Source of the DNA: Zoogloeaceae bacterium
Lineage (GTDB): Bacteria; Pseudomonadota; Gammaproteobacteria; Burkholderiales; Rhodocyclaceae
NCBI GenBank assembly: GCA_031277315.1
Contig: JAITMP010000033.1
Location: 1-40,622 of the forward strand
Direction: 5' to 3'
DNA length: 40,622 nucleotides
In this document: in pieces, positions 1 through 40,622 of the stretch
How the letters are laid out: each line of letters begins with the position of its first letter
Position numbering within the stretch: the stretch's first letter is position 1
The notes under the pieces: generated by a model
Database searches by the model: none
What the model was told of the DNA's origin: nothing
Seen by the model: the letters and a program-made list of their open reading frames with translations, nothing else
Program-made: the position numbers and the translations under genes

Positions 1-2703
1 CTGCCTTTCGTGCCTGATGGCGGCGGATATGTGGAGGTTACGATCAACGGCGTGCATTACACGTCGCTCAACGGCGGCGTCGCCATCGACGCCGACACCC
101 TCACCTGGGCTGTCCAGGTTACGAATGCGCTGCCGCTGAAGGACTACAACGTCGAAGTCGTGATCAAGACCAGCGTCGGCGCGGTCATCATCAGCGACGA
201 CCCGACCATTCCGCCCGAGCTGCATATCGTCGGCGGACCGGAGACGCCGGATAGCCCGCCGGCAACCGCCGACAGCAACGCCAAGGCGGTCGCGATGACG
301 ATAGGTGAGGACGGCCAGTGGCGGTTGTTCGCCAACGGCGCGGTGATGGATGCGATCGGCACGGACTCGGTGACCATCGGCAACTTCTCGGCTAATGCCC
401 TGACTGCCAACGCGGGCCCCGTCAGCGCGGCGACCTTCATCGACTTCGACCGCGACGGGCTGATGGACATCGTCGGCAACGACACGACTTACTGGAATCC
501 GTATTACAGCCAATACTCGGACGGCCAGCAGGTCTACAAGTACATGGGCGCGAACGCCGGAAAGGTCGCAGGCACCGCGGGAGAGAACGGCAAGCCGGTG
601 TCGAACGACAACTACTACGCCTTCCAGATGGGTTCGAACAGCCAGTGGATGCACCCGGATCGCGTCGATAACAACTACAGCCACGACGCCAACGTCAGTA
701 CCGCCTTCGCTGGTGTGGCGGCCTATGACCGTGACGGCGACGGCTATGTCGATATCGCTTACGGCACCGTCTTTGGCGGCAATAACACCAGCGAGTCCTA
801 TCTGGACGGCGGCGCTGACACCCAGTTGATCCTCAACGACGGTGGCGTCTTCACCAAGGACGGCGACGCGATCGCGCTGAACAGCGATTCGCCGGCCATT
901 TCGGGCGCGAGCCGGCCGTCCCAGTCCCAGGCCGGGCCGGAGAAGCTGATCTCGGCGGTCGATATCAACAACGACGGGCGCATTGACCTCGCCTGGGGCG
1001 CCAACGGCGGCGACAACGAGAGCAGCGGCGCCATCACCGGCAACTCAGCACCCGGCCAGGCCGTATCGACGAACGACGGTCGCTTGGTCATCGCCACCGG
1101 GCAAAGCGGCGGTAGCCTGAAAGTGACCCAGACCGTCGACAACGCGGCCTTCAACGACGACGGCGCCGTCGCCAATACGCCGTCCATGACCTGGGCCGAC
1201 TTCAACGGCGACGGCTGGATGGATCTGTTCATGAGTTCAGCGGGAACCACTGGTGAACTCGACACCGGCAACAGCGTGATCTACCTCAACAATGGGGCGG
1301 GGAAGCTCTCCAGCTCTCCCTACACCCTGACCGGCGGCGCGACGGAGGGCAGCGGCTCGGTGGCGGTGGACTGGAACGCCGACGGCAAGATGGACGTGAT
1401 CGAGACGCCGCTGTGGATTCCGGGTGGCGATCCGGTGGGCAGCCAAGCCGTGCAGTTGTTCCTCAACACCAGTTCCGGCGGCACGATGCAATTCGTGAAG
1501 CAGGCCAATCTGGCGACGCTGCCCGACAATGGCGCCGGCAGCGGCATCGCCGGCCTGTTGTCCCTCGACCTTGACTGGGACGGTGACAAGGATCTGATGC
1601 TCTTTACCGGCAACGCCGGCGCCACCTATGTCGAGAACAAGGCCGTGATTGCCGACGGCACCGCGCTGCACTTCCGCATTGTCGACAAGGAAGGCATCAA
1701 CAGCTTCTTCAGCAACACCGTGCAACTCTACGACTCGCAGGGCAACCTGGTTGCCACCCAGATCATCAACCCGCAAGCCGGCAACCAGACCAACGACAGC
1801 TCCGCCATCGTCGACTTCTACGGCCTCAACCCGAACGAGACCTACAGCGTCGTCCTGCTCAAATCCGTCAATGGCGTCTCGGATGACGTCGGCGGCCTTG
1901 CCAACCTCGGCGGCAACGCCATCGAGAACGTCAACATCGCCTGGACCGGCCTGAAAGCGGGCGCGGCCAACGACGCCTACGTCCTCACCGCCGAAGCCGG
2001 CAACGCAAGCAACAACGCCACCATCGGCAATGGCATCGTCGGCACCGGCTACAACGACACCTTCTTCGCCACTTTGGGCACCGACAAGTACGAAGGCGGC
2101 GGCGGCACCACCATCGTCTCCGGAGAAAAAGTCTGGAGCGACACCGGCGGCATGGACATCGTCGACTACAAGCTCGCCGGCAACACCCCGCTCACCATCG
2201 ACCTGAGCAACCCCAATGCCCAGAACACCGGCTTTGGCACAGGTGCCACGACCTTCTCCAACATCGAAGGCATCGCCGGCGGCGGCGGCAACGACACCTT
2301 CACCGACAACGCCCGCGACAACGTCTTTGAAGGCCGCGGCGGCAACGACACCTTCAACCTCACCCACGGCGGTCACGACACGCTGCTCTACAAGCTGCTT
2401 GTCGCGGCAGACGCCACCGGCGGCAACGGCGCGGATCAGGTCAACGGGTTCAAGGTCGGGTTGTTTGAAGTTGCCCCGAACGCTGACCAGATCGACATCT
2501 CGGAGCTGCTGATCGGCTACAGCCCTGGCACCAGCAACATCAACGACTACCTGAGCGTGAGCTCGAACGGCACCGACACGGTCATCAGCATCGACCGTGA
2601 CGGCGCTGGCGGGAATTACGCCATGACCGAGTTGATTACGCTGAACAGCGTGTCGGTGGATCTGGCAACGTTGCTGATGAATCATCAACTGACGGTGGTC
2701 TGA
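1..2703 (+). CDS. Secreted FG-GAP/VCBS-repeat, RTX-like type I secretion substrate (5' truncated)
   Basis: The frame is open to the window edge, so the N-terminus is missing; about 900 residues are visible. The first ~65 residues resemble an Ig-like adhesin module. Six Asp/Gly-rich calcium-binding FG-GAP type motifs follow, such as DFDRDGLMDI, DRDGDGYVDI, DINNDGRIDL, DFNGDGWMDL, DWNADGKMDV and DLDWDGDKDL. The last ~230 residues carry GGGGNDTF and GRGGNDTF nonapeptide-like turns and end in a region like the C-terminal targeting domain of type I secreted proteins (hydrophobic end, no cysteine). The TolC/ABC/HlyD genes just downstream on the same strand make this their likely cargo. I infer a surface or extracellular adhesin-like protein; an enzymatic activity is not visible. 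Confidence 0.85.
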   Translation: MPFVPDGGGYVEVTINGVHYTSLNGGVAIDADTLTWAVQVTNALPLKDYNVEVVIKTSVGAVIISDDPTIPPELHIVGGPETPDSPPATADSNAKAVAMTIGEDGQWRLFANGAVMDAIGTDSVTIGNFSANALTANAGPVSAATFIDFDRDGLMDIVGNDTTYWNPYYSQYSDGQQVYKYMGANAGKVAGTAGENGKPVSNDNYYAFQMGSNSQWMHPDRVDNNYSHDANVSTAFAGVAAYDRDGDGYVDIAYGTVFGGNNTSESYLDGGADTQLILNDGGVFTKDGDAIALNSDSPAISGASRPSQSQAGPEKLISAVDINNDGRIDLAWGANGGDNESSGAITGNSAPGQAVSTNDGRLVIATGQSGGSLKVTQTVDNAAFNDDGAVANTPSMTWADFNGDGWMDLFMSSAGTTGELDTGNSVIYLNNGAGKLSSSPYTLTGGATEGSGSVAVDWNADGKMDVIETPLWIPGGDPVGSQAVQLFLNTSSGGTMQFVKQANLATLPDNGAGSGIAGLLSLDLDWDGDKDLMLFTGNAGATYVENKAVIADGTALHFRIVDKEGINSFFSNTVQLYDSQGNLVATQIINPQAGNQTNDSSAIVDFYGLNPNETYSVVLLKSVNGVSDDVGGLANLGGNAIENVNIAWTGLKAGAANDAYVLTAEAGNASNNATIGNGIVGTGYNDTFFATLGTDKYEGGGGTTIVSGEKVWSDTGGMDIVDYKLAGNTPLTIDLSNPNAQNTGFGTGATTFSNIEGIAGGGGNDTFTDNARDNVFEGRGGNDTFNLTHGGHDTLLYKLLVAADATGGNGADQVNGFKVGLFEVAPNADQIDISELLIGYSPGTSNINDYLSVSSNGTDTVISIDRDGAGGNYAMTELITLNSVSVDLATLLMNHQLTVV

Positions 2704-2740
2704 TCCGGGCTTCCGGCCCGAGATTCAGAAGCAGGCCCGA

Positions 2741-2770
2741 AAAAGGGACGCGCGTCGCGCGTCTCTTTTT
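2741..2770 (+). terminator. Rho-independent terminator after the secreted protein gene
   Basis: The inverted repeat GACGCGCG/CGCGCGTC (2747-2763) is extended by G-C and G-U pairs and followed by TTTTT; the A-run before it pairs with the T-run. It lies 38 bases after the stop codon and separates the substrate gene from the export genes. A second small hairpin (CGGGC/GCCCG, about 2706-2720) precedes it. Confidence 0.75.
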
Positions 2771-2815
2771 CGCAACTTTTTAACATCCGGGTTGACGATA
2801 AAAGGATACGTTAGG

Positions 2816-2844
2816 TTGCGAATATAGAATTATGCAGCTATGAT
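2816..2844 (+). promoter_or_regulatory. Candidate sigma70 promoter for the type I secretion export genes
   Basis: TTGCGA (2816-2821) and TATGAT (2839-2844) are separated by exactly 17 bases in an A/T-rich stretch just after the terminator. Transcription would begin near 2851, which agrees with choosing the downstream start at 2960 for the TolC-like gene and leaves a leader of about 110 bases. Inferred from consensus only. Confidence 0.45.
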
Positions 2845-2959
2845 GCAACGGCTTGATTGCATGGCAGATGCGCACTTTGCGTGTTTTGCCCTGTCTTTCA
2901 CCCTTTTACCATTCGCTTTCGGCATTGATCGGCGGATTGAAAACAATATCGTGGCATCC

Positions 2960-4396
2960 ATGAACAAACGGGCCGGTGGTGCACATGCCGGACAGCTGCG
3001 CCTGCGCGGCAAATCCGCCTTGGCCTTGGCCTTGTGCTGGCTGCCGTGGACAACGCCCGCGCAAGATGCACCGCCGCCCACGCGCCTGGCGCCCAGTGAA
3101 CTGGTGCTCCAGCTTGATGTCACGCTCTCCTCCCTGCCGATTCCGCCCGTGCGCGATACCCCGCTGGAACTGAATGAAGGCGTGCGGCTGGCGGTCAACC
3201 GGCATCCTTCCATCGCCGACGCCGTCGCGCTCTTGTCGCAGCAGCTTGGCGGCGTCGACGTCGCCCGCGCCGGTTATTACCCGCAGATACGGGCGGGCGT
3301 GAGCAGCGGCGCCAACAGCGCATCGAGCACCGCAGGTCGCAATTCGACGCTGGCGACGGTGTCGTTGTCGCAGATGCTGTACGACTTCGGCAAGGTGGAC
3401 GGCAGCGTCAGCCAAGCCGAAGCGGGAGTGCGCCGCCAGCAGGCCACGATTCTGAAGCAGATCGACGCCGTGGCGCGGGACGCCGGCGGCGCGGTCGTTC
3501 AGGCGCACCGTTATCAGGAACTCGCCGCCATCGCCAGAGAGCAGGTGGAAGCGGTCACCAAAGTGCTTGAAATGACGCAATTGCGCGCCAAGGCCGGCAT
3601 CAGCACCAAGGCCGATCCGGTGCAGGCGCAGGCGCGCGTGGATGCCGCGCACGCGGGGCAGTTGCAGGCCGAGACGCTGGAACGGCAATGGAATGAGCGG
3701 CTGCGCACCCTGATCGGCGTGCCGGCGGACAAGGGCATCGCGTCGCTGCCGGAGCGCGCGTTTCAGGAAGTGTCGCCGCAGGAAGCGCCTGATGTCCGTC
3801 TCCTGCCCGATGTGCTGATAGCCGAGGCCGACCGTCAGGCGGCGCAGGGGCAGTTGGCGCAGGCCAAAGCCCAGCGCTGGCCGACGGTGAGCCTGGATCT
3901 GTCGGCGAACAAGGCGCTGCGCGGCGTCAATCCGTCGACGCTGGAGCGCGACGGCACTTATCACACGGTGATGGTCAATCTTTCCAGCGCGGTGTATCAG
4001 GGCGGCGCCCTCAACGCGCAGGTGCGCGCCGCCACGGCGGCGGAAGAAGCCGCGCGCCAGCGCATCGAAACCGCGCGCCTGAATGCCGGCGACGCGGCGC
4101 GCAGCTTCCGCGAACAACTGGCCGGAGCCGCGCTGCGCCTGAATGTGCTGGCGAAGCGCAAGCAGAGCATTGCCGAGGCGCTCGAACTGTACCGCGAGCA
4201 GTACAAGCTGGGCACGCGGTCGATTCTGGATCTGCTCAACGCGGAGCAGGAGTTCTATCAAGCCCGCTCCGACGAGGAGGGGCTGAAACACGATCTGTGG
4301 CAGAGCCTGATCGGCTATATCGACGCCGTCGGCCAGAGCCGCGAATTCTACGGACTCAATGACACCACCATTCAGGGAATGGAAATCCGCCCGTGA
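2960..4396 (+). CDS. TolC-family outer-membrane efflux/secretion protein
   Basis: This is the outer-membrane channel of a type I secretion system. The start at 2960 is chosen because it gives a signal peptide (basic n-region, then ALALALCWLPW, then a cut near TPAQD); the open frame extends to 2840 but that part lies over a likely promoter. The 478-residue product has the two repeated outer-membrane-efflux domains of the family, with the typical alanine/glutamine-rich helices, SLSQMLYDFGKVDG in the first half, and YREQYKLGTRSILDLLNAE near the C-terminus, a hallmark of TolC-like proteins. It overlaps the ABC gene by four bases (GTGA), showing translational coupling. Confidence 0.93.
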   Translation: MNKRAGGAHAGQLRLRGKSALALALCWLPWTTPAQDAPPPTRLAPSELVLQLDVTLSSLPIPPVRDTPLELNEGVRLAVNRHPSIADAVALLSQQLGGVDVARAGYYPQIRAGVSSGANSASSTAGRNSTLATVSLSQMLYDFGKVDGSVSQAEAGVRRQQATILKQIDAVARDAGGAVVQAHRYQELAAIAREQVEAVTKVLEMTQLRAKAGISTKADPVQAQARVDAAHAGQLQAETLERQWNERLRTLIGVPADKGIASLPERAFQEVSPQEAPDVRLLPDVLIAEADRQAAQGQLAQAKAQRWPTVSLDLSANKALRGVNPSTLERDGTYHTVMVNLSSAVYQGGALNAQVRAATAAEEAARQRIETARLNAGDAARSFREQLAGAALRLNVLAKRKQSIAEALELYREQYKLGTRSILDLLNAEQEFYQARSDEEGLKHDLWQSLIGYIDAVGQSREFYGLNDTTIQGMEIRP

Positions 4397-6522
4397 AACT
4401 GCCTGAAATTCAAACCGCCTGGATGGAAGCCATGCTGGTCGTGGCGCGCCATTACGGCATCGGCGCTTCGCCCGAAAGCGTGCGCGTGAGCCTGGCCTGG
4501 GAGCGCGGCGCGTCGCTCGACACCGTGCTCGACCTGATGGCGCGCCAGCTTGGAATGTCGATGCGCCTGACGGACTTCAATCCGTCCCTGCTTGACCCCT
4601 GGCGGCTGCCGTTGGCGGTGGAGTTCAGCGACGGGCAGATCGGCGTGATCCGCGTCATCGACAAAAAGGGGCACGCCGGTGTGCTGCTGTCCGGCGACGC
4701 CGGGCTGGAAACGACGGTGCCGGTGGCCGAACTCGCCGCGCGCGTGCGCCGCGCTGCCCTCTTGCGGCCCCAGACGGCGGTGCCCGATGCGCGGGTGGAC
4801 GATTACATCAAGCCTTACGAGCCGAACTGGTTCTGGTCGATTGCGTTCCGCGACTGGCGCCGTTACGGCGACATCGTGTTCGCGTCGGTGTTCGCCAATG
4901 TGCTGGCGCTGTCGACGATGGTGTTTTCGATGCAAGTCTATGATCGCGTCATTCCAGCCCAGTCCGAGCCGACGCTGTGGGTGCTGTTCGGCGGCGTGAT
5001 GGTGGCGGTCATCTTCGAGTTCATCCTGCGCGTCTCGCGCACGCACATCTCGGATGTGATCGGCAAGCGCGCCGACCTGAAAGTGGCGGATCGCGTTTTC
5101 GGGCGGGCGCTGCGCGTGCGCAACGAGGCACGTTCCAAGTCGACGGGATCGTTCATCGCGCAGGTGCGCGAGGTCGATCAGGTGCGCGAACTGCTGACAT
5201 CCACCACCTTCGGCGTGCTGGCCGATCTGCCTTTTTTCCTGCTTTTTCTGTTCATCCTGTGGCTGATCGGCGGTCCGCTGGCGCTGGTACCGCTGGGCGC
5301 GCTGCCGCTGCTGATCATTCCCGGCATGCTGGCGCAACGGTCCTTGAGTCGCCTCGCCAAGGAAGGCATGCGCGAATCGGCGCTGCGCAACGCGCTGCTG
5401 GTCGAAGCCGTCGAAGGCATCGAGGATATCAAGCTGCTGCGCGCCGAGCCGCGTTTCCAGAACCGCTGGAACCACGTCAACGAGGTGTCGGCGAGCGTCA
5501 GCATGAAGCAGCGCTACATTACCAGCCTGCTGATGTCCTGGACGCAGAAGATACAGGGGCTTGTTCATACCGCCATTGTGCTGACGGGCTGCTATCTGGT
5601 GATGAAGGGCGACATGACCACCGGCGCGCTAGTTGGCACCTCGATTCTGGGTTCCCGCATGATCGCGCCGCTGGCGCAGGTGTCGGGACTGATGGCGCGC
5701 TGGCAGCAAGCCAAGGTCGCGCGCGAGGGGCTGGATGAATTGATGCGCCGCCCGGTCGATCAGGCCGAGGACGGGCAGCGGGTCAGCGTGCCGGTGCTGC
5801 GCGGCAACTATCAGCTTGAAGGAGTGGGCTTCAAATACGGGCAGGACGATCCACGCCCGGCGCTGAACGGCATCAACCTGCGCATCGGCGCCGGCGAACG
5901 GGTGGCGGTTCTGGGGCGCATCGGTTCGGGGAAAACGACGCTGCTGCATACGCTGGCGGGCTTGCTGACGCCGCAGGCCGGGCGCATCACGCTCGATGGG
6001 CTGGAACTGAAACTGATCGACCCGGCCGACGTGCGCCGCGACGTCAGCCTGCTGACGCAGAACGCGCGCTTGTTCTACGGCACCGTGCGCGAGAACGTCA
6101 CGCTGGGCATGCCGCTGGCCGACGACGAGGAAGTGTTCGAGGCCCTGCGCTTGTGCGGCGGTCTGCCTTTCGTGAAGTCGCGCGCCGAAGGGCTTGATGA
6201 AACCATTCTCGAAGGCGGCCTGGGTTTGTCGGGCGGCCAGCGTCAGGCGCTGCTGCTGGCGCGCACGATCATCCGGCAAAGCCATGCCGTGCTGCTCGAT
6301 GAGCCGACGTCGCATTTCGACGAGATGACCGAGCGTCAGGTGATCACCGCCCTTCAGCCCTGGATGGCTTCGCGCACATTGGTGGTCGCCACTCACCGCA
6401 TGCCGATCCTGCAATGGGTGGATCGCATCATCGTGATCGAAGGGGGCCGCATCGTGATGGATGGGCAGAAGGACGAAATTCTGGGCAAACTCGGTAATTC
6501 AAGCTCTGGGAAAACGCAGTAA
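4393..6522 (+). CDS. Type I secretion ABC transporter, LapB/LssB type
   Basis: A 709-residue inner-membrane exporter that would energise secretion of the RTX-like substrate. The start is GTG overlapping the previous stop. Residues 1-~135 form a C39 peptidase-like domain, but the region where the catalytic Cys would sit (QTAWMEAMLVVARHYG) has none, so it is a non-cleaving substrate-docking domain as in LapB/HlyB-type exporters. Six membrane helices follow (about 165-440). The nucleotide-binding domain has Walker A GRIGSGKT (508-515), signature LSGGQ (612-616), Walker B VLLDEP (633-638) and the switch histidine in ATHRM. It shares one base with the HlyD gene (TAATG). Confidence 0.93.
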   Translation: MKLPEIQTAWMEAMLVVARHYGIGASPESVRVSLAWERGASLDTVLDLMARQLGMSMRLTDFNPSLLDPWRLPLAVEFSDGQIGVIRVIDKKGHAGVLLSGDAGLETTVPVAELAARVRRAALLRPQTAVPDARVDDYIKPYEPNWFWSIAFRDWRRYGDIVFASVFANVLALSTMVFSMQVYDRVIPAQSEPTLWVLFGGVMVAVIFEFILRVSRTHISDVIGKRADLKVADRVFGRALRVRNEARSKSTGSFIAQVREVDQVRELLTSTTFGVLADLPFFLLFLFILWLIGGPLALVPLGALPLLIIPGMLAQRSLSRLAKEGMRESALRNALLVEAVEGIEDIKLLRAEPRFQNRWNHVNEVSASVSMKQRYITSLLMSWTQKIQGLVHTAIVLTGCYLVMKGDMTTGALVGTSILGSRMIAPLAQVSGLMARWQQAKVAREGLDELMRRPVDQAEDGQRVSVPVLRGNYQLEGVGFKYGQDDPRPALNGINLRIGAGERVAVLGRIGSGKTTLLHTLAGLLTPQAGRITLDGLELKLIDPADVRRDVSLLTQNARLFYGTVRENVTLGMPLADDEEVFEALRLCGGLPFVKSRAEGLDETILEGGLGLSGGQRQALLLARTIIRQSHAVLLDEPTSHFDEMTERQVITALQPWMASRTLVVATHRMPILQWVDRIIVIEGGRIVMDGQKDEILGKLGNSSSGKTQ

Positions 6523-7805
6523 TGCCAACGTCACATCAAACGCCGCCTCCCCCGGCCTCCGCAGCCGCTGTGACTGTTCCCGCCAAACGGCCCGCCAATC
6601 AGGGCAAGCCGGGCGCCGATGCGTCCGCTGCGAGCATGAGCAACATATCGTTCATCCCCGTCAGCGAGCCGAGTCTGCCGCGCTCGTCGCTGGTGGTGTG
6701 GGTGGTGGGGTCCATGCTGCTGTGCCTGCTGGTCTGGGCTTGGTTTTTTGAACTCGACGAAGTGTCGAACGGCACCGGCAAAATCATTCCTTCGTCGCAC
6801 GAGCAGTTGATCCAGTCGCTCGAAGGCGGGATTCTGGTTGACCTCAAGGTGAAGGCAGGCGACATCGTCAACAAGGGGCAGGTTCTGGCGCAACTCGACC
6901 GCACCCGCACCGAATCGGCGGTGTCCGAGAGCGCCTCGCGGGCACGCGCGGCGATGGCGATGGCGGCGCGGCTGGCAGCCGAAGTGAACGGAACGCCATT
7001 GGCATTTCCGCCCGAGGTGACGGATGACCCGGATCTCGTGCGCACCGAAACCGCGCTCTACAAGCAGCGCCGCGACAGTCTGGCCAGCACGCTGTCGGGC
7101 ATCGCCGAGGCGCTTGCCCTAGTGCGGCGCGAACTGGCGCTGACCGAGCCGCTGGCGGCGCGCGGCGCCGCCAGCGATGTCGAAGTGCTGCGGCTCAAGC
7201 GCCAAGTCAACGAACTGGAGATGAAGGCCGCCGATCAGCGCAACCAGTACTACGTCAAGGCGCGGGAAGATTTGGCCAAGGCCAACGCCGAGATCGAGGC
7301 GCAGCAGTCCATCACGCGCGGGCGCACCGACGCGCTGACGCGCCTGACCTTCACCTCGCCGGTGCGTGGCGTGGTCAAGGACATCGCCGTCACCACCACT
7401 GGCGGCGTGGTGCCGCCGAACGGCAAGCTGATGGAAATCGTGCCGCTGGAGGAGCAGCTTCTGGTCGAGGCGCACATCTCGCCGCGCGACGTGGCTTTCA
7501 TCCATCCAGGGCAGGCCGCGCTGGTCAAGATCACCGCTTATGACTATTCAATTTACGGCGGACTCAAGGGCAAGGTGACGACGATCTCGCCCGACACCAT
7601 CCAGGACGAAGTGAAGCGGGACATGTATTACTACCGCGTCTACATCCGCACCGACGCCGACCAGTTGCGCGACAAGAACGGCAAGAGCTACCCGATCGTG
7701 CCGGGGATGGTGGCGACGGTGGACATCCATACCGGCAAGAAGACCGTGCTGGACTATCTCATCAAGCCCTTCAACAAGGCGCGCGAGGCTCTGCGCGAGC
7801 GCTGA
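6522..7805 (+). CDS. HlyD-family type I secretion periplasmic adaptor
   Basis: The 427-residue membrane-fusion protein joins the ABC exporter to the TolC-like channel. The N-terminal ~55 residues are cytosolic and Pro/Ala-rich. One membrane helix follows (about 60-80, VVWVVGSMLLCLLVWAWFF), then the first lipoyl half-motif (SLEGGILVDLKVKAGDIV), a long coiled-coil hairpin (about 125-260), the second lipoyl half (LTFTSPVRGVVKDIAV) and a beta-barrel domain ending in VPGMVATVDIHTGKKTVLDYL, typical of HlyD C-termini. It is the last gene of the TolC-ABC-HlyD operon. Confidence 0.93.
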   Translation: MPTSHQTPPPPASAAAVTVPAKRPANQGKPGADASAASMSNISFIPVSEPSLPRSSLVVWVVGSMLLCLLVWAWFFELDEVSNGTGKIIPSSHEQLIQSLEGGILVDLKVKAGDIVNKGQVLAQLDRTRTESAVSESASRARAAMAMAARLAAEVNGTPLAFPPEVTDDPDLVRTETALYKQRRDSLASTLSGIAEALALVRRELALTEPLAARGAASDVEVLRLKRQVNELEMKAADQRNQYYVKAREDLAKANAEIEAQQSITRGRTDALTRLTFTSPVRGVVKDIAVTTTGGVVPPNGKLMEIVPLEEQLLVEAHISPRDVAFIHPGQAALVKITAYDYSIYGGLKGKVTTISPDTIQDEVKRDMYYYRVYIRTDADQLRDKNGKSYPIVPGMVATVDIHTGKKTVLDYLIKPFNKAREALRER

Positions 7806-7814
7806 TGGCTGCTT

Positions 7815-7855
7815 GCCGTCCGGCGGACGGCGCCGGACACTGGACACTGGGCACT
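7815..7855. repeat. Hairpin and 7-bp tandem repeat between convergent genes
   Basis: A perfect 7-bp hairpin GCCGTCC/GGACGGC (7815-7831, 3-base loop) is followed by GGACACT, GGACACT, GGGCACT (7835-7855). It lies between the HlyD stop and the stop of the opposing kinase gene. There is no T-run, so factor-independent termination is doubtful. Confidence 0.4.
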
Positions 7856-7871
7856 GGATGGGGCAGCGCGG

Positions 7872-9848
7872 TTATTGTTCGTCGTCCTTGTCTGAATTAC
7901 TGATCGGCAGCAGCAGGCGGAACACGGTTTGCTGGCCGTCGCTGGCGTGCAGAAACAAATCCCCTCCGTGCCGGCGCGCGATGGTTCGCGCGATGTGCAA
8001 ACCCAGACCCGAGCCGGGCACGCCGGTTGACCGGGCGCCGCGAAAGTAGCGTTCGAACAGGGCGGCCTTGTCGGTTTCCGAAATCGCCGGGCCTTCGTTG
8101 CAAACGTCAATCTGAACCCAGTGATCCTGCGCGCCGGCGCGCACCTTGATCGGCGTGTCTTTCGCGGCGTACTTGAACGCATTCTCCAGCAGGTTGTCGA
8201 GAATGGTTTCGATATACAGCGCGTTGCCGTCCACCATCAGCGCCGCCGGCGGCAGATCGAGTTGCAGGCGGGAACCCTCGCCGGGACGCGTGAGGCCGTC
8301 ATGACCCCAGCTTTGCAGGAGGGCGCGGATGTCCAGCATCGTCGTCAGGCTTTTTTGCGTGACGGATGTTTCCAGGCTGTCGTTGACGAGGATGTTGTTC
8401 ACCAGCAGCGACAGGCGGGATACCGCTTTGCGGATTTTCCCCAGGCTGGTTTTGACGTGCTCGTCGCGGCCGGCTGGAGAGCTTGTCAGCGCGTGCGCGA
8501 TGGCGTCGATGATGGCCAGCGGCGTGCGGAATTCATGCGACACCATCGCCACGAACCGGTTCTGCTGTATCTTGTCTTCGGTGGCTTGCCGGGCAACGCG
8601 GGCGAATTCCAGCGCGTTTTGCTGCTCCTTGTGCAAATGCCTTTTCATTTCCAGCGATTGGCTGACCATCGTCAGGACGACGACAGTGAAGAGCGCGATC
8701 AAGGTGGCGATCAGCAGGGTGAACAGATCCAGATTGACGAATACCAGATCGCTGATCTGGGTTGTGCCGTAGCCGCCCCAGACCAGATTGAACAAGCCCA
8801 GCACCAGGGCAGGCGCGGTGAACTGGTATTGCCGCTTCACCACGATCAGCGATACGAGCAGGACGCAGTTAACGATGGCCGACGCGACGCTCGCATAGAG
8901 GATCCACGACATGATCGGGCCGCCCTTGCCAACCATGACCAGCACGGCCGCCAGCGCGAAAAAACCGCTCAGCGCGAGAATCAGCCTGCGTCCCCAGACG
9001 TAGTGATGGCGGAAGTTGAAAAACCAGCTTGAGAGGCCCAGATCGATGAGCATGAGCACGCACAGCACGGCAGGCGTGGTGCGGTCGCTGACCCAGGGCG
9101 AGTCTGGAAATATCAGGGGATTGCCATAGCCGGACTGCACAAAGACGTGCGCGGCCACGGCCAGCGCGAATACCGACAGCACCCAGTGCAGGCGGTTGCG
9201 CAGCAGGAAAAAGAAAATCATGCTCATCAGCGTCACGACGGCGAGAGCGCCGGCGAGGGCGCTGTAGACGGCCAGCCTGTTCCGTTCATTCTTGAATTGC
9301 GCCCCATGCTGCCAAAGTCGCAACTCGACCCATGTCGTGCCGTCTGTTTTCAGCCGCAGGTAGTAGGCGCGCGGCGTGGTGTCCGGATAAACGGGAAACG
9401 CCGGCAAGACGCTTTGAACGGGGCGCTCGCTGAAAAGATAGCGGTCGCCGATGCGGATCGAAGTGAAGCTGGCGTTATTTCCGGCGGGAGAGTACAGCGT
9501 CAGTTCGTCGAGCCAGGCCGGGCTTGCTTCCAGAATCCAGTCCCTGGGCGCGGTGACGTCGCGCCCCAGTGTGAACCGCACCCAGATCGCGGCATTGTTT
9601 CTGGGGGTGGTGATGCCCGGCGAGGAACGGGGCTGAAATGCCGCCGCCATCGAACTGGCGCTGACATCCTCGATGGTGAGCTTGCCCGTGGGATCGACCA
9701 ATGTTTCGAGTCCCGTTTCGAGTGGGACGGCGCTTTCCGGGTCGGCGTTCCCGGTCAATTCCAGCGCGACCGCGTCCGGACAGGGCAGCAACAGCGTTGC
9801 GGTCAGGATCAGGAGGAAACAGGCAAAATTCTGCAAACGGGCTCGCAT
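7872..9848 (-). CDS. 7TMR-DISM sensor histidine kinase
   Basis: A 658-residue membrane sensor. A signal peptide (to about ALELTGN) is followed by a periplasmic 7TMR-DISM extracellular-2 type domain (about 45-185, with AAIWVRFTLGRD and WLDELTLYSP), seven membrane helices (about 190-395), a short coiled coil, and the kinase core. The H-box is VSHEFRTPL with phospho-acceptor H438; the N-box is ILDNLLENAFKYA and the G-box GSGLGLHIA. DISM sensors usually sense carbohydrate or envelope ligands; the ligand here is unknown. It is divergent from the response-regulator gene and is its likely partner. The start with the signal peptide is preferred; its ribosome site is weak. Confidence 0.9.
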   Translation of the reverse strand: MRARLQNFACFLLILTATLLLPCPDAVALELTGNADPESAVPLETGLETLVDPTGKLTIEDVSASSMAAAFQPRSSPGITTPRNNAAIWVRFTLGRDVTAPRDWILEASPAWLDELTLYSPAGNNASFTSIRIGDRYLFSERPVQSVLPAFPVYPDTTPRAYYLRLKTDGTTWVELRLWQHGAQFKNERNRLAVYSALAGALAVVTLMSMIFFFLLRNRLHWVLSVFALAVAAHVFVQSGYGNPLIFPDSPWVSDRTTPAVLCVLMLIDLGLSSWFFNFRHHYVWGRRLILALSGFFALAAVLVMVGKGGPIMSWILYASVASAIVNCVLLVSLIVVKRQYQFTAPALVLGLFNLVWGGYGTTQISDLVFVNLDLFTLLIATLIALFTVVVLTMVSQSLEMKRHLHKEQQNALEFARVARQATEDKIQQNRFVAMVSHEFRTPLAIIDAIAHALTSSPAGRDEHVKTSLGKIRKAVSRLSLLVNNILVNDSLETSVTQKSLTTMLDIRALLQSWGHDGLTRPGEGSRLQLDLPPAALMVDGNALYIETILDNLLENAFKYAAKDTPIKVRAGAQDHWVQIDVCNEGPAISETDKAALFERYFRGARSTGVPGSGLGLHIARTIARRHGGDLFLHASDGQQTVFRLLLPISNSDKDDEQ

Positions 9849-9901
9849 CCATGCAAGGATAACCGCATCCGCGCGGAAATGACTAACCAGATAGGGAAAT
9901 T

Positions 9902-9915
9902 TTGATTTGGCTCAA
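9902..9915. promoter_or_regulatory. FNR/Anr-like box upstream of the kinase/regulator pair
   Basis: TTGATTTGGCTCAA matches the FNR/Crp-family consensus TTGAT-N4-ATCAA with one mismatch. The identical 14-mer occurs upstream of the hpf gene at 16536-16549. Here it lies in the divergent intergenic region, centred about 60 bases before the kinase start. Functional assignment is inferred from consensus and recurrence. Confidence 0.45.
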
Positions 9916-9963
9916 TTAGTTGCTTCATTCTATCCAGGGAGTAAAATAAGGAAATTAGACAGG

Positions 9964-10040
9964 GGTTACGCAGAGATTGCGTAGATATTACATAAAGGTT
10001 ACATAAAGATTGCATAAATATTATATGCAATTGCAGAAAG
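9964..10040. promoter_or_regulatory. Array of 11-bp direct repeats upstream of the response regulator
   Basis: Seven near-copies in tandem at 11-bp spacing: GGTTACGCAGA, GATTGCGTAGA, TATTACATAAA, GGTTACATAAA, GATTGCATAAA, TATTATATGCA and a last shifted ATTGCAGAAAG. The consensus core is TTRCATAAA. OmpR/PhoB-family regulators bind direct repeats at 11-bp spacing (Pho box), so this is a plausible autoregulatory operator for the adjacent gene, ending 13 bases before its start. Confidence 0.65.
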
Positions 10041-10052
10041 AGGCTATGTTGC

Positions 10053-10757
10053 ATGAATCAGGATCAATTACGTGTTTATTTAATCGAGGATGAAGAGGAT
10101 CTGCGCGAGGCGCTGGTCTACAGCCTGACGCAGATGGGTTTCGACGCATCCGGTTTCGCCGATGCAGGGGCTTTTTATCGTGCTTTCGCTGTTTCGCGCT
10201 GCGACGTCGTGGTGATCGACATCGGGCTGCCGGGAGAAGACGGCTTCGAGATCGCCGCGCATCTGCGTTCGATCGCCAATATCGGCATCGTGTTTGCAAC
10301 CGCGCGCGGCACGGTGGAAGACCGCATCCGGGGCATGCGTGAAGGCGCGGACGCCTATCTCGTCAAGCCGCTGCACCCGGAAGAGCTGGCCGCCACGCTC
10401 GAAGCGGTCGGCAAGCGGCTGCGCGCTTCCGCGGATGCGCCGGTGCGGCGGGAGCAAGACGTCGGCGAAGTCGGCAAGTGGCAACTGACCAACGGCGACT
10501 GGTGTCTGCGCGACCCGGACGGCCAATCCCTGAAGCTCACCACGGCGGAGCGCGCCTTTCTGGTCTGCCTGTTCAAGGAAAGAGGCGCGCCGGTCAGCCG
10601 CGAAGACATCTCTCAGGCCCTGAGCGGCAATCAATCGGAATTACTTGATTTGCAACGCATCGACGCGCTCGCCAGCCGGCTGCGGCGCAAAGCCCTCAAT
10701 CAGGGGATGGAACTGCCGCTGCATGCGGTGCGGGGCGTCGGCTACAGCTTCGAATAG
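10053..10757 (+). CDS. OmpR/PhoB-family response regulator
   Basis: A 234-residue two-domain regulator. The receiver (1-~120) has the acidic pocket IEDEED, phospho-acceptor D56 in VVVIDIGLPG, the switch Thr in FATARG, and the conserved Lys in YLVKPL. The C-terminal winged helix (about 140-234) has LTTAERAFLVCLF and ends in HAVRGVGYSFE, the classic wing of the Trans_reg_C family. An AAAGAGG ribosome site sits 9 bases before the ATG. It is divergently paired with the DISM kinase and preceded by an 11-bp repeat array suited to a PhoB-like dimer, so autoregulation is likely. Confidence 0.93.
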   Translation: MNQDQLRVYLIEDEEDLREALVYSLTQMGFDASGFADAGAFYRAFAVSRCDVVVIDIGLPGEDGFEIAAHLRSIANIGIVFATARGTVEDRIRGMREGADAYLVKPLHPEELAATLEAVGKRLRASADAPVRREQDVGEVGKWQLTNGDWCLRDPDGQSLKLTTAERAFLVCLFKERGAPVSREDISQALSGNQSELLDLQRIDALASRLRRKALNQGMELPLHAVRGVGYSFE

Positions 10758-10821
10758 CGGACGGTAAAATCGTCAGGTCGCCGGGCCATTCAGGCCAATA
10801 TCTACACGTGCCGTAGTTTGC

Positions 10822-10827
10822 TATAAT
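10822..10827 (+). promoter_or_regulatory. -10 box of the tRNA-Arg gene
   Basis: A perfect TATAAT ends 12 bases before the tRNA 5' end. No good -35 hexamer is visible 16-18 bases upstream. Confidence 0.5.
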
Positions 10828-10839
10828 TTCGCCCGCAAC

Positions 10840-10916
10840 GCGCCCGTAGCTCAGCTGGATAGAGTACTTGGCTACGAACCAAGGGGTCAGGAGTTCGAAT
10901 CTCTTCGGGCGCGCCA
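10840..10916 (+). tRNA. tRNA-Arg (anticodon ACG)
   Basis: The 77-base gene has a 7-bp acceptor stem (GCGCCCG with CGGGCGC), an encoded CCA end, a D-arm with AGCTCAGCTGGATAGAG, a TTCGAATC T-loop, and an anticodon stem-loop CTTGG-CTACGAA-CCAAG with anticodon ACG, which is deaminated to ICG and reads CGU/CGC/CGA arginine codons. Confidence 0.97.
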
Positions 10917-10922
10917 ATATTC

Positions 10923-10948
10923 AAGGGGTTCCGCAAGGAACCCCTTTT
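10923..10948 (+). terminator. Rho-independent terminator after tRNA-Arg
   Basis: A perfect 10-bp stem AAGGGGTTCC/GGAACCCCTT with a GCAA tetraloop, followed by TT. It starts 7 bases after the tRNA and ends just before the stop of the opposing permease gene, so it may serve both strands. Confidence 0.85.
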
Positions 10949-10960
10949 CATTTGTCCTTT

Positions 10961-12418
10961 TCAGAACGATCCAAACACGCTGCCCAACCCAATCACCACC
11001 GCCAGCGCGATCAGCGGGCCGGCGACCGCGGCCATCACGATGTCGCCATAGCTGCCCTTGTGCCGCGCTCCGCACACCGCCAGCAGTGTCACCACCGCGC
11101 CGTTGTGCGGCAGGCTGTCGAGCGTGCCGGCGCCGATGACGGCCACGCGATGCATCAAGGCGGGGTCGATGCCGCTGGCGTGGGCCAGTTGCATGTACGT
11201 CGGCGCCAGCGCGTCGAGCGCGATAGTCAGCCCGCCCGAGGCCGAGCCGGTGAGCGCGGCCAGGATGTTGGTGGCCAGCGCCAGCGACACCAGCGGGCCG
11301 CCTTCGATGCCCAGCACCCATTGCTTGACTGTCTCGAAGCCCGGCAGCGCGGCGATGACCGCGCCAAAGCCGACCAGACTGGCAACGCTCAACATCGGCA
11401 GCACGGCGGCGTTGGCCCCGGCGTCCATGGTTTCGCGCAGGCTTGGCAAGCGCCGCCATGACGTGGCCAGCAACACCAAAATGGCGGCGGCCAGCGCGAC
11501 GATGACCGACCAGACGCCGCTGACCGCGCCCAGCGAGGTCGCGCCCCATTGCGGCTGCGCCAGCCAGTCGGCGTCGAGGCGCGGCAGCACGGCGAATGAC
11601 ATGAGCAGGTTGACCGCTACCACGGTGACCAGCGGCAGGGCGGCCCGCATGAACGAGGGCTGCCGCGCCGCGTGCGCGCCGCGCGCGATCTCGGTCGGAT
11701 CAAATTCACGCGCGGCGACGGCCCGCTCGCGCACCAGGTGGCTGGCGGCGGCGGCACGCTCGGGCGCGGCGCCCTGGTAGCGGTAGCCTTCGCCCGCCGT
11801 CCGCGCCCGCATTTGCGCGCGGTGCAGCCAGGCCAGTCCGCAACCGAGCATTACCGCCGAGGCGATCAGCCCCAGCCCCGGCGCGGCAAACGGGTGGGTG
11901 CCGAAGAACGGCATCGGAATCGCGTTCTGGATTGCCGGCGTGCCGGGCATAGCGGTCATGGTGAAGGTGGAGGTGCCCAAGGCAATGGCCGCCGGCATCA
12001 GGCGGTGCGGAATGTCAGCGGCCTTGAACAGCGCGTGACCCATCGGCGCGAGCACGAAAAACGCCACGAACAGGCTCACCCCGCCGTAAGTCACCAGCGC
12101 CCCGGCCAGCACCATCGCCAGCATGGCACGCCGCGCGCCCAGGCGTCCGATCAGCCCCTGCGCGATGGCTTCGACCGCGCCGCTGGCCTCCATCAGCTTG
12201 CCGAACAGCGCGCCCAGCAGAAAGATCGGAAAGAACCGCGCCACGAACTCCGCCGCGCTGCCCATGAAAGTTTGCGTCCAGTGCGCCAGCAACGGCTGCC
12301 CCGCCAGCGCCGCGGCCAGCAGCGCGCACAGCGGCGCCAGCAGCAAAATGCTCCAGCCCCGGTATGCCAGCCAGATCAGCAGGGCGAGGGCGAGGGCGAT
12401 GGCGAGAAGCGCGAGCAT
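10961..12418 (-). CDS. GntP-family (gluconate/organic acid:H+ symporter) permease
   Basis: A 485-residue polytopic inner-membrane protein with about 12-13 hydrophobic segments. Family-typical stretches include FFPIFLLGALFGKLMEASG, VTYGGVSLFVAFFVLAPM and GTSTFTMTAMPGTPAIQN near residue 165, and ALTGSASGGLTIALDAL near the C-terminus. These match the GntP/DUF-type anion symporters; the substrate cannot be read (gluconate, hydroxybutyrate or similar). Only 4 bases separate it from the upstream patatin gene on the same strand, so the two form an operon. Confidence 0.85.
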   Translation of the reverse strand: MLALLAIALALALLIWLAYRGWSILLLAPLCALLAAALAGQPLLAHWTQTFMGSAAEFVARFFPIFLLGALFGKLMEASGAVEAIAQGLIGRLGARRAMLAMVLAGALVTYGGVSLFVAFFVLAPMGHALFKAADIPHRLMPAAIALGTSTFTMTAMPGTPAIQNAIPMPFFGTHPFAAPGLGLIASAVMLGCGLAWLHRAQMRARTAGEGYRYQGAAPERAAAASHLVRERAVAAREFDPTEIARGAHAARQPSFMRAALPLVTVVAVNLLMSFAVLPRLDADWLAQPQWGATSLGAVSGVWSVIVALAAAILVLLATSWRRLPSLRETMDAGANAAVLPMLSVASLVGFGAVIAALPGFETVKQWVLGIEGGPLVSLALATNILAALTGSASGGLTIALDALAPTYMQLAHASGIDPALMHRVAVIGAGTLDSLPHNGAVVTLLAVCGARHKGSYGDIVMAAVAGPLIALAVVIGLGSVFGSF

Positions 12419-12422
12419 GGCG

Positions 12423-13457
12423 TTATCCGATCAGCGCATCCAGATCGAGACTGGAACGCTGTCCGAGCGCATTGCCATGCGCTTGTAAAAAAACGTCTGC
12501 CGCGCGCCGGCCCTCATCGCGCAGCAGGGACAGAAAGGACCACTCGGCGTTCAGCTTGGACGAAGCGTCCAGATGCGCCAATTCGTCAGTCATGATGCGG
12601 TGCATGCGCATGCGCGCCCAGCGCGCGCCTTCGCCCGCGCCGGGATCGACCACCTGCCGCAGCACGGCGATCATGCGCAACTCTTTCATCAGCGGCGAGT
12701 TGAACGACACCTCGTTCATGCGGTTGGCAATGTCGGCGGCGTTGCGCGGAGTTTCGGTGCGCTCCAGTGGATTGATCTGCACCAGCACGATATCCACCGC
12801 GTCGCTTTCCAGCACCAGCGGTGTGATGGTCGGGTTGCCGGTGAAGCCGCCGTCCCAGTACGGCTCGCCGTCGATCTCGACGGCCTGAAACAGCGTCGGC
12901 AGGCAGGCTGAGGCCAGCAGCACGTCGGGCGTGATCGCCGCGCCGCGAAACACGCGCCCGCGCCCGCTGTGCACGCTGGTTGCGGTGACGAACACCTTCA
13001 CCGGCGAGTCGGCCAGCCGTTCGAAATCGACCGCCTCGGCCAGAATGCCGCGCAGCGGATTGAGGCCCAGCGGATTCAGGTGATAGGGCGAGAACACGCG
13101 CGAAACCAGATCCATCGCCACATAGACCGGCGAATGCCCCATCGACCAGCGGCCCAGCAGCCAGTCCAGCGGCGAGCGCCGCAGCGGGCTGAACGCCGCC
13201 GTTTGCGCCACCCGCTGCCAGAACCCGTCCAGCGCCGCCCGCGCGCCCGCCGCGCCGCCCAGGCGCCAGCCGTGCGCCAGCACCGCCGCGTTCATCGCCC
13301 CCGCCGAGGTGCCGGAGACGGCTTCCACGCGCAGCCAGGGCTCTTCCAGCAGCCGGTCGATCACGCCCCAGGTGAACGCGCCGTGCGAGCCGCCGCCTTG
13401 CAGCGCCAGGTCGATGCTGACTTCGGCGCGGGTTGTGTGTTGATATGCGGAATTCAT
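12423..13457 (-). CDS. Patatin-like phospholipase
   Basis: A 344-residue serine lipid hydrolase. It carries the oxyanion motif GGGSHG (21-26), nucleophile S51 in GTSAG, and the dyad aspartate D202 in WDGG. I chose the ATG at 13457 because AGGCGG stands 7 bases before it; an in-frame ATG seven codons upstream (13478) is the alternative. There is no signal peptide, so it probably acts in the cytosol or at the inner membrane face, as bacterial RssA-like patatins do. It is first in a two-gene operon with the GntP permease. Confidence 0.9.
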   Translation of the reverse strand: MNSAYQHTTRAEVSIDLALQGGGSHGAFTWGVIDRLLEEPWLRVEAVSGTSAGAMNAAVLAHGWRLGGAAGARAALDGFWQRVAQTAAFSPLRRSPLDWLLGRWSMGHSPVYVAMDLVSRVFSPYHLNPLGLNPLRGILAEAVDFERLADSPVKVFVTATSVHSGRGRVFRGAAITPDVLLASACLPTLFQAVEIDGEPYWDGGFTGNPTITPLVLESDAVDIVLVQINPLERTETPRNAADIANRMNEVSFNSPLMKELRMIAVLRQVVDPGAGEGARWARMRMHRIMTDELAHLDASSKLNAEWSFLSLLRDEGRRAADVFLQAHGNALGQRSSLDLDALIG

Positions 13458-13569
13458 TGATGCGCCGCCTGGCGGCATGACAACATGATGGACGGATACG
13501 GCATTGCTGCGTGCTCCTTGCCCGGAAACCGGAATCAGGTTTCAATCTCCCATCGGGGAATGCGCTTGT

Positions 13570-13635
13570 CAATAGCCGAACGATAGCCGAACAATAGCCG
13601 GGCAATAGCCGGGCAATAGTCGGGCAATAGTCGGG
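13570..13635. repeat. Six tandem 11-bp repeats before the acetyltransferase gene
   Basis: Six units in strict 11-bp register: CAATAGCCGAA, CGATAGCCGAA, CAATAGCCGGG twice, CAATAGTCGGG twice. The array ends 51 bases before the acetyltransferase ATG, in the divergent interval with the patatin gene. The CAATAG core recurs in the array before the ZIP gene (22120-22185). Confidence 0.9.
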
Positions 13636-13686
13636 GTGCGCCCGTCAATGCGTTATCATTATTCTTTGCGAAAGAAAACCGGAAAC

Positions 13687-14217
13687 ATGACCGATTATCC
13701 ACAGCAACTGGTTCAATCCCACCGCCTGCGCGACGGCGCCGATGTCGTCATCCGGCCGATCCGGCCGGAGGATGCGGAGATCGAGCAGGCGTTCGTGCGC
13801 GAGTTGTCGGACGATTCCCGCTACAACCGCTTCATGGGCCAGTTGCGCGAGTTGCCGTCGCGCAAACTCGAATACCTCACCGAGATCGACTATGACTGGC
13901 ACATGGCGCTGATCGCGACGGTTCAGCGCGATGGCCGCGAAGTCGAGATCGGCGTTGCCCGCTATGTCGTCGCGCCGGAGAACGACGGCAGTTGCGAGTT
14001 CGCCGTCGCGGTCGGCGATGCCTGGCAGGGCACGGGCGTGGCCGATCTGCTGATGCAGGATCTGATGGCGGCGGCGCGCAGCCGGGGTTTGAAGAAGATG
14101 ATCGGTTTCGTGCTGCCCACCAACCACCGGATGCTGAAATTCTGTTACCGGCTCGGCTTCGAATCCCACCACGAACTGGGCGACGGCGACAACGTTAGCG
14201 TCTTTAAAATACTTTAG
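13687..14217 (+). CDS. GNAT-family N-acetyltransferase
   Basis: A 176-residue acetyl-CoA-dependent acetyltransferase; substrate unknown. [19 protein letters not shown] is the usual N-terminal strand-helix of GNAT domains that also occurs at the C-terminus of protein lysine acetyltransferases. [20 protein letters not shown] is motif A with the CoA pyrophosphate loop (QGTGVA in place of Q/RxxGxG/A). FYRLGFE-like [17 protein letters not shown] is motif B. The ATG at 13687 is preferred over an in-frame ATG at 13636 because the homology starts at MTDYPQQ. Its stop overlaps the opposing endonuclease V gene by four bases. Confidence 0.88.
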
Positions 14218-14900
14218 GCGAATTTTCCGCTTTTATCCGAAGCGAGGCGATGCGCCCAGCGCGTCGTTTCCGGCAGGCGGTAGCGCGTCAGGCAAGCCAT
14301 CACCCAGGCCAGCGCCGATTCGAGGCTGATGCGGTGGCCGGGCGAGATATACAGCGGCTTGACGCCCTGCCGGCTGCGCAATACAGCGCCGATGATTTCC
14401 TTGCCGTCATACAGCGGCGTCCAGCCGCCGCGTTCGCTCGGCGCTTCAGCGTGGATGCCGGTCAGCCGCGTCTTGGCGACGCCGATGGAAGGCAGGTCGA
14501 GCAGCAAGCCGAGATGACTGGCGATGCCGAACCGGCGCGGATGGGCGATGCCTTGCCCATCGCAGAGCAGCAGATCGGGTTTGACGCGCAATTGTTTCAT
14601 GGCCGCCAGCACCGCCGGCGCTTCGCGGAAGGAGAGCAGGCCCGGCACGTAGGGAAAGCGCGTCGGCAGACGGGCGATGGCGGCGGTTTCCAGTTCCAGC
14701 GAAGGAAAGCCGAGCACGGCGACGGCGGCGCGGGTGGTGGCGCCGCCGTCCTCGAAGCCGACGTCGACGCCGGCGACGCGGGTAATCGGATTGCGCGCAC
14801 CGGGCGCGTCATGCAGAACAAGTTCTTCCGCCAGCCGCGACTGCAAGGCCATCGCCTCTTTCGGCGTCAGATCCCAGCGATGCGGCTGCGCGATCTTCAT
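14214..14900 (-). CDS. nfi: Endonuclease V (deoxyinosine 3' endonuclease)
   Basis: A 228-residue DNA repair enzyme that nicks one base 3' of deoxyinosine. The active-site acids are D46 ([10 protein letters not shown]), E93 ([10 protein letters not shown]) and D114 ([10 protein letters not shown]), equivalent to D35/E89/D110 of the E. coli enzyme; SIGVAKTRL and the C-terminal [13 protein letters not shown] are also diagnostic. The ATG overlaps the stop of the upstream phosphodiesterase gene by four bases, so it is the last cistron of a three-gene operon. Confidence 0.96.
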
Positions 14901-16171
14901 GCGTCGCAGCGTGCGGCGATGAGCGGCACGTGCATTTCATCGGCGCTGAGGCCGCCATGCACGCCGATTTGGCGGTAGCGCGCCTCGCCCGCCATCCAGT
15001 CGAGCAGCGTCCAGTTCTCGCGCATGACGATCACGTAGTCGCCGATGCGCGAGGCGAGGCGCGGATTCGCCGCGCCGGGGCCGAACCAGCCTTGTTCGAT
15101 GAGCGCATGGCTGGAAAAAATATCCGCGCAATGGCCGAGGGCGGCGGCGGCCCGCGCCTCGAAGCGCGCCGCCTGCCTCGGCGCGACGTAGCAGTAGGCG
15201 ACGCGCCGCTCGCCGCACAGCGGGCGCGCCAGCGTTGCCGCCAGCGCCGGGTGCCGCGCCAGATCAATTTGGCGTTCGGGCGGCGAGTCAATGAAACCGT
15301 GGTCGGCGCAGGCCAGAACCAGCGTGTCGCTGCCGGCGATATCGGCAAGAAACGCGCCGAAAGCCTCATCCAGCGCGGCGAATTGCGCCGCGACCGGCGC
15401 GCTGTCGATGCCGTGCGCATGCGCCAGCGCGTCGAGTTCCGGGTAATAGGCGTAGATGTAGGCGGGTGTCGCCGCTTCCCGCAGCGCCGCCGCCGTTTGC
15501 GCAAACAGTTCGGGCAAGGTCTGATAGCCGCGCACTTCGGCGGCGCTGCCGCCGTTGCCAATGTGATAGCGGGTGAACGTCGAACCGGCGATGGCTTGCG
15601 GCGAGATGAAGACGCAGCGCCGGGCGATGCGTTTGGCGAAAGGTGTGTAGCCGAACAGCCGTTCCGGCAGGGCGTCGGGCGTCTCGAAAACGCCGCCGCC
15701 GCGCGGCTTGAGCGGCAGCACGGCGGCGATGGCGTCGAGTTCGGAAAAATACATGTGCCAGCCGGTGAGTGCGTGCTGTTGCGGCGCCAGGCCGGTCAGG
15801 CAAGTCGTGACCGCGCTGGTGGTGGTGGACGGAAATACTGAAGTGAGCCGGGCTTGCAAATGGCGGTGCAGATGGCCGCCGGCGCCCTGGCGTTGCAGAT
15901 AGCGGTAGCCGAGGCCGTCAATGAGGAGCAGCACGATGTGGCGCGCCGTACTGCGCGCCGTTCCGTCGAGGCCGGCTTTCTCAAGCGCGGCGGAGGTCAG
16001 CGGCGCATAGGGCAATGACGTTGCGCCGCAGGCATCGCCGAGCGAGCGCATCAGGTTGACGATGCCGCCGCCCGCGTAGTCGGGGCGGATCGCGCCGTCC
16101 GGCAGTTCCGGTTTAGCGGTCCTCAATACGCGGCGCGCCTTCTTCCGCCGGTATGCCGGTGTCGGGATCAA
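14897..16171 (-). CDS. Alkaline-phosphatase-superfamily phosphodiesterase/nucleotide pyrophosphatase
   Basis: A 424-residue member of the type I phosphodiesterase/nucleotide pyrophosphatase family. Metal and active-site motifs are D85 in LLLIDGLG, a nucleophile Thr in [10 protein letters not shown] (~115-118), [20 protein letters not shown] and GVHGG. No signal peptide is seen, so it is probably cytosolic. The ATG start overlaps the upstream small gene by 59 bases; a TTG at 16126 with a GAAGG-like site before it would cut the overlap to 14 bases and may be the true start. The substrate is not predictable. It is the middle gene of the hypothetical-phosphodiesterase-nfi operon. Confidence 0.82.
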
Positions 16172-16406
16172 TCCAGTCGGAGATCCCGAGTTCCTCCTCC
16201 GCTTCGGCTAAGGTTTCCCCCGGTTCGTAATCGGATTCGTCGTTGTATTCCATGTTTTCCGCCGCCTCGAACAAGGTCGGGAAGGGGCCGTACTCCTCGC
16301 CGCTCTCCTTGTCCTGCCAATAGAAGCCGTCCGGCCTTTCGATGATGCGGGCGTGATGGTGCTCTGCAGTGGCGCGGGGTATGGGGCGGGATATGTTTTT
16401 TGACAT
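16113..16406 (-). CDS. Small acidic protein of unknown function
   Basis: A 97-residue protein with a good GAGGAG ribosome site before the ATG. The N-terminal ~30 residues are basic and His-rich (EHHHARIIERPDGFYWQDK), which looks like a small beta fold; the C-terminal half is very acidic (EYNDESDYEPGETLAEAEEEL). I do not recognise a named domain. It is the first gene of the operon with the phosphodiesterase and endonuclease V, which suggests co-expression but not a function. Confidence 0.75.
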   Translation of the reverse strand: MSKNISRPIPRATAEHHHARIIERPDGFYWQDKESGEEYGPFPTLFEAAENMEYNDESDYEPGETLAEAEEELGISDWIDPDTGIPAEEGAPRIEDR

Positions 16407-16535
16407 GGCGATCTCCTCTCGTCCTTATCTTGACCCAATTCCGCGCGAAAAGCCATGACATGCCGTTGCGCGGCGGCATCCTGATTTGCGCGTCCCGTGC
16501 GTCCCGCATGCGCTCGACGAACGCGCCGGCACGGA

Positions 16536-16549
16536 TTGATTTGGCTCAA
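16536..16549 (+). promoter_or_regulatory. FNR/Anr-like box upstream of hpf
   Basis: TTGATTTGGCTCAA, one mismatch from TTGAT-N4-ATCAA, is identical to the box at 9902-9915. A TATCCT -10-like hexamer at 16571-16576 would place the transcription start near 16583-16584, so the box centre is about -41.5, the class II activator position. This geometry supports anaerobic activation of the ribosome-hibernation gene. Confidence 0.6.
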
Positions 16550-16616
16550 AGCCGCGCCGCCGCCACCGGCTATCCTGAAACAGGAATATCCGATCCACTT
16601 GCAAACAGGTGCCGCC

Positions 16617-16970
16617 ATGCAAAGAGCCGTCCAGATCACTTTCAAGGATTTTCCTCACTCCGACGCGGTGGAAACCCACATCCGCGAGAAAGTCGCCAAG
16701 CTGGAAACGTTTTATCCGCACATCATCGGCTGCCATGTCACCGTCGAGTTGCCGCACAGGCACCACCAGCAAGGCAAGCTGCACAATGTCCGCATCGACA
16801 TGAAAGTGCCGGGCGGCGTGATCGCGGTGAACCGGGATCAGCACGAAGACCTCTACGTCGCCCTGCGCGACGCCTTCGACGCCGCCAAGCGGCAAGTGGA
16901 AGAACACGGCCAGCGTCAGCGCGGCGACGTCAAACGCCGCGCCAACACCAGGCTGGAGACAGCGGATTAA
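16617..16970 (+). CDS. hpf: Ribosome hibernation promoting factor (HPF/RaiA family)
   Basis: A 117-residue short-type HPF that binds the 30S decoding site and stabilises inactive ribosomes. The start MQRAVQITFKDFPHSDAVE, the central VTVELPHRHHQQGKLHNVRI and DLYVALRDAFDAAKRQVEE match the beta-alpha-beta fold with its basic C-terminal helix. The start at 16617 follows family alignment; the frame is open further upstream. An FNR-like site with class II spacing lies upstream, suggesting induction when oxygen falls. Confidence 0.92.
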   Translation: MQRAVQITFKDFPHSDAVETHIREKVAKLETFYPHIIGCHVTVELPHRHHQQGKLHNVRIDMKVPGGVIAVNRDQHEDLYVALRDAFDAAKRQVEEHGQRQRGDVKRRANTRLETAD

Positions 16971-17052
16971 CCGTCGCGGCGCCGGTGTTGCCGGGAATCC
17001 ATGGCGATCATCGGGATCGGCTATGATGAGCCGGTGTTGACGAGGAGCCGCC

Positions 17053-17640
17053 ATGACCCGACTGACCGACGCTTGCGCCAAATTTGACGCTTTCAACGCC
17101 GAAGATCCCAACCGCGTGACGGTGGATGGCCGATCCGTGCCGAAGGAACTGGATTACGCGCAACGCATGACGCATTGGCTGGAGAAAATCGCGCCGCAGG
17201 CAAGCGAGGCGTTGCGGCTTGCCGCCCGCGCCCAGCACATCGGCCGCTGGACGAGTCCGCGCAGCGGCTACCCGATGGGCAAGCCGGGCTATCTCAAATG
17301 GCGCCGCGATCTCTACGCCTATCACGCCGAGGTCGCGGGCCGGCTGATGGCGGACGCGGGCTATGACGCAGCCAGCATCGCCCGCGTCGGCGTGCTGCTG
17401 CGCAAGGAAAATCTGAAAACCGATGCGGAGGCGCAGACGCTGGAGGACGTGGCCTGTCTGGTGTTTCTGGAAAATTTCTACACCGAATTTTCGCGCCGCT
17501 ACGACGATGACAAGGTGATCGACATCCTGCGCAAAACCTGGAAGAAGATGTCCCCGGCGGCACATGCCGCCGCGCTCGATCTTGCGCAAACCTTGCCGCC
17601 GGATCGCCTGCGCTTGATCGAGCGCGCGCTGGCGGCTTGA
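17053..17640 (+). CDS. DUF4202-family protein
   Basis: A 195-residue soluble protein with a GAGGAG ribosome site. The sequence ELDYAQRMTHWLEKIAP, LAARAQHIGRWTSPRSGYP, MGKPGYLKWRRDLYAYHAE and EDVACLVFLENFYTEFS is that of the DUF4202 family, all-helical with conserved His/Tyr/Arg residues suggestive of a His-Asp type metal site. The function is unknown. It stands alone between hpf and a hairpin-rich intergenic element. Confidence 0.85.
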   Translation: MTRLTDACAKFDAFNAEDPNRVTVDGRSVPKELDYAQRMTHWLEKIAPQASEALRLAARAQHIGRWTSPRSGYPMGKPGYLKWRRDLYAYHAEVAGRLMADAGYDAASIARVGVLLRKENLKTDAEAQTLEDVACLVFLENFYTEFSRRYDDDKVIDILRKTWKKMSPAAHAAALDLAQTLPPDRLRLIERALAA

Positions 17641-17715
17641 TTCAGTCATCGGTCGGGGCGGGCGCGGCGAACTTCAACATGGGTTTGTCATTTTGCGCCG
17701 CAGCTTCGCTTCCAT

Positions 17716-17907
17716 AACCCCATCCCCACCCAACCCTCCCCTTGAAGGGGAGGGTTCGTAAGCTGTGCCTCCCCTTGAAGGGGAGGGCTTATGACTCCTT
17801 CCCCTTCAAGGGGGCGAAGGCGGGGTTTCGCAAAGCACTGCTTTGCGCTGCCTGAGCGGGCCGGCTGTGCAAAGCCGGCACTGGGACAGCCGGGATGGGG
17901 ATGGGTT
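17716..17907. repeat. Composite palindromic repeat element, REPIN/MITE-like
   Basis: The 327-base gap between the DUF4202 gene and the HAD gene holds a dense series of hairpins: a near-perfect 25-base palindrome AACCCTCCCCTT-G-mirror (17732-17756), a second copy of its core (17768-17786), a diverged third copy (17801-17814), CGCAAAGC/GCTTTGCG (17829-17847) and GCCGGCT/AGCCGGC (17860-17879). The set is bounded by imperfect inverted ends AACCCCATCCCCACCC (17716-17731) and GGGATGGGGATGGGTT (17892-17907). No coding gene is seen in the gap. Confidence 0.65.
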
Positions 17908-17967
17908 CTCAAATCGTCGTGCGCGGAATGGCATGCGCGCTGTTCCGCGATGACGGCGTTGCGTCGC

Positions 17968-18621
17968 TCAGGACGGCAGGATATCGGTGAAGCGGCGCAG
18001 GGCGGCGAATTCGCCGACATCCTTGTCGGGCTGGCGACTGTCGGGACGGTGGACGGCGAGCAGGTGCTGGATACCGGCCCGGCGCGCCGCGCGCAGCACC
18101 GGCAGGCTGTCGTCGATGAGCAGGGCGCGGGCCGGGTCGTAGGGCAGCAGCGCGCGCAGCGCGGGCCAGAAAGCCGGGTCTTCCTTCGGCAGGCCGACTT
18201 CGTGGGAGGAAATGAGCAGGTCGAAATGTGCCGCCAGCCCGGTGCGCGCCATCTTCAGGGCGAGGCTTTTCTGATGCGCGTTGGTGACCAGCGCGACGCC
18301 TTTGCCGCGCTCGCGCAGGGTGTCGAGAAAGCGCGGCACGTCGGGATGCACGGCAATCAGGTGCGCGACTTCTTCTTTCAGGCGGATGATGTCGAGTTGC
18401 AGTTCGCGCGTCCAGTGGTCGACGCAGTACCAGTCCAGCGTGCCGGCCTTGGCGCGGTAGAGATCGGTGATCAGCCTGTGCGCTTCGGCGTGGGGCAGGC
18501 CGTGCCGCTCGGCGTAGCGCGTCGGCACGTGCTCCTGCCAGAAATGGTTGTCGAAGTGCAGATCGAGCAGCGTGCCGTCCATGTCGAGCAGGACGGTGTC
18601 GATGGCGCGCCAGTCGATCAT
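17968..18621 (-). CDS. HAD-family hydrolase, GMP/IMP nucleotidase (YrfG-like)
   Basis: A 217-residue haloacid-dehalogenase phosphatase. Motif I is LLDMDGTLLD (nucleophile D13, acid D15), followed by LHFDNHFWQEHVPTRYAER, which is characteristic of the YrfG/GMP-IMP nucleotidase subgroup. Motif II is LVTNAHQKS, motif III the Lys in SSHEVGLPKEDP, and motif IV LLIDDSLPV. The length fits the family. It is preceded on its own strand by a short 9-bp tandem array and lies downstream of the convergent composite repeat. Confidence 0.87.
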   Translation of the reverse strand: MIDWRAIDTVLLDMDGTLLDLHFDNHFWQEHVPTRYAERHGLPHAEAHRLITDLYRAKAGTLDWYCVDHWTRELQLDIIRLKEEVAHLIAVHPDVPRFLDTLRERGKGVALVTNAHQKSLALKMARTGLAAHFDLLISSHEVGLPKEDPAFWPALRALLPYDPARALLIDDSLPVLRAARRAGIQHLLAVHRPDSRQPDKDVGEFAALRRFTDILPS

Positions 18622-18652
18622 GCCAATGACGTTAACATGCCGCCGATTGTCA

Positions 18653-18688
18653 GCGGGGAATGGCAGGAATGGCGGGAATGACGGGAAT
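18653..18688. repeat. Four tandem 9-bp repeats upstream of the HAD gene
   Basis: The units GCGGGGAAT, GGCAGGAAT, GGCGGGAAT and GACGGGAAT run in strict 9-bp register between the stop of bamD and the start of the HAD gene (both minus strand). The nearest edge is 31 bases from the HAD start. Confidence 0.75.
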
Positions 18689-18720
18689 GGCCCGCGCGCG
18701 GGCGGCGTCTCCCGTCATGC

Positions 18721-19503
18721 TCACCACAATTTCCACCAGGGGACTTCGCGGTCGAGGCCGCGCTTGTAGTAATCGCTGCTGGGGAAGTTGGTGCGCATCA
18801 CGCGCTCGGCGTCGTCGCGCAGGTCGTTCAGGCCGAGCGCGTCGTAGGCCTTGACCATGATGAACAGGGCTTCCTCGTTGGCCGGCGCTTCGGGATAGGT
18901 GTTCACGGCGGTCTGGGCGCGGTTGGCGGCGGCGATGTAGGCGTTGCGTCTCATGTAATAGCGCGCCACATGCACTTCATGCGAGGCGAGCGCGTTGATG
19001 AGATATTTCATCCGCGCCGTGGCGTCGGCGGCGTATTTGCTGTTCGGGAAGCGCGTCGTCAGATCCTTGAAGGCGTCGAAGGCTTCCCGCGCCGCTTGCG
19101 GATCGCGCTCGGACATGTCCTGCATGCTGACGTAGCCGACGATGCCGAGGTCTTCGTTGAAGTTCACCAGCCCCTTCAGGTAATAGATGTAATCGACGTT
19201 GGGGTGGTTCGGGTGCAGCTTGATGAAGCGGTCGCAGGCGGCGATGGCGGAAGCCGGCTCGCTGCCCTTGTAATAGGCATAGGCGATTTCGATTTGCGCC
19301 TGCTGCGCATAGCGGCCATAAGGGTAGCGCGATTCGAGCGTCTCGAAATACTTGATGGCCTTGTCGTAAGCGCCGTCGCTCAAAGCCTCTTTCGCGGCGG
19401 AGTAGAGGCGGTTGGCCGACCAGCCGGAGGTTTCGTCCTGCACTTCCGGCAACAAGCCGCAGCCGCCGAGCAGCAAGGCGAGAATTAAAGCTAGACTACG
19501 CAT
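18721..19503 (-). CDS. bamD: Outer membrane assembly lipoprotein BamD
   Basis: A 260-residue lipoprotein of the BAM complex that inserts beta-barrel proteins into the outer membrane. A lipobox LLGGC puts the lipidated Cys at 15. The rest consists of TPR-like repeats, with the hallmarks LYSAAKEALSDGAYDKAIKYFE, ESRYPYGRYAQQAQIEIAYAYY, RFIKLHPNHPNVDYIYYLKG and RRNAYIAAANRAQ. It is divergent from rluD, a layout conserved across many gamma- and betaproteobacteria. Confidence 0.96.
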   Translation of the reverse strand: MRSLALILALLLGGCGLLPEVQDETSGWSANRLYSAAKEALSDGAYDKAIKYFETLESRYPYGRYAQQAQIEIAYAYYKGSEPASAIAACDRFIKLHPNHPNVDYIYYLKGLVNFNEDLGIVGYVSMQDMSERDPQAAREAFDAFKDLTTRFPNSKYAADATARMKYLINALASHEVHVARYYMRRNAYIAAANRAQTAVNTYPEAPANEEALFIMVKAYDALGLNDLRDDAERVMRTNFPSSDYYKRGLDREVPWWKLW

Positions 19504-19532
19504 GATGAAGTCCCCGCGAAAAAAGCGTGCTG

Positions 19533-19538
19533 ATTATA
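19533..19538 (-). promoter_or_regulatory. -10 box of bamD
   Basis: ATTATA on the plus strand reads TATAAT on the minus strand, 30 bases before the bamD ATG. No clear -35 is seen. Its position also argues that the divergent rluD starts at 19568 rather than at 19502. Confidence 0.45.
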
Positions 19539-19567
19539 TCGCAGACCCGGCGTCCGCCCTGACGCCC

Positions 19568-20491
19568 ATGCTGACGTCCGTTCTGACCCTGCCCGCCGAT
19601 TGCGCCGGCCTGCGTTTCGATCAGGCGCTGGCGCGCCTGCTGCCCGAGCATTCGCGCAGCCGGCTCGCCGCCTGGGTGAAGGCGGGCAAAGTCACCCTCG
19701 ACGACGCGCCCGCCGATGCCAAACGCAAGGTCTGGGGCGGCGAGCGGGTGCGGCTCGACGCCGATCCCGCGCCGGAGGAAACGGCGCAGCAGCCGGAAGC
19801 GATTCCCCTCTCGATTCTGCATGAGGACGCGCAGATTCTCGTCATCGACAAACCCGCCGGGCTGGTGGTGCATCCGGGTAGCGGCAATTGGCGGGGCACG
19901 CTGCTCAACGCCCTGCTGCACCACGCGCCGCAGCTTGCCGGCGTGCCGCGCGCCGGCATCGTGCACCGCCTCGACAAGGACACCAGCGGCCTTCTCGTCG
20001 TCGCCAAAACCTTGCCGGCGCAGACCGATCTCGTGCGTCAATTACAAGCGCATACGGTGCGGCGGCATTATCTGGCGCTGGCGCATGGCCGCGTCGCCCG
20101 CGACGGCGTCGTCGACGCGCCGATCGGCCGTCACCCGTCGCAGCGCACGCGGATGGCGGTGGTTGGCGCCGGCCGCGCCGCGCGCACGCATTACCGTGTG
20201 CTGGAGCGTTTCGCCCGCGCCACGCTGATCGAGTGCGCGCTGGAAACCGGGCGCACGCACCAGATCCGCGTGCACATGACGGAGATCGGCCATCCGCTGA
20301 TCGGCGATCCGGTGTATGGCCCGCGCCGGAAAACGCCGGCGGACGCGGTAGCCGATTTCCCGCGTCAGGCCCTGCATGCCTGGCGTCTGGCGCTGACGCA
20401 TCCGGCCAGCGGCGGTGAAATGGCCTGGGAAGCGCCACCGCCGGAAGACTTTGCGCGGCTGCTGGCGGCGCTGCGGGCGTCGCCGCCATGA
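19568..20491 (+). CDS. rluD: 23S rRNA pseudouridine synthase (RluD family)
   Basis: A 307-residue RluA-family pseudouridine synthase, expected to modify U1911/1915/1917 in helix 69 of 23S rRNA. An N-terminal S4 domain (FDQALARLLPEHSRSRLAAW) is followed by the catalytic domain with D136 in HRLDKDTSG, the upstream LVIDKPAGLVVHPG, and LETGRTHQIRVHM. The frame is open to 19412, but homology begins at the chosen ATG and the earlier part overlaps bamD and its promoter; 19502 is the next alternative. It overlaps pgeF by four bases (ATGA). Confidence 0.93.
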   Translation: MLTSVLTLPADCAGLRFDQALARLLPEHSRSRLAAWVKAGKVTLDDAPADAKRKVWGGERVRLDADPAPEETAQQPEAIPLSILHEDAQILVIDKPAGLVVHPGSGNWRGTLLNALLHHAPQLAGVPRAGIVHRLDKDTSGLLVVAKTLPAQTDLVRQLQAHTVRRHYLALAHGRVARDGVVDAPIGRHPSQRTRMAVVGAGRAARTHYRVLERFARATLIECALETGRTHQIRVHMTEIGHPLIGDPVYGPRRKTPADAVADFPRQALHAWRLALTHPASGGEMAWEAPPPEDFARLLAALRASPP

Positions 20492-21228
20492 ATCATCCGA
20501 TGGCGGACTGGATCGTGCCGGACTGGCCGGCGCCGGCGCGGGTGCGGGCGCTGGTGACGACGCGGGCGGGCGGCGTCAGCGCGGCGCCGTATGCGACGAT
20601 GAATCTGGGCGCGCACGTCGGCGACGATCCGGCGGCGGTGGCGGAAAATCGCCGCCGGCTGCGCGCCTGCCTGCCGTCTGAACCACTCTGGCTGACGCAG
20701 GTGCACGGCTGCCGCGTGGCGCATGTCGAAGAAGCCGAAACTGCTGAAACCGCCGATGCCGTCTGCACGCGCCAGCGCGGCAAGGTGTGCGCCGTTCTGA
20801 CGGCGGATTGTCTGCCAGTGCTGCTCTGCGACGAAGCCGGCGTGGTGGTATGCGCGGCGCATGCCGGCTGGCGCGGGCTGGCCGGCGGCGTCATCGAAGC
20901 GGCGCTGCGGGCGATGGCAACGCCGCCGGCGCAACTCATGGCCTGGCTTGGCCCGGCCATCGGCCCGCGCGCGTTTGAAGTCGGCGACGACGTGCGCAAC
21001 GCCTTTCTCGCCCATGCGCCTGACGCTGCCACCGCCGCGGCATTCACGCCGGCAGCGGACGGCAAATGGCGGGCCGATCTGTACCGGCTGGCGACCTTGC
21101 GCCTGAACGCGGCGGGCGTCGAGCGTGTTTTCGGCGGCGGCTTCTGCACTTGGGAGGAGTCGCGTTTTTATTCCTTCCGCCGCGACAAAACCACTGGCCG
21201 CATGGCCTCGTTGATCTGGATGGCATGA
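20488..21228 (+). CDS. pgeF: Purine nucleoside phosphorylase / peptidoglycan editing factor (YfiH, laccase domain)
   Basis: A 246-residue Cu-oxidase_4/YfiH family protein. These enzymes bind zinc and cleave purine nucleosides and have also been linked to editing of UDP-MurNAc precursors. Metal ligands are visible in QVHGCRVAHV (His), TADCLPVLL (Cys) and AAHAGWRGL (His); the C-terminus GGFCTWEESRFYSFRRD is also typical. It is translationally coupled to rluD by an ATGA overlap and the next gene overlaps its stop, so rluD-pgeF-EamA is one operon. Confidence 0.93.
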   Translation: MNHPMADWIVPDWPAPARVRALVTTRAGGVSAAPYATMNLGAHVGDDPAAVAENRRRLRACLPSEPLWLTQVHGCRVAHVEEAETAETADAVCTRQRGKVCAVLTADCLPVLLCDEAGVVVCAAHAGWRGLAGGVIEAALRAMATPPAQLMAWLGPAIGPRAFEVGDDVRNAFLAHAPDAATAAAFTPAADGKWRADLYRLATLRLNAAGVERVFGGGFCTWEESRFYSFRRDKTTGRMASLIWMA

Positions 21229-22130
21229 TGGACAGAAAAAATCACCTCGACGCCCAGGCCATGATCCTGATGCTCGTGCTGTGCATGGCCTGGGGCTTGC
21301 AGCAAGTGGCGATCAAGGTCGCCATGAGCGGCGTCTCGCCGGTCTGGCAGGCCGGCCTGCGCTCGATCGGCGCCACGCTGCTGGTCTGGGCCTGGGCGGC
21401 GCACAAGGGCATCCGGTTGTTCGAGCGCGACGGCACGCTGTTTCCGGGCCTGCTTTCGGCGGCGCTGTTCGCCGGCGAGTTCGCCTTCATCTACTGGGGC
21501 CTCGGCTACACCTCCGCTTCGCGCGGCGTGGTGTTTCTGTACACCGCGCCGTTCATGGTCGCGTTCGGCGCGCACTGCTTCCTGCCGGGAGAGCGGCTGC
21601 GGCCGATGCAATGGCTCGGCCTCGCCTTCGCCTTCGCCGGCATTCTCGCCGCCTTCGGCGAATCGCTCGGCATGCCGACGCGCCGCCAGTTGCTGGGCGA
21701 CGGCATGCTGTTTCTCGGCGCCGTGCTGTGGGCCGCCACCACGCTCGTCATCAAAAGCAGCCGGTTGTCGAAAGTGAATCCGGCCAAGACGCTGTTCTAT
21801 CAGCTTGCCGGTTCCGCCCTCGCGCTGCCCTGCGTCGCGCTGGCGCTGGGCGAGCCGGGCGTCATCGCGCTGACGCCCCTGACGCTGCTCTCCATCGCCT
21901 ACCAGACGGCGCTGATCGCCTTCGCCAGCTATCTCGCCTGGTTCTGGTTATTGACCCACTATCCGGCCGGGCGGCTGGCGGCGTTCTCGTTCCTCACGCC
22001 GCTGTTCGGCGTGCTGGCCGGCGCGCTGCTGCTCGGTGAACACGTCGGTCCGGTGCTGGCGGCGGCGCTCGGCCTCGTCGTGTTCGGCATCTGGCTGGTG
22101 AATCGTCCGCCGCGCCGTGGTTCGCTATAA
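21225..22130 (+). CDS. EamA/DMT-superfamily transporter
   Basis: A 301-residue inner-membrane protein with ten hydrophobic helices arranged as two EamA repeats (helices in residues ~10-145 and ~155-290). AMILMLVLCMAWGLQQVAIK opens the first repeat, and GLGYTSASRGVVFLYTAPFMV and the final FSFLTPLFGVLAGALLLGE close the half-repeats in the family's way. The substrate is unknown (amino acid or metabolite export is usual). Two adjacent ATG codons exist (21225 and 21228). It ends inside the first unit of an 11-bp repeat array. Confidence 0.88.
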   Translation: MMDRKNHLDAQAMILMLVLCMAWGLQQVAIKVAMSGVSPVWQAGLRSIGATLLVWAWAAHKGIRLFERDGTLFPGLLSAALFAGEFAFIYWGLGYTSASRGVVFLYTAPFMVAFGAHCFLPGERLRPMQWLGLAFAFAGILAAFGESLGMPTRRQLLGDGMLFLGAVLWAATTLVIKSSRLSKVNPAKTLFYQLAGSALALPCVALALGEPGVIALTPLTLLSIAYQTALIAFASYLAWFWLLTHYPAGRLAAFSFLTPLFGVLAGALLLGEHVGPVLAAALGLVVFGIWLVNRPPRRGSL

Positions 22131-22185
22131 GTTCGCTATAGGTTCGCAATAGGTTCGCAATAGGTTCGCAATAGGCTCGCTATAA
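22120..22185. repeat. Six tandem 11-bp repeats between the EamA and ZIP genes
   Basis: The units GTTCGCTATAA, GTTCGCTATAG, GTTCGCAATAG three times and GCTCGCTATAA follow each other in strict 11-bp register. The first unit contains the EamA stop codon. The last provides TATAAT (22181-22186), a perfect -10 box only 8 bases before the ZIP ATG, so the transcript could be leaderless or nearly so; no ribosome site is seen before the ATG. Confidence 0.9.
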
Positions 22186-22194
22186 TCCACGTCC

Positions 22195-22971
22195 ATGTCC
22201 ACGCTCACCTGGGTGATTCTGGCCGCGCTCACCGGCGGCGTTCTCTCCGTACTGGCCGCCGCCGTCTTCGCGCTCACGGCGCGCGGCGCCTGGGTGCCGC
22301 ATCTCATCAGCTACGCCATCGGCGCGCTGCTCGGCGCCGCGTTCCTCGAAGTGCTGCCGAACGCCATCGAAGCGCGCGGCGACGCCGGCGCGACAACCGC
22401 AGTCGTGCTGGCCGGCATCCTCGGCTTTTTCATCCTCGAAAAACTGGTGCTGTGGCGGCACTGCCACGACCACCACTGCGAAAGCCACGAAGCCCGCGCC
22501 GCCGAGCACGACCACGGCCGCAGCGGCCTGCTGATTCTGGTCGGCGACACCTTCCACAACTTTGTCGACGGCGTGCTCATCGCCGCCGCCTTCATGCAGG
22601 ATGCGCGCCTCGGCGTCGTCACCGCGCTGGCCATCATCGCCCACGAGATTCCGCAGGAAGTCGGCGATTTCCTCATCCTGCTCCATTCCGGCTATTCGCG
22701 CCTGAAGGCGCTCGTCTTCAACCTGCTCTCCAGCCTCGCCACGCTGGCCGGCGGCCTGCTGGCGTATTTCGCCCTCTCCGCGATGCGCGACGTGGTGCCG
22801 GTGTTTCTGGCGCTGGCGGCGGCCAGCATGATCTACGTCGCCGTCGCCGATCTCATCCCCGGCCTGCACAAACGCGCCGAACTGCGCGCCACCGTGCAGC
22901 AAGTCCTCCTCATCGCCGCCGGCATCGCCACCATCCACCTCACCCATCTCCTCGCCGGTCATTACGCTTAA
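22195..22971 (+). CDS. ZIP-family metal (zinc/iron) transporter
   Basis: A 258-residue polytopic protein with about eight hydrophobic helices, importing divalent metal such as Zn2+. The intramembrane metal motifs are GDTFHNFVDGVLIA and AHEIPQEVGDF, the signature of ZIP helices 4 and 5. The loop before them is His-rich (RHCHDHHCESHEARA and EHDHG), as in metal-sensing loops of ZIP proteins. Expression is probably driven from the repeat array at its 5' side. No regulator gene is adjacent. Confidence 0.92.
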   Translation: MSTLTWVILAALTGGVLSVLAAAVFALTARGAWVPHLISYAIGALLGAAFLEVLPNAIEARGDAGATTAVVLAGILGFFILEKLVLWRHCHDHHCESHEARAAEHDHGRSGLLILVGDTFHNFVDGVLIAAAFMQDARLGVVTALAIIAHEIPQEVGDFLILLHSGYSRLKALVFNLLSSLATLAGGLLAYFALSAMRDVVPVFLALAAASMIYVAVADLIPGLHKRAELRATVQQVLLIAAGIATIHLTHLLAGHYA

Positions 22972-23038
22972 GGGCTTGGCCGGCGCGCGCGGTCGGTACA
23001 ACCTTCACATAGTTCGCGTTTTACCCTTGGCACATGGT

Positions 23039-23143
23039 TTATGTTTGCTGATCGTGCCAGCGTGTAACAACGTTGCCCGTTGCCCAGACGCAAAATACAA
23101 ACGCTTTGCGTAACTGCATCTTCGACACTTCCTGCCAAGGCAT
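23039..23143 (-). pseudogene. IS481-type transposase N-terminal fossil
   Basis: A 34-codon frame begins MPWQEVSKMQLRKAFVF, which matches the start of IS481-family transposases (MPWxExSxMxxRxxFV); after about residue 17 the similarity is lost and a stop follows. Upstream on the same strand (to about 23226) are repeated GGACAC/GTGTCC motifs (GTGTCCGCCATGTCTCC, GTGTCCATCATGTGTCC) of the kind found at the ends of such elements. It is a decayed remnant; nothing of the DDE core remains nearby. Confidence 0.6.
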
Positions 23144-23248
23144 CGGCAACTCCTAAAACCCCAAATGCCTTAGCTTAAAGGTGTCCGCCATGTCTCCGAA
23201 CAGGTGTCCATCATGTGTCCGGGCTATGCACCCGTGGGAGAGGGAGAT

Positions 23249-23272
23249 TGCCCCCGACTTGATCTGGGGGCA
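23249..23272. repeat. 7-bp hairpin in the scar region
   Basis: TGCCCCC (23249-23255) and GGGGGCA (23266-23272) form a perfect stem with a 10-base loop, flanked by GAGAGGGAGA and GGGAGAGAGGG purine runs. It looks like a dispersed repeat; other copies are not in this window. Confidence 0.45.
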
Positions 23273-23490
23273 GGGAGAGAGGGTAAGGTTTTACGACTGA
23301 ATTTTGCTTTACGCGGAATAACTATACTACAGACAGGATTTCATATTTCCACATTGTTGAATGCAAATATACAAATTTGATTTATATCGTCAAATCTAAA
23401 AATATAAATATGCTAATTTGATTAATGTCTATAGTTGATGGTTAGTGATGAAACATTGCAATCAACTGAAGCATTATCAAGGGGAAAAAC

Positions 23491-23523
23491 ATGATCCATG
23501 TGAGAGTGAAGTATGCATGGTGA
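23491..23523 (+). CDS. Possible 10-residue minicistron
   Basis: An ATG with an AAGGGG site 6 bases before it opens a frame MIHVRVKYAW and then stops. It sits immediately after the A/T-rich block and 88 bases before the recombinase gene. It could be a leader peptide, the stump of a lost gene, or chance. No attenuator hairpin with a T-run is obvious. Confidence 0.2.
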   Translation: MIHVRVKYAW

Positions 23524-23611
23524 CAGAAAAGAGAGGCTGGGGATCAGGACCGAGGGGGGCGTCAGTGCCTGCGCTGGGAGCGTGCATTGCTGACGGCGAT
23601 CAGGAGCAACA

Positions 23612-24235
23612 ATGTTGATCGGCTACGCTTACGTTTCGGCGCGGGACCGGAATCTTGATCTGCAACGTAAAATTCTCGCCGATGCGGGCTGTAAAGAAAT
23701 ATTCGAGGACAGGAGCTTCGCCGTTCAGCCTGCCTTGGCGAAGGCGCTCGCCGCCTTGCATGCAGGCGATACCCTCGTCGTCTGGAAACTCGACCGTCTG
23801 GGCTGCGACGCGGAAAAGCTGATCGGCCTGATCGGCGGCTTGCGCCAGCGCGGCATCCGTTTTATGAGTCTGGCCGACGCCATTGACACGGAGACGCCTT
23901 CGGGCAGTTTTTTCCTTGAGACGATAGCGCGCCTGGACGAGGCGACGCGCGGGATGGAGTTTGAATATCCTTACCTCCAACCCCGGCGCTTCCCGCATAA
24001 AAGAGGCCGCAAGCCGAAGATGAGCGACGAGCGGATCGAGTTGGCGAAGCGCTTGCTGGAAAGCGGCACGTCCCTGGAGGAGACGGCAAGGCGCGTCGGC
24101 GTTTCAATCTCGACGATTTACCGTTGGGTGCCGGCCCCGGAGAAGCGGAAGGCGGCCTTGTCCGCCAAGCGTGAGTTTGAAAAGAATCTGGGGCAATTGC
24201 TGACCCCGATTCACAAGAACGATACGCAGGAATAA
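23612..24235 (+). CDS. Serine-recombinase-like protein with lost catalytic arginines
   Basis: A 207-residue resolvase/invertase-family protein with a good AGGAG site. The fold is kept: LIGYAYVSARDRNLDLQRK, DTLVVWKLDRLG and IRFMSLADAIDTETPSG align with small serine recombinases, and a C-terminal helix-turn-helix (about 150-172, SLEETARRVGVSISTIYRW) follows a basic RGRKPK linker. The nucleophile Ser is present (S9), but the arginine two residues before it is Tyr (Y7, R8 in gamma-delta resolvase) and the arginine of LDRLGR is Cys (C65, R71). The dimer helix region (ARLDEATRGMEFEYPY) is also shortened and atypical. It probably binds DNA without recombining it; whether it is a relic or a regulator is open. 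Confidence 0.8.
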   Translation: MLIGYAYVSARDRNLDLQRKILADAGCKEIFEDRSFAVQPALAKALAALHAGDTLVVWKLDRLGCDAEKLIGLIGGLRQRGIRFMSLADAIDTETPSGSFFLETIARLDEATRGMEFEYPYLQPRRFPHKRGRKPKMSDERIELAKRLLESGTSLEETARRVGVSISTIYRWVPAPEKRKAALSAKREFEKNLGQLLTPIHKNDTQE

Positions 24236-24287
24236 AGACGATCGCGCACGCCTTTCCACGCCTTCCCACGTCTTCCTTTGGGAGGCG

Positions 24288-25739
24288 CTACCTGTCCTTG
24301 CCGTCTTTTTCCCGCGTTTTTTCCCCTTCTTCCCATGTGCCGGTTTCCGGCGCGCCGGCAGGATCGAACCATTTGAGTTTGTCGTGCAGCTTGACCACTT
24401 CGCCGACGATGATGAGCGTGGGCGGCTTGAGTCGGGCTTCTTCTGCTTGTTGCGGGAGCGTGGCGAGGGTGCCGATGAGGCTGCGCTGGCGGCGGGTGGT
24501 GCCTTGCTGCACGATGGCGGCGGGGGTGGTTGCCGGCAGGCCGTGCGCGACGAGTTCGCGGCACAGCACCGGCAGGCCGTGCAGGCCCATGTAGAAGACG
24601 ACGGTCTGCTGCGGCCGCGCCAGACCGGGCCAGTCGAGATCCATGCTGCCGTCCTTGAGATGGCCGGTGACGAAAACGCAGGCATGGGCATGGTCGCGGT
24701 GCGTGAGCGGAATGCCGGCGTAGGAGGCGACGCCGGAGGCGGCCGTGATGCCGGGTACCACTTCAAATGAGATGCCGTTGGCCGAGAGCGTTTCGATTTC
24801 TTCGCCGCCGCGACCGAAGATGAACGGATCGCCGCCCTTCAGGCGCAGCACGCGCCGGCCTTCTTTCGCCAGCCGCACGAGCAGGATGTTGATGTCTTCC
24901 TGACGCAGGGTGTGATTGTTGCGTTCCTTGCCGACGTAGATGCGCTGCGCGTCGCGCCGGCACAGTTCGACGATGGCGGGCGAGACGAGATGATCGTGCA
25001 CCACCACGTCGGCCTGCTGCATCAGCTTGAGGGCGCGGAAGGTGAGCAGATCCGGATTGCCGGGGCCGGCGCCGACGAGATAGACCTCGCCGCGCGGCGG
25101 CGCGTCGGCAGCGGCGGCGAGCTGGGCATCGAAATAATCCTGCGCTTGCGCCGTTTTGCCCGCCAGCACTTGATCGGCGAAATCGCCGCCGAGCATTTTT
25201 TCCCAGAACAAACGCCGCTGCGCCGGGTTGGTGAAATGCCGCTGGACGCGCCCGCGCAGCGCGCCGGCCATGCGCGCCAGATGGCTGTAGGCGGCGGGCA
25301 GCATCGTCTCCAGCCTGGCCCGCGTCAGGCGCGAGAGCACGGGCGAAGCGCCGCCAGTCGATACCGCCACGATCATCGGCGAGCGGTCGACGATGGAAGG
25401 GAAAATGAAGCTGCACAGATCGGGCGCGTCGACTACGTTGACCGGCAGATCGCGTGACTTGGCGGCGCGGGAGACGGCTTCATTCACGGCGCGTTCGTCG
25501 GTTGCCGCCACCACCAGCGCCGCGCCGGCAAGATGCGCCGGCTCAAAGCGGGCGGCGATGTGTTCAATGCGGCCGGCGGCTTTTTCGGCGGCGAGGACTT
25601 CGCCCAGTTCCGGCGCGACGATTGTCACGTTGGCGCCGCAGCCGGTGAGCAGGCCGGCCTTGCGCGCGGCAACGCCGCCGCCGCCGACGACGAGGCAGCG
25701 CGCGCCTTTCAGGTTGAGAAAAATCGGCAGAAAATCCAT
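24288..25739 (-). CDS. cysG: Siroheme synthase CysG (trifunctional)
   Basis: A 483-residue fusion that makes siroheme from uroporphyrinogen III. The N-terminal half (1-~200) is the precorrin-2 dehydrogenase/ferrochelatase with the NAD-binding CLVVGGGGVAARKAGLL. The C-terminal half (~215-460) is the SAM-dependent methyltransferase, with VYLVGAGPGNPDLLTFRALK and RLKGGDPFIFGRGGEE. The last ~15 residues are a charged tail. It follows dsrN by 102 bases and supplies the cofactor for DsrAB. Four 10-bp repeats and a TATAAT lie in the gap, so it may be transcribed independently as well. Confidence 0.95.
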   Translation of the reverse strand: MDFLPIFLNLKGARCLVVGGGGVAARKAGLLTGCGANVTIVAPELGEVLAAEKAAGRIEHIAARFEPAHLAGAALVVAATDERAVNEAVSRAAKSRDLPVNVVDAPDLCSFIFPSIVDRSPMIVAVSTGGASPVLSRLTRARLETMLPAAYSHLARMAGALRGRVQRHFTNPAQRRLFWEKMLGGDFADQVLAGKTAQAQDYFDAQLAAAADAPPRGEVYLVGAGPGNPDLLTFRALKLMQQADVVVHDHLVSPAIVELCRRDAQRIYVGKERNNHTLRQEDINILLVRLAKEGRRVLRLKGGDPFIFGRGGEEIETLSANGISFEVVPGITAASGVASYAGIPLTHRDHAHACVFVTGHLKDGSMDLDWPGLARPQQTVVFYMGLHGLPVLCRELVAHGLPATTPAAIVQQGTTRRQRSLIGTLATLPQQAEEARLKPPTLIIVGEVVKLHDKLKWFDPAGAPETGTWEEGEKTREKDGKDR

Positions 25740-25750
25740 GGCGTGTCAGG

Positions 25751-25790
25751 TGGTATCAAGCGGTATCAAGCGATATCAAGCGGTATCAAA
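25751..25790. repeat. Four tandem 10-bp repeats upstream of cysG
   Basis: TGGTATCAAG, CGGTATCAAG, CGATATCAAG and CGGTATCAAA run in strict 10-bp register (minus-strand unit CTTGATACCG), ending 11 bases before the cysG ATG. Confidence 0.85.
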
Positions 25791-25802
25791 CGTTGAGGGC
25801 CG

Positions 25803-25846
25803 GCGGCTTTGTTTCAGCCGCTTTGAATACTTCTGCCGTCATTATA
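25803..25846 (-). promoter_or_regulatory. Candidate cysG -10 box and leader hairpin
   Basis: The minus strand reads TATAAT at 25841-25846, overlapping the end of dsrN, then a hairpin GCGGCT/AGCCGC (25803-25821) and the 10-bp repeats. No convincing -35 is present. It may give cysG its own promoter within the dsr operon. Confidence 0.35.
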
Positions 25847-27269
25847 CCGGCTTGGCCTGCGGACTCGTTGCGGCTGAAGTTGCGACCGAATGCGCGCGGG
25901 CGAAGTTGACGAAGCGGGCGGCCCAGCCGTCGTCGCCGCCGTTGCGCAGGTGGGCGTAAGAGGCGAGCAGATTGCGCCAGACGATGCCGTCATGCGCGCC
26001 GTCGGCGCCGTGGCCGCGCCTGACTTCATAGGCGAAGCGGGTGGCGGGGCCGATGTTTTCCAGACTGGAATAGTGGAACTCGTGCGCCGGAATGCCGTCT
26101 GGATAGAGGCCGGCGGCGGGCGGCCAGGGGTGAGCGGCGGTGGGCGCGAGGCGGACGTAGCCGCGTCCGACCGGCTTCTCGTGCATGAGAACGTCGGCCT
26201 CGATGACGCCGGCCATGGCGCGCTTTTCGCCGCGCCAGACGATGCTGCGGGCGAGGTACATCAGGCCGCCGCATTCGGCGTAGGCGGGCAGGCCGGCGGC
26301 GATGGCGCGGCGCACCGAGTCGCGCATGCGCTGATTGACTTCCAGTTCATGCATGAAGCATTCCGGGAAGCCGCCGCCGAGGAAGAGCGCGTCCACCGCC
26401 GGCAGCGCCGGATCGGCGATGGGGCTGAAGGGCACCAGTTCGGCGCCGGCGCGTTCGAGCGCCTCAAGATCGTCGGCGTAATAGAAGCCGAAGGCGGCGT
26501 CGCGGGCGATGCCGAGGCGGAGCGGCGGAGTGGCGGTAGCGGCAGGAGTGGAGATGGACGCGGGCGCGGGCGGCAGCGGATCGGCCAGCGTGAGACGCAG
26601 CAGGCGGTCGATGTCGACCTGCGCGGCGATGATGGCGGCGATGGCGGCGATGCGCGCTTCGGCGGTGGCCGTTTCGTTGGCCGGCATCAGGCCGAGATGA
26701 CGTTCGGCAATCGACAGCGCCGGATTTTCCAGTATCGCGCCGAGCACCGGCACGTCGGTGTAATGCTCGATGACGGCGCGCAGCTTGGCTTCGTGGCGCG
26801 TGCCGCCGAGCCGGTTGAGAATGACGCCGGCGATGCGGATGCCGCGGTCGAATGCCTGATAGCCGAGAATCAGCGGCGCGATGCCGCGCGTCATGCCGCG
26901 CGCGTCGAGCGCCAGCACCACAGGCAGATCGAGCAGCGCCGCCAGCGCGGCGTTGCTGTTGCCGCCGGTGAGGTCGAGGCCGTCGTACAGCCCCTTGTTG
27001 CCCTCGACCAGCGCCACGTCGGCGGCGCCGGCGTGACGGGTGAAACTGTCGATGATGGCGGCCTGGGGCTGAAGATAGAAATCGAGATTGCGGCAGGGGC
27101 GGCCGCTGGCCGCGCCGAGCCAGATCGGGTCGATGTAGTCCGGCCCCTTCTTGAACGTCTGCACGGCCAGCCCGCGTTGCCGCAGGGCGGCGGCGAGTCC
27201 GAGGCTGAGCGTGGTCTTGCCGGAGGATTTGTGCGCGGCGGAGACGAGAAAGCGGTGCATGCTGCGCAT
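25842..27269 (-). CDS. dsrN: DsrN, siroheme amidase (cobyrinic acid a,c-diamide synthase family)
   Basis: A 475-residue glutamine-dependent amidotransferase of the CobB/CbiA family. In dsr clusters it converts siroheme to the siroheme amide used by DsrAB. The N-terminal ATP-binding domain has the P-loop AAHKSSGKTT (11-20) and KKGPDYIDPIWL; the C-terminal glutaminase domain has nucleophile C333 in YAECGGLMYL and the catalytic His in LLASYAHLR. A Pro/Ala/Thr-rich linker (about 230-250) joins them. It follows dsrP by 12 bases. Confidence 0.93.
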   Translation of the reverse strand: MRSMHRFLVSAAHKSSGKTTLSLGLAAALRQRGLAVQTFKKGPDYIDPIWLGAASGRPCRNLDFYLQPQAAIIDSFTRHAGAADVALVEGNKGLYDGLDLTGGNSNAALAALLDLPVVLALDARGMTRGIAPLILGYQAFDRGIRIAGVILNRLGGTRHEAKLRAVIEHYTDVPVLGAILENPALSIAERHLGLMPANETATAEARIAAIAAIIAAQVDIDRLLRLTLADPLPPAPASISTPAATATPPLRLGIARDAAFGFYYADDLEALERAGAELVPFSPIADPALPAVDALFLGGGFPECFMHELEVNQRMRDSVRRAIAAGLPAYAECGGLMYLARSIVWRGEKRAMAGVIEADVLMHEKPVGRGYVRLAPTAAHPWPPAAGLYPDGIPAHEFHYSSLENIGPATRFAYEVRRGHGADGAHDGIVWRNLLASYAHLRNGGDDGWAARFVNFARAHSVATSAATSPQAKPV

Positions 27270-27281
27270 GCGGCGGGCGCC

Positions 27282-28496
27282 TCAGTCCGTTGTTTTCAGC
27301 GCGGAAGCGTCGGCGGCGTCACGCGGCAGGAAGGGCAGCACGCGTACCGCGATGACGGTGATGAGGAAGGCGAACGCGAAGCCGCCGAAGCCGAGGGCGA
27401 ATTCGCCCGGCACCGGCGCGTAGGCGTTCACGATGCCGTCCTGAAAGCGGCTGGAGACGGCATGACCGGGGAACAGGTCGAGCGGGAAAGCCTGACCGCC
27501 GACGATGGTGACGAACATCTGGGCGAGGCCGCCCAGCGTCACCAGCGCGGAAGCGATGACGACGCGCGTTTGCCCGGCGCCGGGGATGAGCAGCAGCGCC
27601 AGCGGCAGGACGCCGCCGAGGCCGATCTGGCCGAACCAGAAAGCGGTTGTGTAGACGCCGCCGTCCAGCAGCAGGAAGCGTTCGTAAGCGATCTGCTTGG
27701 CGAAATACAGATTGGTCAGGTGCATCACGACGGTGAAATAGAGCGCCGCGCCGACGAAGACGGCGAGCAGGTTCTTCATGCGGGCGAGCACGCGGGCGTT
27801 GGAGGCGAGGCCGTTCCAGGCGTACATCGCGCTTTGCACGATGAGAAACGCCGCCAGTCCATAGGCGAAGGAGTAGATGATGAACATCGGCGCCATCAGC
27901 GCCGAGCCGTAGGCGCTGCGGGCGATGAGGAAGCCGAAGATCGAGCCGGTGGCGGTGGTGAGCGCCAGACGCCAGAAGAAGGCGAGGAAGCCGAGCGCGC
28001 GGGCATACGGATTCAGGCGGCGGTTCATCAAGGTCACCAGATAGGCGGCGACGATGGCGAAGAAGCCCGAGTAGAACAGCATGTTGAGGGCGAAGATGGA
28101 TTTGAAGTTGAAGTGCGTCACCGCCACCAGAAGGCGGTCCGGGCGGCCCAGATCGGCCGCCAGCACGACGAGGCCGCCGGCCATCATGGTCAGCGCCAGC
28201 AGGCCGGAGAGCGGCGCGCGCGCCTTGTAGTCCGGCTTGCCGAAGACCGAGCCGATCGAGGCGACGTTGAGCACGCCCGAGGCGGCGACGACGAGAAATA
28301 CCGCGAAGACGTGCGGGATGCCCCAGACGATCTGGTTGTCCATGCCGGTGGCGATGTGGCCGCTGTGCTCGAAATGCAGGAAGGCGGCGAGGGCGAGCAG
28401 CAGGAACAGGCCGCCCGCCGCCAGCAGGCCGATGAAGACGCCGGTGCGCGGGCGCGTTTCGATGGGAGGAGCAGCGGGAGCGGATAGCGCGGCCAT
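27282..28496 (-). CDS. dsrP: DsrP, NrfD-type membrane subunit of DsrMKJOP
   Basis: A 404-residue integral membrane protein with about ten helices, of the NrfD/PsrC family, that exchanges electrons with the quinone pool. FEHSGHIATGMDNQIVWGIP is typical of DsrP/HmeB, as are LAADLGRPDRLLVAVTHF and IAYERFLLLDGGVYTTAFW. The ATG follows the dsrO stop by two bases. It pairs with the periplasmic ferredoxin DsrO and triheme DsrJ. Confidence 0.94.
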   Translation of the reverse strand: MAALSAPAAPPIETRPRTGVFIGLLAAGGLFLLLALAAFLHFEHSGHIATGMDNQIVWGIPHVFAVFLVVAASGVLNVASIGSVFGKPDYKARAPLSGLLALTMMAGGLVVLAADLGRPDRLLVAVTHFNFKSIFALNMLFYSGFFAIVAAYLVTLMNRRLNPYARALGFLAFFWRLALTTATGSIFGFLIARSAYGSALMAPMFIIYSFAYGLAAFLIVQSAMYAWNGLASNARVLARMKNLLAVFVGAALYFTVVMHLTNLYFAKQIAYERFLLLDGGVYTTAFWFGQIGLGGVLPLALLLIPGAGQTRVVIASALVTLGGLAQMFVTIVGGQAFPLDLFPGHAVSSRFQDGIVNAYAPVPGEFALGFGGFAFAFLITVIAVRVLPFLPRDAADASALKTTD

Positions 28497-28498
28497 GA

Positions 28499-29290
28499 TT
28501 AAAGACCTTCGTAACGGACGCCGGGATCGAGCGCGAGATCGGCGCGCGCGACGGTGGTTCTGACTTCGCGGATGCGCTGCGAGATCGCGCTGGCGGGGTC
28601 GTTCAGGTCGCCGAACAGCATTGCCGCGTGGCCGGCGGCGGCGCAGGCGGCGACACAGGCCGGCGTCTCGCCGCGGTCGATGCGATGCACGCACAGCGTG
28701 CAGCCTTCGACGCAGCCCTGACCGCGCGGCACTTCGGGATTCTGGTCGGTGTGCGGTTCATGCACGAAGGAGCGCGCCTTGTAGGGGCAGGCCATCATGC
28801 AGTAACGGCAGCCGATGCAGATGTGGCGGTCAACCAGCACGATGCCGTCGGCGCGCTTGAAGGAAGCGCCGGTCGGACAGACGTCGACGCAAGGCGGATG
28901 GGCGCAGTGCTGGCACATCATCGGCAGCGAAAGGGCGCGTCCGGTGGCGTGTTCCTTCAGGTCGATCTTGCGAATCCATTGCGCGTCGGTGCGCGGCCGG
29001 GCGACTTCGCCGAGGCCGTTTTCCTTGCCGCAGGCGGCGACGCAGTCTTCGCAGCCGGTCTGGCAGCGCGTGACGTCGATCAGCAGGCCCCAGCGTACGG
29101 CGGCGCTGGCGGCTTCCTCTTCCGGGCGGGCGGCGGCGATCTGGATGAGGCGGATGCCGGGCGCCAGCGTCAGCGTGGCGAGTGTGGTGAGCGTGGCGGC
29201 GGCAGCGATGAAGCCGCGCCGGCCATTGTTGCCATCGCGGGCGTTGTTGCCGCGATTATCGTTGTTGCCGATGTCGCCGCGCTCGTTCAT
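28499..29290 (-). CDS. dsrO: DsrO, Tat-exported periplasmic ferredoxin subunit
   Basis: A 263-residue iron-sulfur protein of DsrMKJOP. A twin-arginine signal (GRRGF at 23-27, then a hydrophobic stretch to about residue 54) directs folded export. Cysteine groups at 76/80/83/87, 126/129/134/138, 158/161/164/168 and 193/197/200/212/216 give ligands for up to four [4Fe-4S] clusters. Unusually, residues 8-25 are three hexapeptides GNNDNR, GNNARD, GNNGRR encoded by an 18-bp tandem repeat; the last supplies the twin arginine. The gene overlaps dsrJ by four bases. Confidence 0.94.
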   Translation of the reverse strand: MNERGDIGNNDNRGNNARDGNNGRRGFIAAAATLTTLATLTLAPGIRLIQIAAARPEEEAASAAVRWGLLIDVTRCQTGCEDCVAACGKENGLGEVARPRTDAQWIRKIDLKEHATGRALSLPMMCQHCAHPPCVDVCPTGASFKRADGIVLVDRHICIGCRYCMMACPYKARSFVHEPHTDQNPEVPRGQGCVEGCTLCVHRIDRGETPACVAACAAAGHAAMLFGDLNDPASAISQRIREVRTTVARADLALDPGVRYEGL

Positions 29291-29679
29291 GGCTGTGCTT
29301 TCACGGCGGTTTTCCGCCCCGGCTTCGGCTGGTGGCAGTCCCAGCAGTCCGGCTTGACGGCGGCATAATCGTGGCAGCCCTGGCAGAAGCCGCCGGCGCC
29401 GATGACGCTGCCGGTTTCGCGGCTGGCGTGGCAGGCGATGCATTCATTGAGGCTGTATTTCTTCGTGCGGATGCCTTCGCGCAGGGTGCGGTCGCGCTGG
29501 TGCCGGAGCAGCGTCATGTGCTCGCGCCGCATGACCTCCTTCGGCTCGACGCACTGGCCGGGCTGCGCGATGGCGATCTCCGGCAGCGGCGTGCGGCCGG
29601 ATTGCGTTGCATGCGCCGTCGTCGTGACGGCGATCAGCCCGCAAAGCACGGCAAGGACGGCGGCCGCCGGGAATCTCAT
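29287..29679 (-). CDS. dsrJ: DsrJ, periplasmic triheme cytochrome c
   Basis: A 130-residue exported cytochrome with an uncleaved or cleavable N-terminal hydrophobic segment (1-~24). Three heme c sites are visible: CIACH (80-84), CQGCH (99-103) and CWDCH (112-116). C43 in GQCVEP matches the cysteine known in Allochromatium DsrJ to be a possible axial heme ligand. It is coupled by ATGA overlaps to both dsrL upstream and dsrO downstream. Confidence 0.95.
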   Translation of the reverse strand: MRFPAAAVLAVLCGLIAVTTTAHATQSGRTPLPEIAIAQPGQCVEPKEVMRREHMTLLRHQRDRTLREGIRTKKYSLNECIACHASRETGSVIGAGGFCQGCHDYAAVKPDCWDCHQPKPGRKTAVKAQP

Positions 29680-31637
29680 TCGCCCAATCCCATCTGGATA
29701 TAGCCGGTCGGGCAGACTTCGTGGCAGATGTGGCAGCCGATGCAGCGCGTGTAGTCGGTGTAGACATAGCGGCCGGTGGTGGCGTCTTTCTTCGGCACGC
29801 GCTTGACCGCCGTCTGCGGGCAGTACACCACGCAGTTGTCGCACTCGAAGCATAGGCCGCAGCTCATGCAGCGCTTGGCTTCGGCGACAACCTGCTTCTC
29901 GTCGAGCGGCGTCAGGCGTTCGGCGAAATTGCCGAGCGCCGAGGTTTTCGTCAGCGTGGAGACGGCGCGGGCGTTGCGCGGCGTGTAGCTGAAGTGGCCG
30001 AGGAACAGTTCCTTGTACGTGATGACGTGGCGCTCGGAGCGGTCGTCGTAGTTGTGCACCGCGCTGGAGAGGGCGTCGGTGCCGCGCGTGGGCTGCGTGA
30101 GCGGCGGCACGGGCTTGCCGGATTCGCTCAGCTTGTATTCCATGTCCCAGTGATGCACGTCGATCTTTGGCCGCTTCGGTTGTTCCTCGCCGCGCAGGAA
30201 GCGGTCGATGCCGTCGGCGGCGACCCAGCCGTGACCGATGGCGGTGGTGAGCAGGTGCGGACGGATGACGTCGCCGCCGGCGAAAACGCCGGGCTGGCCC
30301 GCCACCTGATAATTCTTGTCGGCGGCGATGTTGCCCTTGCCGGAGTCGAGTCCCGCCAGGCCGCTGAAGTCGACCGTCTGGCCGATGGCGGAGACGATCA
30401 GATCGGCGGGAATGTCTTCCTCGGTGCCGGCGACCATTTCGATTTCCAGTTTCGGGCCGACGAAGCGCGCCTTGCATTGCGCCACGCGCAGCGCGGTGGC
30501 GCGGCCATCGGCGCCGCGCACGACGCCGACCGGCGCCCAGCCGCCGCGAATGTCGATGCCCTCCGCCGTCGCTTGCGCGATTTCGTGCTTGTTGGCCTGC
30601 ATCTTGTCCACCGGGAAGACCGAGGTCAGCACGACCTCGACGCCCTGACGCGGCGCGTCCTTGTTGCCGTCCGTGGCGCGGCCGTTGATGACATCTTCCG
30701 GGCGCGCGGCGGCGCCGTCGACAGCGCCCAGCCGCCGCGCCACGGTGGCGACGTCAATCGAGGTGTCGCCGCCGCCGACCACCACCACGCGCCGGCTGAC
30801 GTGCTGCAAGCGGCCTTCGTTGAAGGCGCGCAGGAAGGCGGTGGCGGGAACGACGTTGGGCGCTTCGCCGTCGGCGCAGGGCAGCGCCCGGCCGCCTTGT
30901 GCGCCGGGGCCGAGGAAAACGGCGTCGAACTGGCGGCGGATGTCTTCCAGCGTGATGTCGACGCCGATGCGCGTCTTCAGCCGCGTCTTGACGCCCAGAT
31001 CGAGGATGCGCTGGATTTCGGCATCCAGCACGTCGCGCGGCACGCGGAAGTCGGGAATGCCGTAACGCATCATGCCGCCGAGTTGTTCGTGCTCGTCGAA
31101 GATGGTCGCCTCGTGGCCCATGCGCGCCAGTTGATAGGCGCAGGAGAGGCCGGCCGGGCCGCCGCCGATGACGGCGATTTTCTTGCCGCTTCGGGCGGCG
31201 GGGGGCGCGAATTTCAGCCCGTTCTTGATGGCGTATTCGCCGAGGAAGTGCTCGACGGCGTTGATGCCGACGTGGTCTTCGAGGGCGTTGCGGTTGCAGC
31301 CGCTTTCGCACGGCGCCGGGCAGACGCGGCCCATGACGGCGGGGAAGGGGTTGGCCTCGGTGAGGCGGCGCCAGGCGTATTCAGCCGTTGGCATCGCCGG
31401 CTTGCCGTCGGCGCCGAGCGGCGGCTTTTCCATGCCGCGCATGATGTTCAGGTAGCCGCGAATGTCCTCGCCGGAAGGGCAGCTTGCCTGGCAGGGCGGG
31501 GCGGACTGGATGTAGGTCGGGCACTTGTAGGAATGGCTGGCCTGGAAGATCTGCTTGTTCCAGGGCAGGGGCCGGCTGTCGCCGTCCTGATAGCGGCGGA
31601 AATTCAACACGGATTTTTTTTCCTCGACGGCTGACAT
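29676..31637 (-). CDS. dsrL: DsrL, NAD(P)H:acceptor iron-sulfur flavoprotein
   Basis: A 653-residue cytosolic flavoprotein that takes electrons from DsrAB during sulfur oxidation and reduces NAD(P)+. The N-terminal part has [4Fe-4S] ligands (PPCQASCPSGEDIRGYL and VCPAPCESGCNRN), as in glutamate synthase small subunits. The FAD domain has IGGGPAGLSCAYQL and a second nucleotide domain VVVGGGDTSID. The C-terminal ferredoxin domain has CMSCGLCFECDNCVVYCP and CIGCHICHEVCP. A GAGGAG site precedes the ATG at 31637. Together with dsrEFH it marks the oxidative pathway. Confidence 0.95.
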   Translation of the reverse strand: MSAVEEKKSVLNFRRYQDGDSRPLPWNKQIFQASHSYKCPTYIQSAPPCQASCPSGEDIRGYLNIMRGMEKPPLGADGKPAMPTAEYAWRRLTEANPFPAVMGRVCPAPCESGCNRNALEDHVGINAVEHFLGEYAIKNGLKFAPPAARSGKKIAVIGGGPAGLSCAYQLARMGHEATIFDEHEQLGGMMRYGIPDFRVPRDVLDAEIQRILDLGVKTRLKTRIGVDITLEDIRRQFDAVFLGPGAQGGRALPCADGEAPNVVPATAFLRAFNEGRLQHVSRRVVVVGGGDTSIDVATVARRLGAVDGAAARPEDVINGRATDGNKDAPRQGVEVVLTSVFPVDKMQANKHEIAQATAEGIDIRGGWAPVGVVRGADGRATALRVAQCKARFVGPKLEIEMVAGTEEDIPADLIVSAIGQTVDFSGLAGLDSGKGNIAADKNYQVAGQPGVFAGGDVIRPHLLTTAIGHGWVAADGIDRFLRGEEQPKRPKIDVHHWDMEYKLSESGKPVPPLTQPTRGTDALSSAVHNYDDRSERHVITYKELFLGHFSYTPRNARAVSTLTKTSALGNFAERLTPLDEKQVVAEAKRCMSCGLCFECDNCVVYCPQTAVKRVPKKDATTGRYVYTDYTRCIGCHICHEVCPTGYIQMGLGE

Positions 31638-31647
31638 GATGATCTCC

Positions 31648-33180
31648 TCAATCGTTGCTACCGATCCGGATGGCCGCGCTGACGAGCTGATGCACGCCGC
31701 CGACCATGCCACGGTCGAATTTGTAATAGGGCAAAACCTTGGTGAATTGCGCCTTGCAGATGGCGCAGATGGTCGCCATGAAATTCACGCCGTCCTGCTC
31801 CGCCACTTGCTTCAGCGCCGCCATGCGCGGCATGGCGCCCTTGACGCGCAGTTCGAGCAGTTCGTCGGTGAGCAGGCCGCCGCCGCCGCCGCAGCAGAAC
31901 GTCGCTTCGCGGGTGGTGCCGGGGTCCATCTCGACATACTTGTTGGCGACGGCCTTGATGATGTTGCGCGGAATCTCGAACTGGCCGCCGGGCGCGTCGC
32001 CCATGCGCGAGGCGCGCGCCACGTTGCAGGAATCGTGAAAGGTGATGACGCGCTGGTCGTTGGCTTCCTTGTCGAAGCGCAGCGCGCCGCGCTGGATCAG
32101 ATCCCAGGTCACTTCGCAGATGTGCGCCGGCTGCTTGTAGCGGGGATCGAGCTGGCGCTGCAACTGCACGGCGAAGGGATCGTCGGCGCCGGCGCCGATG
32201 CCGGTCAGGGTGTTCCAGAAACTGTAGGCGACGCGCCAGGCGTGGCCGCACTCGCCGACGACGATGCGCTTGACGCCGAGTTCGAGCGCCGCCTCGCGCA
32301 CGCGCAGCGCGATCTTGCGCAACTGCTCGTAGTTGCCGATGAAAAGGCCGAAGTTGCCGGCTTCGGAGGCTTTCGAGGACAGCGTCCAGGAAATGCCGGC
32401 GGCGTGAAACACCTTGCCGTAGCCGATCAGGCTGTCGATGTGCGGCTCGGCGAAGAAATCCGCCGAGGGGGTGATGAGCAGGACTTCGGCGCCCTTCACG
32501 TCGAGCGGGAAGCGGACATCGGCGCCGGTGTCTTCCTTCACGTCTTCCTCGACGCCTTGCAGGGTGTCGGCCAGCGCCGGGCCGGGCAGGCCGAGGTTGT
32601 TGCCGATCTTGTGCACCTTGCCGATGATCTCGTTCGAGTATTTCTGGCCGTAGCCGACGGCGTCGAGAATCTCGCGCCCGGCCATGGTGATTTCAGCGGT
32701 GTCGATGCCGTAGGGGCAGAACACCGAGCAGCGGCGGCATTCGGAACACTGGTTGTAATACTTGTACCAGTCTTCGAGCGCCTCGCGCGTCAGGTCGCGC
32801 GCGCCGACGAGTTGCGGAAACAGCTTGCCGGCGGGGGTGAAGTGGCGGCGGTAGACGCTGCGCAGCAGATCCTGCCGCGCCACCGGCATGTTCTTCGGAT
32901 CGCCGGTGCCGAGGAAGTAGTGGCACTTGTCGGTGCAGGCGCCGCAGTGCACGCAGGCGTCGAGATAAACCTTCAGCGAGCGGTATTGCTTCAGCAATTC
33001 GCCGAGGCGGGCGACGGCCTTCTGCTCCCAGTCCGGCACGAGTTCGGCGGGAAAGCCGATGGCTTCGTTGATCTTGCCGGAAGCGGGATACGGCTTGCTC
33101 CCGCTCATCGCGTCCGGCGCGAGGGGCGGGATGGCGGAGAAGTCCCCGAGTTCGGGCGTCGTGAATTCGGCGGCGGCCAT
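31648..33180 (-). CDS. dsrK: DsrK, HdrD-like catalytic subunit
   Basis: A 510-residue cytosolic/membrane-bound iron-sulfur protein that exchanges electrons with the DsrC trisulfide or disulfide. Two [4Fe-4S] sets are visible: C76/C79/C82/C86 and C145/C148/C151/C155. The two CCG-type regions (CGHAWRV, HDSCNVARASRMG and FCCGGGGGLL) should bind the noncubane catalytic cluster, as in heterodisulfide reductase HdrD. It is 8 bases downstream of dsrM and 10 upstream of dsrL. Confidence 0.96.
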   Translation of the reverse strand: MAAAEFTTPELGDFSAIPPLAPDAMSGSKPYPASGKINEAIGFPAELVPDWEQKAVARLGELLKQYRSLKVYLDACVHCGACTDKCHYFLGTGDPKNMPVARQDLLRSVYRRHFTPAGKLFPQLVGARDLTREALEDWYKYYNQCSECRRCSVFCPYGIDTAEITMAGREILDAVGYGQKYSNEIIGKVHKIGNNLGLPGPALADTLQGVEEDVKEDTGADVRFPLDVKGAEVLLITPSADFFAEPHIDSLIGYGKVFHAAGISWTLSSKASEAGNFGLFIGNYEQLRKIALRVREAALELGVKRIVVGECGHAWRVAYSFWNTLTGIGAGADDPFAVQLQRQLDPRYKQPAHICEVTWDLIQRGALRFDKEANDQRVITFHDSCNVARASRMGDAPGGQFEIPRNIIKAVANKYVEMDPGTTREATFCCGGGGGLLTDELLELRVKGAMPRMAALKQVAEQDGVNFMATICAICKAQFTKVLPYYKFDRGMVGGVHQLVSAAIRIGSND

Positions 33181-33188
33181 AAGCGTGT

Positions 33189-33911
33189 TCAGCTCCGTTC
33201 CAGTTCGGCCGCCCAGGGCGCCAGATGGCGCTTCTCGCGCGGATCGTCGGCCTGATTGCGGGTCGGGCTGAAGAACAGGCCCGGCGCGTGCAGCAATTTG
33301 CTGAAGGGGAAAATAATCAGCAGCAGCGCCACCAGCAGAAGGTGGACGTACAGGCCGGGATGCGACGGCAGCGGCTGCAAATCAAAACGCATCAGGCCGA
33401 GAAAAAACGCTTTCACGGCGACGATGTCGGTGTGGGCGATGAATTTCATGCCCAGCCCGGAGAGGCCGATGCCCGCCAGCAGCGCCAGCATCAGGTGGTC
33501 GGAGGGCGTCGAGATGTAGCGGACGCGCTCGACGAGGAACCGCCGCCCCCACAGACCGGCGAGGCCGGCCAGCATGGCGAAGCCGGCATAGAGGCCGAAC
33601 GGCTGCGCCCAGCCGACCCAGAACCAGACCGGCTCGGTGAAATAGCGCAGATGGCGGATCAGCACCAGAAGCAGGGCGCCGTGGAACAGGATGCCGAAGG
33701 CCCACAGCCACAGATTGGATTTGAACAGGCTCTCGAACAGCATCGCTTCGCGCAGCATGCGCAGCCAGACGCCGCCGGCGCTGATCGGCGCCGGCGTGGT
33801 GGGAATCTTCAGCGGCGCCGGCGTGCGGACATAATCCACGATCTTGATGCCGAGGCCGGCGATGAAAATCACCGCCGCCGCGTAGAAGAGCAGCGCGAAG
33901 AACAGGCTCAC
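33189..33911 (-). CDS. dsrM: DsrM, heme b membrane subunit (NarI-like)
   Basis: A 240-residue membrane protein with five to six helices, of the nitrate reductase gamma (NarI) family. Histidines in LFHGALLLVLIRHLRYF and in YVHLLLVALLL and FSKLLHAPG are the likely heme b ligands. It anchors DsrK and reaches the quinone pool. The start codon is GTG with a GGGGGAGG site. It is 78 bases downstream of dsrC. Confidence 0.94.
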   Translation of the reverse strand: MSLFFALLFYAAAVIFIAGLGIKIVDYVRTPAPLKIPTTPAPISAGGVWLRMLREAMLFESLFKSNLWLWAFGILFHGALLLVLIRHLRYFTEPVWFWVGWAQPFGLYAGFAMLAGLAGLWGRRFLVERVRYISTPSDHLMLALLAGIGLSGLGMKFIAHTDIVAVKAFFLGLMRFDLQPLPSHPGLYVHLLLVALLLIIFPFSKLLHAPGLFFSPTRNQADDPREKRHLAPWAAELERS

Positions 33912-33989
33912 CGCGCCTCCCCCGCCCTGGCCCGGCGCGAATCTGTCAACGGAAATGTCGCCATGCCGTCCATGACGGGGCGGTTTGCC

Positions 33990-34322
33990 TCAAACGCAGC
34001 CGGTCGGCTTGGGCAGGCCGGCGATCTTGCACGCCTGCTTGGCCGGGCCGTAGGGGAACAGTTCGTAGAGATACTGGCTGTTGCCCTTGTCCGCGCCGAG
34101 CTTCTTGCCGATGGCCTTGGTCAGCACGCGCACGGCGGGCGCGATCTGGAATTCATTGTAATACTCGCGCAGGAAGTTGATGACTTCCCAGTGCTGCTCG
34201 CTCAGGTTGACGTTCTCCTGCTCGGCGAGAACCTTGGCGACGTCCTCGTTCCATTCGTTGAGGTCGGTCAGGTAGCCTTCCTCGTCGGTGTCGTATTGCT
34301 TGCCGTTGACTTCAATAGCCAT
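33990..34322 (-). CDS. dsrC: DsrC, sulfur-carrier protein with both redox cysteines
   Basis: A 110-residue protein that carries sulfur between DsrEFH, DsrAB and DsrMK. Its C-terminal arm is intact: QACKIAGLPKPTGCV holds C98 and the penultimate C109, the pair required for the DsrC trisulfide. The AGGAG site precedes the ATG. Two other DsrC-family proteins lacking both cysteines are encoded at 38950 and 39300, so this is the only catalytic copy in the window. Confidence 0.97.
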   Translation of the reverse strand: MAIEVNGKQYDTDEEGYLTDLNEWNEDVAKVLAEQENVNLSEQHWEVINFLREYYNEFQIAPAVRVLTKAIGKKLGADKGNSQYLYELFPYGPAKQACKIAGLPKPTGCV

Positions 34323-34344
34323 GATGCGTCTCCTAAAAAAACGG

Positions 34345-34644
34345 TTACAGCCAGGATTGGCAGACCGGATGCTCCGCCACCAGATCGACGAAGCCGCCGT
34401 AATCGACCAGCTCGACGCCTTGCAGAACGTGATCGCTCATGCCGCGCGCGTCCAGATCGGGTTTCAGCGCGTAGATCTTCACTTGCCCCATCGCCTGCGT
34501 CAGCCTGGCGGCGGCGGTCGTGCCGGTGGTGGCGGCATACACGCCGTCTTCGATGAGGAGCACGGCGCCGCCCGGCTGCGCCGTGGCGAGGCACGTGTCG
34601 AGCGCGTTGCGATCCAGCGGCGATTTGTTCACGATGTGCAGCAT
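34345..34644 (-). CDS. dsrH: DsrH, sulfur relay subunit
   Basis: A 99-residue TusB/DsrH-family subunit of the DsrE2F2H2 hexamer. MLHIVNKSPLDRNALDTCL carries C18, the position of the conserved family cysteine. The C-terminus DLVAEHPVCQSWL resembles the TusB/DsrH tail. A GGGGGAG ribosome site precedes the ATG. It sits between dsrF and dsrC. Confidence 0.94.
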   Translation of the reverse strand: MLHIVNKSPLDRNALDTCLATAQPGGAVLLIEDGVYAATTGTTAAARLTQAMGQVKIYALKPDLDARGMSDHVLQGVELVDYGGFVDLVAEHPVCQSWL

Positions 34645-34681
34645 GCGGCTCCCCCTTTGATTCTTTCCCGGTTTCTTTTCG

Positions 34682-35053
34682 TCAGAAACTCAGGATCACG
34701 TCCTGCGTTTCCATCAACTGGCCGATCTCGGCGCGGGTGCGCACTTCGACCGGCACGCACATGTCTTCTTCCGTCAGGCCGCGCGCCGCGAGCGCCTCTT
34801 TTTCGACATACAGTTTCTGGATGTCGTAATCGTCCAGCGCGCGGTAGGTCGGCTGAAAATTCTTGACCTCGATGCCCTTGGTGTTGAAACCTTTTTTCAA
34901 CTGGTAGACGCCGTCGTCCATGAAGGCGAGGCTGACATCCTGATCGAAGGCGGCGGCGATCAGCACCACTTCGAGCGATTCCAGCGCGTAGACCGTGCCG
35001 TGCGGCGCCTTGCGGTTGATGTACATGAATTTCTTGATCTGCCCTTCGCTCAT
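34682..35053 (-). CDS. dsrF: DsrF, sulfur relay subunit
   Basis: A 123-residue TusC/DsrF-family protein, the structural partner of DsrE and DsrH. The start at 35053 (MSEGQIKKFMYINRKAPHG) is chosen by family alignment and a GGGAG site; the frame is open to 35206 inside dsrE. TVYALESLEVVLIAAAFDQD and AFMDDGVYQLKKG are diagnostic. Its only Cys is in the EEDMCVPVEV stretch. Confidence 0.94.
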   Translation of the reverse strand: MSEGQIKKFMYINRKAPHGTVYALESLEVVLIAAAFDQDVSLAFMDDGVYQLKKGFNTKGIEVKNFQPTYRALDDYDIQKLYVEKEALAARGLTEEDMCVPVEVRTRAEIGQLMETQDVILSF

Positions 35054-35076
35054 CGCGCTTGCTCCCTGATCTTCTT

Positions 35077-35436
35077 TCAATCGCCGAAGGTGACGAGGCG
35101 GTCGGCCTGGATGCCGGCTTCGATCAACTGTCCCAGCCCGGAAATGCGGAAACCGGGCGCCAGATTTTCGTCCTTGATGCCCCGGCGCAGGGCGGCGGCG
35201 ACGCACACCACCAGGTCGATGCCGTGCTCCTGCCCCAGCTTGGCCCAGCGGTTGACGATATGGCGGTCGTCCTGCGGCGGCTCGGTCAGGCGCGTCGCGT
35301 TGTTCACGCCGTCATGATAGAAGAATACCCGCGTCACCTGATGCCCTTTTTCGATGGCGGCGCGGGCGAACAGAAAGGCGCTGTCCGTCGCCTGATGCGT
35401 GTAAGGGCCTTCGTTGATGAGGATGCCGATCTTCAT
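35077..35436 (-). CDS. dsrE: DsrE, catalytic sulfur relay subunit
   Basis: A 119-residue TusD/DsrE protein. C78 in DLVVCVAAALRRG is at the same position as the active cysteine of Allochromatium DsrE, which receives persulfide sulfur and passes it to DsrC. ILINEGPYTHQATDSAF is the usual N-terminal motif. It is the first of the dsrEFH triplet, 24 bases after dsrB. Confidence 0.95.
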   Translation of the reverse strand: MKIGILINEGPYTHQATDSAFLFARAAIEKGHQVTRVFFYHDGVNNATRLTEPPQDDRHIVNRWAKLGQEHGIDLVVCVAAALRRGIKDENLAPGFRISGLGQLIEAGIQADRLVTFGD

Positions 35437-35460
35437 GCGTTCTCAATTCAAGTGGCGAAA

Positions 35461-36537
35461 TCAGAAACGGATATGGGTCGAGGCGTTCAGGCTCGTGCGC
35501 GAGCCGCGCCAGTCGTCGATCAGATACTTGGTGAACGGCAGCCCGGTCTTTTCAAAGAAACGCGGCCAGCCGATGCGGTCGATCCAGTCGGCGATGCGCT
35601 CCCATGAGCGCGCGTCTTCCTTATACACGCGCAGGATGTTTTTGACCACGGCGGCGACTTCCGGCCAGCGCGGGGCGTTGTTGGGCAGGCCCGCCGCGAC
35701 CATTTTCATGAACTGCGGCTTCATGCGGGCATTGGAGTTCTTGCCGCCGACCCAGATCGCCAGCTTGGAGTGCTCGGGATCGTTGATCTGCATCGGCGGG
35801 CAGGGCGGGAAGCAGGCGCCGCAGCAGACGCATTTTTTCTCGTCGACTTCCAGCGAGGGCTTGCCGTTGACCAGCGCCGGGCGGATCGCCGCCACCGGGC
35901 AGCGGGCGACGACGGCCGGCCGCTCGCAGACGTTGGCGACCAGATCGTGGTTGATCTTCGGCGGCTTGGTGTGCTGGATGACGATGGCAATGTCGGCCTG
36001 ACCGCCGCAGTTGATCTCGCAGCAGGAGGTGGACAGGCGCACGCGGTTCGGCATCTCCTCGGCCTTGAACTCCGTATAGAGTTCATCCATGAGGGATTTC
36101 ACCACGCCGGAGGCGTCGGTGCCGGGGATGTCGCAGTGCAGCCAGCCCTGCGTGTGGGCGATCATCGACACCGAGTTGCCGGTGCCGCCGACCGGGAAGC
36201 CGTGCTTTTCCAGCGCGGCGACGAGCGGCGCCACCTTGCCTTCGTCGGCGACCATGAATTCGATGTTGCTGCGGGTGGTGAAGCGGACGTGCTTGTCGGC
36301 GAACTGGTCGGCGATGTCGCACAGCTTGCGGATGGTGTGGACATCCATCTGCCGCTGCGTGCCGGCGCGCACCGTCCATATCTCGTCGCCGGAGTGCGCG
36401 ACGTGGCGCAGCACGCCGGGCCGGGGCCGGTCGTGGTATTTCCAGTTGCCGTAGTTTTTCCGCATGGTCGGGTGCAGGTACTGCATGTGATCCGGCACGC
36501 CGCACTCGACCGGCTTGCGCATTTGAGCTTGCGACAT
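35461..36537 (-). CDS. dsrB: DsrB, dissimilatory sulfite reductase beta subunit
   Basis: A 358-residue subunit of the siroheme/iron-sulfur enzyme. Cluster-related cysteines are seen in RLSTSCCEINCGGQADIAI (C172/C173/C177) and at C135 (LHCDIPGTD); a ferredoxin domain has CVCCGACFPPCPP (236-246). SNIEFMV and GWLHCDIPGTDASGVVKSLM are typical of DsrB. A GGAG site precedes the ATG. With DsrL and DsrEFH present and DsrD absent, it belongs to the reverse-acting type. Confidence 0.96.
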   Translation of the reverse strand: MSQAQMRKPVECGVPDHMQYLHPTMRKNYGNWKYHDRPRPGVLRHVAHSGDEIWTVRAGTQRQMDVHTIRKLCDIADQFADKHVRFTTRSNIEFMVADEGKVAPLVAALEKHGFPVGGTGNSVSMIAHTQGWLHCDIPGTDASGVVKSLMDELYTEFKAEEMPNRVRLSTSCCEINCGGQADIAIVIQHTKPPKINHDLVANVCERPAVVARCPVAAIRPALVNGKPSLEVDEKKCVCCGACFPPCPPMQINDPEHSKLAIWVGGKNSNARMKPQFMKMVAAGLPNNAPRWPEVAAVVKNILRVYKEDARSWERIADWIDRIGWPRFFEKTGLPFTKYLIDDWRGSRTSLNASTHIRF

Positions 36538-36564
36538 GATATGTCTCCGTCGTGTTTGCGGTTG

Positions 36565-37860
36565 TTAAGCGGCGGCCTGTTTGGCCTTCATCTTGGCGAC
36601 TTCCTCGTCCCAGCCGTCCATGCGGACGTAGGGGTTGGTGCGCGGGGTCGACACCATGCGCGGATCGATGTCGACCTCGATGCCTTCGAGGAAGTTGACG
36701 ATGCCGATGCGTTCGATCATCTCGCCGGTGCGCTCGTGTTCGAGGGCGTTCTCGGCGAAGAAATCGACGATGCGCTTGCCCAGATCGAGCAGGGCGGCGT
36801 AATCATCGTCGGTCTTCAGCGGCATGAAGGGCACGACGACGGTGCCCATCAGGTCGCCGATCTTCAGGGTGCGCTTGCCGCCGACGAGAATCGTGGCGCC
36901 GCGATCCTTGCCCGGCGCCAGCGCGCCAGTCATGACGTTGATGCAGTGCATGCAGCGCACGCAATCCTTGTTGTCGATCTCCAGCGCCTCGGTTCCATTC
37001 ACCGCCACGCTGGAAATGTGCGCGCCCTTGGCGACGGCGCCGACCGGCTTCAACTGGATGGCGCGGGTCGGGCAGCGGCTGACGACATCGTTTACCAGTT
37101 CGGTCATGCCGTGCTTGGCGACCCATTTTTTCGCCAGCGCCTCGTCGGTCTGGATGTTGTCGCGCCAGGTGCCGATGATCGCCATGTCGGAACGCTGGAT
37201 GGCGTTCATGCAGTCGTTCGGGCAGCCGGAGAACTTGAACTTGAACTTGTAGGGCAGGGCCGGGCGGTGAATGTCGTCGAGGAACGCATTCACGATGGTG
37301 CGCAGGCCCTTGCCTTCGTCGTAGCAGGATTGCTCGCAGCGGGCGTGGCCGACGCAGGCCATCGAGGTGCGCACGGCGGGGCCGGCGCCGCCCAGATCGA
37401 AGCCGAGTTCGTTGATCTCGTCAAACGCCTTCTGCACGTTTTCGGTGGTGCAGCCCTGGAACATGATGTCGCCGGACTGGCCGTGCAGGGCGATCAGGCC
37501 GGAGCCGTGCTTCTCCCAGATGTCGCAGAACTTGCGCAGGATGTCGGTGTTGTAGTGCATGCCGGCGGGGGGCATGACGCGCAGGGTGTGGAATTCCGTC
37601 GCGTCCTTGAAGACCGGCTGTTCCGTGTCGTCCTTGATTTCGGTGAAGCGGGGAATGACGCCGCCGCCGTAGCCGAAAACGCCGACCGTGCCGCCTTTCC
37701 AGTAGCCCTTGCGGGTTTGATAAGAGTGTTCGAGATGGCCGAGCAGATCGACCATGTAATCCTTTTCCTTCGCCAGCCGCTTCAGGCCGGTGACGAAGCT
37801 GGGCCAGGGGCCGGATTCCAGTTGATCGAGGTTCGGCGTTGCATGTGGTTTCTTCGCCAT
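36565..37860 (-). CDS. dsrA: DsrA, dissimilatory sulfite reductase alpha subunit
   Basis: A 431-residue catalytic subunit that binds siroheme amide. Cluster/siroheme cysteines are C169 and C175 (ACVGHARCEQSC) and C213/C217 (FSGCPNDCMNA), the classic DsrA pairs. An inserted ferredoxin domain has C300/C303/C306 (CVRCMHCINV). GDIMFQGCTTENVQ and the RFTEIKDD region agree with family members. A GGAG site precedes the ATG. It is the first gene of the minus-strand dsr operon; a 248-base divergent interval separates it from the accessory genes. Confidence 0.97.
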   Translation of the reverse strand: MAKKPHATPNLDQLESGPWPSFVTGLKRLAKEKDYMVDLLGHLEHSYQTRKGYWKGGTVGVFGYGGGVIPRFTEIKDDTEQPVFKDATEFHTLRVMPPAGMHYNTDILRKFCDIWEKHGSGLIALHGQSGDIMFQGCTTENVQKAFDEINELGFDLGGAGPAVRTSMACVGHARCEQSCYDEGKGLRTIVNAFLDDIHRPALPYKFKFKFSGCPNDCMNAIQRSDMAIIGTWRDNIQTDEALAKKWVAKHGMTELVNDVVSRCPTRAIQLKPVGAVAKGAHISSVAVNGTEALEIDNKDCVRCMHCINVMTGALAPGKDRGATILVGGKRTLKIGDLMGTVVVPFMPLKTDDDYAALLDLGKRIVDFFAENALEHERTGEMIERIGIVNFLEGIEVDIDPRMVSTPRTNPYVRMDGWDEEVAKMKAKQAAA

Positions 37861-37988
37861 GATTTTGTCTCCGGTGCCAGTGAGGGATCGGCATCGCCGG
37901 GCGCCCGCCCGGCAATGAAACCGTCCGTCGTCTATAAGTCGATGCCGATACTACGCATGCTGCACTGCGATCAGCCATAACCCCCGCA

Positions 37989-38029
37989 GGGTATCGGCGC
38001 TCTCCAATAGGGGTAGAGGCGACCTACCC
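37989..38029. promoter_or_regulatory. Candidate operator in the dsrA divergent intergenic region
   Basis: The 248-base interval between dsrA and the plus-strand accessory genes holds a perfect 6-bp inverted repeat GGGTAG-N7-CTACCC (38011-38029) and a further GGGTA half-site just to the left (AGGGTATCG, near 37989-37997). No clear -10/-35 pair is seen on either strand. The site is suited to controlling both directions. Confidence 0.35.
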
Positions 38030-38108
38030 GAAGGGAGTATGCTGCGACACGCCATGCCGGTGATAGGCGGCGCCGGGGCAGCTTGGCATATTTCCAACAG
38101 GCGGATTT

Positions 38109-38336
38109 ATGGATGAAAAAGAGAAGTTGACCCGGCTCGACAAGTTCACCGCGCCGATCTGGGGACAGGAAATCGAATTGCAGCAGGTCGAATATCTGGC
38201 CGGCGGCACGCCGATGCTGCGTTTGCGCATCCGCGAGAAAAAACGCTTCACCATTTTCGACATCGACGCTCAAACTGCCGCCCGCTGGGGCCAGACCATG
38301 CTGGACTGGGCCGCGAACGGGGACAAGCCGGCATGA
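38109..38336 (+). CDS. Small conserved-looking protein of unknown function, dsr-linked
   Basis: A 75-residue soluble protein, divergent from dsrA. Beta-rich with a central YLAGGTPMLRLRIREKKRFTIFDIDAQTAARW. No cysteine and no membrane segment. An AGGCGG site is 4 bases before the ATG. I do not recognise a named domain with confidence. The 3' end, including the stop, is part of a 24-bp direct duplication (38322-38366), so the current C-terminus may be recently set. Context implies a role tied to sulfur oxidation, not read from the sequence. Confidence 0.7.
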   Translation: MDEKEKLTRLDKFTAPIWGQEIELQQVEYLAGGTPMLRLRIREKKRFTIFDIDAQTAARWGQTMLDWAANGDKPA

Positions 38337-38399
38337 GCCGGGGGAGACAAACCGGCATGAGCCGGGCGGCCACGGCTTTGCGCGCAACGGCTTTGCGCG
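38322..38399. repeat. 24-bp and 15-bp direct duplications between accessory genes
   Basis: The 21-base segments 38322-38342 and 38346-38366 differ at one base (period 24, eight codons, both containing the same GCATGA stop). Next to them ACGGCTTTGCGCG occurs twice (38372-38384 and 38387-38399, period 15). Slippage-type duplications. Confidence 0.8.
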
Positions 38400-38433
38400 A
38401 CGCCACTTTATTACGCGAAAGGAGAACGCGCCC

Positions 38434-38928
38434 ATGAACCGGGAGACGAACGCCAATCCCACCGTTACCCTCGACATGAGCGGTCTGTCCTGTCCGGCGC
38501 CGCTGATGGGCGCCAAGCGGATCGTGAACGACATCGAGCCGGGCCAATCCCTGCTCCTGATTTCCGATTGCCCCGGCACCGCCGACGACCTGTTCGCCTG
38601 GTCGCGCCAGACCGGCAACGAGGTCACGGTGAAGAACAAGATGGCCGATGACCGCACCGCCTATCTGATTACCCGCAGCCGCGGCCGCAAAACCGCGCCG
38701 AAAGCCAACGTCACGCTCGACATGCGCGGCACGTATTGCCCCGGCCCCATCATCGAGGCGAAGAAGATGCTCGACGGCATGCGCGCCGGCGAAATCCTGC
38801 TGCTGATAAGCAACTGCCCCGGCACGCCCGCCGATGTCGATGCCTGGGTCAGGAACACCACGCTGGAACTGGTCGAGCGCTTCGAGATCGCGCCCGGCAC
38901 GTTCGAGTTTTATCTGCGTAAGAATTGA
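38434..38928 (+). CDS. Tandem TusA (double sulfur-carrier domain) protein
   Basis: A 164-residue fusion of two TusA/SirA domains. Each has the sulfur-binding cysteine in its CPxP motif, C20 (GLSCPAPLMGAKR) and C102 (GTYCPGPIIEAKK), and a second Cys in a LLISDCPGT / LLISNCPGT loop (C46 and C128). TusA domains transfer persulfide sulfur from rhodanese or IscS-type donors toward DsrE. A GGAG site precedes the ATG. Two fused copies could carry two sulfurs or bind two partners. It starts a three-gene run with two DsrC paralogues, divergent from dsrA. Confidence 0.93.
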   Translation: MNRETNANPTVTLDMSGLSCPAPLMGAKRIVNDIEPGQSLLLISDCPGTADDLFAWSRQTGNEVTVKNKMADDRTAYLITRSRGRKTAPKANVTLDMRGTYCPGPIIEAKKMLDGMRAGEILLLISNCPGTPADVDAWVRNTTLELVERFEIAPGTFEFYLRKN

Positions 38929-38949
38929 CCCGGAAAGAAGGAGGCAGTC

Positions 38950-39282
38950 ATGGGTTACATCATCAATGGCGAAGAGAAGGAAACCGATGCCGACGGCTAT
39001 CTGCTGGAGCCGGATTTGAGCGACGAAGCGGCGCAAGCCATCGCCGCCGCCGAGGGGCTTGCGCTGACCGACGCGCACTGGACGGTCATCCGCTATTTCC
39101 GCGACAAATACCGCGAGGACGGCCAGACGCCGAACTTCCGCCATTTCATGAAAGACATGGCGGAGCAGATGCCGGGCGCGGACGCCAAGCTGATGTACGA
39201 TCTGTTCCCGAAAGACGGCCCCGCCAAGCAGGCGGTGAAAATCGCCGGCCTGCCCAAGCCTTTCGGCAAGGGCGGTTACTAA
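38950..39282 (+). CDS. DsrC-family paralogue lacking both redox cysteines (RspA-type), copy 1
   Basis: A 110-residue DsrC fold (INGEEKETDADGYL, AHWTVIRYFRDKYRE, AGLPKP). In the C-terminal arm the DsrC Cys98 position is V96 (QAVKIAGLPKPFGKGGY) and the Cys109 position is K107, followed by a GGY extension. There is no Cys in the protein. It cannot carry sulfur like DsrC; family members without these cysteines have been called RspA and considered regulatory. A GGAGG-like site (GAAGGAGG) precedes the ATG. Confidence 0.93.
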   Translation: MGYIINGEEKETDADGYLLEPDLSDEAAQAIAAAEGLALTDAHWTVIRYFRDKYREDGQTPNFRHFMKDMAEQMPGADAKLMYDLFPKDGPAKQAVKIAGLPKPFGKGGY

Positions 39283-39299
39283 GCGCAAGGAGATGCAAA

Positions 39300-39665
39300 A
39301 TGGGAGACGCCTACCGCGACACCGCCGCGCGCCGGATGAGCGTCGGCGGACGGCAGATTCCGGTCGATTCTGAAGGCTACCTGATCGACCTCGACGACTG
39401 GTCGGAAGACTTCGCCCGCACCCTGGCGAAGGAAGAGGGCCTCGACCTGACCGACGAGCACTGGCAGGTGATCCGCTTCATCCGCGACTACCATCACGCG
39501 CATCGCGTCCAGCCGCAAGTGCGCGCCATGATCGCCCACTTCACCGCGCAATGGGGCGCGGAAAAAGGCAGCAATCATTATCTGCATGAAATTTTCCCGC
39601 GCGGCGGCCCGCAGAAACAAGGCAATCGCCTCGCCGGCATCCGCCGCACGAAAGGCGAACATTAA
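39300..39665 (+). CDS. DsrC-family paralogue lacking both redox cysteines (RspA-type), copy 2
   Basis: A 121-residue DsrC-family protein with a ~10-residue N-terminal extension before the VGGRQIPVDSEGYLIDLDDW segment, then EHWQVIRFIRDYHHAHRVQPQVRAM. The C-terminal arm has the same length as in DsrC, but the two cysteine positions are N109 and E120 (QGNRLAGIRRTKGEH). No Cys at all. The start at 39300 has an AAGGAG site; an inner ATG (39336) is the alternative. It is closer to canonical DsrC in its core than copy 1 is, which suggests separate origins rather than a recent duplication. Confidence 0.92.
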   Translation: MGDAYRDTAARRMSVGGRQIPVDSEGYLIDLDDWSEDFARTLAKEEGLDLTDEHWQVIRFIRDYHHAHRVQPQVRAMIAHFTAQWGAEKGSNHYLHEIFPRGGPQKQGNRLAGIRRTKGEH

Positions 39666-39701
39666 AACGCCGGTCGCCGTGGTTTCGGGGCAGGCGCGCT
39701 G

Positions 39702-40307
39702 ATGGCCGTCCGCATCAGAAACCGCTTTCACGCCGCCGGCCGCGCGCGCGAGCCGGCGGAACTGGCCAGCGTCCTCGCCATGCTGTCCTGGAAACTCGCC
39801 GTCGCGTCGATCAAGCAGATGCGCGAAGCCGGCTTTGACATCGACCTCGGCCAGCCGTACTTCGACTACATCGTCGAGACGATGGCTTTCCATGCCCACT
39901 ACGCCGACCGTCTCGCCTACGCGCAACTGACGCCGGAACAACGCGGCGCATTCACCGCCGCGCTGGCCCGGCGCATGGCCGAAATCATTGAAGACAACGC
40001 CGACATGCTGCCCGCCGCGCCCGCGCCCGGCGCTTGCCGCCGGCATTGCCTCTCTGTTTTCAATGCCGCCGGCGCCGATTACGCCGCCTATGGCTGTGAG
40101 GGCTGCGATGGCGACGGTGGTGACGGTGGCGCGGAGCCGGATTTCGGCTTCCGCCGCGCTTATGCGCTACGCCTGCGCGAGAGCATGCCGGAGAAAGACA
40201 AAGCCTGGATATACGACCAAGTCATGGAAATCGAAGCGCCGGAAAGCGCCCGCGCCATAGGCAAAACCCTCGCCGGACTTTTCAGCGCAGCGCCTGAACA
40301 GGCGTGA
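39702..40307 (+). CDS. Unknown 201-residue protein with two cysteine pairs
   Basis: A soluble, largely helical protein. Residues 20-100 are helix-rich (ASVLAMLSWKLAVASIKQM, AFHAHYADRLAYAQLTPE). A central segment has cysteines C112/C116 (CRRHC) and C132/C135 (CEGC) around a Gly/Asp run (CDGDGGDGG), which could bind a metal or cluster, or act as redox thiols. The C-terminal 50 residues are charged helices. I do not recognise the family. It is last in the accessory run divergent from dsrA and ends just before a possible hairpin. Confidence 0.7.
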   Translation: MAVRIRNRFHAAGRAREPAELASVLAMLSWKLAVASIKQMREAGFDIDLGQPYFDYIVETMAFHAHYADRLAYAQLTPEQRGAFTAALARRMAEIIEDNADMLPAAPAPGACRRHCLSVFNAAGADYAAYGCEGCDGDGGDGGAEPDFGFRRAYALRLRESMPEKDKAWIYDQVMEIEAPESARAIGKTLAGLFSAAPEQA

Positions 40308-40321
40308 TTCGCGCTGGCGCA

Positions 40322-40355
40322 CGCCGCCTGCGCATGCAGTGCTTCGCATGCGGCG
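40322..40355. terminator. Possible hairpin between convergent genes
   Basis: CGCCGC (40322-40327) and GCGGCG (40350-40355) enclose an inner GCATGC pair, separated from the flanking genes by 15 bases. A short TTTT follows on the plus side but not immediately, so factor-independent termination is uncertain. Confidence 0.35.
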
Positions 40356-40370
40356 AACGCTTTTACTTCC

Positions 40371-40622
40371 TCACCAATCCCACCTTACGCCTGCCTTGAC
40401 GCCGTAATCGTGCCGATTGCCGTTGAAGGCTGTCCGGTAGAGGCCGGAGAGGAAGAAAGAAGTTCCCTTCGTTGCCTGCGACTCAATCCCCCCGGCCAGC
40501 TCAAAGCTGCCGCCCTCCGACTCAAAAGGAAAACCCACATCCCCTTGCGCCGAAGAGAAATACGTCACCGGCCTGTTCGTCCACACATGACGCAGACTGG
40601 GCCGTATCCAGGCCGTGGCAAG
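40371..40622 (-). CDS. C-terminal beta-barrel fragment, autotransporter-like (5' truncated)
   Basis: The frame is open to the window edge on the minus strand, giving the last ~83 residues of a larger protein. The sequence shows alternating beta strands (ATAWIRPSLRHVWTNRPVTYF, FFLSGLYRTAF) and ends GVKAGVRWDW, with the C-terminal aromatic residue used for outer-membrane insertion. This fits an autotransporter barrel domain. The passenger lies outside the window. Confidence 0.7.
   Translation of the reverse strand, partial: LATAWIRPSLRHVWTNRPVTYFSSAQGDVGFPFESEGGSFELAGGIESQATKGTSFFLSGLYRTAFNGNRHDYGVKAGVRWDW

Follow-up and report, generated by a model that had tools for sequence, protein, structure and literature searches.

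Cysteine-free DsrC paralogues in a conserved accessory module opposite dsrA in a Zoogloeaceae bacterium

What can proteins of the DsrC family contribute to a sulfur pathway once both of the cysteines that distinguish DsrC are gone, and do the genes that surround them belong to that pathway? These questions are raised by five plus-strand genes situated opposite dsrA in the window, i.e., the whole stretch of 40,622 nucleotides that was analyzed here. All five open reading frames were found where the original prediction had placed them (38109-40307), and the features of interest are the following.

33990..34322, minus strand: canonical dsrC, the reference copy with Cys98 and Cys109 (PF04358, 167 bits)
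36565..37860, minus strand: dsrA, at the head of the dsr genes on this strand (TIGR02064, 522.9 bits against a cut-off of 392.85)
37861..38108, no strand: divergent dsrA/DUF6967 promoter region (DNA alignment, repeat search)
38109..38336, plus strand: DUF6967 protein, 75 aa (PF22295, 102.6 bits)
38337..38433, no strand: gap of 97 bases, in which most relatives carry a Cas6-family gene (~199 aa)
38434..38928, plus strand: tandem TusA, 164 aa (PF01206, 120.3 bits, two stretches)
38950..39282, plus strand: first DsrC paralogue, 110 aa (PF04358, 103.6 bits)
39300..39665, plus strand: second DsrC paralogue, 121 aa from the ATG at 39300 (PF04358, 118.7 bits); the mechanical list of open reading frames gives a longer frame starting at 38925
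39702..40307, plus strand: helical protein, 201 aa, no Pfam family (homologue search, AlphaFold2 model)

Conservation of the gene set and its link to dsrA

An accessory module that is conserved in dsr clusters is represented in the window by these five genes. In a sample of 250 genomes from the order, 51 with and 199 without dsrA, DUF6967 was found in 44 of the 51 dsrA-positive and in none of the 199 dsrA-negative genomes. For the first DsrC paralogue, the corresponding counts are 46 of the 51 and 0 of the 199, the latter figure being valid for a threshold of E <= 1e-28. Around the order's DUF6967 hits, 43 loci were fetched; dsrA is encoded on the opposite strand in every one of them, and 40 contain the first paralogue, which is missing in L103, L106, and L121. 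The first paralogue adjoins dsrA in 45 of its 46 copies, the one in genome G582 being far from dsrA, and it also adjoins dsrA in four dsrA-positive genomes without a DUF6967 hit; at one locus (L079), about 4.7 kb separate dsrA and DUF6967. The claim that the genes form a unit tied to dsr is thus upheld, and co-location with dsr elsewhere, the absence of which would have spoken against it, is seen throughout the 43 loci. Chance is ruled out as an explanation, since the genes recur in this same neighborhood beside dsrA across dozens of genomes, and the helper gene set is probably a real part of the sulfur pathway. At the level of the class, DUF6967 was encountered in only 4 of 112 genomes with dsrA above the cut-off, the window counted, so that Dsr has no need of the module as such. 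Genomes G106 and G223 of the class sample carry DUF6967 without dsrA above the cut-off, and in G207 dsrA is located on another contig.

A wider set of 67 loci was scored for presence in the locus, not for position, with phmmer against a small number of reference sequences (E <= 1e-5), a procedure that missed DUF6967 in L102 and L105, both matched by the Pfam profile. Homologues of the 201-residue protein are present in 64 of these loci, window included. Its AlphaFold2 model is all-helical (pLDDT 82.9), a fold search of the PDB yields nothing at E <= 0.001, the lowest E being 0.47, and profile searches assign it to no known family. The C-x3-C and C-x2-C pairs pointed out earlier do exist in the window, but they are not conserved: among 20 aligned homologues, both pairs occur in the window only, so that they carry no weight and a conserved metal site at these cysteines is rejected.

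Two DsrC paralogues without cysteines

Both window paralogues belong to the DsrC/TusE family, scoring above the cut-offs of PF04358 (24.9 bits) and TIGR03342 (87.9 bits for the first and 107.6 bits for the second, against 53.5), and their best PDB matches are solved DsrC structures. Neither contains any cysteine. Alignment to the canonical DsrC of the window shows V in place of Cys98 and K in place of Cys109 in the first paralogue, and N and E at these positions in the second, which ends in the tail GGPQKQGNRLAGIRRTKGEH; the substitutions had been correctly predicted. In family profile and fold both resemble DsrC of dissimilatory sulfur metabolism, but they have neither of its two C-terminal cysteines. 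From TusE, which functions in tRNA thiolation and is likewise recognized by TIGR03342, they differ by the loss of the penultimate cysteine that TusE retains, and the TusE equivalog NF008562 yields 86.0 and 90.8 bits against 191. A plasmid search returned 15 records that are 40-47% identical, the annotated ones being tusE. In the organism's own genome there are three DsrC-family matches, every one inside the window.

In a tree built on a chosen subset of 65 rows, the two paralogues fall into separate clades, each with its own tail, for which we coined the labels KGGY (first paralogue, 22 rows, support 100/99) and TKGEH (second paralogue, 11 rows, support 100/99). The idea that the two act as a functional pair was dropped because of this separation and because relatives of the second paralogue are also found in further families of the class, in part adjoining narJ/narI-like or DmsB-like genes. 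The column of the penultimate cysteine is occupied by Lys in 61 of 61 first-paralogue sequences, and in the second paralogue the last nine residues are identical in 10 of 10 loci. The last 110 residues are devoid of cysteine in 46 of the 61 first-paralogue loci, and six of the 61 retain the upstream cysteine, so that freedom from cysteine, as originally claimed, describes the copies of the window but is no rule for the clade.

It is the C-terminal arm of the first paralogue that has remained DsrC-like. With the canonical DsrC from its own locus as reference, its arm is 0.77 and its body 0.36 identical, and arm identity exceeds body identity in 50 of 50 loci that carry both proteins; for the second paralogue the values are 0.44 and 0.39 (7 such loci). 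Arms are less similar in RKGGY-tailed members of the KGGY clade (0.44-0.62 only, n = 4), in WSTG-type rows (0.44-0.56, n = 8), and in a single TKGEH row (0.50), with the DsrC of the window, not that of their own genome, as reference for all three. Mean entropy amounts to 0.25 in the arm and 0.72 in the body of canonical DsrC and to 0.59 and 1.16 in the first paralogue, whose arm is therefore looser than the canonical one. Column counts for canonical DsrC employ 57 of 59 rows, two having been left out as too short, and two of the 57 are DsrC proteins of other types that the label picked up.

Cysteine-free DsrC is already known. Members of the family that lack the cysteines are reportedly called RspA, a name said to go back to Venceslau et al. 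in 2014; if so, the window copies would have the same cysteine state, whereas six of the 61 first-paralogue members keep the upstream cysteine. According to PMC8190135, five phage DsrC sequences possess neither cysteine motif; they are likened to the present proteins by cysteine state, whereas the present copies are chromosomal, adjoin dsrA, and lie within a conserved module. No description of this module was found in the open-access literature searched.

A DsrC mimic and competing explanations

Among the explanations considered, we tentatively prefer one that is possible rather than probable, namely that of the first paralogue as a DsrC mimic blind to sulfur, which docks on a DsrC partner and gates or stabilizes it, a mechanism that is inferred as a whole. 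The arm of the mimic would enter a site on a partner of DsrC, most likely the DsrAB cleft, or else DsrEFH or DsrK. Unable to accept or deliver a persulfide, it would thereby gate or stabilize this partner while loaded DsrC is scarce, and sulfur flux would be tuned. Sulfane sulfur might be supplied or sensed by the TusA or rhodanese protein, and DUF6967 may assist, as may the helical protein, in the control of sulfur flux. The second paralogue would represent a distinct family, recruited to the module in the present lineage, with a role of its own that is probably docking. The earlier suggestion of docking decoys gains indirect support for the first paralogue, with its DsrC-like arm and diverged body, and must be set apart for the second, which is a separate clade. 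Against the mimic it can be said that canonical DsrC, too, is conserved most strongly in its arm, and more strongly there than the paralogue, that the arms of RKGGY-tailed clade members are less similar, that most dsrA-positive genomes of the class sample do without DUF6967, that three order loci with DUF6967 lack the paralogue, and that the Cas6-family and TauD-like neighbors are not a consequence of a pure docking role. In Allochromatium vinosum, the interaction of DsrC with DsrEFH requires the penultimate cysteine, as stated in PMC3397948, which argues against DsrEFH as the partner of the mimic.

An explanation at the RNA level is one that we consider unlikely. In this view, the Cas6-family and DUF6967 proteins would be RNA binders through which dsr transcripts or tRNA are controlled or modified; the sulfur carriers would act as their sensors or donors, and the DsrC-like proteins as adaptors. 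Cas6 proteins have a glycine-rich loop. A Cas6-family homologue is present in 62 of the 67 loci, at least 90% of 62 rows retain a glycine-rich stretch, G.G..R..GCG.F, and the three Cas6-family proteins tested all exceed the cut-offs of TIGR02807 (128.0-140.5 bits) and PF09559 (165.3-180.9 bits). However, the gene is absent from the window and from three of the 43 order loci, and a PF09559 search of the window's own genome gave no match, as was also the case for the control genomes. As a TauD-like gene, usual in relatives, was not found in the window either, the window contains a reduced version of the module. When 74 loci were inspected for CRISPR-like arrays with a crude script, only L103 was flagged, which is taken as chance, L103 having no Cas6-family gene; the Cas6 annotations adjoining dsr are probably not parts of CRISPR systems. 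The AlphaFold2 model of DUF6967 (four strands and one helix, pLDDT 88.6) appears to resemble PUR-alpha repeats, which form the largest group in Foldseek (17 of the 50 rows shown), but with a best E of 0.13 no match reaches E <= 0.001, and the scores of NTF2-like and cystatin-like entries come close to theirs. No paper on DUF6967 (PF22295) was found in the open-access literature searched. E. coli TusE acts in tRNA thiouridine synthesis according to PMC3368242 and PMC3397948, which would suit an RNA-level role, whereas an Rfam search of 36500-40622 at gathering scores gave no match.

A sulfur relay, in which TusA-TusA or a rhodanese would feed DsrEFH and DsrC while the first paralogue serves as a scaffold that organizes the transfer, appears doubtful as well. 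The double TusA with four cysteines described earlier is borne out: each half contains the CPxP motif of the TusA active site, and a TusA search of the own genome matches both halves. A doubled TusA is one occupant of this place in the module: of the 43 order loci, 22 encode a two-domain rhodanese and 18 TusA, with both in one and neither in four. In L097, L110, L113, and L165-L168, the rhodanese gene lies between those of the first paralogue and of the helical protein. Although TusA or rhodanese is thus encoded in 39 of the 43 loci, as a relay would have it, the four loci with neither speak against it, a DsrC without the penultimate cysteine should not accept sulfur, and the cysteine dependence of the A. 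vinosum interaction mentioned above points the same way. In purple sulfur bacteria, rhd-tusA-dsrE2 is a cluster for sulfur trafficking. This cluster, and the path from Rhd via TusA and DsrEFH to DsrC that is stated in PMC6397845, resemble the module in that rhodanese or TusA feeds Dsr, but the module differs in its other gene content, its tandem-fused TusA, and its use of rhodanese or TusA, seldom both.

An explanation that unites these elements, and that we regard as improbable in its entirety, would be a control system specific to dsr. Loaded DsrC would face competition from a permanently sulfur-blind DsrC, which in turn would be linked to a nucleic-acid arm made up of a non-CRISPR Cas6-family protein and a PUR-like DUF6967. 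TusA-TusA and rhodanese would be interchangeable inputs of sulfane sulfur and the TauD-like dioxygenase a further part; the system would sense how much sulfur is available and adjust dsr output at the level of RNA or protein, and the window would contain its reduced form.

That the DsrC paralogues are transcription regulators, binding the divergent promoter through a putative helix-turn-helix and controlling dsrA and their own operon, strikes us as quite improbable. The divergent arrangement holds for all 43 of the order loci, and an alignment of nine sequences of the promoter region reveals three blocks of mostly invariant, if interrupted, sequence (approximately 37952-37972, 38022-38040, and 38048-38069), together with an inverted repeat, GGGTAG (38011-38016) and CTACCC (38024-38029), that is intact in seven of the nine. 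DsrC of A. vinosum reportedly binds the region upstream of dsrA. A putative function in transcription regulation is credited to DsrC in PMC7787665. However, a conserved divergent promoter fits any regulator, and predicted pI is not decisive, the medians being 4.67 (first paralogue), 4.9 (canonical DsrC), and 6.57 (second paralogue).

Finally, the notion of degenerate copies on their way out, to which the loss of both cysteines might point, is rejected as extremely improbable in view of median dN/dS values of about 0.2 (0.20 over 45 pairs and 0.18 over 36 pairs, computed on the window plus at most nine of its near relatives, with L008 absent from the second-paralogue set and L016, L017, and L019 from the canonical one), the invariant tail of the second paralogue and Lys of the first, and the conserved synteny.

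Significance for sulfur metabolism

Two consequences follow for the study of dsr-encoding bacteria. Counting DsrC-family matches overstates the number of sulfur carriers in a genome. Moreover, a module that is present in most dsrA-positive and, at the thresholds used, in no dsrA-negative genomes of the order sample, and that includes a DsrC which would be blind to sulfur, may offer a direct handle on the control of sulfur flux.

Gene content of the window

The five plus-strand genes are present and arranged as the original prediction described them, as a check of the open reading frames confirmed.

38109–38336 (+), DUF6967 protein
38434–38928 (+), TusA-TusA protein
38950–39282 (+), first DsrC paralogue
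39300–39665 (+), second DsrC paralogue
39702–40307 (+), helical protein
37861–38108, divergent promoter
36565–37860 (−), dsrA
35461–36537 (−), putative dsrB
33990–34322 (−), canonical DsrC with Cys98 and Cys109

Pfam assigns the first gene to DUF6967, the second, in two stretches, to TusA, and the third and fourth to the DsrC family, and no Pfam family matched the fifth. From their coordinates the genes are separated by 97, 21, 17, and 36 bases, short gaps as in an operon, and an operon is predicted. On the opposite strand dsrA, dsrE, dsrF, dsrH, and dsrC match NCBIfam models for those genes or their Tus counterparts, and the frame 35461–36537 among them is by our reading a putative dsrB. In the organism's genome, 2.4 Mb in size and 98.4% complete, the DsrC family is matched three times, each time inside the window. 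The genome's top TusA match is a lone TusA outside the window (contig C40, 15302–15511, loci L122 and L133).

Conservation of the module beside dsrA

The five-gene set is part of a conserved module. Searching with the first DsrC paralogue led to 21 loci. Of these, 20 come from close relatives (L004–L023), under the titles Rhodocyclaceae or Rhodocyclales, Betaproteobacteria, Candidatus Desulfobacillus, Sulfuritalea, Ferrovum or Ferrovaceae, and one Gammaproteobacteria. Across these 20 loci the helical protein and a Cas6-family gene each occur 19 times, DUF6967 17 times, and dsrA and TusA 16 times each; L010 shows none of the module genes sought except the first paralogue. Among 250 genomes sampled evenly across the order, dsrA (E ≤ 1e-40) occurs in 51 and DUF6967 in 44, all 44 within the 51. 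The first-paralogue profile scores at least 159.9 bits in 46 genomes, all inside the same 51, and at E ≤ 1e-28 the first paralogue had no match in any dsrA-negative genome of this sample. Co-location with dsr elsewhere, on which the original prediction depended, was indeed found: among 43 order loci (one per DUF6967 genome, window excluded) dsrA and the module lie on opposite strands in every one, with the first paralogue and the Cas6-family gene in 40 each and the helical protein in 42. In four dsrA-positive genomes without a DUF6967 match (L165–L168), the Cas6-family gene, first paralogue, a rhodanese, and the helical protein adjoin dsrA. Thus 45 of the 46 copies of the first paralogue adjoin dsrA, G582 being the sole exception. 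In G606 (L171), where dsrA is of another type, the strand opposite it holds the Cas6-family gene, a DsrC with an RKGGY tail, TusA-TusA, and the helical protein.

The class sample is sparser, with DUF6967 in seven of 369 genomes, dsrA above the cut-off in 112, and both in four, window counted. In three genomes outside the order (G014, G033, and G061) DUF6967 and the Cas6-family gene adjoin dsrA, joined in two by the helical protein. In three other class loci (L065, L066, and L067) DUF6967 has no dsr neighbour, and two of these genomes lack dsrA above the cut-off. Neither a paper on DUF6967 nor a description of the module was found in the open-access library searched.

The two DsrC paralogues

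In the first paralogue the column of the penultimate cysteine is Lys in 61 of 61 loci, inside a GK[GA]GY tail, and the upstream column holds Ala in 28, Val in 26, Cys in six, and Pro in one. Against the canonical DsrC at its own locus it is 36% identical in the body and 77% in the C-terminal arm, the arm exceeding the body in 50 of 50 loci. A further 13 cysteine-poor relatives, set against the DsrC of the window, show 44–62% identity in the arm and 35–43% in the body; four of them, with an RKGGY tail, belong to the clade of the first paralogue, whose 22 sampled members, these four included, form one clade (support 100/99). Median dN/dS is 0.20 for the first paralogue (45 pairs) and 0.14 for canonical DsrC (21 pairs). 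A third cysteine-poor type (L103, 8061–8390), with a WSTG tail and the upstream cysteine retained, sits between DUF6967 and TusA-TusA, in the slot expected for the first paralogue. A further type ends in FGSVA or FGATA (L171, 2853–3221; L100, 6027; L163), close to module genes in L171 and L100. For DsrC-family members without cysteines there is a group name, RspA. Family members with neither cysteine are already known from five phage sequences (PMC8190135), and PMC3368242 describes four additional DsrC-family genes of unsettled role in A. vinosum.

The second paralogue has a history that differs from that of its neighbour, because it forms its own clade (100/99), turns up in ten of the 67 loci (those of nine close relatives plus the window), and has relatives elsewhere, some of them beside narJ-, narI-, or DmsB-like genes. 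Its last nine residues are identical in all ten loci. Its profile scores at least 163 bits in 21 of 369 class genomes, 20 of which have a strong dsrA match, partial in two (exception G186). In the 20 short loci around such matches outside the window (L175–L194) lie narJ-like (six), narI-like (seven), and DmsB-like (five) frames, assigned by testing one representative per group, the DmsB-like match lying at the frame's start and below curated cut-offs. Relatives of the second paralogue occur in other families of the class, some of them beside such frames. The DmsB-like frame may be SoeB; PMC6397845 reports soeABC from every dsr-positive sulfur oxidiser in its comparison.

Possible roles of the module

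Between DUF6967 and the following module gene, most relatives have an additional gene of about 199 codons. Three examples match Cas6/Cmx6 above curated cut-offs, and homologues occur in 62 of 67 loci (for example L006, 4817–5413); no CRISPR-like array adjoined the gene in 74 loci scanned. The window has only 97 bases at this slot, and a profile search for PF09559 gave no match in its genome, nor in any control genome. The DUF6967 model (pLDDT 88.6, 62 sequences) recovers PUR-alpha repeats in 17 of the 50 matches listed, with probability up to 0.99 and a best E of 0.13, and other folds score nearly equally, so that the modelled likeness is a lead and not a result. The helical protein model (pLDDT 82.9, 20 sequences) gave no hit among PDB chains at E ≤ 0.001. 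A role in nucleic-acid handling would give the Cas6-family and DUF6967 proteins more weight than would a role as DsrC mimic, but fits the window more poorly, and we consider it unlikely.

The sulfurtransferase of the module varies: the 43 order loci contain a two-domain rhodanese in 22, TusA in 18, both in one, and neither in four. Two rhodanese examples match 3-mercaptopyruvate sulfurtransferase, with scores under the curated cut-off. In L097, L110, L113, and L165–L168 the rhodanese separates the first paralogue from the helical protein; in the window TusA-TusA stands beside the paralogue. A TauD-like dioxygenase gene (two examples match PF02668; L165, 2847–3743) accompanies all of L004–L023 and 32 of 43 order loci, directly 3' of the helical-protein gene in the loci read (L004, L106, and L165); a search run without positive control found none in the window's own genome. 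That the module forms a sulfur relay seems unlikely to the same degree as the nucleic-acid role.

Nine aligned intergenic regions share three mostly invariant blocks (window 37952–38069), and the inverted repeat GGGTAG/CTACCC is unbroken in seven, a conservation that would fit common control of both flanking sides; DNA binding by the paralogues seems marginally less probable than a relay.

According to PMC3397948 and PMC6397845, the penultimate cysteine of DsrC receives a persulfide from DsrEFH, and DsrC then presents it to DsrAB. With Lys at this position a copy can hold no sulfur on that residue, yet might dock all the same. The first paralogue is most economically read, if tentatively, as a sulfur-blind DsrC mimic, because of its DsrC-like arm, its invariant Lys, and its tie to dsrA.
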